Below, piece after piece: positions 1 through 60,132 of a stretch of 60,132 bases of DNA. Source of the stretch: [Clostridium] symbiosum (lineage in GTDB: Bacteria; Bacillota; Clostridia; Lachnospirales; Lachnospiraceae); NCBI GenBank assembly GCA_021769625.1, contig JAETSN010000020.1:1-60132 (forward strand), written 5' to 3'. Every line of letters starts with the position of its first letter. Position 1 is the first letter of the stretch. Below the pieces are notes generated by a model, which was not told where the DNA came from, searched no databases, and worked only from the letters and a program-made list of their open reading frames with translations. The translations under genes were made by a program, and so were the position numbers.

Positions 1-47
1 ATTTGTGTCAACCGCTCTCCGGCTTCTTAGCCGCCGTTTTTCCCCTT

Positions 48-1091
48 TCATTCGGTCCCCCTGCACCACACGGATTTTTTCTGTTCCCATCTTTCATTTT
101 GTTTATGGAAGATCCATTCCGCCGTTTTCAGCCAGAGATATCCGGCGATAAACTGTCCTGCAAGCGCCAGGGATCCCGCTCTGTACCATATCAAATATAC
201 CGCCGCATACAGGAAAAAATATTTCAGCATCTTCTCCGCCTGCATCACGAAAGCCCTTCCTCTGCCCACGCTTTTGTACCGCTTCCAGTCCGCCAAAAAA
301 GCCTCCGCCGTGGCGTAGCGCTTCCCCTTATCCCGGCGCAGGCACCGCCTCACCGCCCGCACCATCCCCTCCGGCATCCCGCTTTTTACCGTCGTCACAT
401 GTTCCGCGCCGAGCCCGTTTTTCAGGTTTTCTTCTCCCTCCATGACGGCATACAGCACCGCGCCGAGCCCGTAAATATCCGCCCGCTCATCCACCATCTT
501 TCCTTCCCACTGTTCAGGCGCCGCATAACCGAAAGTGCCCACTCTTTTTCCCGGATACATCCTCTCCTCCACAAGCCGCAGCGCCGCCCCCACATCCACC
601 AGACGCAGGCTTTTGTCCGGCTGCACCATAATGTTTTCCGGTTTCAGATCCCGGTATAATACCTTAGGATTCCGGCTGTGGAGCTGCTTTAAAAATTCCC
701 CGAGCTGCAGCCCCCAGTTGTAGATCTGTTTTTCGGATATCTGCTCATGGAGTGCCAGATATTCCTTCAGATTCTGTCCCTCCACATACTCCATCACGAT
801 GACGCCGGTACTTTCCCCCTCCGTCCATGCATCAAAGACCACAGGCAACATTCTCAGACTCTGTTTTTGGAGCAATGCCACCTCTTCCCGAAACTGTTCC
901 GTCACCTGCTCAATTATTTTGATCGCCACAGGCCGCCCCAGCCGGATATCCCTCGCCAGATACACTCTGCCCGTGCCGCCCTCGCCAAGCATTTCCCTGA
1001 TCTCGTATCTGTCAAACCAGATGCACGCCTGACAAAAAGAGCCTCCCGATTCCCTCTCTTCACTGATCTGCCCTGCTATTTTATCCAACAT
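48..1091 (-). CDS. Membrane-anchored Ser/Thr protein kinase
   Basis: Eukaryotic-type (Hanks) kinase that would phosphorylate protein Ser/Thr residues at the inner face of the membrane. The glycine loop GEGGTGRVYLA is near residue 36, the ATP-binding lysine is in VAIKII (about 58), the catalytic loop reads YRDLKPEN (about 147), the metal-binding motif is DVG instead of DFG (about 166) and the APE motif is at about 191. Two hydrophobic stretches near residues 290-325 suggest a C-terminal membrane hairpin. There are no PASTA repeats, so it is not a PrkC/Stk1 type. The start follows AAGGAAGG; an earlier in-frame ATG lacks a ribosome binding site. The PP2C gene lies upstream on the same strand, so the two probably form a kinase/phosphatase pair. 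The 47 bases beyond its stop are too short to assign. Confidence 0.9.
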   Translation of the reverse strand: MLDKIAGQISEERESGGSFCQACIWFDRYEIREMLGEGGTGRVYLARDIRLGRPVAIKIIEQVTEQFREEVALLQKQSLRMLPVVFDAWTEGESTGVIVMEYVEGQNLKEYLALHEQISEKQIYNWGLQLGEFLKQLHSRNPKVLYRDLKPENIMVQPDKSLRLVDVGAALRLVEERMYPGKRVGTFGYAAPEQWEGKMVDERADIYGLGAVLYAVMEGEENLKNGLGAEHVTTVKSGMPEGMVRAVRRCLRRDKGKRYATAEAFLADWKRYKSVGRGRAFVMQAEKMLKYFFLYAAVYLIWYRAGSLALAGQFIAGYLWLKTAEWIFHKQNERWEQKKSVWCRGTE

Positions 1092-1175
1092 ATGTCCTTC
1101 CTTTCTCAAGCGCCATCCGCCCTCATAAATCTACCCATATGCCTAGCTTTATGCCTGCATCATGCAAGTATTTTA

Positions 1176-1300
1176 GCGCCTTATGTGTACACTGCGTTCT
1201 TTCACAGGCTCTTGAAAAACAGAGCCGGTGCGAGCGTGGCGACGTAGTATTTTATGTTCTTGCCAGCGTCCGGCATCATTAACTAAGTGACATTGCTGTC
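1176..1300 (+). repeat. Structured intergenic element, copy 1 (3' half)
   Basis: This is the 3' part of the repeat family described at 34.2 kb. It keeps the optional hairpin GGCTCT...AGAGCC, the conserved GCGAGCGTGGCGACG and the right arm AGTATTTTATGTTCTTGCC, followed by GCGTCCG and the outer ATTAACTAAGTGACATTG. The 5' half is degenerate, so the terminal stem cannot close. It sits between the kinase and phosphatase genes. Confidence 0.7.
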
Positions 1301-1337
1301 TCAACCGTTACTTTCCGGGCATCCCCGCTGCAGCTTA

Positions 1338-2111
1338 TCACAGCCGGATTCCCCTGTCCGTGCAGCAGACCGCTGCCGCCTGATTATCCTTCTCTCCCCG
1401 CATCCTCCCTGTCTGTCCCAGTTTCTTCAGTCTTTTCTCAGCCTGCGCTTCCGTCAGCTTCCGCCGCATCCTCCATCCCTTTTCCCGTCCTAAACTCTCC
1501 GTGATCTCTTTCTCTTCCAACTCTCGCCAGAACCCGTCGCTGCATACCAGAAACCTCTCCCCCCTGCGCAGGCGTCCCCGCTTTTTCTGTACCCCCTGCC
1601 ATGGAAAGCTTCCGATACACCTGTGCAGCGCATGATCGCCGAAGCTGTCATCCCTTGTCAGTTTTTTGCAGGTTTTCCCGATCGCATATGCCCGGCTGTC
1701 CCCCGCGTGGAAAAGCATATACCGCACTGCATGCGGAATAAATGGAAGCCCCGGAAAGCGCCTGCCAAACAGGACCGCCATCGTCATCGTTGTTCCCAGC
1801 CTGATCCCATGCTCTTTCCCGTAGAGCAGCAGATATCTGTTGCAGTCATAGAGCATCCCCAGACAGTCCCGCCCGATCCTCCTCCTGCCATGCCGCCTCT
1901 TCACATGCTTCAGATAATCCCCGTAAAACCAGTCCCGTATCCGCATCGTCACATAGCTGCTGGCATACTCCCCCTCCGACAGCCCGCCGATGCCGTCGCA
2001 CACCGCTAAAAGCACCGCCTCCCGCCTTCCGAGCGCCGCATGTTCCAACACCAGCGCATCCTGCTGCAGGGGCGCAAAATCCCCTTTGTCAAAATAAAAT
2101 GATAAAACCAT
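1338..2111 (-). CDS. PP2C-family protein phosphatase
   Basis: Metal-dependent Ser/Thr phosphatase, expected to reverse the action of the neighbouring kinase in the cytoplasm. The PP2C signatures are present: CDGIGG (first metal aspartate), GTTMTMAVL, HAGDSRAY, CSDGFW and a terminal DNQAAAV. No signal peptide or membrane segment is seen. The start is the ATG preceding VLSFYFDKGD, just after AAAGGA; the longer reading frame upstream has no ribosome binding site. It is about 257 residues, normal for a stand-alone bacterial PP2C. The gap to the kinase gene holds a truncated intergenic element. Confidence 0.88.
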   Translation of the reverse strand: MVLSFYFDKGDFAPLQQDALVLEHAALGRREAVLLAVCDGIGGLSEGEYASSYVTMRIRDWFYGDYLKHVKRRHGRRRIGRDCLGMLYDCNRYLLLYGKEHGIRLGTTMTMAVLFGRRFPGLPFIPHAVRYMLFHAGDSRAYAIGKTCKKLTRDDSFGDHALHRCIGSFPWQGVQKKRGRLRRGERFLVCSDGFWRELEEKEITESLGREKGWRMRRKLTEAQAEKRLKKLGQTGRMRGEKDNQAAAVCCTDRGIRL

Positions 2112-2442
2112 GCATTCCTTTCCGGTTCCCCGGAATCTCGGATAAACAGAAACCCGCTTCAAACAAAGCCGGATCAGAATAAAAGATATTTGTACGACTG
2201 AATTTCAGATATAGCAGAATTTTGTAACAGATTTTTCAGATAGATTGATTATAGCATGTGTGTGAAAAATTGCAAGAAAAAAATCGAGCAGCCGTGCAAT
2301 CGAGTAGGGAAGATTTTCCCCTACTCGCCGCGCGGGGCGCACGTTGCACAGGCAACAAATTCCTCTGTGCGCCCTGCGCATAAAAAGAACCCGGCATCCT
2401 CTGCCAGGCCCTTACATACATCTGTCCCATTTATGACAACTT
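2112..2442 (-). other. Spacer with a terminator and palindromes
   Basis: About 330 bases without a gene, lying downstream of the AAA/nuclease gene and upstream of the PP2C gene. On the minus strand it contains a terminator hairpin (2382-2408), a long imperfect stem GGGCGCAC/GTGCGCCC and the palindrome CGAGTAGGG...CCCTACTCG (2301-2327), which has a relative at 20095-20121. No promoter for the PP2C gene could be fixed with confidence. Confidence 0.5.
2382..2408 (-). terminator. Intrinsic terminator after the AAA/nuclease gene
   Basis: Read on the minus strand, CCTGGCA and TGCCGGG pair around a 5-base loop (one G-U pair) and are followed by TTCTTTTT. It lies about 35 bases past the AAA/nuclease stop codon. 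Confidence 0.6.
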
Positions 2443-4137
2443 CTACTCTCCAAACCGCACTGCACAATCCTTTCGATAAAAAGCAATTCCACAACAGTCA
2501 ATTTTCCGATACCCTTCTGTCCGCAGTTCATCCATGTACTTATTATCATAAATCTGCTTCACCGCCTTTTCCGCATCCGTCTCCAGATCGTCGATGGATT
2601 TTGAAACCTTTACTTCCAGAACAAACGCCCTGCCGCGCAGCGAAGGGCTTTTTACCATAATATCAGGGCGCCCGTTTCCCGATTCCCTGTTGGATTTTAT
2701 CAGATAATTCTCACTCTGGCTCATAATTCCCGTCAGAAAACCGTGGTAAAAATTCTCTGCGCTGTCATAAAAACTGATGGTGGAAAAGAGCTGTTCATTC
2801 AGGATCTCCCCCATTCTTTCCGCGTTTTTCTCTTCCATGGCCCGGTATAGATCATGAAAATCCTGTTTCTCTATCCTCTTTCTCAGCCATCCCATGATCG
2901 TATTTTGATAAATAGTCTTAACCTCCACGTTGGGAATGGATACCCGCAGGAAAATGGAGGGTTCTATGAAATACTCCTCCCTCTTCGTCAGATATCCCGT
3001 GAAGTACAGGAAATTCCACAGGCTGTCTCCCTTTTCATGCATGTCCTCATAGGTGATCTCCTCATGCACCTGTACATCCAGTGTTCCGCCGTTTAAAAGC
3101 GTCTCGATCTGCCCCTTAGTCTCTCCGTCCGCATGGGCGATCATATCCTTAATGACATCATTGGAACTGGTGTTGATCCAGTAGGGACGCGGGAATGCGC
3201 CGATATCCGCCTGCAGGTCATACAGGAATTTGATCACACTCCACGGATTATATACCTGCGTATTTCCAAAGCTGTACCCATCATACCATTTTTTCATCGT
3301 GGCAAAACGGCTCTCCACGCCATAATAAGCCATCAGCCCGAGCACCTCTTCTTCCGTAAATCCGAAATGTTCGCTGTACTTTTTGTCGAGGATGGAAATA
3401 ATATTTAAATGGTTCAGCCCCGTGAAAATGCTCTCCTTTGAGATGCGGAGGCATCCCGTGATCACCGCAAGCTGCAGATAGTCGTTTGTCTTTAACCCCG
3501 CCTCAAAAAAGGCCCGGACAAAATCCACCATCTCCTGATAGAACCCGCTGAAATAGGCATTTTCCAGCGGCACATCGTACTCATCCAGCAAAACCACCGT
3601 ATTTTTGCCTGTGGCCTTGTACATACATTGGCAGAACAGACGCAGGGCGCCCCGGACGGCAGCTTCCCCCGCTTTCCCCTCGGCGATCTCAATATACTGC
3701 TCGTACTCCGCGGACGAGAGAACATCCTTTGCCCCCTCCACAACAGCCCTGTGTCTATCAAACTCCGTGCCGACTGCGCCGCGGATCATATACATAGCCA
3801 TATCGTAATCTTCCTGCTTTGCAGATTTCAATGTCAGGCTGAATACAGGATACTTTCCCATCCGGTCCGTATACTGCTCACCGGCCTCCATAATCTTCAG
3901 GTTCCGAAACAGCTCCCTGTTTTCCGCGTTTCTCGCCCCGTCCCCGGTATCCTCAAAAAAATACCGCAGCATACTGAGATTCAAAGTCTTGCCGAACCGT
4001 CTGGGACGGGTGAACAGGTTTACTTCACCCTTCAAATCCAGCATTTCCTTAATCAGCATTGTCTTATCGATATAACAGTAACCGTCCTTTATTACTTTTT
4101 CAAAATTATCCACCCCTACCGGCAGTGCTTTCTTCAT
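2443..4137 (-). CDS. AAA-ATPase with C-terminal PD-(D/E)XK nuclease domain
   Basis: Matches the common 'AAA-ATPase-like plus DUF1703' architecture, whose biological role is not established. The N-terminal ATPase begins [15 protein letters not shown] and has Walker [10 protein letters not shown] (about 44-51) and Walker [11 protein letters not shown] (about 200). The C-terminal nuclease-like domain shows GRPDIMV followed by [10 protein letters not shown], the D...ExK pattern of the PD-(D/E)XK fold. The length of 564 residues is usual for the family. The start follows GGGAGG; the 23 upstream codons in frame lack a ribosome binding site. These genes occur in many copies in gut Clostridia and Bacteroidetes and often mark accessory DNA. 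Its relation to the neighbouring kinase/phosphatase pair is unclear. Confidence 0.85.
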
Positions 4138-4218
4138 CTCAGATATTCCCTCCCTATACACCCTTTCAGATCCATTATACACTTTTTGGCCACGATTAAA
4201 AAGCATGAATTCTCCCCA

Positions 4219-5469
4219 TCACGTTGCCGCGTCCTTCTCCTCTTCCCTCAGCTTCCTCTCCTGCTCCTTAGCCTGCACCCTGATCTCTCTCCTGATCTCC
4301 TCCTCTTCCCGATCCGTATCTTCCAAAAAATATCTTCTGAATATCTCCGGTATCCCCGCCGGCATCGTTCCGTTTGATTCCCTGAATACTTCCCCGGCCT
4401 CCTGGCGCATCTGTTCATAGCACCATTCGCCTTCAAAACGGGCAGCATTATAATTCGGAAATTCCCCGAAACTGTTGCTGATATGATATCCTGTCTTTAT
4501 ATCCTCCCCAAAATCATTGTCAAAAAACAGGACGCCGTAGGCACAGGATTCTTTTGGGTCCCGATGCCTCACTGATCCCGGGGTATCTCCTTCCTCAAAA
4601 TAAGCCCGCCCGATCAGACAAATGCTGCATCCGGTCTGGGGATCTATCACAAGGGGAACAAATACTTCCTCATTTTCTCTTTCCCGCAGGCTTCTGTACA
4701 GCCTGTCGCACTCCATATCGCCGGGCTCCTTTCCGACTCCCTCTCCAAACAGGCTCTTTCCCCTTTTCAGACAGTAACTCTCCATCAGCTTCAGCGATTT
4801 ATCCGTCCGCTCTGCCCGTCCCCCGCCAGCTTTTTCCCCAGCCTCCTTCTGTCTTTTGACAACGGTATAATCCCTCTGCTTTTCCACAGCCGTATCAAAG
4901 AAAAATTCTTTGATATCATAGGCAAGCGCCACATCCAACACTGCGTCTGTCACGATCATAAGCTTCTCATAAGGCGGCTCTAAAACCCCCTCGCCCTTAA
5001 GCTGTGCCTGCATCCTTTTATATGCGGATCCTTTTCTGCTGTCAAGTATCCCATATACCTGCCTGATTTCCTGCATATAGCCGTCTCTCTCTTCCGCTCC
5101 CAGCCCGGCTAAAACAGGCCGCAGCATTTCCCGAATGAGAGGCTCGGGATCTTCACTGATATAGCCGACGATCCGCTCTCCATCGCGTTTCAGATTTCTT
5201 TTTCCGGGACTTTTGGCAAACTGAGGCTTCTGGATCAGAACTTCAAGCAATTCCTTCAAATAGTTTTCCGGAGATATTGCCCCCTCCTTTAACTGCCTTC
5301 TGTAATAGCGGATCCTGAGCTGATAGCTCCTCGCTTTTTCCAGATTTTTCTCCCCGCCCGCCGCACGTTTTTCCTGTTCCGTCTCCAAATACTCATAGAG
5401 CACTGATCTATTGCCGTAAAGTGTCAGGTCATCAGCCAGCACCCTGTAAAATTCATCCCTTGCCCGCAT
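4219..5469 (-). CDS. Unrecognised 416-residue cytoplasmic protein
   Basis: I do not recognise this protein. It has no signal peptide or membrane segment. The N-terminal 100 residues are basic and helical, there is a cysteine-containing central patch (QTGCSICLIGRAYFEEG), and the C-terminal 50 residues are a strongly charged helix rich in E, R and K. The stretch YGVLFFDNDFGEDIKTGYHISNSFG may be part of a folded beta domain. It starts 3 bases after the stop of the preceding gene, with GGAGG inside that gene, so the two are translationally linked. It belongs to a minus-strand run that begins at the operator-bearing promoter near 6.85 kb. Confidence 0.6.
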   Translation of the reverse strand: MRARDEFYRVLADDLTLYGNRSVLYEYLETEQEKRAAGGEKNLEKARSYQLRIRYYRRQLKEGAISPENYLKELLEVLIQKPQFAKSPGKRNLKRDGERIVGYISEDPEPLIREMLRPVLAGLGAEERDGYMQEIRQVYGILDSRKGSAYKRMQAQLKGEGVLEPPYEKLMIVTDAVLDVALAYDIKEFFFDTAVEKQRDYTVVKRQKEAGEKAGGGRAERTDKSLKLMESYCLKRGKSLFGEGVGKEPGDMECDRLYRSLRERENEEVFVPLVIDPQTGCSICLIGRAYFEEGDTPGSVRHRDPKESCAYGVLFFDNDFGEDIKTGYHISNSFGEFPNYNAARFEGEWCYEQMRQEAGEVFRESNGTMPAGIPEIFRRYFLEDTDREEEEIRREIRVQAKEQERKLREEEKDAAT

Positions 5470-5472
5470 CCT

Positions 5473-6411
5473 TTAATCCTCCGCATACCGCTTAGCCGTC
5501 CGGACCGTCTGCTTCAGCCGCACCATCGTCTCCACAAAAGCTTCCTCCTCATCAAAAACAGAAAGCCGCCTGTCGGAAAGAAATTCTATAAGCAGCCTCC
5601 TCAGTTCATCTTTCATCACGGAAACCTCTGTCGGATGGTTCTCCGCATACAGCGCGATCTCCTCCAGATTCCGGCAAAAATGCTCTCTCTCCTGAAATGT
5701 CCTTCGCAGCTTTTCCTCCTCCGTTTTCCTGTTTTCTTCTCCAAGTTCAAACTCCCTTATCTTCTCCTGCCCGAGTTCCTCTATATCGAGCCCCTTCTCC
5801 TCTGCCAGGATCCGGAATTCATCCGGCTCTTCTTCCGCAGCCTCATCGCCCTCTGGTATCCCATCTCTCTTCCAGGCTTCTTCCGCTTCCCGCAGCTGCC
5901 TCTCCGCCTCCTCAAGTTTCGGGTCCCTAAAGGGCAGCCTGATCGGCTTTTGTGTCAGAAGACTGTAAAAAAGCTCCGCAAAGCTTATCGTGAAACTGTC
6001 CAGAATTGCCCCTTCATCCGTCAGAAAGACATCCGCCACATCGGAGAACGTCATTTTTTCAGCCTCTCCGAAATCTATCACATTTCCGCTCCGATAATCG
6101 GTAAAATCCGTGGTCAGGATCCTGAGCACACAATACAACAGCTTTCGATAAAATGAAAGTTTATGCGAATACCGCTCGTACTCTCCCCGATGCATTCTCT
6201 CATACCATTCCTCATTGATGATCTGTTCAACAAACAAAACAGTCCGCTCCTCCGAATATTTTCCCCAGGGATCCGACATATAAGGCCAGATCCGGACGCT
6301 GCCGCCGTACATCAGCCTTTTCAGGCTTTCCATCTCCTTTTCAAATACCACCCGCCGACTTTTTACCGCGTAATCCCGGTCCTCATTGTAGGCATGTTTT
6401 TCTCTGTACAT
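5473..6411 (-). CDS. Unrecognised 312-residue protein with a charged coiled coil
   Basis: No family recognised. The N-terminal half (MYREKHAYNEDRDYAV..., then SVRIWPYMSDPWGKY and an FGEAEKMTFSDVADVFLTDEG segment) looks globular. Residues about 165-265 are very rich in E, K and R and probably form a coiled coil (EEAERQLREAEEAWKR, ENRKTEEEKLRRTFQER). No signal peptide. The start is set by GGGAG eight bases before the ATG; a longer frame adds 12 unsupported residues. It is tightly linked to the 416-residue gene that follows. Together with the small gene before it, this looks like a three-gene unit. Confidence 0.6.
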   Translation of the reverse strand: MYREKHAYNEDRDYAVKSRRVVFEKEMESLKRLMYGGSVRIWPYMSDPWGKYSEERTVLFVEQIINEEWYERMHRGEYERYSHKLSFYRKLLYCVLRILTTDFTDYRSGNVIDFGEAEKMTFSDVADVFLTDEGAILDSFTISFAELFYSLLTQKPIRLPFRDPKLEEAERQLREAEEAWKRDGIPEGDEAAEEEPDEFRILAEEKGLDIEELGQEKIREFELGEENRKTEEEKLRRTFQEREHFCRNLEEIALYAENHPTEVSVMKDELRRLLIEFLSDRRLSVFDEEEAFVETMVRLKQTVRTAKRYAED

Positions 6412-6516
6412 CAACCCATCTCCCTTTCGGACGCTTCGTCTCCGCACAAAGATCTATCCTGTTCTCTCTCCGCAGACAGCTTCCGAAATACAGTATATCA
6501 AATCCTGTCTGTTTCT

Positions 6517-6762
6517 TCAATGACTGTCCTCCTCCTTCCTATCCGCCTTCTCTGTCTCCGCCAGCTTTCTCTTGAAAAACAGCAGAAAATCCCCTTCCCC
6601 GGCCTCAACGTACTCCTCCGCCCACCGTATCATTCTCTCTTTCACTTCAGAAAATCCCAGATTGGGAAGCGGGCTTAAAGTTTCCGCGACGCCCCACATC
6701 CTTGCAAAACAAATGGCAAGCTCATACACTTTTATGTCCTGGCCTCCGCTGTATCTTTTCAT
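6517..6762 (-). CDS. Small unrecognised protein, 81 residues
   Basis: A short soluble protein (starts MKRYSGGQDIKVYELAICFARMWG) with no recognised domain. The ribosome binding site AGGAGG lies 8 bases before the ATG, which supports it being a real gene. It is the first gene downstream of the operator-containing promoter at 6840-6868 and is divergent from the small Cro/CI-type regulator. Confidence 0.6.
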   Translation of the reverse strand: MKRYSGGQDIKVYELAICFARMWGVAETLSPLPNLGFSEVKERMIRWAEEYVEAGEGDFLLFFKRKLAETEKADRKEEDSH

Positions 6763-6839
6763 CCTCTCGTCCTCCTCTTATATGAAAAATTTTTGCATTT
6801 ATCTGTCCTTTTCAGATGTTCATCAAAATTTCATATTTC

Positions 6840-6868
6840 ATTATGTTTAATATATTGAGTATAGTCAA
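6840..6868 (-). promoter_or_regulatory. Promoter with palindromic operator (site A)
   Basis: On the minus strand: -35 TTGACT, a 17-base spacer ATACTCAATATATTAAA, -10 CATAAT. The spacer carries ACTCAATATATTAAAC, one of six related palindromes in the window. On the plus strand the same DNA offers TTGAGT, 17 bases, TATGGT facing the Cro/CI-type gene at 6936, so one site could control both directions. Confidence 0.7.
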
Positions 6869-6935
6869 CAAATTAAATATGGTATTTTAAATAAAAACCA
6901 AAAAGCATAAAAATACTGAAGGAGAGAATCACGAT

Positions 6936-7139
6936 TTGATCACCTACAAACCTTTTTACAATACCCTGTTCCAGAAAGGGATCACCGAATACGAGCTGAT
7001 CTTCAAACACGGCATATCCGCCAACACCCTGTACCGGATGAAAAAGGGGGAAGCCATCACCACAAAGACGCTTGACACGTTATGTTTCATTCTCGACTGT
7101 CCGGTCTCGGATATTCTGGAATATGTGAAGCCTGTGTGA
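6936..7139 (+). CDS. Small Cro/CI-type (XRE) transcriptional regulator
   Basis: A single helix-turn-helix protein of 67 residues with nothing else attached. The recognition region reads YELIFKHGISANTLYRMKKGEAITTKTLDTLCFILDCPVSDIL, the usual five-helix XRE fold. Translation starts at a TTG codon ten bases after GAAGGAGAG. It is the only gene on the plus strand in the first 23 kb and shares its promoter region with the divergent minus-strand gene. That makes it the natural candidate to bind the palindromes found in this region and in five other promoters. This assignment is inferred from position and symmetry; no binding data are available. Confidence 0.85.
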   Translation: MITYKPFYNTLFQKGITEYELIFKHGISANTLYRMKKGEAITTKTLDTLCFILDCPVSDILEYVKPV

Positions 7140-7233
7140 GCCGCCTTCTCTCTCCTGTTTTACCAATATACAGGGGAGGATCAGAAATTGCGGAAATTTT
7201 CCGCCGTATTTTTCATCTGACAAGATGATGAAA

Positions 7234-7253
7234 GGCAGGGTGCTTGCCCTGCC
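7234..7253. terminator. Hairpin between convergent genes
   Basis: GGCAGGG and CCCTGCC pair around a six-base loop between the ends of the plus-strand regulator and the minus-strand zinc-ribbon gene. There is no good T-run on either side, so termination is only likely. Confidence 0.4.
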
Positions 7254-7285
7254 TCAGATCACTATTTTCGGATAGCTGCTATAAG

Positions 7286-8011
7286 TTACGAAATGCCATC
7301 AAAACTGAAAACATCTATATACCATGAATTTTTTATCTTAATTACGCGTATTTCCTCTATCTCCTCTTTCTTGTTTCCTCGAAATTCAGTTCTGCACACT
7401 ATCTTTACATTTTTAGCCGCCGATACTCTTATCCCCTCATCTTTGTATGCATCCTTCACGTCATCCAATTCAGCCCCCGTCACCTTTTCAGCACTGAGAA
7501 TTTCATAGGATATCTTATAAGTTTTAACTTGTTCAATCTGATATCGTATTTCACTACGGATCTCATCTTTGAGTTCCTCCATGCTGTATCCATATTCTTC
7601 CAGCTCAATCTCAATTATTTGTTTCGGAAACATTTCCAAATAGGTTTCCACATCCAGCACGCCTGAATCCGCCTTTGAGATAACCTCGAATAACTTCTCC
7701 ACAGGTTCCTCATATCCCCCTCCGCCAAACATAGTGACAATTTTGACCGCAGCAACAATAAAGCAAACGGCAGCTATTGCCACTGCAGCAATACCGACCT
7801 TGCGGTTTCTGTTGCTCCCACCTTCCTTTCCGTTACCCCTATTCCTGCGGGCCGGCCGGGCACTGCCGCCTGCCTGAACATTGCCGGTCGGTTGAGCGCC
7901 GCCTGCCGCCTGAGCATTGCCACCCGGCTGAACACTGCCGACTTTTGCGCCGCAGTTGGTGCAAAACGTCGCATCATCATCACATTTAAAACCACATTTT
8001 CCGCAAAACAT
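7286..8011 (-). CDS. Zinc-ribbon protein with one membrane segment
   Basis: Starts MFCGKCGFKCDDDATFCTNCG: two CxxC pairs that bind one zinc. A Gly/Ala/Gln-rich linker (about 25-60) and a basic patch precede one membrane helix (GIAAVAIAAVCFIVAAVKIV, about 75-95). The remaining 145 residues lie outside the membrane if the N-terminus is cytoplasmic and end in a compact alpha/beta region (ISYEILSAEKVTG...IKNSWYIDVFSFDG) resembling the DUF-type extracellular domains often attached to such anchors. The start has GGAGG seven bases upstream. It lies 38 bases after the other zinc-ribbon gene, so both probably use the promoter at 8569-8597. Confidence 0.75.
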   Translation of the reverse strand: MFCGKCGFKCDDDATFCTNCGAKVGSVQPGGNAQAAGGAQPTGNVQAGGSARPARRNRGNGKEGGSNRNRKVGIAAVAIAAVCFIVAAVKIVTMFGGGGYEEPVEKLFEVISKADSGVLDVETYLEMFPKQIIEIELEEYGYSMEELKDEIRSEIRYQIEQVKTYKISYEILSAEKVTGAELDDVKDAYKDEGIRVSAAKNVKIVCRTEFRGNKKEEIEEIRVIKIKNSWYIDVFSFDGIS

Positions 8012-8049
8012 TGTTTTTCCTCCATTCACACATTTGTACTTTCGCCTGT

Positions 8050-8514
8050 TCAACCGACTCTGGTGCCGCAGTGCATACAGAACAGATTGCCTTCTTCCAC
8101 AACTGCATTGCAGTTAGGACAACGGCGCCCCGCCCCGACTTCTTCTCTCACAGCATCCCCATGATTTATGCTTGCGCCGCAGACACTGCAAAAAGAGGAG
8201 TTTGCAGACACTTCCGCTCCGCATTTCTCACATGTCATCACACCCTTGATCTGACGGATCTTCTCGCGGTCCTGCGCGATCTCATAAAATAAAGAATTGA
8301 TCTCTCCGATGCATTCGGATTCCTCCGCCCCACTGTCAAATTTATGTTTCTCATAATATGACTTGCCGATGAGCGAATATAGTTGCGAAATTTTTTTCTC
8401 CCTCTCAGAAATCGCACTGTTGAGCCTCGCTACATCTGTAAAATTTCTGGTCTGCTGCGCCGCGCTCTGTCCCGCGTCTGTCAACTGCTTTCCTATCCGT
8501 TCAAAAATTGCCAT
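8050..8514 (-). CDS. Coiled-coil protein with C-terminal double zinc ribbon
   Basis: About 90 residues of amphipathic helix (DVARLNSAISEREKKISQLYSLIGKSYYEKH...) are followed by two zinc ribbons: CEKCGAEVSANSSFCSVCG and CPNCNAVVEEGNLFCMHCG. No membrane segment. The ribosome binding site AGGAGG is 7 bases before the ATG. It is the first gene of a two-gene unit. Such proteins are widespread in Firmicutes next to anchored zinc-ribbon proteins; their function is unknown. Confidence 0.78.
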   Translation of the reverse strand: MAIFERIGKQLTDAGQSAAQQTRNFTDVARLNSAISEREKKISQLYSLIGKSYYEKHKFDSGAEESECIGEINSLFYEIAQDREKIRQIKGVMTCEKCGAEVSANSSFCSVCGASINHGDAVREEVGAGRRCPNCNAVVEEGNLFCMHCGTRVG

Positions 8515-8568
8515 GTTAAATCCTCCTGCTCCTCTTCTTTGGTTTAAAAATCTTGTAATTTTATGTAT

Positions 8569-8608
8569 ATTGTACTCAATTTATTGTATATAGTCAATAA
8601 ATTGAGTA
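8569..8608 (-). promoter_or_regulatory. Promoter with extended palindromic operator (site B)
   Basis: On the minus strand: -35 TTGACT (8592-8597), 17-base spacer, -10 TACAAT (8569-8574). Here the symmetry is larger than at the other sites: TACTCAATTTATTG and CAATAAATTGAGTA form perfect inverted arms around an 8-base centre that holds the -35 box. It precedes the zinc-ribbon pair. Confidence 0.7.
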
Positions 8609-8627
8609 CATTTTTTCCCCTCTTCCT

Positions 8628-9839
8628 CTACGGCTCCAGCGTGCTGTAGGGCTTCACCTTATCCACCAGCCGTGCCTTCTCGCCGTTTGTCAGAAGATAC
8701 GCCTTGTCCGTCGGCTTACACAAAACCGCCTCCGGCGTCTTGTAAGCTCTGCAGCCGATGAACTCCGCAGTCCGCTGATCCTGTGAACCCAGATAGAGCA
8801 GATGGTCGCAGTTGTTGATGATCGTCGCCGCCTCCGCCGCGCTGTACATGCTCTCAAGCTGCGTCATGCTCTGCAGGATGAGGCTGACGGATATCTCCCT
8901 TGAGCGGATAACGGAGATCACTTTATCAAAGTGCGGGATCTTTGCGCTGCTGGCAAAATCGTCCATGATGATGCGGACGGGAACCCTCAGCCTGCTGTCC
9001 CTGTTTTTGTCCGCCTCCGCGCACAGTACCTGCAGCGCCTGCGTGTAAAAGGCGTTGGCGATATTGTCAAACGCCCTGTCCGTGTCGCTGATATTGAAAA
9101 ACAGGACCGTCTTTTTCCGCCCGAGGGATCTTATGTCGAAATATTCCTCCCTCTCAAAGATATATTTTGCCTCTTTGAACTCAAAGAGCTCCAACCCCCT
9201 GTTCGCAAACTCGACGATACAGCTCCAGGTTTTGTCAACCGTCCTGATCCCCTGTATCTTGTCGTACCGCTTTGCCGAAAAGCTGTCCGGATGCTCCCGG
9301 ACCCATTCCGCAAAAGAAAGATCCCCGTTATTTTTGAGGTACATCCGGTGCAGCTTGCTGACACTGCACATATTCTGTTCGCTCTCCGGCAGGGCATCCA
9401 GAGCAAACGCGATCAGAAAGACCAGATAAGCGGCGGCGGACTTCTCCCAGAAAGGTTCATCCTTATCCAGCGGCGGTATCAGAATATCCGCAAGGGTGAT
9501 GACATCCTGTTCCCTGTAGCTGCCGTCCTCGTAGCGCCTGATCGCCTGCAGCGGGTTATAACCGCAGGACCGCATGGGATTTACCAGATCCAGCGTATGG
9601 ACATCGTATCCTTTCTTTTTCAGTTCTTTCGCAAACTTTTTCTCCAGGCTTCCTTTCGTGTCAGTCACTATGAGGCTCCCGGAAATATTCTGGATATTCG
9701 GGATCACATACCCGCCTGTCTTTCCGGCTCCGGAGGAACCTATGATCAGGTCGTTGTTGTTCAGGCCCGTTATCCTTGTGTCGTTCGATACGCTGACGCC
9801 CTGTGCAAGAATCCTCTTTTTCTCTGTTCTCTCTCCCAT
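8628..9839 (-). CDS. VirD4/TraG-like ATPase without membrane segments
   Basis: Related to type IV coupling proteins, which pump DNA or protein through secretion channels. It has Walker A GSSGAGKT (about 35-42), the DTKGSLEKKFAKELKKKGYDV block, the LVNPMRSCGYNPL block, Walker B RIIMDDFAS and SLILQSMTQLESMY. At 403 residues it lacks the usual N-terminal membrane helices (about 150-200 residues) and any C-terminal tail, and it begins directly at the nucleotide-binding core, so it should be soluble. The start is the second ATG, seven bases after GGAGG; the first is too close to that site. It lies two bases after the 327-residue gene. No relaxase, VirB4, integrase or other transfer gene is present in the window. 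Confidence 0.82.
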   Translation of the reverse strand: MGERTEKKRILAQGVSVSNDTRITGLNNNDLIIGSSGAGKTGGYVIPNIQNISGSLIVTDTKGSLEKKFAKELKKKGYDVHTLDLVNPMRSCGYNPLQAIRRYEDGSYREQDVITLADILIPPLDKDEPFWEKSAAAYLVFLIAFALDALPESEQNMCSVSKLHRMYLKNNGDLSFAEWVREHPDSFSAKRYDKIQGIRTVDKTWSCIVEFANRGLELFEFKEAKYIFEREEYFDIRSLGRKKTVLFFNISDTDRAFDNIANAFYTQALQVLCAEADKNRDSRLRVPVRIIMDDFASSAKIPHFDKVISVIRSREISVSLILQSMTQLESMYSAAEAATIINNCDHLLYLGSQDQRTAEFIGCRAYKTPEAVLCKPTDKAYLLTNGEKARLVDKVKPYSTLEP

Positions 9840-9841
9840 AT

Positions 9842-10825
9842 TCATTCCTCCTCAGACAGTTTTTTGTATTTTTCTAAAATGACATCTATGTCAAAATGTT
9901 CCGGATCCCAGAATCTGAAACTTTCTATCAACAGAAAATTTACGATCTCATACGCCGTCAATATTCTCGCGAAAAAGTCATATATTGACATCGAAGGATG
10001 CCATCTCTCGCATATCACCCTGCGCGCCTGTTCTAACGTTTCCCCGATCGTTATGTTGTGTTCCAGATCGATCCACAGATCTTTCGCCCTTCTATAGAAG
10101 TCTCTTTTCAGATCCACATAGAACTTTTTTTTCTCTTTCTCCTCCTCCTTCACCCGATACAAGCTCTCATAGTCACAGGCGCGATCGTATTCCTCCTCTT
10201 CCTCCATTCGGTACATGCCCTCATGCTCACAGGTGCAATCCGCCTCCTCAGCGTCCCGGGCAGCCTCCAATTCAAACGACAGGTCAATGCAATAGCAATA
10301 ATATTCATTCTTCCCATCGTCACAGTATCCCCCTTCTCTCTCCTCCGCCGGATACCTGACAAGATCCAGCGTATTCAATCCGTCCATGAGATCTTCCAGA
10401 CCGATACACCAGAACTGCCGGAAAAGAGGATCTGTCTTCTGTCCCTCCTGAAACATATGCAGTATCAGATCCATATCAGTGTACCAACCGGGTTCCCTCC
10501 GGCAAAGATCATAATCCACCAGTCCCATCTGCTCCTCGAAGAAATCCTTGTCCTCAATCATAACTTTTGCCTCGTCCGTAAAGCATAATATCTCCTCCAG
10601 CCGCACCCCTTCCATGATATCCTGCTTCAGCCCGAGTCCATGTTCCTCGCTCAAAAAATATCCCGTTATGATCCTTCCGTCACCGGCGATCTTATCTCCC
10701 GGCATCGCCTCCATATCCCTTATAGAAAGCTCCGCGATCTCCTTTAAAAGCCTCTCGATTTTATCCCAGCCATCTATACGTCCTTTGCGAGATGCTTCCA
10801 TGATCTTGTCCAGCACTTCTCCCAT
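9842..10825 (-). CDS. Unrecognised acidic 327-residue protein
   Basis: No known family. Soluble and strongly acidic. Residues about 195-245 hold two imperfect copies of a unit of about 18 residues (CTCEHEGMYRMEEEEEYD and ACDYESLYRVKEEEKEK). The C-terminus (AKDLWIDLEHNITIGETLEQARRVICERWHPSMSIYDFFARILTAYE) looks like a folded helical domain. Its stop overlaps the ribosome binding site of the VirD4-like gene, and it follows clpP by 59 bases, so the three form one operon. It could be an adaptor for one of the two neighbours, but nothing in the sequence shows this directly. Confidence 0.65.
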   Translation of the reverse strand: MGEVLDKIMEASRKGRIDGWDKIERLLKEIAELSIRDMEAMPGDKIAGDGRIITGYFLSEEHGLGLKQDIMEGVRLEEILCFTDEAKVMIEDKDFFEEQMGLVDYDLCRREPGWYTDMDLILHMFQEGQKTDPLFRQFWCIGLEDLMDGLNTLDLVRYPAEEREGGYCDDGKNEYYCYCIDLSFELEAARDAEEADCTCEHEGMYRMEEEEEYDRACDYESLYRVKEEEKEKKKFYVDLKRDFYRRAKDLWIDLEHNITIGETLEQARRVICERWHPSMSIYDFFARILTAYEIVNFLLIESFRFWDPEHFDIDVILEKYKKLSEEE

Positions 10826-10884
10826 AGCCTTCTTCCTTCCTCCTTACCCTGCTTCGATCTTCTTCCGTTTCCGCCCCTTTTCCG

Positions 10885-11478
10885 CTACATTTTCAACCCT
10901 CCCTCCTTTGTGATGATCCCAGTGGCAAGCCCGAATGCAAGCGCCTCCTCCGCGCTGTAATAAGTATCCTCCGCCGTCACCTTATAAATCTCCTCCACAC
11001 TCTTTCCGGTCTTTTCAGCGATGATCTCCGCGAGGGCCTTCCTTGTCTCGTTGAGCTTATCCAATTCATGCTGGATCTCATGCGGTTTTTTCCCGCCGAT
11101 ATTTCCGCCTCCATAGGAAGGATCGTGGATCATCAGCCTGGTGTGGGGCAGCATGCTGCGGCGTCCTCCCGCCAGAAACAGGATCGCTCCCATGCTCGCC
11201 GCCATGCCGACACACACCGTGTTGACCGGAGACTCCATAAGGCGGATGACATCGTACACTGCCAACCCGCTCGTCACCTCTCCCCCGGGGGAATTGATGT
11301 AGAGAGTGATCTCCTCCCCGCATCCCGCCTCCTCCAGATACATCAGTTGTTTGATCAGCTCGTTGGCGCTCTTTCCGGTTACCTTTCCTGTAAAGAATAC
11401 TTTTCTGTTTTTCATCATTTCATCGTCTAAACATACCCTGTCAATACCGCGCATGGTCTCATGCAATATATTTGCCAT
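10885..11478 (-). CDS. clpP: ATP-dependent Clp protease proteolytic subunit
   Basis: Serine peptidase of the ClpP family, 197 residues, normal length. The nucleophile is in GMAASMGAILFLAGG, the histidine in LPHTRLMIHDP, and the aspartate is expected in the KTGKSVEEIYKVTAEDTYYSAEEALAFGL region. It is not next to clpX, tig or lon as the main housekeeping copy usually is. Instead it heads an operon with an unrecognised acidic protein and a VirD4-like ATPase. It is therefore likely a second, specialised ClpP. The N-terminus (MANILHETMRGIDRVCLDDEMMKNRKVFF) differs from the standard MLVPMVIEQT type start. Confidence 0.92.
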   Translation of the reverse strand: MANILHETMRGIDRVCLDDEMMKNRKVFFTGKVTGKSANELIKQLMYLEEAGCGEEITLYINSPGGEVTSGLAVYDVIRLMESPVNTVCVGMAASMGAILFLAGGRRSMLPHTRLMIHDPSYGGGNIGGKKPHEIQHELDKLNETRKALAEIIAEKTGKSVEEIYKVTAEDTYYSAEEALAFGLATGIITKEGGLKM

Positions 11479-11624
11479 ATTTCTCTCCTTCCCGCTTCGT
11501 CATTTTATTTTTTGCATCTTTTCTTCGGCCGACATGAAGTTTTCAATGTGCGGTCATGTCTGCACTGCATGCTGTCATTGCTTTTGAAAAACTTATGTGC
11601 TTACTATACACTTCCCCGGTCAAT

Positions 11625-11714
11625 ATTGCGGAAATTTTCCGATAATATTTTTGGCATAAAAATACCCCTCCGGACAGACAGGTCTCTGTCACCTGCCCGC
11701 CCGAAGGGGCTTTG
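11625..11714 (-). repeat. Terminator-containing repeat, copy 1
   Basis: The motif ATTGCGGAAATTTTCCG followed by GATAATATTT and ATAAAAATACCCC ends in a long hairpin (11664-11712). On the minus strand the hairpin reads CCCCTTCGGGCGGGCAGGT pairing with ACCTGTCTGTCCGGAGGGG, followed by TATTTTTA, so it terminates the large zinc-ribbon gene. A similar block is at 20273-20362. Confidence 0.6.
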
Positions 11715-11733
11715 TCGCTCTTTAGCAGGGCGC

Positions 11734-13617
11734 TTATTCGCCAAACTGTTTCAGCCCTTCGCTCACTTCATACGTATAACTTTCGCGGTTCGTGTTTACC
11801 ACCTGGACAAACATTTCCGCTCCATCCGCATAACCTGAAGTACCGTAGTAATAATTACCCGCCACATATGAACTTCCATAAATCCCTCTCGAAACTGTCG
11901 TCATATACTCGTCTCCCGGCAGTTTTACTATACCGTCATACTCTACCGGAAAATATACCGCAGTCGGCTCAAACCTATTATATTTGCCTATCGGAGAGAC
12001 TGTCGCCGAGTAAACCACAAAATATTTATTATTGTTTCCAAAATCAGTTCCCTGCGTCTTTGCGGTCAGCAAATATTCCCCGGCTATAGTCAGATCAGTT
12101 GCATTCATCTTATCTTTATAATCTTTTGCAATAGCGCTCTCCACCTGATCTTTTGCGTCAGCGTACAATATCTGCCTGTATTCCTCGGAAATATCGCTCA
12201 GCTTTTCTATCACTTCATACTCCGAATATATCTCAAAACCGTCTCCGCATTCCGCAGTGTAGCGACCCCTGTGCGCCTCCACGATATCCATATAGCAGTT
12301 AAAGGGATTGACATACCCCGGCGTACGATACCATGTACCGTCAAGCTGCGAGTTTCCTTCAACCCATGCATTGCCCCCATACTTTAATGTTCCGCTGCTG
12401 TTCACGATATTGTTAAAGCTTACCGGAAAATATATTTTTGACGCGCTGAATTTGCCGTCGGAACTTGAAACGGTTCCTCTCCAGATAATATATACCGCAT
12501 TCTGCCCGTTCACATCTCCCTCGGCTGCCGCCGGCGCCTCATCAGTATAATCATAAGATTCTTTGACTTTCGCATCAAGCATAATATAGCCCGCATATTC
12601 CAGGCCGCTGAGAGACATGCCGGATTCATATTCTTCTGCGGTCCTGGCATATATAGCGTCCTCCGCCTCCGACTTCAATTCACTCAGAAAATCATCGGTC
12701 AGATCGGCATAGCTCTCCACATATTCATCGAGTCCGGCGACTTCAAACTCCTTTTCAAAGGTGTCAGGCACCTCCCCGTACTTCTCTATATAATATGTCA
12801 CATCCCCGGGAATCGAGATGGTGACAATATCTCCGTTTTTCAGCCCCATCATCTTGTCACAGGTAAAATCATACCCGTCCATCCTATGACCTGTATACTC
12901 CATAGCGGCTTTTCCGTTCGGCGCTATTCCGGAGAATGAGACTTCCAGCCCTTCAAACGCATCAAATTTGCTCACTTCTGTGAGACCCTCAACATCGTAA
13001 GTCCCATCTTTACATTTCACTTTGCATTTCAAATAGGAGCCCAGCTCCTCATCTACTCTCCACTCATAGGAAATCGTATCGCCGTTTGAGAGTCCCGAAG
13101 ACTGTTCCAGGGAAACACTTACAAATTCCTTAAGGTTTTCCACAGCCGGTACATCTTCGGCCAATTCGCCGTATTCAGACTTCGCCTGCCTTGTATACGA
13201 AATCTGCTCCCTATACTTTCTCTCGACCGCTCTCCAGTCGATGGAAATCCTCGCCGTACCGTACCCGTCATAACCGTCAGCCTCTATCGTCATATACTTG
13301 TCCAGATCGATCGTTCTTCTAAAATTACCAACAATACAGATGATGACCCCCAGTGCGATGGCCACTGCTCCTAAGCCGACCAGAAATTTTTTAAACCGCT
13401 TTTTCTTATTTTTTCCCGACGATTTTTCATCCGTTTTCTGAATTTTTGGCGCTGTGGGCGGCTGTCCGGTTCCCGCATTCCCGTTTCCGGTTCCCGCCGC
13501 AGTACCTGCCCAGCCCGCCGCAACGCCTGCCCCGTCCGTATCATCCAACCGGGTGCCGCAGTTTCTACAAAACCTTGCTTCTTCTACATTTTCTATCCCG
13601 CAATTACTGCAAAACAT
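11734..13617 (-). CDS. Zinc-ribbon, membrane-anchored surface protein with tandem domains
   Basis: Starts MFCSNCGIENVEEARFCRNCG, a single zinc ribbon, then a Gly/Ala/Thr linker, a lysine-rich stretch and one membrane helix (FLVGLGAVAIALGVIICIVG, about 85-105). The roughly 510 outside residues contain an acidic beta-rich region and two copies, about 130 residues each, of the same domain; each holds a KIYFPVSF or AVYFPVEY core, a GxxxVxGNxxxxGTxxY region and a closing aromatic strand. The layout resembles TcaA-like zinc-ribbon envelope proteins, but I would not assign that function. It has its own promoter at 13668-13696, which carries the palindromic operator. Probably an envelope sensor or scaffold. 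Confidence 0.75.
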   Translation of the reverse strand: MFCSNCGIENVEEARFCRNCGTRLDDTDGAGVAAGWAGTAAGTGNGNAGTGQPPTAPKIQKTDEKSSGKNKKKRFKKFLVGLGAVAIALGVIICIVGNFRRTIDLDKYMTIEADGYDGYGTARISIDWRAVERKYREQISYTRQAKSEYGELAEDVPAVENLKEFVSVSLEQSSGLSNGDTISYEWRVDEELGSYLKCKVKCKDGTYDVEGLTEVSKFDAFEGLEVSFSGIAPNGKAAMEYTGHRMDGYDFTCDKMMGLKNGDIVTISIPGDVTYYIEKYGEVPDTFEKEFEVAGLDEYVESYADLTDDFLSELKSEAEDAIYARTAEEYESGMSLSGLEYAGYIMLDAKVKESYDYTDEAPAAAEGDVNGQNAVYIIWRGTVSSSDGKFSASKIYFPVSFNNIVNSSGTLKYGGNAWVEGNSQLDGTWYRTPGYVNPFNCYMDIVEAHRGRYTAECGDGFEIYSEYEVIEKLSDISEEYRQILYADAKDQVESAIAKDYKDKMNATDLTIAGEYLLTAKTQGTDFGNNNKYFVVYSATVSPIGKYNRFEPTAVYFPVEYDGIVKLPGDEYMTTVSRGIYGSSYVAGNYYYGTSGYADGAEMFVQVVNTNRESYTYEVSEGLKQFGE

Positions 13618-13667
13618 AGTATTCTCTCCTTGTGATTTAAGTAAAATTTATCTTTGGTCCTTAATGC

Positions 13668-13696
13668 ATCAAACTCAATACATTGGCTAAAGCCAA
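13668..13696 (-). promoter_or_regulatory. Promoter with palindromic operator (site F)
   Basis: On the minus strand: -35 TTGGCT (13691-13696), a 17-base spacer ending in GCCAATGTATTGAG, -10 TTTGAT (13668-13673). Same geometry as sites A to D, with weaker promoter hexamers. It precedes the large zinc-ribbon gene. Confidence 0.55.
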
Positions 13697-13799
13697 TATT
13701 TAAAATGTATAATTTCCGCTGACAGCGCCTGGAGCCATACTCCTTTGTGCTATCAACAATATCCTGAAAACAGCTATCTATGTTCCGCCGTTTTCTTCT

Positions 13800-14591
13800 T
13801 CAGCGATAGTAGTTATAGTTGTAATATACGCTGTTTTTAATAGAATTTACGTCATCCGCCATTCTTCCCGTATTAAATGCCGTTCCCAAATTCGCGAACA
13901 CATTTACTGCTGAAATGACATTTTGCATTTTCTGGAGACGGTTCTGCTGCCTCTGCAATTCAGACAAGCCTCTCTGAATTTCAAGCTGTTCGTCTTCATA
14001 TATTTTTTTATCAAACAGATTGACTGCTTCCTGCATATTATTGGCTTTAAAATTCTGGATCGCCCCGATAAAAAACGCTGCTGCTTCCGAGTACATATAA
14101 TCCGGCGGATACCACCCGTTCAGTCTCTGTCCGGCAATTTCCCGTATTTCCATCATCTCTCTGTTGATCTCTTCCGCTTCTCTCTGAACCTCCGCATTAT
14201 ACCGCGCTATCTCCTCGTTCTGTTTTGCGACAACCGCCTTTCGGTTTTCATTCACCTTTTCCCAATACTTCTTATTGCTCCGCAGTATCAACACAATGCC
14301 CGCAACGATCAGCAAAGAAAATCCTATCCCGGATACCATGCCCCTCCATTCATGCAGCATAAACCCCATACAGACTGAAATTCCTGCTACAAGTGCTGCA
14401 AAAGCACCACCCAATCCCCCTAAGACATATTTTCCGGCATTGTCCGCTACAGACTGTCCCCCAGGAACAAACGTCCTTCTTGCCAGCAATTTGCTTTTTG
14501 TCGCCTGATACCTTCTTGTGATCTCTTCCGCCTGTTCAATGATTTTTTTTGCTCCGTACAGACTTTGCAACAATTCGTCCCTTGAATTCAT
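13800..14591 (-). CDS. Unrecognised protein with two membrane helices and a long helix
   Basis: No family recognised. Residues 1-45 are polar and helical. Two adjacent hydrophobic segments (about 50-72 and 78-97, GAFAALVAGISVCMGFML and IGFSLLIVAGIVLIL) form a hairpin. A long charged coiled coil (NRKAVVAKQNEEIARYNAEVQREAEEINR) follows, then a WYPPDYMYSEAAAFFIGAIQNFKANNMQEAVNLFDKK segment that resembles a small repeat-type helical pair. It ends NYNYYR. The start is the ATG after AAGGAAGG. It is expressed from site C. Confidence 0.6.
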   Translation of the reverse strand: MNSRDELLQSLYGAKKIIEQAEEITRRYQATKSKLLARRTFVPGGQSVADNAGKYVLGGLGGAFAALVAGISVCMGFMLHEWRGMVSGIGFSLLIVAGIVLILRSNKKYWEKVNENRKAVVAKQNEEIARYNAEVQREAEEINREMMEIREIAGQRLNGWYPPDYMYSEAAAFFIGAIQNFKANNMQEAVNLFDKKIYEDEQLEIQRGLSELQRQQNRLQKMQNVISAVNVFANLGTAFNTGRMADDVNSIKNSVYYNYNYYR

Positions 14592-14761
14592 TTCATTATT
14601 TTCCTTCCTTTTCCGTGTATTTTGATTTTCCTCATCCGTCAAACAGTTTTTTGAATTTCTTCGATATCCTTCATATCTTCAATTGTATAGATTGCTTTTT
14701 CGGATTTACCAGCTTCCTTTTGTTTGTTCCGATTCCTCTCATTCCCATCGATATTTTTTAC

Positions 14762-14790
14762 ATTATACTTAATATATTGAGCATAGTCAA
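14762..14790 (-). promoter_or_regulatory. Promoter with palindromic operator (site C)
   Basis: On the minus strand: -35 TTGACT, 17-base spacer containing GCTCAATATATTAAGT (its last T is the first base of the -10 box), -10 TATAAT. A nearly consensus promoter with the palindrome between the hexamers. It precedes the two-helix membrane protein gene. Confidence 0.75.
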
Positions 14791-14855
14791 TCTTTATTCT
14801 GTCCCTGCACACAATAAATATCAGGCTTTACAGAAAAAAATTATTGTCTTTTTTC

Positions 14856-14887
14856 AAAAACAGCGGAGCATGTGCTCCGCTGTTTTC
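14856..14887. terminator. Bidirectional terminator after the LysM gene
   Basis: AAAACAGCGGAGCA and TGCTCCGCTGTTTT pair almost without a loop, with A and T runs on the outer sides. It is 37 bases past the LysM gene's stop codon. Confidence 0.8.
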
Positions 14888-14924
14888 TTTCGCCCACAGT
14901 ACTGTAAGTTATACTGGAACACTG

Positions 14925-15863
14925 TTATTCGTATGTGTACTCTACCCAGTCTGACATCGTTCCATCGGCGTTATAATAAGATTCTTTTATCTTATTCCCC
15001 TGGCTGTCATAGCTATATTCTGTCCATTCAGGGGCAAACCCTTCAATATGCGAAACATTCTTTATCATGTTTCCCCGGCCGTCATAGCTGTACTCCGACC
15101 AACCGGACAGAGATCCATCGGCGTTACGCTCCTCTGCCTTTATCTGGTTTCCCCGGCTGTCATAGCTGTAGTCTGTCCAGCCTCTCACCGCTCCGCTGCT
15201 GTCATAACTTGTTCCCTTTATCTTGTTTCCCTGACTGTCATAACTGTACTCTGTCAAACTGGCCCGCAATGCTCCACCGTTGTTATAATAAGCACATGTC
15301 AACTCGTTTCCCTGACCGTCATAGGTATACTCCGTCACATCCGACGTTCCGTCATAATACCAGACTTCCTTTACCAGATTCCCCTGGCCGTCATAACTGT
15401 ACTCTGTATAGTCATACAGTTGTCCGCCCATGTCATATCTCGTTTCCTTTATCTTATTCCCCTGGCTGTCATAGGCGTAGTCCGCCCGCACCCCCATAGC
15501 GTTATTCCAATACCATACCGCTTTCACCAGCTTCGCCCCGCTCGTATTGGCCGCTGCCGTATCCGCCGTTGTCTCCGCAGACGTATCTGTTGTTGTTTCC
15601 GTTACAGTTCCTGTCGATTTTCCCGGCAACATGAGCTGCTGTCCCGCATAGAGGATATTGGCATTCTTTATGATACCTTTGTTTGCCTCGTAGATCGTCT
15701 TCCACTCTTCCCTGCTGCCATATACTTCCTTCGCGATTTTGGAAAGATTATCCCCACTCTTCACCGTGTAGACGCCATCCTCCGCATGTACGGTCAATAC
15801 CGAACCGAGCATCATGACAGCCATAGCCATAACAACCAATTTTTTGAACCGTTTCTTTTGCAT
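14925..15863 (-). CDS. Secreted LysM protein with YD-type repeats
   Basis: Starts MQKKRFKKLVVMAMAVMMLGSVLTVHA, a signal peptide. A LysM domain follows (YTVKSGDNLSKIAKEVYG...ILYAGQQLMLPG, about 31-80), which binds peptidoglycan, then a Thr/Ala-rich linker. From about residue 115 to the end there are seven complete repeats and one partial repeat of about 26 residues with the signature YSYDSQGNKIKE, the YD/RHS type. The last unit is cut at YTYE. Unlike RHS toxins there is no shell length and no C-terminal toxin. The start follows AGGAGG; the long upstream frame would overlap the -35 box. Likely a wall-attached protein under operator site D. Confidence 0.82.
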   Translation of the reverse strand: MQKKRFKKLVVMAMAVMMLGSVLTVHAEDGVYTVKSGDNLSKIAKEVYGSREEWKTIYEANKGIIKNANILYAGQQLMLPGKSTGTVTETTTDTSAETTADTAAANTSGAKLVKAVWYWNNAMGVRADYAYDSQGNKIKETRYDMGGQLYDYTEYSYDGQGNLVKEVWYYDGTSDVTEYTYDGQGNELTCAYYNNGGALRASLTEYSYDSQGNKIKGTSYDSSGAVRGWTDYSYDSRGNQIKAEERNADGSLSGWSEYSYDGRGNMIKNVSHIEGFAPEWTEYSYDSQGNKIKESYYNADGTMSDWVEYTYE

Positions 15864-15909
15864 TTTTTTCTCCTCCTTTTCTCTTTTGCAAGGTATTTTT
15901 ATCATCCCT

Positions 15910-15938
15910 ATTATACTTAATATTTTGAGTATAGTCAA
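15910..15938 (-). promoter_or_regulatory. Promoter with palindromic operator (site D)
   Basis: On the minus strand: -35 TTGACT, 17-base spacer ACTCAAAATATTAAG core, -10 TATAAT. It differs from site C at only two spacer positions and precedes the LysM gene by about 47 bases. Confidence 0.75.
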
Positions 15939-16007
15939 TCAAAAAATAAGGACGCAAGCCATATCATAAGCCCACGCCCTTCTGTTCACTGTTTCATTGC
16001 CTGCCGG

Positions 16008-16199
16008 TTACTCTTTGATCTCGTCAATACTTGTCAGATTAACGCCTAAAGAAGTTAATACCGCTTTTAAAGACTTATAATCCTTTTTTAAACCCTCATA
16101 TGTTTCTGTAGCATTTTCTTTTTTAGCATTTTTCATATGAGCTTGTACTTTTTGAAAATCATTTATTGCTCTTTCAATAATTTCACCATTGTTTGGCAT
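16008..16199 (-). CDS. Small unrecognised helical protein, 63 residues
   Basis: Starts MPNNGEIIERAINDFQKVQAHM. It is all helical by composition with no cysteines or membrane segment. GGGAGGTGATT stands before the ATG, a strong ribosome binding site, so I consider it real. A possible promoter is TTAGAC, 18 bases, TATATT around 16240-16275 on the minus strand. It lies between the LysM gene and vanT; its length brings WXG100 partners to mind, but there is no WxG motif. Confidence 0.55.
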   Translation of the reverse strand: MPNNGEIIERAINDFQKVQAHMKNAKKENATETYEGLKKDYKSLKAVLTSLGVNLTSIDEIKE

Positions 16200-16452
16200 A
16201 TAATCACCTCCCGATTACAGAAACCATCTCTGTCCAGTTGTATTTAATATACCATAATCAGGGTGTAAAGTCTAATATAACTTGAATATGGTGATCATTT
16301 ATTTATATCAGTATAATCTCCTGTATCCGTCAAAAACGAAATAAAAGTAAAATTTTGTACATTTATTTCAAGTTCTATTGATTTTTTGAAATAATAGGGG
16401 ATAATAGAAGCATATATTATCACCTTAAAACTTCATAAGAAAAAGCCGCCCC

Positions 16453-18972
16453 TCAATCCATAACTCTCACCAGCCGCTTCCCAAGCCTGCTGAGCACCTC
16501 GTTGGTGATCGTCCCCGCCTCTTTTGCGATCTCATAAGCCGTGATCTCCTCCCCGCCGGATCTTCCGATCACGACGGCGCTCTCCCCCGCTCTCACCCCG
16601 GGAATCCCGGTGACGTCCACGATCGTCTGATCCATGCAGATCCGCCCGATCACAGGCGCGCTCTGTCCGCGTATCAGCACCCTTCCCCTGCCCTCCGAAA
16701 GGCTTCTCGGCAGCCCGTCCGCATACCCGATGGCAAGGACAGCGATCTTTTTATCTTCCCCTGCTTTATGATCCAGCCCGTACCCGGCGCTCTCCCCGAG
16801 ATACAGATCCTTCACCACCGCGATCCTCGCTTTTAAGGACAACACCGGATACAGTTTCACCGGACAGTTTTCTCCTGCCTCTTTATCACTGAGCAGCCCG
16901 TAGAGCGCAATGCCCACTCTCACATAATCCCCGCCGAGTTCCGGATAATTGAGCAGCCCGTAGCTTGCCAGCAGATGGGTCTTGAGACCCGAAACGCCCT
17001 GTTTTTCCAGTTTCTCCAGTACGCCGTAAAAAGCCTCCCCCTGCCTTTTTGTGAATGCCCGCTCTGCCGGATCCTTCGTCTCATCTGCTCCAAGATGGGT
17101 GAAAATGCCTTCCACCCGCAGATTTTTCAGCCGGAATATCCTGCCGATCTCCTTTATCTTTTCCGAACGCTCCCCCAATCTGTGCATCCCGGTATCGATT
17201 CCCACATGCACCCTTATCTTTTTTCCATACCCGTTCAGGAGCTTTCCGTACCTGTAGTCCACCACCGTCTGGATGAGCCTGTATTTTTTCAACAGAAAGA
17301 ACGCGTCCGGATGGGTATAACCGAGTATCAGAATATCGCCCGTGATCCCGTTTCTTCTCAGTTCCACCCCTTCCTCCGCGCAGGCGACACAGAAAGCCCC
17401 GATCCCCATATCCTGTAATGCTTTCGCGATCAGGACGGCACCGTGCCCATAGGCGTCCGCCTTCACCGCAGGCATAAGCTGCGGAAACGTCTGCTGCGCA
17501 TGCCGAAGCTGCCGATCTTCCTTCTCAATACACCCTGCCGCATATTGCATCTGCTCCGGACATTCAGGCTTATATTGCCCCGACAATGCCCACTGTTCCG
17601 ACATGAGCAGGCTCTGCAAAACCTCCACATTCCGCGCAAGATTCTCCCTGCTCAGTTCGATCCATGCACGTTCTTTCCCAGAACAGCTTTCCCCCTGCCC
17701 AAAAACGGAAATTCCCGCTGCACTCCTGCCCGTAAAAACAGCCAAAAGACGTTGCATCCTTTTCCTCCCGGCAGCCCATACGATCACGCACACCGCCGCG
17801 CCGGACACCGCGCAGACCGCCAGATAATGCACCAGAGAGTTTTCCACGAACAATCCCTCCATGTGCACCGCCTTTGCTCCGCCCCGCACCAGAATGATAC
17901 AGAGAGGATGAAGCAGGTAGATCCATGTGGAGATCGTCCGAAGGCTCTTCACCGGCTTACATCTGACTGCCAAAAGGATCTGAAACAGGAAAAACATCAC
18001 AGGGGGCAGCATGATATACATACTGTCATGCCTCTGCAGATTCAGCCGGCGGAGCCACAGCCCCTCCGCAGTCATCAGTCCCGCCGACAGGATAAACCCC
18101 GTCATGTTTACGGCGATCCTGCCTCTGCCTGTACACACTCCTCTCCCGACACGCTCCTTCTTTCCTACGTCTTCTCTTCTTTCCGCGTGCTCTTCTTTTC
18201 CTATGTACGCTCCTCTCTCTACACACTCCTTTTCTCCTGTGCTTTCTCTTCTCCCTTCACACTCCTCTTCTCCTGCGTGTTTTCCTCTCCCTATCCCCTT
18301 CCCGGCTGCTGCTCCATGACAGCCCTCGTCGCCTCCCGTAGGCTTCCTCCGGGAAAGCCCCGCTCCCATCACAAGAAAAATCGGCGCATAGAAAAGCCCG
18401 TTCCTTGTGTAGGAAGAAACCACAAACAGCACATCATAGACCTTTACCAAAACCGAAACCTGTTCTGCCGCCCCGTAATAGCTGTCCCCGAACAGCCCGA
18501 TCAGATACAGAACAAACGAAATTCCTGGCAATATCTTATATGGCACCTTCCTCCCCAAGAACCAGACGATCCACACGCCCAAAACAGCCGCCGGCAGATA
18601 CCACAGATGGTAAAAAGTCCCATCCACCAGCAACATGCGGAAAAAAACCCAGACCCCCAGATCCTGTATCTGCCCGGCATACAGATTCACCGGCAGATAA
18701 AGCAGCACCGCCGCCGCATATAAATACAGAAGCTTTTTCAGGCTGCGCATAAGCGGGCGCATATCCATGGAGCGCCCGAATACATACTGCGGCAAAAGAA
18801 AATATCCTGTCACCATAAAAAAGAACGGCACAGCCACCCGTGCGATCACCCTTGTGAAAATAAAATCCGCCTCCGCACGGAAGGAAGCGAAAGGCGAAGT
18901 ATGGATCGCCGCCACCAAAAATGCCGCCGCCAGTTTAAAATAGTCCAATCCGCCGAGTTGTCTTTCTTTCAC
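16453..18972 (-). CDS. vanT: VanT-type membrane serine/alanine racemase
   Basis: Two-part protein as in VanC/E/G-type clusters. Residues 1-400 form an acyltransferase-3-like membrane domain with about ten helices (starts GLDYFKLAAAFLVAAIHTSPF). Residues about 440-839 form a PLP alanine-racemase domain with the lysine in PAVKADAYGHG and the catalytic tyrosine region YVRVGIALYGLLS and SAGYGLDH. In its family it converts L-Ser to D-Ser for the partner ligase. It starts at GTG, overlapping the vanG stop (GTGA), after GGAGG, so the two are coupled. A charged insert of about 70 residues between membrane helices (about 215-285) includes 36-bp tandem repeats (18130-18285), not expected for the family. 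Confidence 0.9.
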   Translation of the reverse strand: MKERQLGGLDYFKLAAAFLVAAIHTSPFASFRAEADFIFTRVIARVAVPFFFMVTGYFLLPQYVFGRSMDMRPLMRSLKKLLYLYAAAVLLYLPVNLYAGQIQDLGVWVFFRMLLVDGTFYHLWYLPAAVLGVWIVWFLGRKVPYKILPGISFVLYLIGLFGDSYYGAAEQVSVLVKVYDVLFVVSSYTRNGLFYAPIFLVMGAGLSRRKPTGGDEGCHGAAAGKGIGRGKHAGEEECEGRRESTGEKECVERGAYIGKEEHAERREDVGKKERVGRGVCTGRGRIAVNMTGFILSAGLMTAEGLWLRRLNLQRHDSMYIMLPPVMFFLFQILLAVRCKPVKSLRTISTWIYLLHPLCIILVRGGAKAVHMEGLFVENSLVHYLAVCAVSGAAVCVIVWAAGRKRMQRLLAVFTGRSAAGISVFGQGESCSGKERAWIELSRENLARNVEVLQSLLMSEQWALSGQYKPECPEQMQYAAGCIEKEDRQLRHAQQTFPQLMPAVKADAYGHGAVLIAKALQDMGIGAFCVACAEEGVELRRNGITGDILILGYTHPDAFFLLKKYRLIQTVVDYRYGKLLNGYGKKIRVHVGIDTGMHRLGERSEKIKEIGRIFRLKNLRVEGIFTHLGADETKDPAERAFTKRQGEAFYGVLEKLEKQGVSGLKTHLLASYGLLNYPELGGDYVRVGIALYGLLSDKEAGENCPVKLYPVLSLKARIAVVKDLYLGESAGYGLDHKAGEDKKIAVLAIGYADGLPRSLSEGRGRVLIRGQSAPVIGRICMDQTIVDVTGIPGVRAGESAVVIGRSGGEEITAYEIAKEAGTITNEVLSRLGKRLVRVMD
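18130..18285 (-). repeat. 36-bp tandem repeat inside vanT
   Basis: Four full 36-base units and a partial fifth, each ending in the plus-strand sequence TTTCC or TCTCC. They code for 12-residue units such as GEEECEGRREST and GKEEHAERREDV. The units keep the reading frame and lie between two predicted membrane helices. Confidence 0.85.
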
Positions 18973-20057
18973 AGCGCCTCCTCCAAAATCCCGGAGATGA
19001 CCTCCTCAAAGGAAATCCCCGCGGCTTTCATCATATTAGGAAAACGGCTGTGGGACGTAAAACCGGGAATCGTATTGACCTCATTAAAAACGATCTCTCC
19101 CTCTTTTGTCAGAAACATGTCCACCCTTGCAAAACCGCTGCAGTCCAATGCCCTGTAGATTGTTTTTGCACTCTCCTTCACCCTGCGTGCAAGGTTCACG
19201 GATATCCTCGCCGGCACATGGATCGCGGATGTTTTCAACGTATACTTTTCCGTGAAATCAAAAAACCCTTCCGCCAGTTCAATCTCATCCACTTCCCCCA
19301 CGGTCAGCTCTCTTGTCCCCATCACGGCACAGCCCACTTCAAATCCTGAAATACATTCCTCTATGATGATATTCTCATCATAGGCAAAGGCGAGCTCCAT
19401 CGCCTCCGCCAGCCCACTCTCATCGGAGACTTTGGTAATGCCATAGGAAGACCCCGCCTTCACCGGTTTCACAAAGAGCGGATAGCCGATCTGCCTTGCC
19501 CGGCTGACAGCAGCTTTCCTGTCCGCATGCCTGCTGTGGACGTAGGATGCCGGGACTCGGACGCCCGCTTCCTTCGCCAGCCTGTGCGCCCTGTCCTTGT
19601 CCATGCAAAGCGCGGAGGAAAGTATACCGCAGCCCGCCACCGGGATACCCGCCAGCTCAAACAACCCCTGTACCGTTCCGTCCTCCCCGTTCCTGCCGTG
19701 CAGGATCGGAAATGCCACATCTATCGGAAACCGCTCCGCATGACCGTCCCTCAACAGCAGCAGACTGTGTTCGCCGCGGTTTAAGGATACCGTCACCGGA
19801 ATACAGTCCCCGGATCCGCACCAACTGTCATCCGCGATCTTTTCCGTCCCTCCTGTATAATAAAACCACTCCCCGGTGTGGGTGATGCCGATTGGCACCG
19901 GCTCATATTTCGCCCTGTCCATGTGCTCAAGCACCGCCGCCGCAGACTGCAGCGAAACGCCGTATTCCGGTGAACAGCCGCCGAACAGTACGGCTGCCCT
20001 CCTGCGTTTTCCCGCCGCATATTGTTTCATCTTTTTTCTGTCCAGATTTTGTCCCAT
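18969..20057 (-). CDS. vanG: D-alanine--D-serine ligase, VanG type
   Basis: ATP-grasp ligase that makes D-Ala-D-Ser in the cytoplasm, giving peptidoglycan precursors with lower vancomycin affinity. It shows LFGGCSPEYGVSLQSA, VAFPILHGRNGEDGTVQGLFELAGIP, ALCMDKDRAHRLA, GFEVGCAVMG, the substrate-loop segment FFDFTEKYTLK and the ending FNEVNTIPGFTSHSRFPNM; these match my memory of VanG closely. The start is uncertain: the frame extends upstream to 20156, where GGGAG sits inside a hairpin, but the extra 33 residues look non-coding; ATGs at 20057 or 20030 fit family length better. Its own promoter region carries 11-bp direct repeats (20202-20256), probably VanR sites. No VanXY follows. Confidence 0.88.
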   Translation of the reverse strand: MGQNLDRKKMKQYAAGKRRRAAVLFGGCSPEYGVSLQSAAAVLEHMDRAKYEPVPIGITHTGEWFYYTGGTEKIADDSWCGSGDCIPVTVSLNRGEHSLLLLRDGHAERFPIDVAFPILHGRNGEDGTVQGLFELAGIPVAGCGILSSALCMDKDRAHRLAKEAGVRVPASYVHSRHADRKAAVSRARQIGYPLFVKPVKAGSSYGITKVSDESGLAEAMELAFAYDENIIIEECISGFEVGCAVMGTRELTVGEVDEIELAEGFFDFTEKYTLKTSAIHVPARISVNLARRVKESAKTIYRALDCSGFARVDMFLTKEGEIVFNEVNTIPGFTSHSRFPNMMKAAGISFEEVISGILEEAL

Positions 20058-20158
20058 TTCTGTCTTCTCTCTTTCTCTATTTTTCTGTACAATCGAGTGG
20101 AGAAGGGAATCTTCCCTACTCATGCGCCGGACCTTCTTCTCTCGGTCTGTGTACATAT

Positions 20159-20201
20159 AAAAACTCCCGCCTGATATCTATTCTATCAGACGGGAGTTTT
20201 T
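20159..20201 (-). terminator. Hairpin in the vanG leader
   Basis: AAAAACTCCCGTCTGATA and TATCAGGCGGGAGTTTTT form an almost perfect stem (one G-T pair), with T-run and A-run. It could terminate transcription or act as an attenuator ahead of vanG; it also hides the GGGAG before the ATG at 20156. Confidence 0.65.
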
Positions 20202-20256
20202 CAGACTTTAACGGGACCTTAGCATCCCGCTAATGATCCGCTAAGATTTTATTAAT
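20202..20256 (-). promoter_or_regulatory. Array of 11-bp direct repeats upstream of vanG
   Basis: On the minus strand five units follow each other every 11 bases, starting ATTAAT, CTTAGCGG, ATTAGCGGGAT, GCTAAGG and GTTAAAG. Direct repeats with this spacing are typical of OmpR-family binding sites. The first unit and the start of the second (TTAATAAAATCTTA) are also found beside the truncated vanR at 23419-23434. Confidence 0.6.
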
Positions 20257-20272
20257 ATTTTATGAGCATTAA

Positions 20273-20362
20273 AATTCGGAAATTCCCCGATAATATTTCA
20301 GACATAAAATACCCCTTCGGGCAGACAGGCATTTCCATAACCCGTCCATCCGAAAGGGCTTC
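20273..20362 (-). repeat. Terminator-containing repeat, copy 2
   Basis: Relative of the block at 11625-11714, with the same order: a CGGAAATT palindrome, GATAATATTT, ATAAAATACCCC and a hairpin CCCTTTCGG...CCGAAGGGG (20311-20360) that terminates the CAP-domain gene on the minus strand. Confidence 0.6.
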
Positions 20363-20423
20363 TTTGCTTCCTAATAAATAGCGGAGCAAAATCAATCTGC
20401 TGTGCCCGTCATTTTAATACCTT

Positions 20424-21335
20424 TTAATCCGTAAAACACTGTGTCCAGTAAATGCCGTACCCGCTGCCCGACTGATAACATCCTACTCCGATATGCTTAA
20501 ACTTGGGACTCAAAATATTGTCTCTATGTATCGTGGAACCCATCCACGACTGCATAACTTCCTCCGGTGACATTTGCCCCGATGCAATGTTTTCGCCAAC
20601 CGTTTTATTACTTACGCCATTTTCCTGAAAAGCTGTATAACATGTTGATCCATCCGGCCTTGTATGACTGAATAAAGTTGCTGTTTCTTCTGCGCGAATT
20701 TGTGCTGTTCTCATCAATTCCGGAGTGCTGGTCAAACTGCCGAGCCCATTTTCTGCACGAATTTCATTTACAAGCTTGATCACTTCCTGTGCATACCCTG
20801 AAGTATCTCCGCTGAAAGAAACAGTGCCCGTGTTTTGGAATAAATAACTAAACAGATCATCATAGTTAAAATCATAACTATAGTCATAATCATAATTAAT
20901 TTCCATTGTGTTTTTATTTACAGGCACCGCTACCTGAGCATCCGGGATTTCCTCAGCAGCTCCGTTTCCGACACGTCCTTCGGTTTTTCCAAGCGCAATA
21001 TAATGCAGATAATAGTCAGGAAGATTTTCGCCAAATGCCGCCTGCAAATCATTGTACTTTCCTTTATAATATTGTACATTAAATTCTTCGTTTCCCTGAC
21101 GCCCCTCCGCCATTCCATGAGTAATAAAATGATTTAACAGCAAGTCCCTGTTGTTCCCAAAAGCAATCTGCAGGTCAGGATTGTGATCGGCGTAAAATGT
21201 ACTGTCAAACACTGCCGCATACGCCGCCTCATTGCCCGATGCCGCTTTTGCCGGAAAGCTTGTCAATGCAATACACGCCACAGCCGCCAGCGCAGGCACC
21301 ACCTTCCTTGAAATACTCCTTCTTTGTTTTTTCAT
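20424..21335 (-). CDS. Secreted CAP (SCP-like) domain protein
   Basis: A signal peptide (KKQRRSISRKVVPALAAVACIA..., cleavage near FPAKAAS) is followed by two copies of a 45-residue motif, YNDLQAAFGENLPDYYLHYI and YYADHNPDLQIAFGNNRDLL, each ending in an EGR tail (HGMAEGR, LGKTEGR). Residues about 185-303 are a CAP domain: EIRAENGLGSL, LFSHTRPDGST, GENIASG and MGSTIHRDNILSPKFKHIGVGCY. The function of bacterial CAP proteins is mostly unknown. The gene lies between vanS and vanG but has its own promoter with a related palindrome and its own terminator, so it is not a standard member of a vanG cluster. Confidence 0.85.
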   Translation of the reverse strand: MKKQRRSISRKVVPALAAVACIALTSFPAKAASGNEAAYAAVFDSTFYADHNPDLQIAFGNNRDLLLNHFITHGMAEGRQGNEEFNVQYYKGKYNDLQAAFGENLPDYYLHYIALGKTEGRVGNGAAEEIPDAQVAVPVNKNTMEINYDYDYSYDFNYDDLFSYLFQNTGTVSFSGDTSGYAQEVIKLVNEIRAENGLGSLTSTPELMRTAQIRAEETATLFSHTRPDGSTCYTAFQENGVSNKTVGENIASGQMSPEEVMQSWMGSTIHRDNILSPKFKHIGVGCYQSGSGYGIYWTQCFTD

Positions 21336-21490
21336 AGTTGTTACTCTCCTTTCGTCATGTTATTCTTTGAATGTATATCAAATATATCATGTCCAAAATA
21401 CTATTGCGGAAATTTTCCTCAGTCATCAAACCGAATCCGTGGCATCCTGTGATTTTTTCATCTCCTTCAAATAGATCTTCCATCTAATCA

Positions 21491-21520
21491 AATATACTCA
21501 ACATTTTAAGTATACTCTAA
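21491..21520 (-). promoter_or_regulatory. Palindromic operator near the CAP gene (site E)
   Basis: AATATACTCAACATTTTAAG and its continuation TATACT form a palindrome of the same type as sites A-D. On the minus strand a -10-like TATATT follows, but the -35 (TTAGAG, 18 bases away) is weak. It lies about 160 bases before the CAP start codon, so any 5' leader would be long. Confidence 0.5.
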
Positions 21521-21623
21521 ATTATTTCATTTTTCAACAATAATTATGGTCTTTTTATGTTTTATATCAATGCCTTCCAACTCAAATTTCCGGACTACCA
21601 TGATTGCCCTGTGACAATCAAAC

Positions 21624-21667
21624 AGATCATTAAAAGGAGACGGCAAAACTGCCCCTTTTAATGATCT
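21624..21667. terminator. Terminator after vanS
   Basis: AGATCATTAAAAGG and CCTTTTAATGATCT form a perfect 14-bp stem, 17 bases beyond the vanS stop codon. The T-run is inside the stem. Confidence 0.6.
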
Positions 21668-21684
21668 CTTTCCTACAAAAATAT

Positions 21685-22806
21685 CTACGCTTTATTCCCC
21701 CCCGGGATCCGTATCCTAAACTCCACCTTATCATCCGCGCTTTTTGCCGTGATGCTCCCGCCGTGCAGCGTAACGATCTCCTTCGCGATGGCAAGCCCCA
21801 GCCCGGAACCGCCCGTGCAGGAATTTCTGCCCTCATCCAGCCGATAGAACTTCTCAAAAATATCATTCAATTTTTCCTCCGGGATCGTATGCCCTTCATT
21901 CCGGAAAACGATCTCAACCGCCCCCCCGTTTTCCTCTGCCGAAATCTCGATCTGCGTCCCCGGAAAACTGTACACCGCGGCATTCCTCAATACATTCTGA
22001 AATACCCGTGCCAGCTTATCGGCATCCCCGTATACCGTCAGGTTTTCATCTGCATGAAGCTGCGCCCTGTTATTTCTCTTTGACAAAAGCGGCGTCATCT
22101 CGTCGATGAGCTGCACCAGCATATAATAGAGATCGATCCGCTCTTTCTGCAGCGTGATCTGCTGCAGATTATATCTTGTGATCTCAAAAAATTCATTGAT
22201 CATCTTCTCGAGGCGGTACGCCTTCTCCAGAGAAATATGCACATAATCCGCCCTCTGCTTTTCCGGCAGCTCAGGCGCTTCCTCCAGCAGATTCAGATAG
22301 CCGATCACACTCGTCAGCGGCGTGCGGATATCGTGCGCCAGATACATGACCAGCTCGTTTTTCTTCTGCTCCGCCAGCTGCGCCTCCAGCGTCCGCTGTT
22401 TCAGAGTCCGCTTTACCGCATTTAATTTCTGCTCCGTGGCGTACAGCTCCGACGGCAGGCGGATCTCCGTATCTTCCTCCAGCAGCGCCTCCACCCCCTG
22501 ATTGATCAGTTTAAAATATTTCGTAAACCCGTTCAGCATGACCCGCAAAAGCCAGAAAAAAATGATGCTGACCGCCGCCATCCAGATCAGCGTCGCATGA
22601 TTGCGGAACACATGCTGATAGATCGAATAGGCGGAATCGTAATCGATCTTACAGACAGACTGCAGGATGGCGATGGTCCAGTCCCCGCCCCGCCTGAACC
22701 ATATCAACTGATATATATAATATATTACAAAAATCGCCACCGCCGCCGTTTCCACCAGTTTGAACATGATCTTTATCCGAAGATGAGAATAGCTGCTCCG
22801 CATCAT
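21685..22806 (-). CDS. vanS: Membrane sensor histidine kinase, VanS type
   Basis: Two membrane helices near the N-terminus (about 16-37 and 70-92) enclose a short external loop, followed by a HAMP-like linker (EALLEEDTEIRLP). The H-box is MYLAHDIRTPLTSVIGYLNLL, the N-box DKLARVFQNVLRNAAVYS, and the ATP-binding G-boxes are EEKLNDIFEKFYRLDEGR and GGSGLGLAIAKEIV. It looks complete. In vanG-type systems this protein senses glycopeptide and phosphorylates VanR. The start is an ATG pair after GCGGGAAG, 16 bases past the vanR stop codon. Because its partner lacks the N-terminal part of the receiver, signalling may be broken unless it uses another regulator. Confidence 0.85.
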   Translation of the reverse strand: MMRSSYSHLRIKIMFKLVETAAVAIFVIYYIYQLIWFRRGGDWTIAILQSVCKIDYDSAYSIYQHVFRNHATLIWMAAVSIIFFWLLRVMLNGFTKYFKLINQGVEALLEEDTEIRLPSELYATEQKLNAVKRTLKQRTLEAQLAEQKKNELVMYLAHDIRTPLTSVIGYLNLLEEAPELPEKQRADYVHISLEKAYRLEKMINEFFEITRYNLQQITLQKERIDLYYMLVQLIDEMTPLLSKRNNRAQLHADENLTVYGDADKLARVFQNVLRNAAVYSFPGTQIEISAEENGGAVEIVFRNEGHTIPEEKLNDIFEKFYRLDEGRNSCTGGSGLGLAIAKEIVTLHGGSITAKSADDKVEFRIRIPGGNKA

Positions 22807-22822
22807 CTTCCCGCTCTTTCGC

Positions 22823-23449
22823 TCACGATTCCATTTTGTACCCCACGCCCCAAACCGTTCTGATATATTTCGGATCTTCTGCCGTATCATTCATCTTCTC
22901 CCTCAAATGCCGGATATGCACCGTTATACTGTTGCCCGCTTTGCTGTAATACTCGTCCTTCCATATCTCATGAAACAGGGTTTCCGTGCTGACCACCTCC
23001 CCTCTTTTCTCCAGAAGGATGCGCAGGACCTCAAACTCCGTGGGCGTCAGCACAAGCTCCTTTTCGTTTAAAAAAGCCTCATGCGTTTTCACCTTCATCA
23101 CCAGCCCTGCATGCACAAGGACATCCCCCTCCTCCTTCCGGGACTGGTTATACCTTTTATACCGCCGAAGCTGCGCCTTCACCCGCGCCACCATCTCCAG
23201 CGGCCTAAAGGGCTTCGTCATATAATCATCTGCCCCCAGAGACAGCCCTGTGATCTTGTCGATTTCCTCATCCTTCGCCGTCAGCATGATGATCGGATAG
23301 GTGTATCGCTCCCTGATCTTCTGACAGATCGCAAACCCGTTCACATCCGGCAGCATGATATCCAGGATCGCAAGATCCATCTCCTCCCATTTTTCCCTAA
23401 TTTTCACAGTACAAACCCTTAAGATTTTATTAAGCCAACCCTCCCGCAT
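22823..23449 (-). pseudogene. vanR: vanR response regulator lacking its N-terminal receiver part
   Basis: From the phosphoacceptor onward it is a normal OmpR/VanR protein: LAILDIMLPDVNGF (Asp), IIMLTAKDEEIDK (Thr/Lys region), GADDYMTKPFRPLEMVARV and a winged-helix DNA-binding domain ending RTVWGVGYKMES. The first about 45 residues, which hold the acidic pair that binds Mg2+, are absent. The replacing codons (MREGWLNKILRVCTVKIREK) are the translation of DNA resembling the repeats upstream of vanG, so the promoter region appears fused to mid-gene. An ATG at 23380 has GGGAGG only a few bases away. Probably a non-functional gene, or a phosphorylation-independent DNA-binding protein. Confidence 0.75.
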
Positions 23450-23456
23450 TCATTAA

Positions 23457-23650
23457 ATTAATACCTTAACCAGCCCGTATGGAAATCAAATTCTCAAGGA
23501 ACCCCTTAAAAAGCGTCGGCACAATTGGCAAATGTGAAATTTAAAAAGCAAAATTTCACATGGTCCCTCACGAACCTAGTACCGCTACGCTTTTTTGGAG
23601 CGCAAGCGTGGTGACGGAGAATTTGATTTCCATACGGGCGTCCGGTCATA
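23457..23650 (+). repeat. Structured intergenic element, copy 2
   Basis: A complete element with a perfect 22-bp terminal stem (arms 23474-23495 and 23617-23638), the conserved CTCAAGGA, AAAAAGCGTCGGCAC, CACGAACCTAGT and GCGTGGTGACGGAG blocks, and an extra internal hairpin near 23530-23565 (ATGTGAAATTT with AAAATTTCACAT). It lies directly upstream of the truncated vanR. Confidence 0.85.
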
Positions 23651-23829
23651 CCAACGTCCGATTCCACCAACTTTCCAATTCCTTCAAAATCCCCTCCTCC
23701 CCCTTGTCCTCCAAAAAATAATATGATACACTTTACTTTGTGAGCTTTCAGGATACAACCCCGATACAAAATAACACCAGAATGACAATATATATCAAAA
23801 ATCCAATTTACATAACAATGAGATCTCAA

Positions 23830-25590
23830 ATGACAAAACACAAAAAATTACTGCGCTTCACAAAAGCAGCCCTGACGCTGATGCTCACCGCAGCCATCAC
23901 GTTATCGAATACCGCCGTCGCCAACGCGGCGTCGCTGGGGATCGACGTGTCCAAGTATCAGGGCGCCATCAACTGGGGGGCGGTTCCCTCCTCCGGCGTC
24001 ACTTACGCCTTTATCAAAGTCGGCAGCACCAAGAGCGGCGTCGACCCCGCCTTTGCCGCCAACGTGATGGGCGCCCAGGCCGCGGGGATCAGAACCGGCG
24101 TGTATATCTATTCCTATGCCACCAGTGTGGAAGGCGCCATCAATGAAGCCAATCTGGTGCTGCAGTGGATCGAAGGATACAATATCAACTTCCCTGTGGC
24201 ATTTGATATCGAAGATAAAGTGCAGAAAGGCCTTGACGCCAACACAGTTACCGCCATGTGCAATGCTTTCTGTGACGTGATCGCGGCGGCGGGCTACCAT
24301 CCGATCGTGTATACCGGCGCCAACTTCTACCGCAGCCATATGACGCCGGCACTGCGCTACGATATCTGGATCGCCCAGTATGCCAGCGCCTGCGAGATCC
24401 CGGGACATTCCATCTGGCAGGCATCCTATCAGGGTTCCGTTGCGGGCATCGCGGGCAACGTAGACATCAACTACATGTACAAGGATTATCACAACATGAT
24501 CATCCCCGTCGGTTTTGCCCAGCGAGATGGCTTCACCTACTTCTATAATAATTACCGCATCCAGTTCGGCTGGGTGGATTTTAATGGCGCCCGCTACCAT
24601 ATGGATGCCCTGGGCCACATGAACACCGACTGGTTTACGGACGAGACCGGCACCTACTACCTTGCCGCCGACGGCCATGCCCTGATCGGACAAAACCAGG
24701 TGGGACAGGACCGCTACTACTTTAACGAACTGGGGCAGATCCAGAGCGGCTGGATCACCGTCGCTGACAACCAGTACTATTACGACGGAAACAACGGCTG
24801 CCGCATGGTGACCGGCTGGTACAACGATGAAACGGGCAGACATTACCTGTTCCCCGCGGACGGCCATCTCGTAAAGGGCAGCATCAACATCGACAACAAG
24901 GACTACCTGTTCAGTGCGGAGGGCAGCATGCTGACCGACTGGCAGACTGTAAACGGCCTGAAATACTACTACAACCCGGCTGACGGCGCTATGGTAAGGG
25001 GCTGGCTCGGCGACATCACAAACCGCTGTTATCTCTCCCCTGTGGACGGCCATATGGTGACCGGTTACCAGAATATCGAGAACGCAAACTATTACTTCAA
25101 TGAGGACGGCATCATGCAGACAGGCATGGTAAAGATCGGTGACGGTACCTTCTACTTTGACCCGAACACCGGCAAGCAGCAGATGGGCTTTATCGGCGAT
25201 ATGACGAACCGCTACTACTTCAACACGGCGGACGGACGCATGATGACCGGCTTACAGACCATAGACGGCCAGACCTACTATTTCGACCAGAACGGCAAAA
25301 TGCTGACCGGCTGGCAGAACATAGGCGGCGCGAACTTCTACTTCAATCCCGCCGACGGCGCTATGCTGAAGGGCCTGATCGCAGGACCCGACGGTGTATA
25401 CGGCACTTCCGAGACGGACGGCCATCAGCTCATAAACGAAGCTGCGGTGATCGCCGGCGTGCCCAGATGTTTCGACGCGAACGGACGACTGGTAGCGAAC
25501 GCGCCTTACACCATCGGTGCCGCTGTTTATATCTGCGACGCAAACGGTGTAGCAGCCCTTGCAACACCTGCTCCCGCAGCGCAGCAGTAA
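23830..25590 (+). CDS. Secreted GH25 lysozyme with cell-wall-binding repeats
   Basis: A signal peptide (MTKHKKLLRFTKAALTLMLTAAI..., ending near ANAAS) precedes a GH25 muramidase domain of about 190 residues, starting LGIDVSKYQGAINW and containing the catalytic D-x-E in FPVAFDIEDK. It cleaves peptidoglycan. About 13 choline-binding-type repeats of about 20 residues follow (GWITVADNQYYYDGN, GLQTIDGQTYYFDQNGKM and others). The C-terminal 60 residues are a less regular extension ending APAAQQ. The start is uncertain: no clear ribosome binding site precedes either ATG (23818 or 23830). Its high GC and strand differ from the flanking genes. Confidence 0.88.
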   Translation: MTKHKKLLRFTKAALTLMLTAAITLSNTAVANAASLGIDVSKYQGAINWGAVPSSGVTYAFIKVGSTKSGVDPAFAANVMGAQAAGIRTGVYIYSYATSVEGAINEANLVLQWIEGYNINFPVAFDIEDKVQKGLDANTVTAMCNAFCDVIAAAGYHPIVYTGANFYRSHMTPALRYDIWIAQYASACEIPGHSIWQASYQGSVAGIAGNVDINYMYKDYHNMIIPVGFAQRDGFTYFYNNYRIQFGWVDFNGARYHMDALGHMNTDWFTDETGTYYLAADGHALIGQNQVGQDRYYFNELGQIQSGWITVADNQYYYDGNNGCRMVTGWYNDETGRHYLFPADGHLVKGSINIDNKDYLFSAEGSMLTDWQTVNGLKYYYNPADGAMVRGWLGDITNRCYLSPVDGHMVTGYQNIENANYYFNEDGIMQTGMVKIGDGTFYFDPNTGKQQMGFIGDMTNRYYFNTADGRMMTGLQTIDGQTYYFDQNGKMLTGWQNIGGANFYFNPADGAMLKGLIAGPDGVYGTSETDGHQLINEAAVIAGVPRCFDANGRLVANAPYTIGAAVYICDANGVAALATPAPAAQQ

Positions 25591-25601
25591 TGTAATACAA
25601 C

Positions 25602-25633
25602 GAAAGCCGCGAGGTTCCCGCCCCGCGGCTTTC
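25602..25633 (+). terminator. Terminator after the lysozyme gene
   Basis: GAAAGCCGCG and CGCGGCTTTC pair perfectly around a 12-base loop, 11 bases after the lysozyme stop codon. A moderate T-rich tail (TGGATTTTTAT) follows. Confidence 0.8.
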
Positions 25634-25723
25634 CTGGATTTTTATCGGTATTCGAAAAGTATACGCAAAGACTTTTCGGCGGAAAATCCAAACATACAAC
25701 TTTTGAGACAGGAGGAAATTTCC

Positions 25724-26425
25724 TTGCGGTTAGAAGAATTATGGGCAAAATATGATTCCTACGATCAATTCAATTATTCGATCTTGCCGGAAGAATTAAA
25801 GGAAAAAGGAACCGTTGTCAGATACCGCCCAAACGAAGTGATCATTGCTCAGGGAGATTTCCCCCGCTATATATTCTTTATCATGGAAGGACTTGCTTTC
25901 GGCACCCGCAACTATCATGACGGAAACAACTACCGCTACTTTACGCTGACTCCTTCCACCGGATCGATCGGGCTTCTGGAAGTCGCCGCCCGAAAGCCGC
26001 GGGCTGTCGCCACGGTGATCGCCGCCACAGAGATGAAAATGTTAAAACTGGATTCCGCCATCGCCTATGAATATTTGATGACACATACAGAAATGCTCTG
26101 GAATTGTATTTATATTGTGGCAGACGACCTGTACCAGCGTTCCGGAAACGATGGTTTTCTATACTATAAAAGAGGGCTCGACCGGGTGCGGTACTATCTG
26201 GTGCAGTATTATCTCCTGCACCATCTCGAAGAAGATATTCTGGTGGTAGAACCGGATTATCAGGTACTTGCCAGCAACATCGGCCTCAGCGTCCGCACCG
26301 TAGTCCGCTGTGTCCAGAAATTAAAACAACTGGATGAGATCACCTCCTGCCGCCGAAAACTCACGATCTCCCCGGAGCAGCACGCCCGCAGCATGTCCAA
26401 AATACAACCGCTTCTGCCCTCCTGA
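25724..26425 (+). CDS. Crp/Fnr-family transcriptional regulator
   Basis: An N-terminal cyclic-nucleotide-binding-type beta roll (IIAQGDFPRYIFFIMEGLAFG...TPSTGSIGLLEVAARKPRAVATV) is joined through a long helix to a C-terminal winged helix with recognition segment ASNIGLSVRTVVRCVQKL. No cysteine cluster for an Fnr-type iron-sulfur centre is present at the N-terminus. The start is a TTG eight bases after AGGAGG; the longer frame from 25559 runs through the lysozyme terminator and is not credible. Its targets are not visible; the neighbours are a lysozyme gene and the convergent yjjW. Confidence 0.8.
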   Translation: MRLEELWAKYDSYDQFNYSILPEELKEKGTVVRYRPNEVIIAQGDFPRYIFFIMEGLAFGTRNYHDGNNYRYFTLTPSTGSIGLLEVAARKPRAVATVIAATEMKMLKLDSAIAYEYLMTHTEMLWNCIYIVADDLYQRSGNDGFLYYKRGLDRVRYYLVQYYLLHHLEEDILVVEPDYQVLASNIGLSVRTVVRCVQKLKQLDEITSCRRKLTISPEQHARSMSKIQPLLPS

Positions 26426-26537
26426 AAGGTTGCGGGGCCATATTCCTGCGAGCGATGAGCCAGTTGCCGCGCTTGTGTGGACTTTTGGCGAATACCTCGA
26501 GAGTTAATGCCCCGTCGCTTAGGCGGGATTATCAGCT

Positions 26538-27566
26538 CTATGTGATAATGATCTCCTTTACCCCGTTTTCCTTCGCCAGCTCACGGAGCGCCTCCATCTC
26601 TTCATCCGAAGGCTCCTGTATATTCTGATATTCTTTTCTGACCCCGTAATGACGGAATTTGATCAGCTTATACCGCACCTCGGGATAAGCCGCGATCAGG
26701 CTGCTGCCGAGTTCCACCGTCCGGCGGTTGTCCACCACCCCCGGCACCACCACGGTGCGTATCTCATAGAGTTTTCCCATCTCCGCCATCCGCCGGATAT
26801 TCTCAACAGGATTATAAAGCCCCATACCGGTCAGCTTCCGGTGATCCTCCTCGCTTCCCGCCTTCAGATCGATCATCGTCTTATCCGTCACCCGCAGAAA
26901 GTCCTGTTTATCCCACAGCGGAACCTGTCCGTTGGTATCCGCATAGGTGGTCTTCCCCTCTCTCTTCACCAGTCCGTAGAGCTCCGTCAGAAAATCCAGA
27001 TGCATCGTGCACTCCCCGCCCGACGTCGTGATCCCGTTGATAAACGGAAAATAGGGCAGAATCTCCTCCATCACTTCCTCCGCCGTCAGATTCCTGATCT
27101 TCGGGGAGGCATTATTCCTGCACGTCTTGATGCAGGTATCGCAGTTACAGCACTTCGTGATATCATATGCTACATGGCGTTTTCTTCCCGCTCCCCCTGC
27201 TCCCATATCGTCTTTCTTTCCGCTCTCTGATTTCAGCATTTCCGCTGGATTCATCTCATCCTCCGGTCCCGATGCCTCCGCAGAATGCATCCCGCTTTCC
27301 CGCATCGGTACTTCCGCATGACTCACCCCGGCTGTCTTGCAGCCGCCCGGGCCCTCGTCTTCATCCACAAGTTCCAGCGCCCCCGCAGGGCACGCCTCCA
27401 CGCATGCCCCGCAGGCTGTGCAATGATGGATCGTCTCCGGATTGTGACAGTACCAGCAGTTCTGGTTGCACCCCTGCAAAAAGATCGCCGTCCTGTTCCC
27501 GAAACCGTCCACCGCACTGAACGATATGATCTTATTGACCGGAGCCGTTATTTTTGTTTTCCCCAT
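26538..27566 (-). CDS. yjjW: YjjW-family glycyl-radical-enzyme activase
   Basis: Radical SAM enzyme expected to install the glycyl radical on the YjjI protein encoded just upstream. The SAM-cluster motif is CNQNCWYC, and a ferredoxin-type insert is present with HCTACGACVEACPAG and CCNCDTCIKTC for two more 4Fe-4S clusters. The core continues with TTSGGECTMHLDFL and ADTNGQVPLWD. Between the two ferredoxin motifs is a charged segment of about 65 residues containing three 36-base repeat units (27211-27318), not part of the usual fold. The start follows GGAGAG. The 112-base gap to the convergent Crp gene contains GCGGGGC/GCCCCG and other short inverted repeats. Confidence 0.85.
   Translation of the reverse strand: MGKTKITAPVNKIISFSAVDGFGNRTAIFLQGCNQNCWYCHNPETIHHCTACGACVEACPAGALELVDEDEGPGGCKTAGVSHAEVPMRESGMHSAEASGPEDEMNPAEMLKSESGKKDDMGAGGAGRKRHVAYDITKCCNCDTCIKTCRNNASPKIRNLTAEEVMEEILPYFPFINGITTSGGECTMHLDFLTELYGLVKREGKTTYADTNGQVPLWDKQDFLRVTDKTMIDLKAGSEEDHRKLTGMGLYNPVENIRRMAEMGKLYEIRTVVVPGVVDNRRTVELGSSLIAAYPEVRYKLIKFRHYGVRKEYQNIQEPSDEEMEALRELAKENGVKEIIIT
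27211..27318 (-). repeat. 36-bp tandem repeat inside yjjW
   Basis: Three units (27211-27246, 27247-27282, 27283-27318), all ending TCCGCT or TCCGCA on the plus strand. They code for 12-residue units such as HSAEASGPEDEM and NPAEMLKSESGK between the two ferredoxin motifs. The unit size equals that of the repeat in vanT. Confidence 0.8.
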
Positions 27567-27595
27567 CCTCTCTCTCCTCCAACAAAGCTGTTAAA

Positions 27596-27668
27596 ACCAA
27601 CGCCTACACACTCGCGCGCAGTCTTATGCTAACCAACGCCTGCACGCTCCGCGCGCAGTCTTATGCTA
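27596..27668. repeat. Two 36/37-bp direct repeats between yjjI and yjjW
   Basis: ACCAACGCCT followed by GCGCGCAGTCTTATGCTA occurs twice in tandem (27596-27631 and 27632-27668) with three substitutions and one inserted base. They sit just after the terminator hairpin and before the yjjW start. Confidence 0.75.
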
Positions 27669-27675
27669 ACCTGAA

Positions 27676-27716
27676 AAGTCAGCCCGGATCTCTCATCGTT
27701 CCATCCGGGCTGACAC
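27676..27716 (-). terminator. Hairpin between yjjI and yjjW
   Basis: GTCAGCCCGGAT and ATCCGGGCTGAC form a 12-bp perfect stem followed by TTTTC on the minus strand. It should reduce transcription from yjjI into yjjW. Confidence 0.7.
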
Positions 27717-27732
27717 TTTATATTTTATCCGA

Positions 27733-29238
27733 TCATTCCGACGTCTCTTCCCCACGCACCTTCCGATCCAACAGATGCAGATTTCTCTGCACCTCCGACC
27801 CGTTCACGGTCGCCTCGTTCAGCGTCGCCTTATTGTTCCGGAATGCCTCAATATCCGATCTTTTCACCAGATACCCGGTCACCCTGACCAGATCCGAATC
27901 GCTGCCGTAGAAGGACAGATATCTCGCCCCCGACCGGAAGGCGCCCTTCATGATATCCGCCAGATACTGGGGATTGCGCTTCACCGTCTCCTCAAAGGGG
28001 AACAGCTCGCCGCAGCCCGCGTCACAGTCCCGGTGCATCCGGATAAAGTTCATGATCTGGAACGGCAGATCCGGTTCCTCTCCGATGGGGATCCTTCCCC
28101 CCGGCGTACTGCCGGAATCTTCCATCACGCCGACCTGGGCATGCAGCCCGTACTTTCCGAAAGGACAGGGGCGTTTGTCGATCTCCTCCTTGATGCGCCG
28201 CATGATCTTCTCGCCGAGATCGTCCGCTTCCTTCCCTCTCCCGAAACGCTCCTCCGGCCTTTCGAGTCCCAGCACGCCGTTGACGCACTCCGCCAGCCCC
28301 ACAAAGCCGAACATGCCGATCATATAATCTTTCTCTTTTTTGATCAGCCCCTCGTCATAGAGGAACGTATTTTCATAATAATGGCACTCATTTACAATAA
28401 AATCCACACGGCTGTCAATGGCGTCGCAGACCGCTGTCACCGCATCCGGTATCACCCTCTCGAGAAGATCCTCCGGGCTCTTCGCCAGTTCCGGCAGCTT
28501 ATGCATATTCAGCCGCACCAAAGTCAGCCCGCAACCGCCGATGGGCAGCACATTATAGCAGCTCACCACCGCGTAATCTCCCATATCCTTCCGGTACAGC
28601 GCATCGTTGGCAAAACTGGGCTTTGCCGCCGTCACCGCCGTCTCGAACGCCGCCAGCAGATAATCGTCCGGCGTATCCTCCCGGTACAGCAGCGTCATAT
28701 TCGGACAGGGCCGCTGCATCTCGGCTGTCAGCTTCAGGATGATCCGCCCGGCTCTTGAGTCCTTCGGTCCCAGGTTGGCATGGCAGAAAGCGTTGGAGAT
28801 CGTCCGGTCCACATGGGTGAGCAGGAAGCGGATCGCTTTCTCCGCCTCCTTTTCGTCCGTAACAAAAGGCTCCAGCAGTTCGTCCAGACAGCCGATATAG
28901 ACAGGCAGGCCGCCGTCCGCCGGAATATTATGATACAGACATAACAGATTGCCCACCGCATCCCAGATATCCTTCGGCGGCTCCAACATCAGAAATTTAC
29001 TGCCCTGCCTCATGAACAGTTCATAATCCGGCACACAGTAGCGGGTGCGGTAGGGCGACTTCCCCTCAAACATATCCATGATCGCCCCGTTCGCGAAATA
29101 TTCTTTGGATTTTTCGGTATACTGCACCAACTCCACCGAATTCTCCGCGATCTTCGCCATATCCTTCAACCGCTGCCTGAACGTGACTCTCGGATTCTTG
29201 ATCGTGTATAAAATATCCTGTGTCATATCATTTGTCAT
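27733..29238 (-). CDS. yjjI: YjjI-family glycyl radical enzyme
   Basis: Member of the glycyl radical enzyme superfamily, 501 residues, the length of the YjjI (DUF3029) group and shorter than pyruvate formate-lyase. The reaction of this group is not known to me. Group signs are YCVPDYELFMRQGSKFL near residue 68, LPIGGCGLTLVRLNM, and FPFEETVKRNPQYLADIMKGAFRSGARYLSFYGSD near the end. The glycyl radical site should be VRVTGYLV at about residue 457. Starts nine bases after GAGG. Its activase follows, separated by a terminator and two direct repeats, so the pair may not be strictly cotranscribed. Confidence 0.88.
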   Translation of the reverse strand: MTNDMTQDILYTIKNPRVTFRQRLKDMAKIAENSVELVQYTEKSKEYFANGAIMDMFEGKSPYRTRYCVPDYELFMRQGSKFLMLEPPKDIWDAVGNLLCLYHNIPADGGLPVYIGCLDELLEPFVTDEKEAEKAIRFLLTHVDRTISNAFCHANLGPKDSRAGRIILKLTAEMQRPCPNMTLLYREDTPDDYLLAAFETAVTAAKPSFANDALYRKDMGDYAVVSCYNVLPIGGCGLTLVRLNMHKLPELAKSPEDLLERVIPDAVTAVCDAIDSRVDFIVNECHYYENTFLYDEGLIKKEKDYMIGMFGFVGLAECVNGVLGLERPEERFGRGKEADDLGEKIMRRIKEEIDKRPCPFGKYGLHAQVGVMEDSGSTPGGRIPIGEEPDLPFQIMNFIRMHRDCDAGCGELFPFEETVKRNPQYLADIMKGAFRSGARYLSFYGSDSDLVRVTGYLVKRSDIEAFRNNKATLNEATVNGSEVQRNLHLLDRKVRGEETSE

Positions 29239-29299
29239 GATATCCTACCTCTTTCTCTTCTTTTCTCTTACATCAATTCCTTTGCAAATGTCTTGATAT

Positions 29300-29463
29300 T
29301 CAGTTAAAACCAATAACCAGCCGGGAGGAAAATCAAATCCTCAAGGAGCCCCTGCAGCAACGTCGGCACTTGGCGAGGTCCCTCACGAGCCTAGTACCGC
29401 TACGTTGCAGCCCGGAGCGCGAGCGTGGCGACGGAGGATTTGATTTTTCTCCCGGCGTCCGCT
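29300..29463 (+). repeat. Structured intergenic element, copy 3
   Basis: Complete element. Terminal arms 29321-29342 and 29434-29455 form 21 Watson-Crick pairs and one G-U. The second helix is GCAACGT/ACGTTGC, where other copies have AAAAAGCGT/ACGCTTTTT. It fills the gap between the permease stop codon and yjjI. Confidence 0.85.
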
Positions 29464-29471
29464 TCCTTTTT

Positions 29472-30389
29472 CTAAGCATTCTTATTCTTTTTATAAGCAC
29501 GAATGGAGAAAATAGCCAGCCCCGCCAGTGTCGCGCAGTAAGGGATCGTCTTCACCAGATCCGAAGGCCACCCCAGCGTCGCCACCGCGTTGGAAAGGGC
29601 GTCCGCCACGCCGAACAGCAGGGATGTCGCCGCCGTCCCCAGAGGGTGCTGCATTCCCATAGCCTCAGCCGCCAACGCGATCCAGCCACGGCCGCTGATC
29701 ATATCCCTGGAGAACCACGACACATATCCCATGGACATGAACGCGCCGCCGAAACCGCACATCAGCCCGCTCAGCAGCAGGGCGATGGTCTGCGTTTTGA
29801 TCACGCTGATCCCCACAGAATCCGCCGCTTCCTTTTTCTCACCCACTGCCCGCAGATGATACCCCAGCGGCGTTTTCTTCAGCAGGTACCACGTAAAGAT
29901 CACCGCCAGCACCGCCACGTAAGTCAACACATTATGTCCCGATATCACAGGCCCCAGGATCGGGATCTCTCCGATCAGCGGGATGTTCACATTGGGCAGC
30001 ACCTTGCTCGCTAAAGAGACGCTGGTTCCCTTGTCATGCGCCACCAGATACAGAAAGAAGATCGTTCCGCCGCTGGCAAGGCTGTTGATCGCGATACCGC
30101 CCAAAATAATATTGGTCTTGTAGTACAGTGTAAAAAACGCCATCACTGCCGCTGCCGCCACCGCAAACAAAACGGCAAACAGAAGTCCCATCAGCGCACT
30201 GTTAAACACATAACTGAAATACATGCCCGCAAAGGCCGCGATCAGCATCATACCTTCCAGCGCAATGTTCGGCACGCCCGCCACATCCGATAAGACGGCA
30301 CCCATCGATGCAAAGAGCAGGGGTGTAGTCACGCGGAAAATAGAATAAAAGAAATCACTTGTAAAGATCAGTTTCATAAATGCGTTCAT
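29472..30389 (-). CDS. Nucleoside ABC transporter permease (second)
   Basis: Integral membrane protein with about nine helices in the branched-chain-type permease family (RbsC/LivM-like), matching the second permease of BMP-type nucleoside transporters. Signature stretch: SDVAGVPNIALEGMMLIAAFAGMYFSY. It lies last in the order lipoprotein, ATPase, permease, permease. Its start overlaps the stop codon of the first permease (ATGA), after AAGGGGGAG, so the longer frame is not used. Confidence 0.88.
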   Translation of the reverse strand: MNAFMKLIFTSDFFYSIFRVTTPLLFASMGAVLSDVAGVPNIALEGMMLIAAFAGMYFSYVFNSALMGLLFAVLFAVAAAAVMAFFTLYYKTNIILGGIAINSLASGGTIFFLYLVAHDKGTSVSLASKVLPNVNIPLIGEIPILGPVISGHNVLTYVAVLAVIFTWYLLKKTPLGYHLRAVGEKKEAADSVGISVIKTQTIALLLSGLMCGFGGAFMSMGYVSWFSRDMISGRGWIALAAEAMGMQHPLGTAATSLLFGVADALSNAVATLGWPSDLVKTIPYCATLAGLAIFSIRAYKKNKNA

Positions 30390-31429
30390 TTCTTCTCCCC
30401 CTTCTCGATCCAACGCTGTTTATATTTGTGCAGGAATCTCTCCGCCGAGATCAGCAGGATAATGATACTCTGCAAAATAGCGATCATCTCCGTCGGAATA
30501 TCCGAAGACCTGTTCACCAGATCGGCACCGACTCTCAGATAACTCACAAAGAAGGCAGCGCCTATCACGCCCAGGGGATTGTTGCCCGCCAGCATGGCGA
30601 TCATCGCCCCGTCAAAACCGTACCCCGGAAGAGCCGTCCACTCGAAACGCTTATGAAGCCCGATACACTCGATGATGCCGCCCGCGCCGGCGATGGCTCC
30701 CGCCACCATATGTACGATCAGAATCACTTTCGCCACATTGATGCCGGAGTAGGACGCAAACTTCGCGTTGTTGCCGGTCATCCTGATCTCATAACCCCAT
30801 TTGCTCTTGTACATAAAGAAGTATACCAGAACAGCACATGCGATCGCGATCAGAAAACCCACATGGATGCGTGTTCCCGGCACAATGTTTGCAAGCAGCG
30901 CCTTTTTCCTGTATTTATAGGACACTAAAGACGCCATGCCAGGATCGCGCAGCACGTTGTTCAGCAGATACAGCCCCACGCCCAACAGAATATTGTTCAT
31001 CATCAGGCTGGTCACCATCTCGTTGGCGCCGTATTTTGCCTTCAGGCCGCCAGGCACCATCATCACCACCATACCCGTCAGCGCGCCCACCACGATAGCC
31101 GCAAGAGGAGCAAACACCGATGGAAACTTCGGCCAGATCGCCACAAAAGACCCCACTGCGCCCGCTATAAAAAAGATACCTTCCCCGCCGAGATTGAACA
31201 GGTTCGCCTTGAACATCACCGCCATGGCAAGGCCGGAGAAAATAAGCGGCACCGCCGTCTCCACGATGTTCCCCAGATAACTGCCGGAGGAAAAGGGCAT
31301 CACCAAAAATACCTTTATGGATTCCACGGGCTGGTCGCTGACGATCAGGATGATGACAAACGCCACCAATATCGCCACCAGCATGGAAACCACAGTTCTT
31401 ATCATATTAAAAGAACGTTCTCTGCTCAT
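30386..31429 (-). CDS. Nucleoside ABC transporter permease (first)
   Basis: About nine membrane helices. Contains FKANLFNLGGEGIFFIAGAVGSFVAI and EMVTSLMMNNILL, characteristic of the BMP-type nucleoside permease partner. It overlaps the ATPase gene upstream by 4 bases and the second permease downstream, so the operon is tightly coupled. Imports nucleosides (purine nucleosides in best-studied relatives). Confidence 0.88.
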   Translation of the reverse strand: MSRERSFNMIRTVVSMLVAILVAFVIILIVSDQPVESIKVFLVMPFSSGSYLGNIVETAVPLIFSGLAMAVMFKANLFNLGGEGIFFIAGAVGSFVAIWPKFPSVFAPLAAIVVGALTGMVVMMVPGGLKAKYGANEMVTSLMMNNILLGVGLYLLNNVLRDPGMASLVSYKYRKKALLANIVPGTRIHVGFLIAIACAVLVYFFMYKSKWGYEIRMTGNNAKFASYSGINVAKVILIVHMVAGAIAGAGGIIECIGLHKRFEWTALPGYGFDGAMIAMLAGNNPLGVIGAAFFVSYLRVGADLVNRSSDIPTEMIAILQSIIILLISAERFLHKYKQRWIEKGEKK

Positions 31430-32976
31430 TGCATCGCCCTCCTTATCTGTTCCTCATCATGGCGTTCGAGCCCCAACATAAACAGGCCCAGTTTCTCCTC
31501 GTTGAGCCCCTCCGTCTCCTCGAAGAAAGCCACGATCTCACCCTCGTACATGACCGCGACAACATCGGAAAGCTTCAATACCTCGCTCAGATCCGCGGAA
31601 ACCAGCAGGACCGCGCATCCCTCATCCCGAAGCTCCATGATCTTCTTATGGATGATGTGTGCCGCGCCCACATCCACGCCCCTGGTGGGCTGCTCCGCGA
31701 TCAGCACTTTCGGCTCATGGCTGCACTCTCTTGCCACCACCACCTTCTGCATGTTTCCGCCGGAGAGCATCCCCACCGGATGTTTCCCGCCGGAACAGCG
31801 GATCTCATAACTCTCTATATTCTTTTTCGCAAACTCCGCGATCTTCTTATAATTCAACAGGGCTTTACTGCAGAACTCTTTCGTACTGTAGCGGTTGGAG
31901 ATCATGTTCTCCTCGATGGACTCATGTCCCGCGATCCCCTGCTCGATACGATCCTCCGGCACATAGCCGAACTGCATTTTGCGGATATCCTGTATGCTCA
32001 GCTTCTTCACGGATTCCCCGTTCAGACGGATATCCCCCTCCTTCAGCCCGCGTTTTTTTGTCATCAGGTCGATCAGTTCCACCTGACCGTTCCCCTGCAC
32101 GCCGGCGATCCCGAAGACCATGCCCCGGCGCACGCTGAAGCTGAAATCCTTCAGCACCTGCACGCCGTTTTTATCGGTGTAGGATACCCTGTCCACGGCG
32201 ATCCCCTCGTCGCCCTTTTTGCAGGGCGTCCGGGTGATGGAGGTATCCATCTCACAGCCCATGATCATGCTGGAGATCTCCTTTTCCGTCACATCCGCCG
32301 TGTTGCGGCAGCCGACGGTCTTTCCCGCCCTCATCACCGTGATCCTGTCGGAAATCTTTTTGATCTCCGGGATCTTGTGGGAAATAAAAACGATCGTATG
32401 CCCCTGCTGTTTTAAATTGGTCAGCTCATCAAAAAGCTGGTCCGTCTCCTGGGGCGTCAGCACTGCGGTAGGCTCATCCAGGATCAGGATCTCCGCACCT
32501 CTTGCCAGCGCCTTTAAGATCTCTATCTTCTGCTTGATCCCCACCGGAAGCGTCCTTGTGACAGCTTTCGCATCCACCTCCAGATTGTACTTCTTACTGA
32601 TCTCCTCCGTAAAACGTACCGCTTCCTCCTCATTGACCGAAAATCCTTTTTTGGGTTCCATGCCAAGAATGATATTCTGCGCCGCGGTAAAGGATTCCAC
32701 CAGCATGAAATGCTGGTGGACCATCCCGATACCGTGGGCGATCGCGTCCTTGGATGACGAGAACCTGACAGGCTCCCCCCTTAAAGTTACCGTGCCGGAA
32801 GACGGCGCTTCCATGCCGAAAAGGATTTTCATCAAAGTGGATTTCCCCGCGCCGTTCTCTCCCACCAGCGCGTGGACTTCCCCCTTTTTCAGATTAAAGT
32901 TTACAGCCTCATTGGCAACGATGCCGTTGCTGTAAATCTTGGCTATATCTTTCATCTCTAAGAGATAGTTTTCCAT
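31426..32976 (-). CDS. Nucleoside ABC transporter ATPase, double domain
   Basis: A 516-residue tandem ATP-binding protein as in sugar and nucleoside importers. The first half has Walker A GENGAGKST, Q-loop MVHQHFMLVESF and Walker B LILDEPTAVLTPQE; its signature is replaced by RTLPVGIKQKIEIL. The second half has GVQGNGQVELIDL (degenerate Walker A), signature MLSGGNMQKVVVAREC and Walker B LIAEQPTRGVD. One degenerate site is normal for this family. It follows the BMP lipoprotein gene by 18 bases. Confidence 0.9.
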   Translation of the reverse strand: MENYLLEMKDIAKIYSNGIVANEAVNFNLKKGEVHALVGENGAGKSTLMKILFGMEAPSSGTVTLRGEPVRFSSSKDAIAHGIGMVHQHFMLVESFTAAQNIILGMEPKKGFSVNEEEAVRFTEEISKKYNLEVDAKAVTRTLPVGIKQKIEILKALARGAEILILDEPTAVLTPQETDQLFDELTNLKQQGHTIVFISHKIPEIKKISDRITVMRAGKTVGCRNTADVTEKEISSMIMGCEMDTSITRTPCKKGDEGIAVDRVSYTDKNGVQVLKDFSFSVRRGMVFGIAGVQGNGQVELIDLMTKKRGLKEGDIRLNGESVKKLSIQDIRKMQFGYVPEDRIEQGIAGHESIEENMISNRYSTKEFCSKALLNYKKIAEFAKKNIESYEIRCSGGKHPVGMLSGGNMQKVVVARECSHEPKVLIAEQPTRGVDVGAAHIIHKKIMELRDEGCAVLLVSADLSEVLKLSDVVAVMYEGEIVAFFEETEGLNEEKLGLFMLGLERHDEEQIRRAMQ

Positions 32977-32994
32977 CAGGTCCCCCTCCGTAAT

Positions 32995-34167
32995 TTATGG
33001 ACGAACTGCGTCACGGATCTCGTTGATCTTATCCGTGGTAATTCCCTCGTTAGGTGTCATTGTCACTTCACCGTTCACAACCTTCTCCTTCAGCTCTTCG
33101 ATCTGCGCGCGTGCATCTTCAGAGAGGAGTTTCTCATAAAATTCATTTTCCGCGATACCTACAGCGCCTGTCTCGATACCGAACACTTCCCTTGTACCGT
33201 AATTCACATCTCCCTTCATCGCCCTGTCCACCACGTTGACAGCGTTCTGCGGAATGTTCTTGATCGCGGAAGTGATGATCACATTTGCCATCTCCGGTTT
33301 CGTATCTTTCAGAGCTTCCGCCTGGTCGGAGTCCACACCGATCGCAAATTTTCCTTTTTCCACCGCCGCGTCGATCACGCCGAGGCCGGACTGTCCTGCC
33401 GCCGCAAATACAACGGATATATCGTTGTAGAGCAGAAGCCCGTTCTCTTTGCCTTTTGCAGTGTCCGTAAAGCTGCCCACATAAGAAGTCGCTACCTTGA
33501 TATCGGGATTGATCGCCTGCGCGCCCTCAATATAGCCTACCAGGAACTCATTGATGCCCGGAATGTCCATACCGCCCACAAAGCCGATCGTATCCTCGCC
33601 GAGTTCCTGCGCTTTCAGGGCTGCCGCAGCGCCCGCCAGATAGCACATCTCATTGTTCTTGGTTCCCATGATATATACATTTGCGGGGGGATCCGTCATC
33701 TCATCGTCCAGATTGATGAATTTCTGGTCGGGATACTCTTCCGCAGCCTCCACCAGCGCATCGTCATTGTTGCTGGAGATCGTCAGGATCAGGTCGTAAT
33801 CCTTCTTGCACATATCCACCAGCGCCGGATAATATTTGGATGTATCCGTTCCCGCTTCCACATATTCCACTTCCACGCCCAGCTCATTCTGCAGCGGCTC
33901 GATGGATGCAAAAGCCGCATCGAAGAAGGACTTGTCCCCCAGTGTGCCGGGGATCATCAGGCCTACCCTGTAGGTGCCGCCCTCCGCCGCAGCGCTCTCG
34001 CCTTCCGCCGCCTCCGCTGTCTCTTCCGGTGCCGCTGTCTCTTCCTCCGCTTCCGGCGCCGCCTCCCCGGCAGTCTCCACCTCATCAGGCTCCGGTGCGC
34101 CGCAGCCTGCAAGTAATCCCGCAGTCATGCAGAGCGCAAGTACTGTTGCAATAACTTTTCTCTTCAT
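32995..34167 (-). CDS. BMP-family nucleoside-binding lipoprotein
   Basis: Extracytoplasmic substrate-binding protein of the importer. A lipoprotein signal peptide ends at the lipobox LLAGC (Cys about 22). A Glu/Ala-rich linker of about 45 residues precedes the binding domain: YRVGLMIPGTLGDKSFFDAA, GFVGGMDIPGINEFLVGYIEGA and GLGVIDAAVEKGKFAIGVDSDQ. Lipid-anchored outside the membrane. First gene of the operon, with GGAGG before the ATG. Followed by ATPase and two permeases; a nucleoside hydrolase gene lies upstream on the same strand, separated by a structured element. Confidence 0.92.
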   Translation of the reverse strand: MKRKVIATVLALCMTAGLLAGCGAPEPDEVETAGEAAPEAEEETAAPEETAEAAEGESAAAEGGTYRVGLMIPGTLGDKSFFDAAFASIEPLQNELGVEVEYVEAGTDTSKYYPALVDMCKKDYDLILTISSNNDDALVEAAEEYPDQKFINLDDEMTDPPANVYIMGTKNNEMCYLAGAAAALKAQELGEDTIGFVGGMDIPGINEFLVGYIEGAQAINPDIKVATSYVGSFTDTAKGKENGLLLYNDISVVFAAAGQSGLGVIDAAVEKGKFAIGVDSDQAEALKDTKPEMANVIITSAIKNIPQNAVNVVDRAMKGDVNYGTREVFGIETGAVGIAENEFYEKLLSEDARAQIEELKEKVVNGEVTMTPNEGITTDKINEIRDAVRP

Positions 34168-34212
34168 GTCTCTTTTTTCCTCCGTTTTCTCTGTTCTTTT
34201 GTTTGTTTTACA

Positions 34213-34446
34213 CCGCAGCCAATGTCATTCAGTTAATGCCGTTAACCAGCCGAGAGGGAAATCAAATCCTCAAGGAGCCCCTTAAAAAGCGTCGGCACTT
34301 AGCGAGGTTCTTTACGAGCTTAGTGTCCGCTACGCTATTTCACAGGCTCTTGAAAAACAGAGCCAGCGAGAGCGTGGCGACGGAGGATTTGATTTCCCTC
34401 TCGGCGTCCGCAATACTAACTAAATTACATTGGCTTCGCAGCCGCT
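34213..34446 (+). repeat. Structured intergenic element, copy 4 (most complete)
   Basis: Perfect 23-bp terminal stem (arms 34249-34271 and 34383-34405) and, outside it, a second inverted pair: GCCAATGTCATTCAGTTA at the left and AACTAAATTACATTGGC at the right. The core holds CAAGGAGCCCC, AAAAAGCGTCGGCAC, GCGAGGT, CACGAGCTTAGTG with a one-base change, the optional hairpin GGCTCT/AGAGCC, and GCGAGAGCGTGGCGACGG. It lies between the BMP gene and the nucleoside hydrolase gene. Confidence 0.88.
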
Positions 34447-34499
34447 TGTTTTTCCTTTGCGGCTGTCATATCATAAACCGTCTGGCGGTTATGACCTCC

Positions 34500-35447
34500 T
34501 CAAAAATAGCGTTCCATCACGTTCCAGAAACGGTCCAGATCAACCGTTTCTGCATACCGCAGCCCGTTCTCCGGGATCTGCGGATCGATCTCATAGTAAT
34601 TCGTCCGGTCCACCATGGTTCCCCTGGTAAGGCGTCCCGCAAGTTCCACGGAAAAATCCCCCCTCTTTAACGAAACGACCTGTGGATCGATCAGGTACGC
34701 CGCAAGAAGCACATCGTGCAGGGTGATCGGATAGCCCGTCTTTTCCTGAAAGATCCCGACGCCCCGCAGATAATAGTCCATCGTCTCCGAATGCCTGTCC
34801 CGCCACTGATCCGCACGCTCCCCGGAAACCTTCAGGTATTTCGTCACATCCAGCCCCATCATGATCAGATTTTCCGACTGTTCCACCACGATAGCCGCAG
34901 CCTCGGGATCACAGACGATATTCCACTCCGGCGCCGTGTTGAAAAAAGCGCCTCCCATGGCAACGATCTGTACTTTCTTCATGAGCTCCGGCTCACGCAG
35001 AAAAGCCTGCGCCAGATTCGTCATACAACCCATCTCCAGTATCACGACACCGGGTTCTCTTCGCACCGTCTCCACTATAAAATCTGCCGCCGTCTCCGGG
35101 AAGAGCGTTCCACTTCTTCTCCCATCCCTTCCCTCTTCTGAAACTCCAACCGGAAGTTTTGCATCGCCGCCCGTTGCCTCCAAAAGCGCATACTGCAGCG
35201 GCTCCTCCGGATCGCCCTCCGCCTTTTCCAGCAGGGCTCTGCCTCTGCCGATATGTACCGGGATATCCTCCCGGCCCCACTTCCTTAAAAGATCCTCCGC
35301 CATCTCCTTCCGTTTAACGGTATCCTTATAAACCGTCGTGATGCCGAGAATCTCCAGATCGGGACATCCCAGCGCAAGCATGATCGCCGCCGCGTCATCC
35401 ACATCGTCTCCCAGATCCGTATCGATCAGTATTTTTGTCTTTTCCAT
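34500..35447 (-). CDS. Nucleoside hydrolase
   Basis: Cleaves the N-glycosidic bond of nucleosides to base and ribose in the cytoplasm. The family's aspartate cluster is present as IDTDLGDDVDDAAAIMLAL near the start. Later parts are PGVVILEMGCMTNLAQAFL, MGGAFFNTAPEWNIVCDPEAAAIV and a C-terminal HDVLLAAYLIDP. Length 315, standard. The start is the ATG after GGAGTG; a GTG three codons earlier is inside the ribosome binding site. Its place next to a nucleoside importer supports a salvage route. Natural substrate (inosine/uridine or other) cannot be told. Confidence 0.88.
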   Translation of the reverse strand: MEKTKILIDTDLGDDVDDAAAIMLALGCPDLEILGITTVYKDTVKRKEMAEDLLRKWGREDIPVHIGRGRALLEKAEGDPEEPLQYALLEATGGDAKLPVGVSEEGRDGRRSGTLFPETAADFIVETVRREPGVVILEMGCMTNLAQAFLREPELMKKVQIVAMGGAFFNTAPEWNIVCDPEAAAIVVEQSENLIMMGLDVTKYLKVSGERADQWRDRHSETMDYYLRGVGIFQEKTGYPITLHDVLLAAYLIDPQVVSLKRGDFSVELAGRLTRGTMVDRTNYYEIDPQIPENGLRYAETVDLDRFWNVMERYF

Positions 35448-35675
35448 AAAATGCACTCCAAATCTATGACATTACAGGTAGTATAAGTGCATTTTGTCTT
35501 TTCGTAAAGGTCAAATGTCCTCTTCTCATCCGGCAATATAGCAAAATTTCATGATTGATTTTCATATAAATTGCACAAAAACAGCCTCCAATGCAAAGCG
35601 GAATGGCACATACCACATTGGTGCTGCAGCAACACCCGGTAAATACCATTCCGCTGTCCTGTAAAAAAACAAACG

Positions 35676-36371
35676 TCAGCAGATATCCTTTCTTTGGCTC
35701 TGGATCGCAAACATACTCTGTATGATCTTCTTCTGATCCGCCTCCGATATCTCCAAAAACCGGCAGCCGTATTCATACCCCGCCTCGTCCTTTTCTATGA
35801 TACGCAGCACCTCGCAGGACAAAGAAAATTCCGCTCCCCCCTCAAGCAGCCTGGTCCGCAGCAGGAACCTGCTCCCCATGGGGTACTCGTCCTCCGAAAA
35901 AATACAGGCGCCCCCTATACTGATGTTCAGCAGTTTGCAGATCTTTTCCGCAGCATCCGGTTCATCCGGCAAGGTAAGGACCGCATCCGTATCCATATTC
36001 AGCCTGAAAAAAGCACGGTCATTTTCGACCTTTTTGATGACGATATCCTCCACCCGCCACATTTGCTTCATCTCGGGTGTGATCACTCCCTCCATATAAA
36101 CGGCCTTCCGCTTAAAGGCACTGTATCCTCGGATCCTGACAGGAAGGGATTCGCCGCCTGACGGCATGCCGGTCTCGGGATACTGATACAGCTCCGCCGT
36201 ATCTTTTTTAAAGTCCATCAGCTTGGCGGCAAAAAGAAGTTCATCGTCAAAAGTCATCACCTCAACCCGTATACCGGAATAGGCCTCTGTATCCTCCAAA
36301 AGTTCTGCCTCCCCTGTTTCTTCCGGCAGCTCCTCTTTCATCTTCTTCCCAAATAAATCAAACAGTCCCAC
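35676..36371 (-). CDS. PilZ-domain cyclic-di-GMP receptor
   Basis: A two-domain protein of the YcgR type. The N-terminal flagellar-brake-like domain (about 30-125) reads IRVEVMTFDDELLFAAKL and GYSAFKRKAVYMEG. The C-terminal PilZ domain begins with RAFFR (an RxxxR motif) and has LLNISIGGACI (the [D/N]xSxxG motif); together these residues bind cyclic di-GMP. The ending QKKIIQSMFAIQSQRKDIC is typical. It follows the diguanylate cyclase gene by 29 bases, so signal producer and receptor are in one operon. The target (motility or polysaccharide) is not visible here. The 219-base gap that follows has no gene. Confidence 0.85.
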   Translation of the reverse strand: MGLFDLFGKKMKEELPEETGEAELLEDTEAYSGIRVEVMTFDDELLFAAKLMDFKKDTAELYQYPETGMPSGGESLPVRIRGYSAFKRKAVYMEGVITPEMKQMWRVEDIVIKKVENDRAFFRLNMDTDAVLTLPDEPDAAEKICKLLNISIGGACIFSEDEYPMGSRFLLRTRLLEGGAEFSLSCEVLRIIEKDEAGYEYGCRFLEISEADQKKIIQSMFAIQSQRKDIC

Positions 36372-36400
36372 TGTATACCTCCTGTACCGATGGGCAGAAC

Positions 36401-37318
36401 TTATTTTTCGCGCAGCTGCTTCATCCTCTCATCCGCCCAGACAACCCTGTTTCTCCCGAATTTTTTGGCATCGTACAGCATACTGTCCGCAATCTTCAGA
36501 TAAAAATCATAAGAATCCCCCGCCTGAGGAATCAGCGTAATGCCGCCGATGCTGATCGTGACAAACTCCGCCACGGAGGGCGCATGCGGAATATGCAAAT
36601 CCTCCACCGCCTTCCGGATCTTTTTCAGATATTTAAATGCTTTCCCTGAAGCATCCCCCATGAGAAAAGCCACAAACTCCTCCCCGCCATAGCGCGCCAC
36701 AAAATCTGTGCTGCGCTGCAGATAGGAAGATATCGTTCTCGCCACATGGATGATGACCTTGTCTCCGGCGGGATGCCCGTATGTATCGTTGAACGCTTTA
36801 AAATTATCAATATCAAACATGCAGATGGAAAACGGAACCTGCAGTCTGGTTGCCTCACCCCATTTTACGGCGCTGTAATCATCATGCTGCCTCCTGTTCG
36901 CGATCCCCGTCAACTGATCGGTCCTGGACTGATGTTCCACCTGCTTCCGGTAATTGTATAATTTAATATGCGTATTGACCCGCGCCTTGACGATCAGCGG
37001 GTGGAACGGTTTAGTGATATAATCGACCGCCCCCAGCACAAGCCCGTGCTGTTCATCCTCTATATCGGAAAGGCTCGTGACAAGGATCACCGGAACGCTC
37101 TGGGTAATGACTTCCTCCTGCAGTTTCTTGAGCAGCGTGAAACCATCCATTCCGGGCATGACCACATCGAGCAGAACCAGAGAAAAGGTTCCTGTACTTG
37201 CATACATGAGCCCTTCCTCTCCCGTACTCGCGATCGTTATCTCATACTCATCTTCCAGAATCGATTTCAATTGAACCGCATATAAACGGCTGTCATCAAT
37301 AATCAGTATTTTTTCCAT
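36401..37318 (-). CDS. Response-regulator diguanylate cyclase (REC-GGDEF)
   Basis: Receiver domain at 1-120: ILIIDDSRLYAVQL, phospho-site LVLLDVVMPGMDGF, and AVDYITKPFHPLIVKARV. GGDEF domain at 135-300: DQLTGIANRRQHDDY, CMFDIDNFKAFNDTYGHPAGD and active site RYGGEEFVAFL. It makes cyclic di-GMP. The allosteric RxxD site is not obvious upstream of GGEEF (a segment YLQRSTDFVA is there), so product inhibition may be weak. Operon with the PilZ protein. No cognate histidine kinase nearby. Confidence 0.9.
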   Translation of the reverse strand: MEKILIIDDSRLYAVQLKSILEDEYEITIASTGEEGLMYASTGTFSLVLLDVVMPGMDGFTLLKKLQEEVITQSVPVILVTSLSDIEDEQHGLVLGAVDYITKPFHPLIVKARVNTHIKLYNYRKQVEHQSRTDQLTGIANRRQHDDYSAVKWGEATRLQVPFSICMFDIDNFKAFNDTYGHPAGDKVIIHVARTISSYLQRSTDFVARYGGEEFVAFLMGDASGKAFKYLKKIRKAVEDLHIPHAPSVAEFVTISIGGITLIPQAGDSYDFYLKIADSMLYDAKKFGRNRVVWADERMKQLREK

Positions 37319-37394
37319 ATTTCTCCTTATTTTGCCTGTCAGGGCTCCCTTGATGATCTTGCTGCTTTTCCGGCTTTGACCTGAGTGTCAGAAT

Positions 37395-38525
37395 TTACCG
37401 TATCAGCCGCATAATATCATTATACATCACAAACACCATTAAAAGGAAGAACAAAATCAGTCCCGCCATGTGTACCAGACCTTCTTTTTCGGGCGGCACC
37501 GGTTTCCCGCGGATCACTTCGAGAAACAAAAACACAAGCCTTCCGCCGTCGAGGGCGGGCAGCGGCAGCAGATTCATGATCCCGAGGTTGATGGACAGGA
37601 TCACCACCAGTTCCAGCATCGTCATCAGCACCGTGAGAAAGCCGTACTCTTTTACCGATTCATAGGTCTCTCCCACGTAGCTCGCCACTCCCACAGGGCC
37701 TGACACGTCATCTTTTCCCAGTTTCCCGGTGACGAGCATCTGCAGGCTCTTTATCGTATTTTTCAGCACATACTCCGACTCATAGAAACCATATTTGATG
37801 ATGGAAAGCCCTTTGCAGGGCATATATTCCCCGACGCCCATCAGACCGATATAGTATCTGTCATCCTCCTCGCTGTACCTCGGCGTCAGCACTACCGAAT
37901 GCTCCTCGCCTTCCCGCAGATAGGAGATGGAAAAGTCTTTTCCGTCGCTGTTCAGCATGGAATTTAAGCGGACTTCCCGGTAAACATGGATCCTCTCCCC
38001 GTTCATCCGGGTGATCACATCCCCCGCCATAAGTCCTGCCTCCTCCGCTGCGGAGCCCTCCGAGATCATCTGGATCACAGGCAGATCAGTTCCCCGGTAA
38101 GCCACCAGGATCAGCGCGATCAGGAAACCCATCAGCAGATTCACAAAAGGTCCGGCAAAGATCGCAGCGATCCTGGTCCAGACAGAGGCCTCCAGAAAGG
38201 AGCCCCCCTGGTCCTCCTGCAACGGAAGCCGCATTTCAGGTCCCCCGGACGTTTCCGTATAAATCCCGCCTCGCTCCGGCCCATCTGCCTCCCCGTCCTC
38301 TCTGTCCGAAAGTCCGTCTTCCCCCTCAAACATACAGGCACCTCCAAAGGGCAGAAGCTTGATCGAATATCTGGTCCCGCCTCTGTCAATATGCAGCAGC
38401 GTCGGTCCCATGCCGATGGCAAACTCCACAACATGAATGCCGTTCTTTTTCGCCACGATAAAATGCCCGAACTCATGGGATAATACGATAACCCCGAATA
38501 TCAAAATGAATAAAATGATCGTCAC
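37395..38525 (-). CDS. rseP: Site-2 (RIP) metalloprotease
   Basis: Membrane zinc protease. The HExxH motif is at the start (LSHEFGHFIVAKKNG, about 15-29), the PDZ domain is about 150-235 (PVIQMISEGSAAEEAGLMAGDVITRMNG), and the second motif is INLGIMNLLPLPALDGGRL near 310. It starts at GTG with AGGAAA upstream. A hydrophilic stretch of about 40 residues (EDGLSDREDGEADGPERGG...) after GGACMFEG is longer than the usual linker. It is the last gene of the dxr cluster, a common arrangement. Likely role: cleaving anti-sigma factors or signal peptide remnants. Confidence 0.92.
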   Translation of the reverse strand: MTIILFILIFGVIVLSHEFGHFIVAKKNGIHVVEFAIGMGPTLLHIDRGGTRYSIKLLPFGGACMFEGEDGLSDREDGEADGPERGGIYTETSGGPEMRLPLQEDQGGSFLEASVWTRIAAIFAGPFVNLLMGFLIALILVAYRGTDLPVIQMISEGSAAEEAGLMAGDVITRMNGERIHVYREVRLNSMLNSDGKDFSISYLREGEEHSVVLTPRYSEEDDRYYIGLMGVGEYMPCKGLSIIKYGFYESEYVLKNTIKSLQMLVTGKLGKDDVSGPVGVASYVGETYESVKEYGFLTVLMTMLELVVILSINLGIMNLLPLPALDGGRLVFLFLEVIRGKPVPPEKEGLVHMAGLILFFLLMVFVMYNDIMRLIR

Positions 38526-38645
38526 TTGTGTTTCCTGTCCTTCTTGTTATTTTCTTACTACATATATGATACGGGAACTTTCAAAATTTCATACCGGAAT
38601 TTTTGAACAGTGTACAGTTCTGTCGTCCTTCATCGCCCATCCTGC

Positions 38646-39797
38646 TTACTTCAGACAGCCCTCCACCAATCCGTGCGCTTCTTTTTCTGCTTCCAGGATC
38701 TGCTCCACATTCGGATTTTCCACTATTTTATGCGCTTCCATCGCAGCACCGATCACCTCCGCGATCTGCAGAAAACGGATCTTATTATCCAGAAAAAGGC
38801 TTACAGCCTTCTCATTCGCCGCATTGAAAACAGTGGGCATCGTCCCGCCGGCTTTCGCCGCCTCAAAGGCCAGCTTCAGCCCTGTAAAAGTCTCCATATC
38901 CGGCTTTTCAAAGGTCAGTTTAGCCGTCTCGAACAGGTCCAGCCTCTTATTGCCGGGCACTGGATACCTGTCGGGATAGAACAGCGCATACTGGATCGGC
39001 AGCTTCATATCCGGCACGCCGAGCTGCCCGATCACAGCACCGTCCTGATATTCCACGGCGGAATGCAGGATGCTCTCCGGATGGATCACCACCTGGATGT
39101 CCTGAAGATGCACGCCGAAAAGCCATCTCGCCTCCATCACTTCCAGCCCCTTGTTCACCAGCGTGGAAGAATCGACAGTCACCTTTTTTCCCATGGACCA
39201 GTTGGGATGTTTCAGGGCATCCTCCGCTCTCATCCGCTCTAACTCTTTCTTCGTTTTTCCCCGGAAAGGCCCGCCGGATGCCGTCAGCAGGATCCTGCTG
39301 ATCTGGCTTTTCTTTTCCCCCTGCATGGACTGAAAGATCGCACTGTGCTCACTGTCCACCGGCAAAATGGACACACCGTTCTCCTTCGCCAGCGGCATGA
39401 TGATATGCCCCGCCGTCACCAGCGTCTCCTTATTCGCCAGCGCGATATCCTTATGCGCCTTGATTGCTTCTATGGTCGGCTGTATCCCGATCATTCCCAC
39501 GATAGCCGTCACCAGAATATCCGTCTCCGGCATCCCCGCCATCTGCAGCAGCCCGTCCATCCCACACGCCACCACAACATCCAGATCCGCCGTCCGTGCC
39601 CGCAGATCCGCCGCCGCTTCCTCAGACCACATCACCGCAACCCCCGGCTTAAACTCCCTCACCTGCTCTTCCAGAAGCTCCACACTACTCCCCGCCGCCA
39701 AAGCCTCCACCCGCAGCCTGTCCGGATACTTCCTCACAATATCCAGCGTCTGCGTCCCGATCGACCCCGTCGACCCCAATATGCCAATCTTTTTCAT
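38646..39797 (-). CDS. dxr: 1-deoxy-D-xylulose 5-phosphate reductoisomerase
   Basis: Second enzyme of the non-mevalonate isoprenoid pathway. Begins MKKIGILGSTGSIGTQTLDIV (NADPH-binding), with ANKETLVTAGHIIMPLA and LPVDSEHSAIFQ (metal and substrate residues) and ASGGPFRG and VNKGLEVMEARWLF further on. Length 383, standard. The start is the second nearby ATG, nine bases after GGAG; the 18-codon upstream extension is ignored. It lies between cdsA and rseP. Confidence 0.95.
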   Translation of the reverse strand: MKKIGILGSTGSIGTQTLDIVRKYPDRLRVEALAAGSSVELLEEQVREFKPGVAVMWSEEAAADLRARTADLDVVVACGMDGLLQMAGMPETDILVTAIVGMIGIQPTIEAIKAHKDIALANKETLVTAGHIIMPLAKENGVSILPVDSEHSAIFQSMQGEKKSQISRILLTASGGPFRGKTKKELERMRAEDALKHPNWSMGKKVTVDSSTLVNKGLEVMEARWLFGVHLQDIQVVIHPESILHSAVEYQDGAVIGQLGVPDMKLPIQYALFYPDRYPVPGNKRLDLFETAKLTFEKPDMETFTGLKLAFEAAKAGGTMPTVFNAANEKAVSLFLDNKIRFLQIAEVIGAAMEAHKIVENPNVEQILEAEKEAHGLVEGCLK

Positions 39798-39848
39798 CCT
39801 CATTTTCTCCGTCTTCAAATCAAAATCCGTTTTTGCCCGTAAAAGGTA

Positions 39849-39920
39849 CAACCAATGCTCAGCTCAGATGAAGACAACATTCTCAAGGAGCCCCTTAAAA
39901 AGCGTCGGCACTCTGGCAAT
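39849..39920 (+). repeat. Structured intergenic element, copy 5 (5' half)
   Basis: Left arm ending ACAACATTCTC followed by CAAGGAGCCCC and AAAAAGCGTCGGCAC; it then stops, and copy 6 begins directly after CTCTGGCAAT. No right arm exists, so this is a fragment, probably interrupted by the next copy. Confidence 0.75.
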
Positions 39921-40083
39921 ACCAGTTAATACCTCAATCAGCTGGTAAGAACATAAAATGCTAAAGGAGCCCTTTGAAAAACGCCGGCACTTAGCGAGGT
40001 ATCTCACGAGCTTAGTGTCCGCTGCGTTTTTCACAGAGCGAGAGCGTGGCGACGTAGTATTTTATGTTCTTACCAGCGTCCGC
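39921..40083 (+). repeat. Structured intergenic element, copy 6
   Basis: Complete element of the second subtype. Arms 39941-39962 and 40056-40077 form 21 Watson-Crick pairs and one G-U. Helix 2 is AAAAACGC/GCGTTTTT. It lacks the optional GGCTCT hairpin. It fills the space between dxr and cdsA. Confidence 0.85.
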
Positions 40084-40097
40084 CTTTCGATTCCCTT

Positions 40098-41009
40098 TTA
40101 CCCCAGCAAAAACACCGCCATAAAGTAGATCACCGGCGCCGTAAAGATCACACTGTCGAACCGGTCCATCACACCCCCGTGTCCCGGAATCAGCTTCCCG
40201 TAATCTTTGATATCCGCATTCCGCTTGACCGCGGAAGCCGCCAGATCCCCCACCATGGAGATCAGCGCTCCCACAGCGCAGATCAGCGCAAAAAACAGGA
40301 TCACCCTTTCATCCGAAAGCCTTCCCCTTATCGCATATCCGTACAGCGCGCCCAAAACGGCAGCCCCGACAACGCCGCCCACAGCGCCTTCCACCGACTT
40401 CTTCGGACTCAGCACCGGCGACATTTTATGTTTTCCGAACAGCATCCCCACACAGTAGGCGCAGGTATCGCACCCCCAGGAACTGAGCAGGATCAGCCAT
40501 ACCACATACAGTCCCACCGCATTGTCGTCCCCGGCCGTGCCCGCGCCCAGCTCCCTTGTCAGGAAAATAAAGGAAAGGCACACCGGCCCGTAAAAGAAAC
40601 TGAAAAAAGCCGCCAGCACCTGAGAAGCCTGAAATTTCGGAAAACCGAACACATAGACGAACATCCCGCCCATAAAGACGCAGACGATCGAAAACAATAT
40701 CCCTGTCTGCACCGATAAAAGTCCTGTCTCCTCATTCACCCAGAGCAGCGCATAATAGAGAATGATACCGAAGATACCGACTATTTCCAACCCGTTCTTT
40801 TTCCATTTTCCGGCCATCTCTTTCCGCTCCTTATCCGCAGCCCGCCCTCTGTCCGCCTCCCCGCTGACGCCGGTCGCCCTGCTGAGTTCCCAGTAGGCGA
40901 TGACCGATAAAAAGATCATGGTCGCGAGCAGGATCTTTCCGCCTGCAAACATCGTGACCAGTGCAAGGATGACCAATATGATACTGCTTCTGAGCCTGAC
41001 CCAAAACAT
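40098..41009 (-). CDS. cdsA: Phosphatidate cytidylyltransferase
   Basis: Makes CDP-diacylglycerol from phosphatidate and CTP at the membrane. About eight helices. The C-terminal signature is present: LLSSWGCDTCAYCVGMLFGKHK, SPKKSVEGAVGGVVGA and DYGKLIPGHGGVMDRFDSV. A polar stretch of about 30 residues (EADRGRAADKERKEMAGKWKKNG, in two parts) sits between helices 2 and 3, longer than usual. The start is an ATG seven bases after GGTGGG. It follows uppS by 30 bases. Confidence 0.94.
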   Translation of the reverse strand: MFWVRLRSSIILVILALVTMFAGGKILLATMIFLSVIAYWELSRATGVSGEADRGRAADKERKEMAGKWKKNGLEIVGIFGIILYYALLWVNEETGLLSVQTGILFSIVCVFMGGMFVYVFGFPKFQASQVLAAFFSFFYGPVCLSFIFLTRELGAGTAGDDNAVGLYVVWLILLSSWGCDTCAYCVGMLFGKHKMSPVLSPKKSVEGAVGGVVGAAVLGALYGYAIRGRLSDERVILFFALICAVGALISMVGDLAASAVKRNADIKDYGKLIPGHGGVMDRFDSVIFTAPVIYFMAVFLLG

Positions 41010-41039
41010 CTGTTTTCCCACCTTTCCGATGAAACCGTT

Positions 41040-41753
41040 TTAAACCATTCCGAACCGTCTGTCCCTCTGCTGATATGCCTCCACTGCCTTCTGCAGCTCC
41101 TTCTCATCAAAATCAGGCCAGGGAACCTCCGTAAAATAGAACTCCGCATAGGCAAGCTGCCACAACAGATAATTGCTGATCCGAAGCTCATAGGAAGTAC
41201 GGATCATCAGGTCCGGGTCCGGCAGCCCCGCCGTGTCAAGGTACTTCGAGATCAACTCTTCCGTGATATCCTCAGGATCTATCTCCCCGTCTTTTACCGC
41301 GCGGGCGACCTTTTTCATGGTCCTTGTCAGTTCATCCCTTCCGCCGTAGTTCAAAGCGATCGTAAAATTTAATCCGTCGTACTCTTTTGTGGCTTCCTCA
41401 AGCGCCGCGATATCCCGCTGGATCGGCTCGCTCAAACCGGTCTTGTCCCCGATCACACGCACTTTCATATTGTTCTTCTTCGCCGTCTTCTGACAGTTTT
41501 TCATATATTGATTCAGAAGCTTCATCAGAGCGTCCACCTCATCCTGGGGACGCTTCCAGTTTTCCGTGGAGAAGGCGTATACCGTCAGGTATTTGATCCC
41601 CATATCATGGGCGGCACGGCAGATCACTTCCACATTCTTCGCACCCTGTACATGGCCATAGTTTCTGGGCATCCCGCGCTTTTTCGCCCATCTGCCGTTT
41701 CCGTCCAGTATGATCGCCACATGCCGCGGCACTTTTCCGTTTTTCTCTTCCAT
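41040..41753 (-). CDS. uppS: Undecaprenyl diphosphate synthase
   Basis: cis-Prenyltransferase making the lipid carrier for cell-wall synthesis. Conserved regions: AIILDGNGRWAKKRGMPRNYGH, LTVYAFSTENWKRP, ALNYGGRDEL and LPDPDLMIRTSYELRISNYLLWQLAYAEF. 237 residues, typical. Preceded by frr at 139 bases; the gap contains inverted repeats (ATCCGATGTGCCG and CGGCATCGGAT) which may form a structure ahead of uppS. Confidence 0.95.
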   Translation of the reverse strand: MEEKNGKVPRHVAIILDGNGRWAKKRGMPRNYGHVQGAKNVEVICRAAHDMGIKYLTVYAFSTENWKRPQDEVDALMKLLNQYMKNCQKTAKKNNMKVRVIGDKTGLSEPIQRDIAALEEATKEYDGLNFTIALNYGGRDELTRTMKKVARAVKDGEIDPEDITEELISKYLDTAGLPDPDLMIRTSYELRISNYLLWQLAYAEFYFTEVPWPDFDEKELQKAVEAYQQRDRRFGMV

Positions 41754-41892
41754 TACCGATCCTCATCTATCCGATGTGCCGGCCTGCGCTTTTGGCGCGG
41801 CACAGATATTTCATTCGTTTTACGCTTAGAAGGCGGCATCGGATAATACCCCTGTGCCGCCCCTCTTAGTTTGGTTTTATACAGTAAACAAA

Positions 41893-42444
41893 TTATACTT
41901 TCATGATCTCTTTGGATTTTTCATCCATGAGTTTTTCCATATCCTTGATATAGCCGTCTGTCATTTTCTGCAGCTTATCCTGCAATTCCTTGATCTCATC
42001 CTCGGATACATCCTGCTTGGACAGTTTCTTAAATGCTTCGTTGCCGTCCCTTCTGATGTTGCGGATCGCAACTTTCCCTTCCTCCGCTTTTTTCTTGATC
42101 TCTTTTACAAGATCCTTCCTGCGCTCTTCCGTCAGTTCCGGGAAGACCAGTCTGATCACAGCGCCGTCGTTGGAGGGCGTGATGCCCACATCGGAAGCCA
42201 TGATCGCTTTTTCGATCTCCTTGATCAGGGTCTTCTCCCAGGGCGCGATCTGGAGCATCCTCGGCTCCGGCACGGTCACATTGCCGACCTGCTGGATCGG
42301 GGTGGGCGTTCCGTAATAATTTACTTTGACTTTATCAAGTACATGCGGATTGGCACGTCCCGCACGGATCGTCTGGTAATCCCCCTCCAGGAACTTATAA
42401 GCTTTCTGCATTTTTTCATCGTATACTTTTAATCGTTCATCCAT
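41893..42444 (-). CDS. frr: Ribosome recycling factor
   Basis: Splits the post-termination ribosome with EF-G. Typical sequence: AGRANPHVLDKVKVNYYGTPTPIQQVGNV, VPEPRMLQIAPWEK, GIIPSNDGA-like segment (here VGITPSNDGAVIRLVFPELTEERR) and NIRRDGNEAFKKL. 183 residues. It starts 4 bases after the pyrH stop codon. Confidence 0.96.
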   Translation of the reverse strand: MDERLKVYDEKMQKAYKFLEGDYQTIRAGRANPHVLDKVKVNYYGTPTPIQQVGNVTVPEPRMLQIAPWEKTLIKEIEKAIMASDVGITPSNDGAVIRLVFPELTEERRKDLVKEIKKKAEEGKVAIRNIRRDGNEAFKKLSKQDVSEDEIKELQDKLQKMTDGYIKDMEKLMDEKSKEIMKV

Positions 42445-42448
42445 ATTT

Positions 42449-43153
42449 TTACCCTCTCTGCACCGTAACTTTTGTTCCGCTGAACTTTCCTTTCACAGTA
42501 TTTACGATACTGTTTTCCCCGTTCAGCCCGAACACCCACATCGGCATTTTATTGTCCCTCGCAAGGATGGACGCCGTCATATCCACCACCTGCAGGTTCT
42601 TTGCGATCACTTCCTCTATCGTGACCTCATCGTATTTTGCGGCGGCCGGATTCTTTCTCGGATCATCGTCATAAACGCCGTCCACCGCTTTCGCGAGCAG
42701 GATCACATCCGCCTCCACCTCTACCGCGCGGAGCACCACGCCGGTATCCGTGGAAAAATAGGGATGTCCTGTTCCTCCCGCAAAAAATACGACCTGCCCG
42801 TGGGCAAAATATTTATTCGCCCTGTCTTTGGAAAACAGTTTTGTAAAGGAGCCGCACTCAAAAGGCGTCAAAATGCTGGTCATCATGCCCACGCTGCGGA
42901 AGATCTCCGATACATAAATACAGTTCATGACTGTGGCAAGCATACCGATCTGGTCCGCTTTTGTCCTGTCGATATTTTCGCTGGAACGGCCCCGCCAGAA
43001 ATTGCCGCCGCCGATGACGATTCCCACTTCCATGCCATCGTCCACAAGCTGTTTTACCTGCAGCGCCACACCTCTGACGGTCTCTTCGTCAAATCCTGTT
43101 TTCTTTTCGCCTGCCAGTGCTTCACCACTGAGTTTTAACATGATCCTTTTCAT
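42449..43153 (-). CDS. pyrH: UMP kinase
   Basis: Phosphorylates UMP to UDP. Begins MKRIMLKLSGEALAG, with GIVIGGGNFWRGR, ADQIGMLATVMN, GTGHPYFSTDTGVVLRAVE and AVDGVYDDDPRKNP. About 234 residues. The start is chosen at the ATG before KRIMLK, with GAGGG eight bases upstream; five upstream residues are probably not translated. It lies directly after the bactofilin-like gene (15 bases), which is unusual: tsf or rpsB often precede pyrH. Confidence 0.95.
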   Translation of the reverse strand: MKRIMLKLSGEALAGEKKTGFDEETVRGVALQVKQLVDDGMEVGIVIGGGNFWRGRSSENIDRTKADQIGMLATVMNCIYVSEIFRSVGMMTSILTPFECGSFTKLFSKDRANKYFAHGQVVFFAGGTGHPYFSTDTGVVLRAVEVEADVILLAKAVDGVYDDDPRKNPAAAKYDEVTIEEVIAKNLQVVDMTASILARDNKMPMWVFGLNGENSIVNTVKGKFSGTKVTVQRG

Positions 43154-43168
43154 GGGAACTGCCCTCAC

Positions 43169-44242
43169 TTATGCCATTGCTTTCTTGAGATCCTCAAAGA
43201 AGGAAGAAGGATTGACATCCGCATAACACTGGGAGCAAAGACCCTCGATCACCGCACCGTTATTGATCTGAACGGATTTGGATTTAATATTGCCCATCAC
43301 GATGGCGGATGTGTCTAAAATAACCGGTCCCTTCACATCGATATCACCCTTCACAGCCCCTGCGATCACTGCGCTGTTTGCAAAAATGTTGCCGATGATG
43401 ATCGTGCTCTGTCCGATCTTAATGCTGCCGGCGCTATGTATATCGCCGTTGATCCTCGCCTTCTCCGCATAGACGTCCGACGCCTTGGAAGCCCCCTCGA
43501 TCTTTCCCGTGATGTTCAGTTTTCCGAGAATATCGATATTTCCCTCCACGGTTCCGATCACGTTCAGGGATCCCTGTGAAGAAATATCACCCCTGATCGT
43601 CATACCCGCCGTGATCAGTGCGGTCTCTTCCAGAGCTTCCCCTGTCATTTCAGAATTTTCTGTCTCCATGCCATTGTACTGAATCTCTTCCACTTGTTCT
43701 TCCTCCTCTTTCATTGTTTCTTCTTCCATCTCTTCATCCGGCCCGTATTCTGTCTCTTCCTCCGGTCCGTCTTCCGCTTCCGGCTCTTTTTCCGCGTTCT
43801 CCTCCGCGCCGGCTTTTGTCTCTTCCTCTGCTTCGTATTCCTCTACCGCCGGATTCGCTTCTTCTTCCGGTCCGTATTCCTCTACCGCCGGATCCGCTTC
43901 CTCTTCTTCCGGTTCAGATTCCGGCTCTTCTGCAAAATCCGCCTCCTCTTCACCCGGTTCGGCTTCCGGCTCTTCTGCAAAATCCGCTTCCCCTTCTTCC
44001 GGTTCGTATTCCGGCTCCATATCCAGTTCCATACGGTCGACCATCCGCCCCAGCTCTTCCGCTGTCTCCGGCAGGGAATTTTCCCTCTCCTCCAGATCAG
44101 CGTATTCCGGTTCTTCTGTCAGCTCCGGAACTTCTGCCGCCATATCTTCTTCCAGCGGCTTCTCAATCGCCTGTTCCTCGTCCGAAACCAGCTCGTTCAC
44201 CGCCTGAGAAAGATCTTCTTTCAAATCCGAAAAAAAGCCCAT
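43169..44242 (-). CDS. Bactofilin-like polymer protein with an acidic repeat region
   Basis: The C-terminal 145 residues (about 210-345) form a bactofilin domain of regular beta-helix turns: GMTIRGDISSQGSLNVIGTV, GKIEGASKASDVYAEKARINGD and GAVKGDIDVKGPVIL. Bactofilins polymerise without nucleotides and act as scaffolds. The first 200 residues are extremely rich in Glu and include 15-residue repeats (EEADFAEEPEAEP type), probably disordered. No membrane segment. The ribosome binding site GGAGG is nine bases before the ATG. It starts a run into pyrH. Confidence 0.85.
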   Translation of the reverse strand: MGFFSDLKEDLSQAVNELVSDEEQAIEKPLEEDMAAEVPELTEEPEYADLEERENSLPETAEELGRMVDRMELDMEPEYEPEEGEADFAEEPEAEPGEEEADFAEEPESEPEEEEADPAVEEYGPEEEANPAVEEYEAEEETKAGAEENAEKEPEAEDGPEEETEYGPDEEMEEETMKEEEEQVEEIQYNGMETENSEMTGEALEETALITAGMTIRGDISSQGSLNVIGTVEGNIDILGKLNITGKIEGASKASDVYAEKARINGDIHSAGSIKIGQSTIIIGNIFANSAVIAGAVKGDIDVKGPVILDTSAIVMGNIKSKSVQINNGAVIEGLCSQCYADVNPSSFFEDLKKAMA

Positions 44243-44337
44243 TCTTATTTTCCTCCGTATCTTCTAATATCTGTTATTGTAACGTATTCCCATAAAATAA
44301 ACAATATATAAATATGCATGAACTAAATGACATCGGT

Positions 44338-45321
44338 TCAGGGTTCCTCCCCGCTCGAAACATGCTGGATCAGCATCGTCTCCTCCGTGATCGGCAGGAT
44401 TTCCGTATTCTCCATCTCCTGAATTTCCCCGATCAGTTTCGGGAGCGCTTCCAGCGTGGCTCCTTTATTCTTCGCATCATGCATCAACACCACCGCCACA
44501 CGGTGAGAGGGAAGCTGATCCATCACATGATCCACGATCTGGTCACTGTCAAGCTGTGCGCTGGATGCGTCCCCCGAAGAAACATTCCAGTCAAAATAGC
44601 GGATCCCCTCTGCATTTAAATAATCGATCATCTCATGGATATCTATCCGGGCGACCTGGTTGCTGCTGCCCCCCGGAAATCGGTAGAAACTGCTGACAAC
44701 TCCTGTCTCATCATAGAGGAAATCCCTCAGCATCTCTATATCTTCCCTATAGTTTTCCATCGACGCATAAATAGTGCTGTACTCATGGCTGTAGGAATGC
44801 ATTCCCAGCGTATGTCCTTCCTCCACGATCCTGCGGTAGGTATCCCCATACTTCTCTTTATCCTTACCGGTCACGAAAAAAGTGGCCTTTACATCATACT
44901 CTGCCAGAATATCAAGCAGTTCTTCCGTATTCACACTGGGACCATCGTCAAAAGTGAGGTACACTTTTCTTACTGTTTCTGCACCACTTTCGGAAATTTC
45001 CCCTGCCGTTTCAACATCGTTTCCGGAAACCGCTTCCGGCTCCTCCGGTATTTCATGATCCTTATCCGCCTCCGCTCCCCGCCGGATCTCCTCATTGATC
45101 TTCAAAAGAGCTGCGGCCCTGTCCGCGGCATCCACAGACTCCTGCAGCGCCATTTCCAGAAAATCGATCTGGCCTTCCATGGTTTTTACGGAATCATTAG
45201 CCCGATGCAGTAAAATCCCGAGAACAATACAGCCGACAGTCGGAATCAGGATCATAAACAGCACTGTCCACATGATCATTTTTTTCAGACGGTTTATCCT
45301 TTTTCGCCTCTCAGGTGTCAT
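44338..45321 (-). CDS. Membrane-anchored polysaccharide deacetylase
   Basis: An N-terminal membrane helix (MIMWTVLFMILIPTVGCIVLGILL, residues about 14-37) and a coiled-coil linker precede a NodB-homology domain: VYLTFDDGPSVNTEELLDIL (first aspartates), GHTLGMHSYSHEYSTIY (the metal-binding HxxxH), YRFPGGSSNQV and YFDWNVSSGDAS. It would remove acetyl groups from surface glycans or peptidoglycan outside the cell. A GGAGG lies upstream. The substrate is not known. Confidence 0.9.
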   Translation of the reverse strand: MTPERRKRINRLKKMIMWTVLFMILIPTVGCIVLGILLHRANDSVKTMEGQIDFLEMALQESVDAADRAAALLKINEEIRRGAEADKDHEIPEEPEAVSGNDVETAGEISESGAETVRKVYLTFDDGPSVNTEELLDILAEYDVKATFFVTGKDKEKYGDTYRRIVEEGHTLGMHSYSHEYSTIYASMENYREDIEMLRDFLYDETGVVSSFYRFPGGSSNQVARIDIHEMIDYLNAEGIRYFDWNVSSGDASSAQLDSDQIVDHVMDQLPSHRVAVVLMHDAKNKGATLEALPKLIGEIQEMENTEILPITEETMLIQHVSSGEEP

Positions 45322-45447
45322 GCTGCAGCTTTACTCCTCCTGTTTTCTGTTTGTCCTGTTTCATATTTCATTCATTTTATCACATTTCTACCTGCTTGTA
45401 AAAAAGAATATTTGGTAATTTTCCGCAAAATACTAAAAAACGGTATG

Positions 45448-46716
45448 TTAAGAACGGTAATCTCCGTTAATTTTCACATAATCATAGGTCAGATCGCAGC
45501 CGAAAGCTCTGGCTCCGGCATCTCCCTGTCCCAGATCTGCCAGTATGGTGATCTCATCCGCAGAAAGCACCTCTTTGGCGGTCTCCTCCGAAAACGGGAT
45601 CCCGGCGCCGCCCCTGCAGACCTCCACCCGCCCGTTTTTGCTGGAGATACTGACGCCCACTTTATCGATCTCAAAATCCGCTCCCGCATAGCCGATGGCA
45701 CAGAGCACCCTGCCCCAGTTGGCGTCTTCCCCGAATATGGCGCATTTTAAAAGGGGGGATGAGATCACACTCTTTGCCACGATCCGCGCCGTCTCCTCAT
45801 CCGGCGCGCCGCTGACTGCGCATTCCAGAAGCTTTGTGGCGCCTTCCCCGTCCTTTGCCAGCATTTTCGTCAGATGCAGCATCACCAGATAGAGCCCCTC
45901 CCTAAACTTCCGGTACGCCTCGTTCTCCGTGCCGATCTCTTCATTTCCGGCAACACCGTTGGCGAGCACCAGTACCATATCGTTGGTCGATGTATCACCG
46001 TCCACACTGAGACAGTTATAGGTCACCTGCACGATCTCCGAGAGCGCCTTCTGCAGCATATCCGCGGAGATCTGGCAGTCCGTTGTGATAAAATTTAAGG
46101 TGGTCGCCATATTGGGGCAGATCATGCCGCTGCCCTTTGCCATGCCGCCTATCCTGCAGCGCTTCCCCTCCAGCTCAAATTCCACCGCCGCTTCCTTTTT
46201 CACGGTATCCGTGGTCATGATCGCCTTTGCCGCTTCCAGATGTCCATCCCTGCTCAGGCCTGCCGCCAGCTCGTCCATGTGGCTCTCGATCGGTTCGATC
46301 GGCAGGATCTGCCCGATCACCCCGGTGGATGCCACCAGCACTTCCTCCGCCCTGATCTGCAGAGCCTTCGCCGCCAGAGCGCACATCTTTTCCGCTTTCT
46401 CCGCGCCGTCCGCGTTGCAGGTATTGGCGTTCTTACTGTTGGCGATCACCGCCCTCGCCGTGTTTCCAGTTTTCATGAGATGTTCCTGACAGACCAGGAT
46501 GGGCGCTCCCTTTACTTTATTCCGGGTATAGACAGCCGCCGCCTTCGCCGGCACTTCACTCACCAAAAGCGCCAGATCGTTCTTTTCCCTGACGGGATTT
46601 AAACCGCAGTTTAAGCCGTTTGCCCGATAGCCGTCCGCCGCACAGATACCGCCTTCCACGTATGTGTACCCTTCCGCCTGTTCGAAACTTACTTCTTTGG
46701 AAATTATTTTAGTCAT
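45448..46716 (-). CDS. argJ: Glutamate N-acetyltransferase / amino-acid acetyltransferase
   Basis: Bifunctional enzyme of arginine synthesis that recycles the acetyl group between N-acetylornithine and glutamate. The self-cleavage site is in KGSGMICPNMATTLNF (Thr nucleophile following ATT). Other landmarks are GINCGLNP-like start (GLNCGLNPVREKNDLAL), VASTGVIGQILP and GEDANWGRVLCAIGYAG. 422 residues. Other arg genes are not adjacent. The 45322-45447 gap contains one copy of the GCGGAAATTTTCC-type motif. Confidence 0.94.
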   Translation of the reverse strand: MTKIISKEVSFEQAEGYTYVEGGICAADGYRANGLNCGLNPVREKNDLALLVSEVPAKAAAVYTRNKVKGAPILVCQEHLMKTGNTARAVIANSKNANTCNADGAEKAEKMCALAAKALQIRAEEVLVASTGVIGQILPIEPIESHMDELAAGLSRDGHLEAAKAIMTTDTVKKEAAVEFELEGKRCRIGGMAKGSGMICPNMATTLNFITTDCQISADMLQKALSEIVQVTYNCLSVDGDTSTNDMVLVLANGVAGNEEIGTENEAYRKFREGLYLVMLHLTKMLAKDGEGATKLLECAVSGAPDEETARIVAKSVISSPLLKCAIFGEDANWGRVLCAIGYAGADFEIDKVGVSISSKNGRVEVCRGGAGIPFSEETAKEVLSADEITILADLGQGDAGARAFGCDLTYDYVKINGDYRS

Positions 46717-46821
46717 TTATCTGCCTCTCTCTGTTATTTTTCAAGCATTTATGGTTATATTCTATCACATATGCGGGGGATTGTCATACCCCAAAATAAT
46801 GTGGGGTAATGGACAATGTAT

Positions 46822-47003
46822 TAGGTTAATGAGGGCGGACGCGGATAAGAACATAAAATACTTCGTCGCCACGCTCTCGCTCTGTGAAAAGCGCAGCGGA
46901 CACTAGGCTCGAAAATACCTCGCCAAGTGCCGGCGTTTTTCAAAGGGCTCCTTAAGTATTTTACGTTCTTACCCGCTGACTGAGGTGTTAACTAAATGGC
47001 TGC
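46822..47003 (-). repeat. Structured intergenic element, copy 7 (reverse orientation)
   Basis: Complete element on the minus strand, second subtype. Arms 46841-46862 and 46955-46976 pair with two mismatches in plus-strand reading, which become G-U pairs when read in the element's own sense. It keeps GCCGGCACTTGGCGAGGT and GCGAGAGCGTGGCGACG and the outer ATTAACCTAATACATTGTC. Between argJ and the fusion gene. Confidence 0.85.
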
Positions 47004-47012
47004 AAAATTAAA

Positions 47013-47041
47013 TTCATTGAACTGTCTGCGAATGATATAAT
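47013..47041 (+). promoter_or_regulatory. Promoter of the GCS/ATP-grasp fusion gene
   Basis: A consensus -10 TATAAT (47036-47041) and a weak -35 TTCATT (47013-47018) with 17 bases between. The predicted leader is about 120 bases. Confidence 0.5.
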
Positions 47042-47102
47042 AGATAGTTCCTGCTGTAAATAGGGGTTTCTTTTTTTATTTTTTGGATTTATAATAAAGG
47101 GC

Positions 47103-47153
47103 GTGCCGAATGCCGGAAGGGCGAGAGCAGATTCCGGCGGCAGAAAACGGCAC
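47103..47153 (+). promoter_or_regulatory. Nested hairpin in the leader of the fusion gene
   Basis: GTGCCG (47103-47108) pairs with CGGCAC (47148-47153), and inside it CCGGAA (47113-47118) pairs with TTCCGG (47132-47137), with CGGCA available to pair with TGCCG. It ends 17 bases before the ATG. A regulatory role is possible but not shown. Confidence 0.4.
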
Positions 47154-47170
47154 AGATAGGACTAAGTGAT

Positions 47171-49702
47171 ATGAATAACAAGAATAATATTGATAAAATA
47201 GCAACTTTTATAGAGGAGGGGCGGAATACATTTCAGCGGATCGGTCTCGAGCTGGAGCACTTTGTCTGTGATCAGGACTACAATGCCATTTCCTATGAGG
47301 AGACGGCCGAATGTCTGGAGGAGATGGGGCGGGCGCTGGAGGGACGGCTTTACAGAGAGCAGGAGCATGTCCTCGGCATTGTCTGCGAAGGGTTTACCGT
47401 GACTCTGGAGCCGGGATGTCAGCTTGAGATCAGTATTTCCCCTCAGGAAGATATGGATCGGATCCAGGATATCTACTCCGGTTTTCGGAGCGAATGCGAC
47501 CGGATCCTGGCCCGGCGGGGCTTTCATATGCTGGAAAAGGGCGTCTTCCCCCTTGTCGAGACCGGAGCGCTTGAGGCCGATGAACTTCCCCTGATCCCGA
47601 AAGAGCGGTATCATCTGATGGATGCGCATTTTGCCTCGACGGGCAGCCTCGGGCGCTGCATGATGCGCGCCACCGCTTCCACGCAGGTTTCCATCGACTT
47701 CTCCTCCGAGGAGGACGCCCTGCAGAAAATGCGTGTTCTGATCAAACTTGCCCCTGTCATAGCCCTTATGACAGAAAACAAAAACGGCCTCGGACGGGGG
47801 GACAAATGGCAGCCCCATTTGATAAGGAACCAGATCTGGCGGGATGTGGATCCCGTCCGCTGCGGTTATTTTGAGCATTCCATGTCAGAACATTACTCCT
47901 TCCGGGAATATGCGGCATATGTCTATTCCAACCCCTGCATCCTGCTCCAGAGGGGAGAACAGGTGGTGGATCTTCAGGGCCGCAGCGCCGCCGACTATTA
48001 CGGGGAGCAGGAACTGGACGCGGCAGAGCATCTCCTGTCCATGTTCTTTCCCATGGTAAGGCTGAAAAAATATATCGAATACCGTGTGGCAGACAGTATG
48101 CCCATCGACGCGGCTCTCGGATACGCCGCGCTGATCAGAACGATCATATATGATAAAGCGCTAGTGGACCGGATCGATCGGGAACTTTCCTTTATCTGGA
48201 GCGCCGAAGACATCTATCAGGCGGAAAACGATATCATCGCCCGGGGCTATCATGCCGAAGTGTACGGAAGACCGGTGATAGATTGGATGGAAAGGCTGAT
48301 CGGCGCCGCGCTGAAAAGGGCCGGCGAAAAGGAACGGCGTTACATCCGCCGAATCGTGCCGCTGCCTGTCCTAAACAACCAGTACAAAAAACTGGTGGCG
48401 GGAAAGGAAGCCCTGCACAGGGAAAGCGCTGCCGCCATCCGGAGCTACCTGCTCTCCTCCACAGCCAAATACCATGACCGGGTCGTCAGAACCCTGTATC
48501 TTCCGAAATTATTTACCGGAAAGGAGATACGGATATTTGATCAGGCGATAAACACCCTCTATGGAATATTTGACAAAGTGATCGCGGCATACGAACAGGA
48601 CGAAGCCTATCGGCAGTTGTTCGGTTTTCCGAAAGTGCTGGAAGAGCTGATCCTGCGCAGGCCAAAATACCGCTGCAACATCCCGATCTCCAGAATTGAT
48701 ATCTTTTATAATGAAGAGACCGGGGATTTCCGGTTCTGTGAATTCAACACCGACGGCACAAGCGCCATGAACGAGGACCGGGAACTCAACACTGCCTTTG
48801 AACGTTCCAGAGCTTATCAGGAGTTCAAAGAACATTATGAACTGCAGAAATTTGAGCTGTTCGACACCTGGGTGGATGAAGCCATCCGCCTCTATCGGGA
48901 ATACGCCGGAGACGATCGGGCGCTGCCCTCCGTGGCCATCGTCGATTTTATGGAACATGCGACCACCAACGAATTTCTGATTTTCAAGGACAGATTTGAG
49001 AAAAAAGGCTGCCCTGCCTGTCTCTGCGACATCCGAAAGCTTACATGGAACGGGACAAACTGTCTCGCCGAGGACGGTACTAAGATTGACCTGATCTACC
49101 GCAGGGCCGTCACCTCCGATATTCTGGCACATTTAGGGGAAGTCGGCGATTTTATCAGCGCCGTCAAAGCGGAGGGCGTCTGCCTGCTCGGAGATTTCCG
49201 GACCCAGATCGTCCACAATAAGATTTTATTTAAACTGCTGCATAAGCCGGAAACATTACAGCTGTTATCTTATAAAGAACAGACATTCATCCGGGCGCAT
49301 GTTCCCGTCACGATCTCTCTGGACGAGCTGGATTGGGCGGAATATGCATGGGTAAAGGCGGATGCCCGCGCCCACAAAGACCACTGGATCATGAAACCGG
49401 AGGATTCCTACGGTTCACAGGGCGTTCATGCCGGTGTGGAACTGGAAAGTCAGGAGGAATGGAACCGGCTTCTGGAAAAAATGCAGGGACAGCACTATAT
49501 TTTGCAGCAGTTTAACGATCCTTACCGGCTGGACAATATCGACCTGTCGGCGGAAGATGCCAGATGGGTGGATACCGGCAACCTGACGGGACTTTTTGTG
49601 TACGGCGGTAAGTTCAGCGGTATTTATTCGCGGATCAGTTTTGACAAGATGATATCCACACAGTATAATGAAATGTCGCTGCCGACTGTTGTAGTCAGAT
49701 AA
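47171..49702 (+). CDS. Fusion of a glutamate-cysteine-ligase (GCS2-like) and an ATP-grasp domain
   Basis: Residues about 1-370 resemble GCS2 carboxylate-amine ligases: GLELEHFVCD, LEPGCQLEISISP, MRATASTQVSIDF and MTENKNG. Residues about 430-843 resemble the glutathionylspermidine-synthase-type permuted ATP-grasp fold: FRFCEFNTDGTSAMNEDRELN, IVDFMEHATTNEFLIFKDRF, IDLIYRRAVTSDIL and IMKPEDSYGSQGVHAG, the last a likely ATP-binding loop. The first half would join Glu to an amine, the second could extend the product. This is not the known GshF (GCS1 plus a different ATP-grasp). Neither substrate can be fixed from sequence. Single plus-strand gene, flanked by minus-strand genes, with its own promoter and leader hairpin. 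Confidence 0.78.
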   Translation: MNNKNNIDKIATFIEEGRNTFQRIGLELEHFVCDQDYNAISYEETAECLEEMGRALEGRLYREQEHVLGIVCEGFTVTLEPGCQLEISISPQEDMDRIQDIYSGFRSECDRILARRGFHMLEKGVFPLVETGALEADELPLIPKERYHLMDAHFASTGSLGRCMMRATASTQVSIDFSSEEDALQKMRVLIKLAPVIALMTENKNGLGRGDKWQPHLIRNQIWRDVDPVRCGYFEHSMSEHYSFREYAAYVYSNPCILLQRGEQVVDLQGRSAADYYGEQELDAAEHLLSMFFPMVRLKKYIEYRVADSMPIDAALGYAALIRTIIYDKALVDRIDRELSFIWSAEDIYQAENDIIARGYHAEVYGRPVIDWMERLIGAALKRAGEKERRYIRRIVPLPVLNNQYKKLVAGKEALHRESAAAIRSYLLSSTAKYHDRVVRTLYLPKLFTGKEIRIFDQAINTLYGIFDKVIAAYEQDEAYRQLFGFPKVLEELILRRPKYRCNIPISRIDIFYNEETGDFRFCEFNTDGTSAMNEDRELNTAFERSRAYQEFKEHYELQKFELFDTWVDEAIRLYREYAGDDRALPSVAIVDFMEHATTNEFLIFKDRFEKKGCPACLCDIRKLTWNGTNCLAEDGTKIDLIYRRAVTSDILAHLGEVGDFISAVKAEGVCLLGDFRTQIVHNKILFKLLHKPETLQLLSYKEQTFIRAHVPVTISLDELDWAEYAWVKADARAHKDHWIMKPEDSYGSQGVHAGVELESQEEWNRLLEKMQGQHYILQQFNDPYRLDNIDLSAEDARWVDTGNLTGLFVYGGKFSGIYSRISFDKMISTQYNEMSLPTVVVR

Positions 49703-49752
49703 AGCAGCAACATACGGCTTCCTTTCCGTGGAATGCGCTCTCAAGGAAAAAT

Positions 49753-49793
49753 GACAGGTGTTATGTTTTGAAACTGCCAAAACATACCCTGTC
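49753..49793. terminator. Hairpin between convergent genes
   Basis: GACAGG-GT-TATGTTTTG and CAAAACATA-CC-CTGTC form a long stem between the fusion gene and the dehydrogenase gene. No T-run follows, so strength is uncertain. Confidence 0.55.
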
Positions 49794-49820
49794 ATCTGGA
49801 ATTCTGTTATACCACGGTTT

Positions 49821-51050
49821 CTATAAAGTGACCATAACCTTCACATACTCTTCCGTCTTGTCCTTCATGATATGAAGCCCTTTTTCCAGCTCATCTAGCC
49901 TGAACCTCTGTGTGATATAGTGTTCCGGATGGATCTTTCCTTCCTGCAGCAGATTCAAAACATAGTGCCAGTCATCCTCATCGCTGTGCAAAAAGGTGGA
50001 ATTCCAGTTCCCTCTCACAGTCAATTGGTTTCTCAATATTTTCCAATATGTATTCCTGTCAAAGTTCATATCGGAAGCCGGATTTCCCACAAGCTGTATC
50101 CTCCCGCCCGGCGCTGTGGCAAGGATGGCTTCCGAGACAGTCTCGTTTTTCCCGACGCATTCAAAAAACACATCCACGCCGAGACCGCCTGTACGGTCCA
50201 GAATACGATGCACAATGTCTCCGTCCCTGCTGTCCAGATACCGGTCCTCCGGTATTCCAAGATCCAGTATATTCTTTTTCTGGAACTCCTTGTTTCCTAT
50301 CACAAGAAGATCATCTATCCCTGCCTCTTTTAAAAACATGGTGAGCAAAAGGCCGATGGTGCCAAGCCCGCACACCGCTACTGTCTCTTTTCTGTCCTGT
50401 CCGATACTTTTTGTGGCACGGCCAGCTTCCTCTTCCGCCTTCACGCCCTTCACCGCAGGGCTGGTTTCCTCTTCCGCTCTTATATCTTTCTCCGCAGGGC
50501 CGATTTTCTTCTCCACTCTGATGTCTTTCTCCTCACAGCCGATTCTTTCCCCCGCATTCGACAGGCCGGCATCTTCCCCCAAACCCATGCTCCGCATCGC
50601 GTGGGCCGCCACTGCCATGGGTTCCAGCATTGCCGCCGCTTCATAGGAAACCTCCTCCGGCAGTTCCACCAGATTCCACACCGGCACTGCCACATACTGC
50701 GCAAAAGCACCGTCCGTCCTGGAGCCGAAATAGCTGTAACTCCGACACATCTCATAATGCTGCCGACCGCAGGGCACACAGTTCCTGCAGGGAAGAAGCG
50801 GGAACACACCCACCCGTTTTCCCAGCCAATCCGAATCTGCCTCCGCCCCGGTTTCCACGATACAGCCGGAAAACTCATGTCCCGGTATCAGTGGAAAGGA
50901 GTAGGTTCCGTTTTCAAAAATTCTGGGGATATCAGAGCCGCAGATGCCGACGGCCTTTACCTCTATCAGGACTTCATCCGGTTTTAAGATCGGTTTTTTC
51001 ACTTCCTCGTATCTGATATCTCCAATATCATGCAATACATACGCTTTCAT
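49821..51050 (-). CDS. Zinc-dependent polyol-phosphate dehydrogenase-like protein
   Basis: Medium-chain dehydrogenase. Catalytic zinc: GICGSDIPR and PGHEFSG; structural zinc: PCRNCVPCGRQHYEMC; NAD-binding: VCGLGTIGLLLTMFL. The closest type by memory is galactitol-1-phosphate 5-dehydrogenase and TarJ. A Lys/Glu-rich insert of about 55 residues lies between the catalytic and NAD domains (near 170-225) and consists of 39-base repeats (50419-50535). It stands 18 bases after an IspD-type cytidylyltransferase and close to an Rpe-type epimerase, so a role in making a CDP-activated sugar alcohol for a surface polymer is likely. Specific product not certain. Confidence 0.82.
   Translation of the reverse strand: MKAYVLHDIGDIRYEEVKKPILKPDEVLIEVKAVGICGSDIPRIFENGTYSFPLIPGHEFSGCIVETGAEADSDWLGKRVGVFPLLPCRNCVPCGRQHYEMCRSYSYFGSRTDGAFAQYVAVPVWNLVELPEEVSYEAAAMLEPMAVAAHAMRSMGLGEDAGLSNAGERIGCEEKDIRVEKKIGPAEKDIRAEEETSPAVKGVKAEEEAGRATKSIGQDRKETVAVCGLGTIGLLLTMFLKEAGIDDLLVIGNKEFQKKNILDLGIPEDRYLDSRDGDIVHRILDRTGGLGVDVFFECVGKNETVSEAILATAPGGRIQLVGNPASDMNFDRNTYWKILRNQLTVRGNWNSTFLHSDEDDWHYVLNLLQEGKIHPEHYITQRFRLDELEKGLHIMKDKTEEYVKVMVTL
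50419..50535 (-). repeat. 39-bp tandem repeat inside the dehydrogenase gene
   Basis: Three units of 39 bases (50419-50457, 50458-50496, 50497-50535), with partial units on both sides. They code for 13-residue blocks such as EKDIRAEEETSPA and VKGVKAEEEAGRA. Confidence 0.82.
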
Positions 51051-51068
51051 TTCTGCTCTCCAAATTTT

Positions 51069-51812
51069 TTACAGTGAAATCTTCTGTCTGAATCTTTCAA
51101 GATCCGCTTTGGTCGTGATCTTAAAGTTCTCCTCGTCCCCGTCTATCATCGCCACATCCAACCCTGCGAGGATCGCCGGTTCCGTGGATCCGTTGATCTC
51201 CTTTATCCGATCCGGCAGAAGCGCCCTGTTTGCCTCATAATATTTTCCCAGATGAAACGTCTCCGGCGCCTGCCCCGCAAAGATCTGCTCCCTTTTTAAT
51301 AAAGAAGAGACTCTTTTCCCCCCCTCGCTGAGATAGACCGTATCTTTCATCGGAAGCACCGGCAATACGCCATCATGCTTTTGCACTTCCTCAAAACAAG
51401 CCGCAATACAGGCATCACTGACAAGGGGTCTCGCCGCATCGTGGATCATCACATAGTCATCGGGGGAAGCAAACCTCATGCAGTCTTCCAGGGCATGATA
51501 AATGGATAACTGCCGGTTTTGCCCGGGGGCGGAAAACCCTTTCCATTTGGCAGGCACTTCCGCCCCGATTTCATCCGAATCTTCCTCTCTGCTTTTCCCC
51601 GTTCTCTTCTCTGTCTTTTTTATATAATTTAAAATATATTCCCGCCATGCATCGTCCGCCACGATCTGTATCGCCTCAACCGAAGGATGTGCCAAAAAAA
51701 TATCCAGACAATATCCGATCACGGGCTTGCCGTCCACTTCTATATATTGTTTTGGAATATCACTGCCAAGACGGCTGCCGCTCCCGCCTGCCAGTATGAC
51801 TGCAATGTTCAT
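51069..51812 (-). CDS. IspD/TarI-type cytidylyltransferase
   Basis: Transfers CMP from CTP to a sugar-alcohol or methylerythritol phosphate. N-terminal NTP site: ILAGGSGSRLGSDIPKQYIEV; HDAARPLVSDACI and GSTEPAILAGLDVAMIDGDEENFKITT complete the family pattern. The start is the internal ATG before NIAVIL; the longer frame lies inside the epimerase gene. A charged insert (KKTEKRTGKSREEDSDEIG) interrupts the middle. It overlaps the epimerase gene by 4 bases and is followed by the dehydrogenase, the TarI/TarJ order. With dxr elsewhere in the window, an MEP-pathway role is not excluded, but position favours CDP-polyol synthesis. Confidence 0.82.
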   Translation of the reverse strand: MNIAVILAGGSGSRLGSDIPKQYIEVDGKPVIGYCLDIFLAHPSVEAIQIVADDAWREYILNYIKKTEKRTGKSREEDSDEIGAEVPAKWKGFSAPGQNRQLSIYHALEDCMRFASPDDYVMIHDAARPLVSDACIAACFEEVQKHDGVLPVLPMKDTVYLSEGGKRVSSLLKREQIFAGQAPETFHLGKYYEANRALLPDRIKEINGSTEPAILAGLDVAMIDGDEENFKITTKADLERFRQKISL

Positions 51813-52492
51813 ATAACTGCAACCCCCGTGCCGTCCACACACACCCGTATCTCCCGCAGGGTCTCCCCGTATGGCTTCTCCTTCCCGAACAGGAGCGTTG
51901 TCCCCAGCACAAAACCGTCTATTCCCATCGGCGCAAATTTCTGGATCTTATCTGAGCTGCAGGCACCGTCCCAGTACACTTTAAAGTGCATCCCCTCTTT
52001 CAGTTCCAACAGACGGGCGATCTTTTTCCCCACATAGGGCATGTACATCTGTCCCGCATTTCCCGGATTCACCGTCATGACAAGCACCTTTTTCACGATC
52101 CGCAGCATCTCATACACGGTCTCCACGCTTGTCCCGGGATTGATCGCAATGCCCGGAACAAGGCCCGCATCTATGATCTTCTGCAATGTCGTGGAAGGAT
52201 GATATTCCGCTTCCGGATGGATATATACAGTATCTCCGCGGCGCAGCTTCCGCAGAAAAATCTGTATGTTGTTGTTCGGATGCTCGATCATCAGATGAAC
52301 ATCGAGCGGCTTTTTTGTCGCGGATGCGATATATGCCATATCATTTAAGGACATGGCAAAGTTCGGGACATAACGTCCGTCCATAATATCGATGTGGAAG
52401 GAATCTATGCCTCCCTCTTCCAGCAGTTTTACTTCCTGTTCCAGATTTCCGTAGTTGGCGCACATCATGGATGCGGTGAGTTCAAAGTTCAT
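51809..52492 (-). CDS. Ribulose-phosphate 3-epimerase family protein
   Basis: TIM-barrel epimerase of about 227 residues with FHIDIMDGRYVPNFAMS (metal and catalytic residues), LDVHLMIEHP, GIAINPGTSVETV, VLVMTVNPGNAGQM and a terminal WDGACSSDKIQKF. The usual C-terminal VDGG segment reads WDGACS, so substrate or activity may be altered. It is first in the epimerase-cytidylyltransferase-dehydrogenase unit, suggesting that ketopentose phosphate is interconverted before reduction and CMP transfer. Probably a pathway-specific paralogue rather than the housekeeping Rpe. Confidence 0.82.
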   Translation of the reverse strand: MNFELTASMMCANYGNLEQEVKLLEEGGIDSFHIDIMDGRYVPNFAMSLNDMAYIASATKKPLDVHLMIEHPNNNIQIFLRKLRRGDTVYIHPEAEYHPSTTLQKIIDAGLVPGIAINPGTSVETVYEMLRIVKKVLVMTVNPGNAGQMYMPYVGKKIARLLELKEGMHFKVYWDGACSSDKIQKFAPMGIDGFVLGTTLLFGKEKPYGETLREIRVCVDGTGVAVI

Positions 52493-52588
52493 AGCTTATT
52501 TTCCCCTTTTTCTTTGTACTAAATACCTCTCTGGCTATATATCTTCACAGACAGCATTATCAATACAGAGTTTGTCCGTAAATTATCT

Positions 52589-53674
52589 TCACAACAGGAA
52601 CCTGCAGCCGGCATGTGTTATATTCAGCCGGTTCCTGTTATGCATAAAATACAGCGTTTCCAACGTTTCGCCCATATAGCCTATGTATCTGTCCTGTCTC
52701 TCCCAGCCTTTCGGCGTGCTGAGCTGTTCCACCCGCTCCAGGATCGGGAACAGCCAGCTGCAATACTCCGCAAGAACAGATCTTCTGGCGAGGATAATAT
52801 TGTAATTATAAAAGTGCTGCTGCCCTAAAACCTGCCGGAATGCCCCGGCATACTCCGGTTGAAGTTCCTCGAGCGCTCTGCACAATGCCCTCCAGTCCGC
52901 ATCTGCCAGATATCTCCTATGGTGTTCCTCGATATCCGGTTCATAGAGCATGGGATAAGGCAGCACAGCATCGACATCGTTATCGATCAGCCTGAACAGA
53001 TCATCTTCCGATAACTCCAGCATGCGGCGGTAATGTGAGAGGCCATAGTATTCATTCTCATCCCCTGCCGCCTTTTGTATCAGGCGATTTTTCCAGACCC
53101 AGTAAAGGGCCGTCAGTTCCGAGTAATTTGCATTTTTAGCGGATATATTTTCCCCTTCGCAGTCCAGCGTACCTGTTACCCGTTCCTCACACAGCGCAGC
53201 TCCCACCTGTATCGGTATCATCCACTCAGGAGGGCAATATTCTGACCTTAACGGCTTGTCCTTATAGAACTTCGCCATATACATCTGTATCTTTGGTATA
53301 TGGAAACCGACGGGCAGTGCCGCCAACGGCATAAATGCTCCGGTGCGGGCATAATAAAAACCCATCAGTTCTGCAAAACGCAGGGACGTAAGCCTCACAT
53401 GGCAATAGAAACCATAATTTCCCAATGTATCTTCGATCTCCGGCATCACACTTTCCGGCGTGGCGATCAGGACCTCCGTGTCCGCCTTCTCCTCAGATGA
53501 CAACTGACCGGCATACTCTGCAATCTCCCGCACAGAAAGACCGCCCAGCACAGCCGGATTTCCCTTCAAAGAAGAAACCAGAAAACAGCTGACAGACCTA
53601 TCAGGATATAAAAGCTTTATCGCTTTATATGCGCCGAGCGCTATGGCCTGGGCACCGTATATTACAAGGTTCAT
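52589..53674 (-). CDS. DUF4422 glycosyltransferase with N-terminal Rossmann-like domain
   Basis: The C-terminal 220 residues match the DUF4422 group found in polysaccharide loci: IPIQVGAALCEERV, ANYSELTALYWVWKN, YYGLSHYRRMLEL, YNYNIILARRSVLAEYCSWLFPILE and YIGYMGETLETLYFMHNR. The first 100 residues (LVIYGAQAIALGAYKAIKLLYPDRSVSCFLVSS, in two parts) look like a nucleotide-binding fold, which also appears in its neighbours. It precedes the epimerase gene by about 100 bases on the same strand. Donor and acceptor unknown. Confidence 0.8.
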   Translation of the reverse strand: MNLVIYGAQAIALGAYKAIKLLYPDRSVSCFLVSSLKGNPAVLGGLSVREIAEYAGQLSSEEKADTEVLIATPESVMPEIEDTLGNYGFYCHVRLTSLRFAELMGFYYARTGAFMPLAALPVGFHIPKIQMYMAKFYKDKPLRSEYCPPEWMIPIQVGAALCEERVTGTLDCEGENISAKNANYSELTALYWVWKNRLIQKAAGDENEYYGLSHYRRMLELSEDDLFRLIDNDVDAVLPYPMLYEPDIEEHHRRYLADADWRALCRALEELQPEYAGAFRQVLGQQHFYNYNIILARRSVLAEYCSWLFPILERVEQLSTPKGWERQDRYIGYMGETLETLYFMHNRNRLNITHAGCRFLL

Positions 53675-53734
53675 TCCGCTTACATCCTTCCTTCTGACAT
53701 ATTCCTGTCAGTCCTTTGAGACTGCATACCAAAA

Positions 53735-53780
53735 ACTCCCGATATAAGACAATTACATATCTTACATCGGGAGTTTTTAT
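53735..53780. terminator. Bidirectional terminator and left inverted-repeat end
   Basis: AAAAACTCCCGAT and ATCGGGAGTTTTT form a stem with A and T runs. Its loop side (53748-53768) contains the 21-base sequence that recurs in inverted form at 54615-54635. Confidence 0.75.
53748..53768 (+). repeat. 21-bp inverted repeat, left copy
   Basis: A perfect inverted match to 54615-54635. The two copies bracket the Rpn-like remnant gene. Confidence 0.85.
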
Positions 53781-53833
53781 TCTTATCCGTTCAATATTAT
53801 AAAATCTTCTTTTATCTTTTTTAGAACGGCTTT

Positions 53834-54301
53834 CTATTTTCTTTCTATAAACTCATCAATACTCTTAACCTCTGCAGCACTTATCAGCCAGTTTTGTAAA
53901 ACTTCTATATCGCTTTCTTCCAAAATCTCTTTTTCCAAGTCCGCCGGAACAGCCCCTTTTCTCTTCAATAACAGCAATACATCATCTATCTTGCTTTCTA
54001 TTACTCCCTGCCCATGCTGATATTCCCCAATCGCCCGGCGCGTATCCTCTTCATTATATTCAAAAATACTCACTTGCCTTACCTCCGCTCTATTCCGCAG
54101 CAGAAATTCCCGCAAAATATTTTCCGCAATACATTCATCCACGGCTTTATCTACCGCCTGATCTATAGACAGCTGTTCCTTATCCCGAAACAGCATCCTG
54201 AACACCGTATCTTTGTAACGGGTATTCGCTTTTATCTCCGGCTGTCTACCTTTAAGTCCCTCTTGATTTACAATACGTTTTTTGCTCTTTCTCCTGCTCA
54301 T
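53834..54301 (-). CDS. Internally deleted Rpn-like (PD-(D/E)XK transposase-type) protein
   Basis: The N-terminal ANTRYKDTVFRMLFRDKEQL and the C-terminal AVDECIAENILREFLLRNRAEVRQVSIFEYNEE are typical of the two ends of Rpn-family proteins (normally about 280-320 residues), but here they are only a few residues apart. The nuclease core with the D-ExK residues is missing. A helical tail of about 70 residues follows (ESKIDDVLLLLKRKGAVPADLEKEIL). The frame is open and has a promoter (TTGTCA, 17 bases, TATATT at 54530-54558) and a GGAGG, so it may still be expressed. Remnant of a selfish or defence-like element inside a polysaccharide operon. Confidence 0.7.
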   Translation of the reverse strand: MSRRKSKKRIVNQEGLKGRQPEIKANTRYKDTVFRMLFRDKEQLSIDQAVDKAVDECIAENILREFLLRNRAEVRQVSIFEYNEEDTRRAIGEYQHGQGVIESKIDDVLLLLKRKGAVPADLEKEILEESDIEVLQNWLISAAEVKSIDEFIERK

Positions 54302-54529
54302 AGTTTCCTCCTTTCAGGGATCCTATACAGAAACCATGGCAAGCGGCATATTTCCCTTGATTATTTTCCCAAACAAAGCTGCCTGTTTCCCGGCTTCTCA
54401 TAAATCCCATGCAATTAATATTTTCTGGTAATAAAAAGCACAGGTTTCAGTTGAAGTCAGACAGGAATGATCTCCCTCAGAATGGCAGTTTCACCATAAG
54501 AATTTCAAAAGAATATATGCTTTTGAAAT

Positions 54530-54558
54530 AATATAGCATAGCCTGCGTTGTTTGACAA
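54530..54558 (-). promoter_or_regulatory. Promoter of the Rpn-like remnant gene
   Basis: -35 TTGTCA (54553-54558), 17-base spacer, -10 TATATT (54530-54535) on the minus strand. Its -35 overlaps the left edge of a palindrome. Confidence 0.5.
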
Positions 54559-54614
54559 GTAAATATAATAAAAATTATACTTGTTTAATAATATGATAAA
54601 GTTATATGTTTCCT

Positions 54615-54635
54615 GATGTAAGATATGTAATTGTC
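54615..54635 (-). repeat. 21-bp inverted repeat, right copy
   Basis: A perfect inverted match to 53748-53768, about 850 bases away. Together they delimit the segment with the Rpn-like remnant. Confidence 0.85.
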
Positions 54636-54661
54636 AATGTCCAATTTTTATTAAAAAATTC

Positions 54662-55750
54662 CTATTCCGAACTATCCGCATACAGTCTTTCCTGTATCGC
54701 CGCTATCATACTTTTGTCATAAGGATTGATCTTATGGCGCGCAATCGTATTTCCTGTATAATTATCACGAAGCCCGATCACTCCCTCCGGCATCAGCACT
54801 TCTCTGGGCAGACAGTCCATTGTTCCGATTTTCTGGTACTGATTCTGTATCCTGAATCCATTTTCGATAAGATACTTTGTCTCATAAAAGGTATTGTAAT
54901 AGCTGTTTAAGCTGCCATCTTCTTTCACAAAATACAACTCCTCATACAAATCCAACATATCCTTTATCATCTCATTATGTTTCACTGCCCCCAAACCGGA
55001 ACCGGAATTCACCTGTCCGCCATCATCAATTCCTATGAAAGCTTCATGATACAACAGATCATCCAGAGGTTTTAAAAGTTCCACATCTGTATCCAGATAA
55101 ATTCCTCCGTATTGATACAATATGTCCTTTCTGGGCGCATCCGTCGCATACATATATTGCTTCTTTTCCAAAGCTTCCCGGACATATCTGTATTTGCTGA
55201 AATCATAATTTGATTCATTCCACTCTATAATCTCATAGTCCGGGCAGAAATGCTTCCATGATTCGATATTTTTTTTATCTTCCTCAGGAATCGAAGAATC
55301 TCCAATCCAAAAATAGTGGATGATCTTAGGTATCTGCGGAGTTTCGGTCTCTCTCAATTGAAACCTCTGAACAGGACTCTTTTCTGCAATAAAACTATAG
55401 ACATATGTTTCTACTCCATTTAGCTCAACCATTTGATCCAACTGACGGATAAAATGCAGGGAATAATATGGCATCATCAGAAAAGTAAACTGCTGCGCCC
55501 TCTCTCCCCAAATTTCACACAAATGCCTCAAGGAGATAATCTTTACTCTGATATTTTCTCCCGCAATACAGTATGTCCCATCCAGCCGATCATTTCCATC
55601 TACGATAAACTCCAGACTCTTTTCCGGCAATTTATCATAACAGGACTGCAAAAAAAGTTTTGTCGAAGCTCCTGCACCATACAGTACGACATGCGGCTTC
55701 TTCTCAAATAATTCTTCAAGGCTTTTTACATCATTTTTTAGCTGCAGCAT
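54662..55750 (-). CDS. GT32-type glycosyltransferase with N-terminal Rossmann-like domain
   Basis: The C-terminal part is an OCH1/capsule-type sugar transferase: IPKIIHYFWIGDSSIPEEDK, YMYATDAPRKDILYQYGGIYLDTDVELLKPLD (in two parts; the DxD is LDTDVE). The N-terminal 110 residues (PHVVLYGAGASTKLFLQSC) resemble a nucleotide-binding fold shared with the neighbouring transferases. It is the last gene of a four-gene run with gaps of 16-38 bases. Nucleotide-sugar donor unknown. AT-rich compared with the housekeeping cluster. Confidence 0.85.
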   Translation of the reverse strand: MLQLKNDVKSLEELFEKKPHVVLYGAGASTKLFLQSCYDKLPEKSLEFIVDGNDRLDGTYCIAGENIRVKIISLRHLCEIWGERAQQFTFLMMPYYSLHFIRQLDQMVELNGVETYVYSFIAEKSPVQRFQLRETETPQIPKIIHYFWIGDSSIPEEDKKNIESWKHFCPDYEIIEWNESNYDFSKYRYVREALEKKQYMYATDAPRKDILYQYGGIYLDTDVELLKPLDDLLYHEAFIGIDDGGQVNSGSGLGAVKHNEMIKDMLDLYEELYFVKEDGSLNSYYNTFYETKYLIENGFRIQNQYQKIGTMDCLPREVLMPEGVIGLRDNYTGNTIARHKINPYDKSMIAAIQERLYADSSE

Positions 55751-55788
55751 ATTATTATCTCCATACTTTCTTATTTATCATGTTTTTC

Positions 55789-56916
55789 CTACAATATAAA
55801 ATGCTTTCTCGCATGGACTATCTTATAATCCTGCTCATGATACAAAAAATATGCCGACATCAAATGCTCTGCTATAAATCCTATATAACGGTTCTGATAA
55901 ATATCTTCTTTCTCGCCACAACGTTCTTCGCAATAAAACAATATCGGAAACAGCCAGGAACAATAGTCTTCCAGAATCTCTCTGCGCATAATAAACATAT
56001 TGTATGCGTAATAGAACTTCCCACTTTGCATTTCCTGTACTGCAGACATATACTCGGGGGAAAGAGTCCTCACAGCTTCCAACATCACATCCCAGTCCTC
56101 CCCGATATGATCCCGCCGATATATAGCTTCCACATCGGGAATATCCATAATTGGAATCGTCAAAACAACATCTATATCAGAACGCACCAACTCTTTTAGC
56201 TGTTCTTCTGTCAATTCAAAATGTCTCCTGTAATGTCCCAATCCTACATAATCTGACCTATCATTTTTCCAAATCCAATATAATGCTGTCAGTTCACAAT
56301 ACTGCCGGTTTTTTTCGGATATCTGCTCTCCCACATCATCACAGATATCACAGATCCTCTCCTTTGTCAGCGCTGCGCCCACCTGAATCGGGACCTCCCA
56401 GCAGAACCGTGAAATATCTTCATTCAATGCTCTATCCACATGACATCTCGCTGTATAAACACTGATCGTCCCGGCTTCCTTGTGATATTCAGACCGTTCC
56501 AATTCCTCTTCCAACGTTAAATATTGCTTTTTCTGCGCCAATCTCTCAGCTCGATAGTAATTTCCACGCAGTAAACTCCATAAGTCATTTTCAAAAGTAA
56601 GCGGAATGATGTTCTGATATCCGTGAAAACACAAACTTTCTACAGCAGATTCCAAATGCTTTTCCGACATAGCTATCAGAATCAGCGCGCCTTTGCCCAC
56701 CAACCGTTCTGCCTCTGTGTAATCGATGACCGGAATCCCTTTTATCTGTTTTGGATTCCCCTTCATGTCAGATACCAGACAATATTTTATGGGAAGACTG
56801 TATAACTCACTCAAAAGGCATTCCAACACCAAGCGCGCTATATTCCCTGCCCCAAAAATAATAAGCTGCTCCTCTTTTTTCATTTTCTGTATGATGTCGT
56901 CTGCATAGTAATACAT
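55789..56916 (-). CDS. DUF4422 glycosyltransferase with N-terminal Rossmann-like domain
   Basis: Same two-part design as the gene at 52.6 kb. An N-terminal LIIFGAGNIARLVLECLL domain of about 100 residues is followed by DUF4422: VPIQVGAALTKERICDICDD, RQYCELTALYWIWKN, YVGLGHYRRHFELT, YAYNMFIMRREILEDYCSWLFPILF and RYIGFIAEHLMSAYF. The two DUF4422 proteins are clearly paralogous. It precedes the GT32-type gene by 38 bases. Confidence 0.82.
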   Translation of the reverse strand: MYYYADDIIQKMKKEEQLIIFGAGNIARLVLECLLSELYSLPIKYCLVSDMKGNPKQIKGIPVIDYTEAERLVGKGALILIAMSEKHLESAVESLCFHGYQNIIPLTFENDLWSLLRGNYYRAERLAQKKQYLTLEEELERSEYHKEAGTISVYTARCHVDRALNEDISRFCWEVPIQVGAALTKERICDICDDVGEQISEKNRQYCELTALYWIWKNDRSDYVGLGHYRRHFELTEEQLKELVRSDIDVVLTIPIMDIPDVEAIYRRDHIGEDWDVMLEAVRTLSPEYMSAVQEMQSGKFYYAYNMFIMRREILEDYCSWLFPILFYCEERCGEKEDIYQNRYIGFIAEHLMSAYFLYHEQDYKIVHARKHFIL

Positions 56917-56932
56917 AAACCCGTCTTCTCAC

Positions 56933-58168
56933 TTACCTCCATACTATCTCTTCTCCGAAAGAATTATCCAACAATTGATAATTTGTATATCCAATTTGTT
57001 TTAAGTTGGATTCTATTTCTCTTGCAATTTTATTTCCTACTGTTATCAATAAAAAACCATTCTTTTTTTCTAAAAATTCTTCTAATGAAATCACTGGGAT
57101 TTTATCAATCTGAGATACATTTCCCTTTAGATCAGAGACAACAATAGCTGTTACTTTTTCAAATAAATCTTTTTTCTCCAAATACTTTAAAAAAGTTTTT
57201 GTAAGCTTTCCCGCTCCATATAATGCGATTTCCTGCTGGTCCCTGATTTTCTGAAATAGTTTTTCCTCATAACTTCTGTATAATGCAATGATCCTGATAG
57301 GCCTTATAATATAATCTGATAATCCACACTTTTCATTTATTACCTGATTCGCCTTCATCAGTAATTTCAGTATTCTCAGATCATCTATAGAAACATTCTT
57401 ATATATCACATAAGCAAATTCATATTCCAACCGTTCAACTGTATTGCGAAACAGAATATCCAGCCCATGCTGTTTTGCAAAATTTAAATTATCAATCAGT
57501 CCCTCCAACAGATCACAAACTTTGTCCGCATTATAACGTACAGAAACCTCTGATACCCGGTATGCATATAGACAAGTATCCGCCACTGCGAATTCTCCAG
57601 CAATATAAGATGCCCTTACTAAAAATGGCGGATCCTGAAATCTTCTATAGGGGGGAAAGTAAATATTATTCTCAGTCAATATTTCTCTTAAAAACAGATA
57701 ACTTTGATAATTATAATCATTTTGATAATCTTCATATTTCAAAGTTTGATTGCTAGTCTCTTTTGCAAATAATTCACTGATACGTTCTCTCTCATCCTCT
57801 ATGCGATACATATTTCTGCTCACACAGACAGGTACTTTTTGTGTCTCGCAGGTGTCAAACATTATCTCCAAAGCCATAGGATCCATATAATAATCATCTG
57901 CATCCAGAAAGGAAACATATTTTCCATGCGCTCTTTGTATTCCTATATTACGGGCAGGACCAGCTCCCTGATTTTCCTGATGAAACAGGATAACTCTTTC
58001 ATCCTCGTCCTGAATCTGCTTTATAAGTCGTGAAGAAGAATCTGTAGAACCATCATCTACACAGATCACCTCCAACTCTTTCATCGTCTGGCAGAGAACA
58101 CTGCGAATAGAATGTTCTACGCACTTCTCGCAATTAAATACCGGTATGATCACTGATATTTTTATCAT
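56933..58168 (-). CDS. GT2 glycosyltransferase with C-terminal Rossmann-like domain
   Basis: N-terminal GT-A fold of about 230 residues: ISVIIPVFNCEKCVEHSIRS, VICVDDGSTDSSS, GAGPARNIGIQRAHGKYVSFLDADDYY (DxD), followed by a helical region. The C-terminal 100 residues (EIALYGAGKLTKTFLKYLEK...ITVGNKIAREIESNL) are the same Rossmann-like module that other genes in this run carry at the N-terminus. 16 bases before the DUF4422 gene. Product is probably a surface or capsular polysaccharide. Confidence 0.87.
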   Translation of the reverse strand: MIKISVIIPVFNCEKCVEHSIRSVLCQTMKELEVICVDDGSTDSSSRLIKQIQDEDERVILFHQENQGAGPARNIGIQRAHGKYVSFLDADDYYMDPMALEIMFDTCETQKVPVCVSRNMYRIEDERERISELFAKETSNQTLKYEDYQNDYNYQSYLFLREILTENNIYFPPYRRFQDPPFLVRASYIAGEFAVADTCLYAYRVSEVSVRYNADKVCDLLEGLIDNLNFAKQHGLDILFRNTVERLEYEFAYVIYKNVSIDDLRILKLLMKANQVINEKCGLSDYIIRPIRIIALYRSYEEKLFQKIRDQQEIALYGAGKLTKTFLKYLEKKDLFEKVTAIVVSDLKGNVSQIDKIPVISLEEFLEKKNGFLLITVGNKIAREIESNLKQIGYTNYQLLDNSFGEEIVWR

Positions 58169-58205
58169 TTCAACCTCGCATGATTAATCGATAGTATTCA
58201 AACCT

Positions 58206-59759
58206 TTACAACAAATTCTTTTTCAATTTCTCTTGATACTCGTCCGGATCATGCATCTCCCTGATTCTCTCCAAAGCTGCCCGTCCCTTCATTTCAATCA
58301 TATCCGGGTGTTCGAAAATATCCTGAAAGCATTTCTCAAGTTCCTTCTCCAAAATTTCTGACAATAATGATTTATCCTGTTCCGCACAATATCCCAGATC
58401 GTCTATTGGCATTTGGCATACCCAACCACAATTTTCATTGTTGATCTCAGATAAAGCCCTGACATTTGTTGTGACCACAGGGCATCCAGATGCCTGCATT
58501 TCCAAAACAGCATAACCATATGTATCTGCGAATGAAGGAAGCAGTCCGATTGTTGCCTCCTTACATTTCTCTAAAACTTTATCATTAGGAATTGACTCAT
58601 AATAATCAATCCATTGTTTCTCTTGTATTATTTCTTTCCATGCAGCTGCTTCTTCATTGGAAGTGTTTGTAAAGTAGTCATTACATAACAAACTGCTAAT
58701 CAGCGTAAGCCTAAAATCATAGCAGTTTTCAAATTTAGAAAGTGCCCTGATCAGTTCTTTTCCACCTTTAATAAAAAATGCACTTCCCACAAATATAAAA
58801 TGAATTTCTTTTCTTTCATGCTTTTTGACAAACTCCTCTTCCGTAATCAGTATTTCCTGTGGCGGATGTAATACCTTTGTTTTTGCCATAAGCAGTTCCA
58901 CTTCATCCGGCGGGAGGTGGCGCATCAGACTGTGTCTCTGTATATTGTAAGCATTTCTGCAAAAAGCATATAGCGATTTGCAATTAGACCGTTTCATATA
59001 TTCCGCCAATTGCAAGTAATATTGTTCCTCACTCTCTGTTTCAGGCCATACTCTCGGCATCGTTGTCTCAAAAGATGCGATCCAGTTACGGTCTGTTTTA
59101 CAGACCATATTGAACGTGTGAATCAGGTCAACCTCCGGACAATACTCCTCTGGACAATAACAGGCATCCGCTAACTGCCTGTACCATTCCCAATCTGCTC
59201 CGTCCGTATCATCTTCCAACAATATCTCTGTTGATTCTTTCGGCATAGCCACATAAAAAGCATCTTTTATTTTATCAACGACCAATCGCCGTTCCGCATA
59301 ATCTGTATCAAGGTATCCCGGTGTCAAATACCCAATTGAAATTCTTTCTATTATTTCTTTTTTTAATTCTGCTTCTTTGGCTTTCTCTTTTTGCCCTTCT
59401 CTCCTTAATTCATAAAGCAATTTTTCAGACAGCTTGATATAGGAACTGATTTTTCGTTTTTTAAGTTCCTCTTCCATAGAAGTATGGTATGTTTTTGTCA
59501 CTGCCAGTATGATAATTATATCTGATGCCTGATAATCACCTAAAACATCATCTATAGAACGAACCGGAATCTCACCATATTTCCATTCTTTGGTCTGCAT
59601 CGTCACTGCGAATGCAGTTACTGTAATTCCATTACTTCTCAAAAAACCATAAACCAGCTTTCCTATCTGTCCGGCTCCGTAAATGATCAACTGTTTCTTA
59701 CTATCTGTCTCCATAATAAGTTCTTCTATTGTTCTTACAGTTTTCATTTTCATATCCAT
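58206..59759 (-). CDS. GT4-like glycosyltransferase with N-terminal Rossmann-like domain
   Basis: Residues about 15-110: LIIYGAGQIGKLVYGFLRSNG, the shared module. Residues about 140-518: a GT-B transferase with DLIHTFNMVCKTDRNW, HFIFVGSAFFIKGGKELIRAL (donor side) and LLPSFADTYGYAVLEMQASGCPVVTTNVRALSEI (the E-x7-E type motif region). The start is uncertain; I chose the ATG before DMKMKTV because the longer frame runs through a terminator hairpin. First gene of the four-gene run. Confidence 0.83.
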   Translation of the reverse strand: MDMKMKTVRTIEELIMETDSKKQLIIYGAGQIGKLVYGFLRSNGITVTAFAVTMQTKEWKYGEIPVRSIDDVLGDYQASDIIIILAVTKTYHTSMEEELKKRKISSYIKLSEKLLYELRREGQKEKAKEAELKKEIIERISIGYLTPGYLDTDYAERRLVVDKIKDAFYVAMPKESTEILLEDDTDGADWEWYRQLADACYCPEEYCPEVDLIHTFNMVCKTDRNWIASFETTMPRVWPETESEEQYYLQLAEYMKRSNCKSLYAFCRNAYNIQRHSLMRHLPPDEVELLMAKTKVLHPPQEILITEEEFVKKHERKEIHFIFVGSAFFIKGGKELIRALSKFENCYDFRLTLISSLLCNDYFTNTSNEEAAAWKEIIQEKQWIDYYESIPNDKVLEKCKEATIGLLPSFADTYGYAVLEMQASGCPVVTTNVRALSEINNENCGWVCQMPIDDLGYCAEQDKSLLSEILEKELEKCFQDIFEHPDMIEMKGRAALERIREMHDPDEYQEKLKKNLL

Positions 59760-59778
59760 TCTATAAATATTATTTACA

Positions 59779-59830
59779 TAAAAAGAGAGCCAATATAAAG
59801 CGCTCATTTCATACTTTATACCAGGCTCTC
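59779..59830 (-). terminator. Terminator after the partial Rpn-like gene
   Basis: On the minus strand GAGAGCC-GGTATAAAG and CTTTATA-GGCTCTC form a long stem followed by TTTTTAT. It separates the upstream gene fragment from the glycosyltransferase run. Confidence 0.75.
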
Positions 59831-59856
59831 TCGATTCTGCGTTTCTTTTATACTGT

Positions 59857-60132
59857 TTACTTCCAATACCGCCGGATTTTCTCCCCTGCTTCTTTTTCAG
59901 ATAAAGAATACTTCTCCTTCAATTTTTCCTTCGTGTTATCGCATGACTGTCCCAACTCCTGCAGAATCTCAATCACGCATCGGATACCGTCTTCTCTTTC
60001 TTCCCATCGTAAAGTTCTTTCATATTTATAATCCGCCTTTCTGCGAAAGGCACCGATGGGGTTATGAAACCCGCAGCCGATAAACTTCCGCTTTTTATTT
60101 TTCTTTGTTATACTCCCCTTGCAGGATGCTGG
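59857..60132 (-). pseudogene. C-terminal part of an Rpn-related protein (runs off the window)
   Basis: The frame is open to the edge of the window. The last 50 residues (IRCVIEILQELGQSCDNTKEKLKEKYSLSEKEAGEKIRRYWK in parts) match the usual Rpn/PD-(D/E)XK tail, a helix-turn-helix-like pair ending YW. The 40 residues before it (FIGCGFHNPIGAFRRKADYKYERTL) do not look like a normal Rpn core, so this may be a truncated copy. Cannot be decided without more sequence. Confidence 0.5.

Follow-up and report, generated by a model that had tools for sequence, protein, structure and literature searches.

A constant structured core recurs in [Clostridium] symbiosum and in other Lachnospiraceae at the tip of long palindromic stems, and the stem often appears to be private to the copy that carries it, each pair of arms being self-paired. 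We consider the best account, at a probability of roughly 0.4, to be that this constant core lies on locus-specific palindromes that would have arisen by fold-back (template-switch) synthesis and was later captured, in the genus of the DNA studied here, by an IS4-type vector.

Results

Copies of the element in the window

The window, the whole stretch of [Clostridium] symbiosum DNA that was analyzed, is 60,132 nt long and contains five complete copies of the element and two fragments. The reference copy (positions 34247 to 34410, + strand) consists of a foot CAGC, the stem P1, the structured core, P1', and a foot GCGTCCG; it is the best match (202.5 bits) to R1, a covariance model made from 31 copies of the same genome, the reference copy among them. 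Its two 23-nt P1 arms (34249 to 34271 and 34383 to 34405, both +) form 23 of 23 Watson-Crick pairs. Between them, the covariation test described below delimits the two strands of P3, which include the CGUCGG motif (34284 to 34295, +) and the CCGCUACG motif (34327 to 34340, +), and folds and loop counts place a GNRA-type loop, GAGA, on the P5 hairpin (34368 to 34371, +). Outside the copy lies an outer inverted repeat, P0, with the character of an IS4-like insertion sequence (IS) terminal repeat, whose 5' end (CAATGTCATTCAGTTAAT) occupies 34220 to 34237 (+) and pairs with the 3' end at 34415 to 34432 (-); the 10-mers flanking P0 agree at 7/10 positions. The interval delimited by an earlier, sequence-only reading of this DNA, 34213 to 34446, corresponds to the 34247 to 34410 copy plus the outer inverted repeat. 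The copy at 34.2 kb was predicted to fold at -106.1 kcal/mol (z = -10.0), and none of 200 shuffled sequences was equally stable.

The other complete copies are located at 29318 to 29461 (+), 39939 to 40082 (+), 46836 to 46978 (-), and 23471 to 23644 (+), the last with an alternative inner hairpin (AATGTGAAATTT..). A 5' fragment recognized by sequence comparison (39860 to 39912, +) adjoins the 39.9-kb copy, and the 3' half of a copy whose 5' half is not recognizable lies at about 1180 to 1272 (+; model match 1117 to 1272, 46.4 bits). Other repeats were also seen in the window. A separate, AT-rich repeat of about 33 nt, 79 to 88% alike to TTTCATTATGTTTAATATATTGAGTATAGTCAA, occurs at 6836 to 6868, 14758 to 14790, and 15906 to 15938 and is possibly promoter or repeat derived; six 67-nt repeats, 63 to 73% alike to their reference copy, lie at 14959 to 15487 in open reading frames (ORFs) on either strand and probably represent a repeat protein; and degenerate repeats are found at 43685 to 44017 within an ORF at 43169 to 44242 (-).

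A covarying fold shared by several genera

The element consists of a constant structured core of about 95 to 100 nt (P2 to P5, with a GNRA-type hairpin) at the tip of the palindromic stem P1, which is usually 20 to 30 bp long and extends in some copies to 60 to 100 aligned positions. Beyond P1 (about 23 bp) come a short P2, then P3, a P4 hairpin that varies, and a small P5 hairpin bearing the GNRA-type loop; a similar fold was found in copies from several genera. P2 depends on the genus (GCC/GGC, GAAGCC/GGCTTC in G024, and GTCAGGTAC/GTGCCTGAC in G016), and P3 closes on CG-Y-CGG / CCG-YT-R-CG. The P4 hairpin was seen in exchangeable versions (AATGTGAAATTT.., TTAGGCGCTGTATTTTAGCGCC.., and GCGAGGT..), for example in the window copy at 23471 to 23644 and at loci L007 and L023.

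The fold of the element appears real; double-sided changes were found in 38 of 45 pairs in a 30-row alignment drawn from several genera. Paired cells made up 87.7% of this set, compared with 70.6% in shuffles of the 30 sequences, and none of 500 shuffles attained any of the five measures used; these shuffles ignore relatedness, and the covariation of P1 may be mutational. When the partners were shifted by 1 to 3 columns, at most 47.4% were paired, a control that is flattering since the structure was drawn from folds of the same sequences. In helix 4 of this test (P3 with the beginning of P4), 93.8% of cells were paired, with double changes in 9 of 14 pairs. The covariation that the sequence-only reading had described for an inner helix was likewise confirmed: in alignment A3, the pair types swap both at columns 47-129 (A-U 20, G-C 9, C-G 1) and at columns 50-126 (U-A 20, C-G 10). 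An RNAalifold consensus of the own-genome copies disagreed with the folds from several genera and implied many wobble pairs; it was replaced by the fold-drawn structure, and model R1 is still built on the RNAalifold-based first structure.

A GNRA loop was present in 62/65 parsed copies of the window's own genome, and a GNRA-type loop in 51/55 parsed copies of other genera, in which all four bases were found at N. Read in the sense of the sequence-only reading, the stem mismatches in 58 copies from other genera comprised 29 G-T and 9 A-C (P = 0.0017) and 16 others. This excess, together with the GNRA-type loop, makes that strand the better-supported folded strand.

The terminal arms had been said to pair over 22 to 23 bases, and in all five complete window copies P1 is indeed paired at 23/23 positions when G-T is counted as a pair. 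The further claim that non-Watson-Crick pairs are all G-U and never A-C holds in the window, where only four occur, all G-T in the element's own sense, and fails genome-wide: among 2070 P1 pairs in 90 own-genome copies there were 2009 Watson-Crick, 26 G-T, 10 A-C, and 25 other pairs, several of the mismatches being shared by descent. P1 is nearly pure Watson-Crick. In P3 of the 65 parsed own-genome copies, 18 G-T (17 of them at a single position) and 20 A-C were counted, with no excess of G-T.

Occurrence in the Lachnospiraceae

The dispersed structured family recognized in the window proved to be larger than first noted. Model R1 gave at least 149 matches at E <= 0.01, fragments included, in the own genome (G000, 4.08 Mb), where 150 of 1750 candidates were scored; it detected the element in 18 of 61 genomes, each a member of the same family, and gave no match in 24 genomes of other families. 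Model R2, which was built across genera and applied at E <= 0.001 with ten candidates scored per genome, found it in 118/299 sampled genomes of Lachnospiraceae (117/298 genera). In a phylum-wide sample, 5 of 398 genomes contained the element, four of them of the same family and one (G686), with five matches, of another. The named records among 35 stretches from a pattern scan were mostly Lachnospiraceae or Clostridia assemblies, including Acetatifactor. One locus, L243, lies in a record titled Muribaculaceae (JAMPHJ010000001.1), perhaps mislabelled or a mixed bin.

Comparison with Rfam gave no counterpart, in line with the earlier statement that no family name was known. In Rfam 15, there were no matches at the gathering score over the whole window, and three weak matches far below it at E <= 10 over 34150 to 34500. 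Ten loci from other genera matched nothing but a glmS and a tRNA, neither lying over the element. A distant blastn search (E <= 1e-3) of plasmid and phage records with one window copy found no match. Among open-licence PMC papers, as far as their titles or the starts of their abstracts reveal, no description of the element was found; the text of PMC10969869 mentions neither Clostrid nor Lachnospir, and PMC8632094 has these terms only in a reference. Stem-loop clusters are known from two Clostridium species (PMC2267715), and no Lachnospiraceae were seen in the portion of that paper available to us. The "skipping-rope" RNA, considered as a candidate identity, had no Rfam match, and no paper on it was found.

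Different stems on near-identical cores

The repeated unit is the core, and several genomes carry near-identical cores on different, self-complementary stems. Outside the window's genus (g1), the aligned stems, whose lengths can include inner P2 positions, had a median of 29 positions, 94% of them paired, and reached 94 of 103. Six within-genome pairs of copies had inner cores that were 94 to 96% identical. In three of these pairs, from G212, G292, and G031, inner-core identities of 0.96, 0.95, and 0.94 were accompanied by arm identities of 0.55, 0.70, and 0.70, so that the arms are largely unrelated when read against the 0.52 +/- 0.07 of random 20-mers and with the inner stem bases, which can be shared, that the 20-nt arm window includes. 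In the alignments of these three pairs, homology ends sharply at or just inside P1. The arms of the other three pairs (two in G024, one in G016) were 0.80 alike. Over 48 within-genome pairs, mean arm identity was 0.66, compared with 0.56 between genomes; taken over all pairs, the arms give a less clear-cut picture than in the best pairs.

In the own genome, arms are shared in families, with 65 distinct 5' arms among 90 and the commonest occurring 10 times. Core identity did not drop as flanks decayed (0.81 to 0.89 across five flank classes; correlation, 0.11), a weak test, on an aligner whose shuffled baseline is high (0.36 to 0.52), of whether the flanks are just what remains of a decayed mobile unit. 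In 29 pairs with a core identity of at least 0.95, the flanks averaged 0.69 over the inner left 20 nt and 0.54 to 0.60 elsewhere, compared with 0.53 for random sequence. The sequence-only reading had taken the arms to covary: pairing is indeed kept, and it is nearly pure Watson-Crick, on arms that in other genera can be unrelated between near-identical cores. Arms of this kind are at least as readily explained by palindrome formation or template switching as by selection on an RNA.

In 10 of 58 copies, the flanks by themselves form an inverted repeat that outscores every one of 290 mismatched-flank controls. At L222 (G128), the outer stem consists on one side of the coding end of an M18 aminopeptidase gene (286 bits; the match reaches position 431 of the 432-position profile) and on the other of an inverted copy of that end. 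Similar, weaker cases that are not among the ten above-control copies were found at L280 and L271, beside an ABC transporter gene and an aldo/keto reductase gene. At one own-genome site that is empty in G005 (X1), the outermost 8 nt of the stem are, by eye, an inverted copy of the native right flank. Many of the assemblies are draft or metagenomic, and individual long palindromes could be artefacts; copies shared between species and copies in a single-contig genome (G263) argue against a general assembly artefact.

Mobility and terminal repeats in the window's genus

The copies are mobile DNA, because there are orthologous empty sites, IS4-like ends, and 10-bp target duplications. Same-genus genomes lacked the element at all four comparable window sites (29.3, 34.2, 39.9, and 46.8 kb). 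The 29.3-kb copy is absent at the orthologous site in G006, G004, G008, G005, and G001, of which G005 and G001 have other sequence there; the 39.9-kb copy is absent in five same-genus genomes and the 46.8-kb copy in G005 and G006, the two aligned genomes; no relative covered the 23.5-kb site. At one further site, G008 and G006 have copies whose arms differ, and the site is unoccupied in G004 and G005.

Some g1 copies appear to be miniature inverted-repeat transposable elements (MITEs) of 190 to 245 bp, with IS4-like ends (CAATGTCATT.AGTTAA) and 10-bp target duplications, and an outer inverted repeat close to CAATGTCATTTAGTTAAC is common to many copies of the genus. Of 15 elements in G001, G004, and G008, 9 have flanking 10-mers that agree at 7 or more of 10 positions (two of them perfectly), versus none of 210 mismatched pairs; in G000, this holds for 4 of 12 two-ended elements (one perfectly, L044), versus 5 of 132 controls. 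Judged by these flanks, target duplication is clear in relatives and weaker in the own genome. The perfect duplications are those of L160, L141, and L044; at L096, L119, and L095, 8-bp repeats lie outside a further outer repeat. A 1.68-kb element in G005, which has the same ends (its right end being the contig end), encodes an IS4-family transposase (NF033592, 168 bits versus a cut-off of 115), and a transposase in G003 is 46% identical to it. In the own genome, this transposase was not found at E <= 1e-20. It occurs in 7 of the 61 relatives, and three of these seven (G026, G052, and G056) gave no core match; this distribution rules it out as a family-wide partner of the core. In G024, an IS4 copy with ends CAATGTCATTAAGTTAA and a 10-bp duplication is inserted inside a structured copy. 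Outside g1, a good outer repeat (at least 11/12) was found in only 13 of 58 copies (controls, 3/290), leaving 45 without one. In the window's genus, then, the element appears to be partly an IS4-type MITE.

Several shorter or altered forms were noted. L160 to L164 (G001) include elements of 61 to 99 bp that have the same IS4-like ends and remnants of P1 and no core. In one copy of the own genome (C48; L116, about 2380 to 2440), P1 arm sequence is kept and the core between the arms is missing, as a hairpin-mediated deletion would leave it. GTAACAGTTCAGCC, with 18 pattern matches in the own genome (a longer pattern starting with it included), was considered as the outer end of the element, with a possible likeness to IS66 ends, and rejected. 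At L115, a 2.7-kb span between two such ends had no evident transposase among its ORFs, by eye. Empty-site junctions carry CGTCC/CGTCCG although no element is present, twice in G005 (X3 and X4) and once in G007 (D); the motif is either a target motif or a scar.

Constraint at shared loci and gene context

A copy common to G000 and G005, between mgtE-like and typA-like genes (named by eye), is identical at 160 of 164 core positions, whereas its left intergenic flank is strongly diverged; from the alignment, this looks like selection rather than pure mobility. Another copy is common to G004 and G008, in a locus that is 95.4% identical over 3.0 kb; its P1 has two C-G/T-A double changes and one single change, its inner core has none, and a second shared copy has two scattered changes. 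On the evidence of these few loci, the core seems to be constrained in place, and paired changes seem to arise at a fixed locus.

In the own genome, with genes called by a simple ORF rule, the gene on the 3' side of the element is antisense and faces it in 63 of 86 cases. The element often lies within 7 to 30 nt of the stop codon of the facing gene (median, 17 nt in (-,-) cases), and stop codons near it may be supplied in part by the P0 arm; in other genera, the median was 24 nt over 31 facing-gene cases. As a fixed-orientation marker of gene 3' ends, the element fits the own genome and seven G024 copies and fails both in G006, where 23 copies comprised 9 (-,-), 9 (+,+), and 5 (-,+), and in a wider set of 56 copies, with 17 (+,+), 16 (-,-), 15 (+,-), and 8 (-,+). 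Among the loci examined, copies less than 700 bp apart were arranged head-to-head in 13 of 15 pairs and tail-to-tail in none, some partners being partial (L069, L071, L076, L261, L276, L280, L284, L285, and L208; in the own genome, L091, L092, L093, and L099).

Discussion

What the data call for is a folded core that stays constant while it changes place, together with stems that belong partly to the place. The sequence-only reading had seen in the family the pattern of a conserved RNA rather than plain DNA repeats. A conserved, covarying structure with a GNRA-type loop and, elsewhere, 29 G-T against 9 A-C agrees in part with that statement; the opposition to DNA repeats is not supported, the copies being mobile DNA.

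One alternative, which we hold to be rather unlikely, is that the element is a selected structured RNA (a small RNA or an untranslated-region element) whose P1 serves as a long double-stranded stem, for example as an RNase III substrate, and drifts by compensatory change, while mobility only makes the copies. Covariation across genera, the GNRA-type loop, the 29:9 ratio of G-T to A-C outside the genus, and the orthologous copy conserved above its intergenic flank all speak for such an RNA, as does the position of own-genome copies, often beside stop codons and with the right-hand gene antisense in 63/86 cases. However, gene orientation is not fixed in other genomes, P3 has no G-T excess in the 65 own-genome copies (18 G-T, 17 at one position, to 20 A-C), and with a G-T share of only 1.3% in P1 (26/2070), wobble intermediates are scarce as a path for drift. 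Slow stepwise compensation would hardly give near-identical cores whose arms are largely unrelated, as in three of the six pairs.

Two further explanations start from known kinds of DNA, and we regard both as improbable. The core might favour as insertion targets the loops of palindromes already present, for example transcription terminators near gene ends, the stems being old host hairpins; this would agree with its closeness to stop codons when it faces an antisense gene (medians of 17 nt in the own genome and 24 nt in other genera) and with terminator-like sequence seen by eye inside some long arms (L211 and L266). Stems of 20 to 30 bp, up to about 100 positions, nevertheless exceed usual terminators, the L222 stem extends into coding sequence, and the empty sites L137, X1, and X3 have no palindrome by eye, a finding that is not decisive in that donor arms are partly present in those own-genus copies. 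Also a poor candidate is an ordinary MITE of an IS4-family insertion sequence, with a structure that amounts to inverted ends plus decay. The g1 ends (CAATGTCATT.AGTTAA) with their 10-bp duplications, the short 61- to 99-bp derivatives in G001, and the IS4 transposase with the same ends in G005 are what such a MITE predicts, but the core occurs in 118/299 genomes of the family against a transposase in 7/61 relatives, three without the core, and 45/58 copies of other genera lack a good outer repeat. Nor are covarying helices and a GNRA loop features that the interior of a MITE should be expected to retain from genus to genus, and the pairs from G212, G292, and G031 indicate that arms and interior do not travel together as a conserved unit in every host.

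Fold-back copying at insertion, followed by upkeep through template switching, is a process that would be able both to move a constant core and to give it a stem of the place. In the sequence of events that we propose, the core would be copied into a new site, with its two ends side by side in the folded strand, and because of this proposed juxtaposition DNA synthesis could fold back and copy the adjacent host sequence inversely, giving the order host-core-inverted host. Later template switching within the hairpin would re-perfect the stem, whether or not the fold is also selected. In the window's genus, copies would have come to lie between IS4-type terminal repeats, perhaps via inverted duplication of an IS end, and would then have spread as MITEs of 190 to 245 bp with 10-bp target duplications. 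None of the empty sites examined was clean enough to show the fold-back step, intergenic divergence blurring their edges, and it is for this reason that we infer the step. Other observations also weigh against the account: the CGTCC/CGTCCG motif at three empty junctions, the partial sharing of arms in G024, G016, and the own genome, the missing transposase and the weaker duplications in the own genome, the scarcity of good outer repeats outside g1, and the conservation of the copy common to G000 and G005. The core may also act as a transcribed RNA or as folded single-stranded DNA; a function as RNA is possible because of the GNRA loop, the G-T excess, and the constraint.

More tentatively still, the core could be described as a novel type of bacterial mobile element, a "cap," a constant fold that is copied into a site and makes its own stem by inverse duplication of the local host sequence, which would yield private palindromes. 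The cap would be kept by its fold (as RNA or single-stranded DNA) and the stem by template switching, and the cap could turn an IS end into a two-ended, transposable MITE.

MITE-type repeats such as the Correia elements (CREE) of Neisseria, ERIC, BOX, and RUP are likewise short, dispersed, intergenic, foldable, gene-less, and mobile, as far as the portions available to us of PMC10969869, PMC2649163, and PMC3049150 describe them. Like MITE-type repeats, the element has end repeats with target duplications, here in one genus. The Correia, ERIC, BOX, and RUP families are not known to change their arm sequences, whereas the element presents a constant core on stems that are sometimes unrelated between copies, and its core covaries across a bacterial family. 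With the IS4 family (NF033592), it shares, in the window's genus, the terminal repeat CAATGTCATT.AG.TAA and 10-bp duplications; it differs in having no transposase and in occurring also in genera in which it was not seen to be flanked by such ends. Integron attC sites combine variable sequence with a conserved fold and act as strand-specific single-stranded hairpins, with conserved boxes in the stem ends and a varying tip; the element, which also has a conserved fold, is the reverse, with a constant tip and a varying stem. REP/REPIN sequences (RAYT) resemble it in their many copies, hairpins, and non-autonomy, but REPs are much shorter and have a fixed foot. Template-switch (quasipalindrome) mutation is a published one-step route to paired stem changes, making reverse-complement stems and multi-base compensatory changes at once; as presented in the part of that work available to us (PMC8794818), it acts on existing RNA genes and not on a repeated mobile core that carries the process along.

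The element is a common component, found in 118/299 sampled genomes, of a main gut family. With a constant tip and often independent stems, it is a natural repeated experiment on the origin and upkeep of long stems, and strong stem covariation in repeats need not mean selection on RNA. If fold-back synthesis is the true origin of the stems, it would be one way for a structured sequence to build transposable elements from host or IS sequence.
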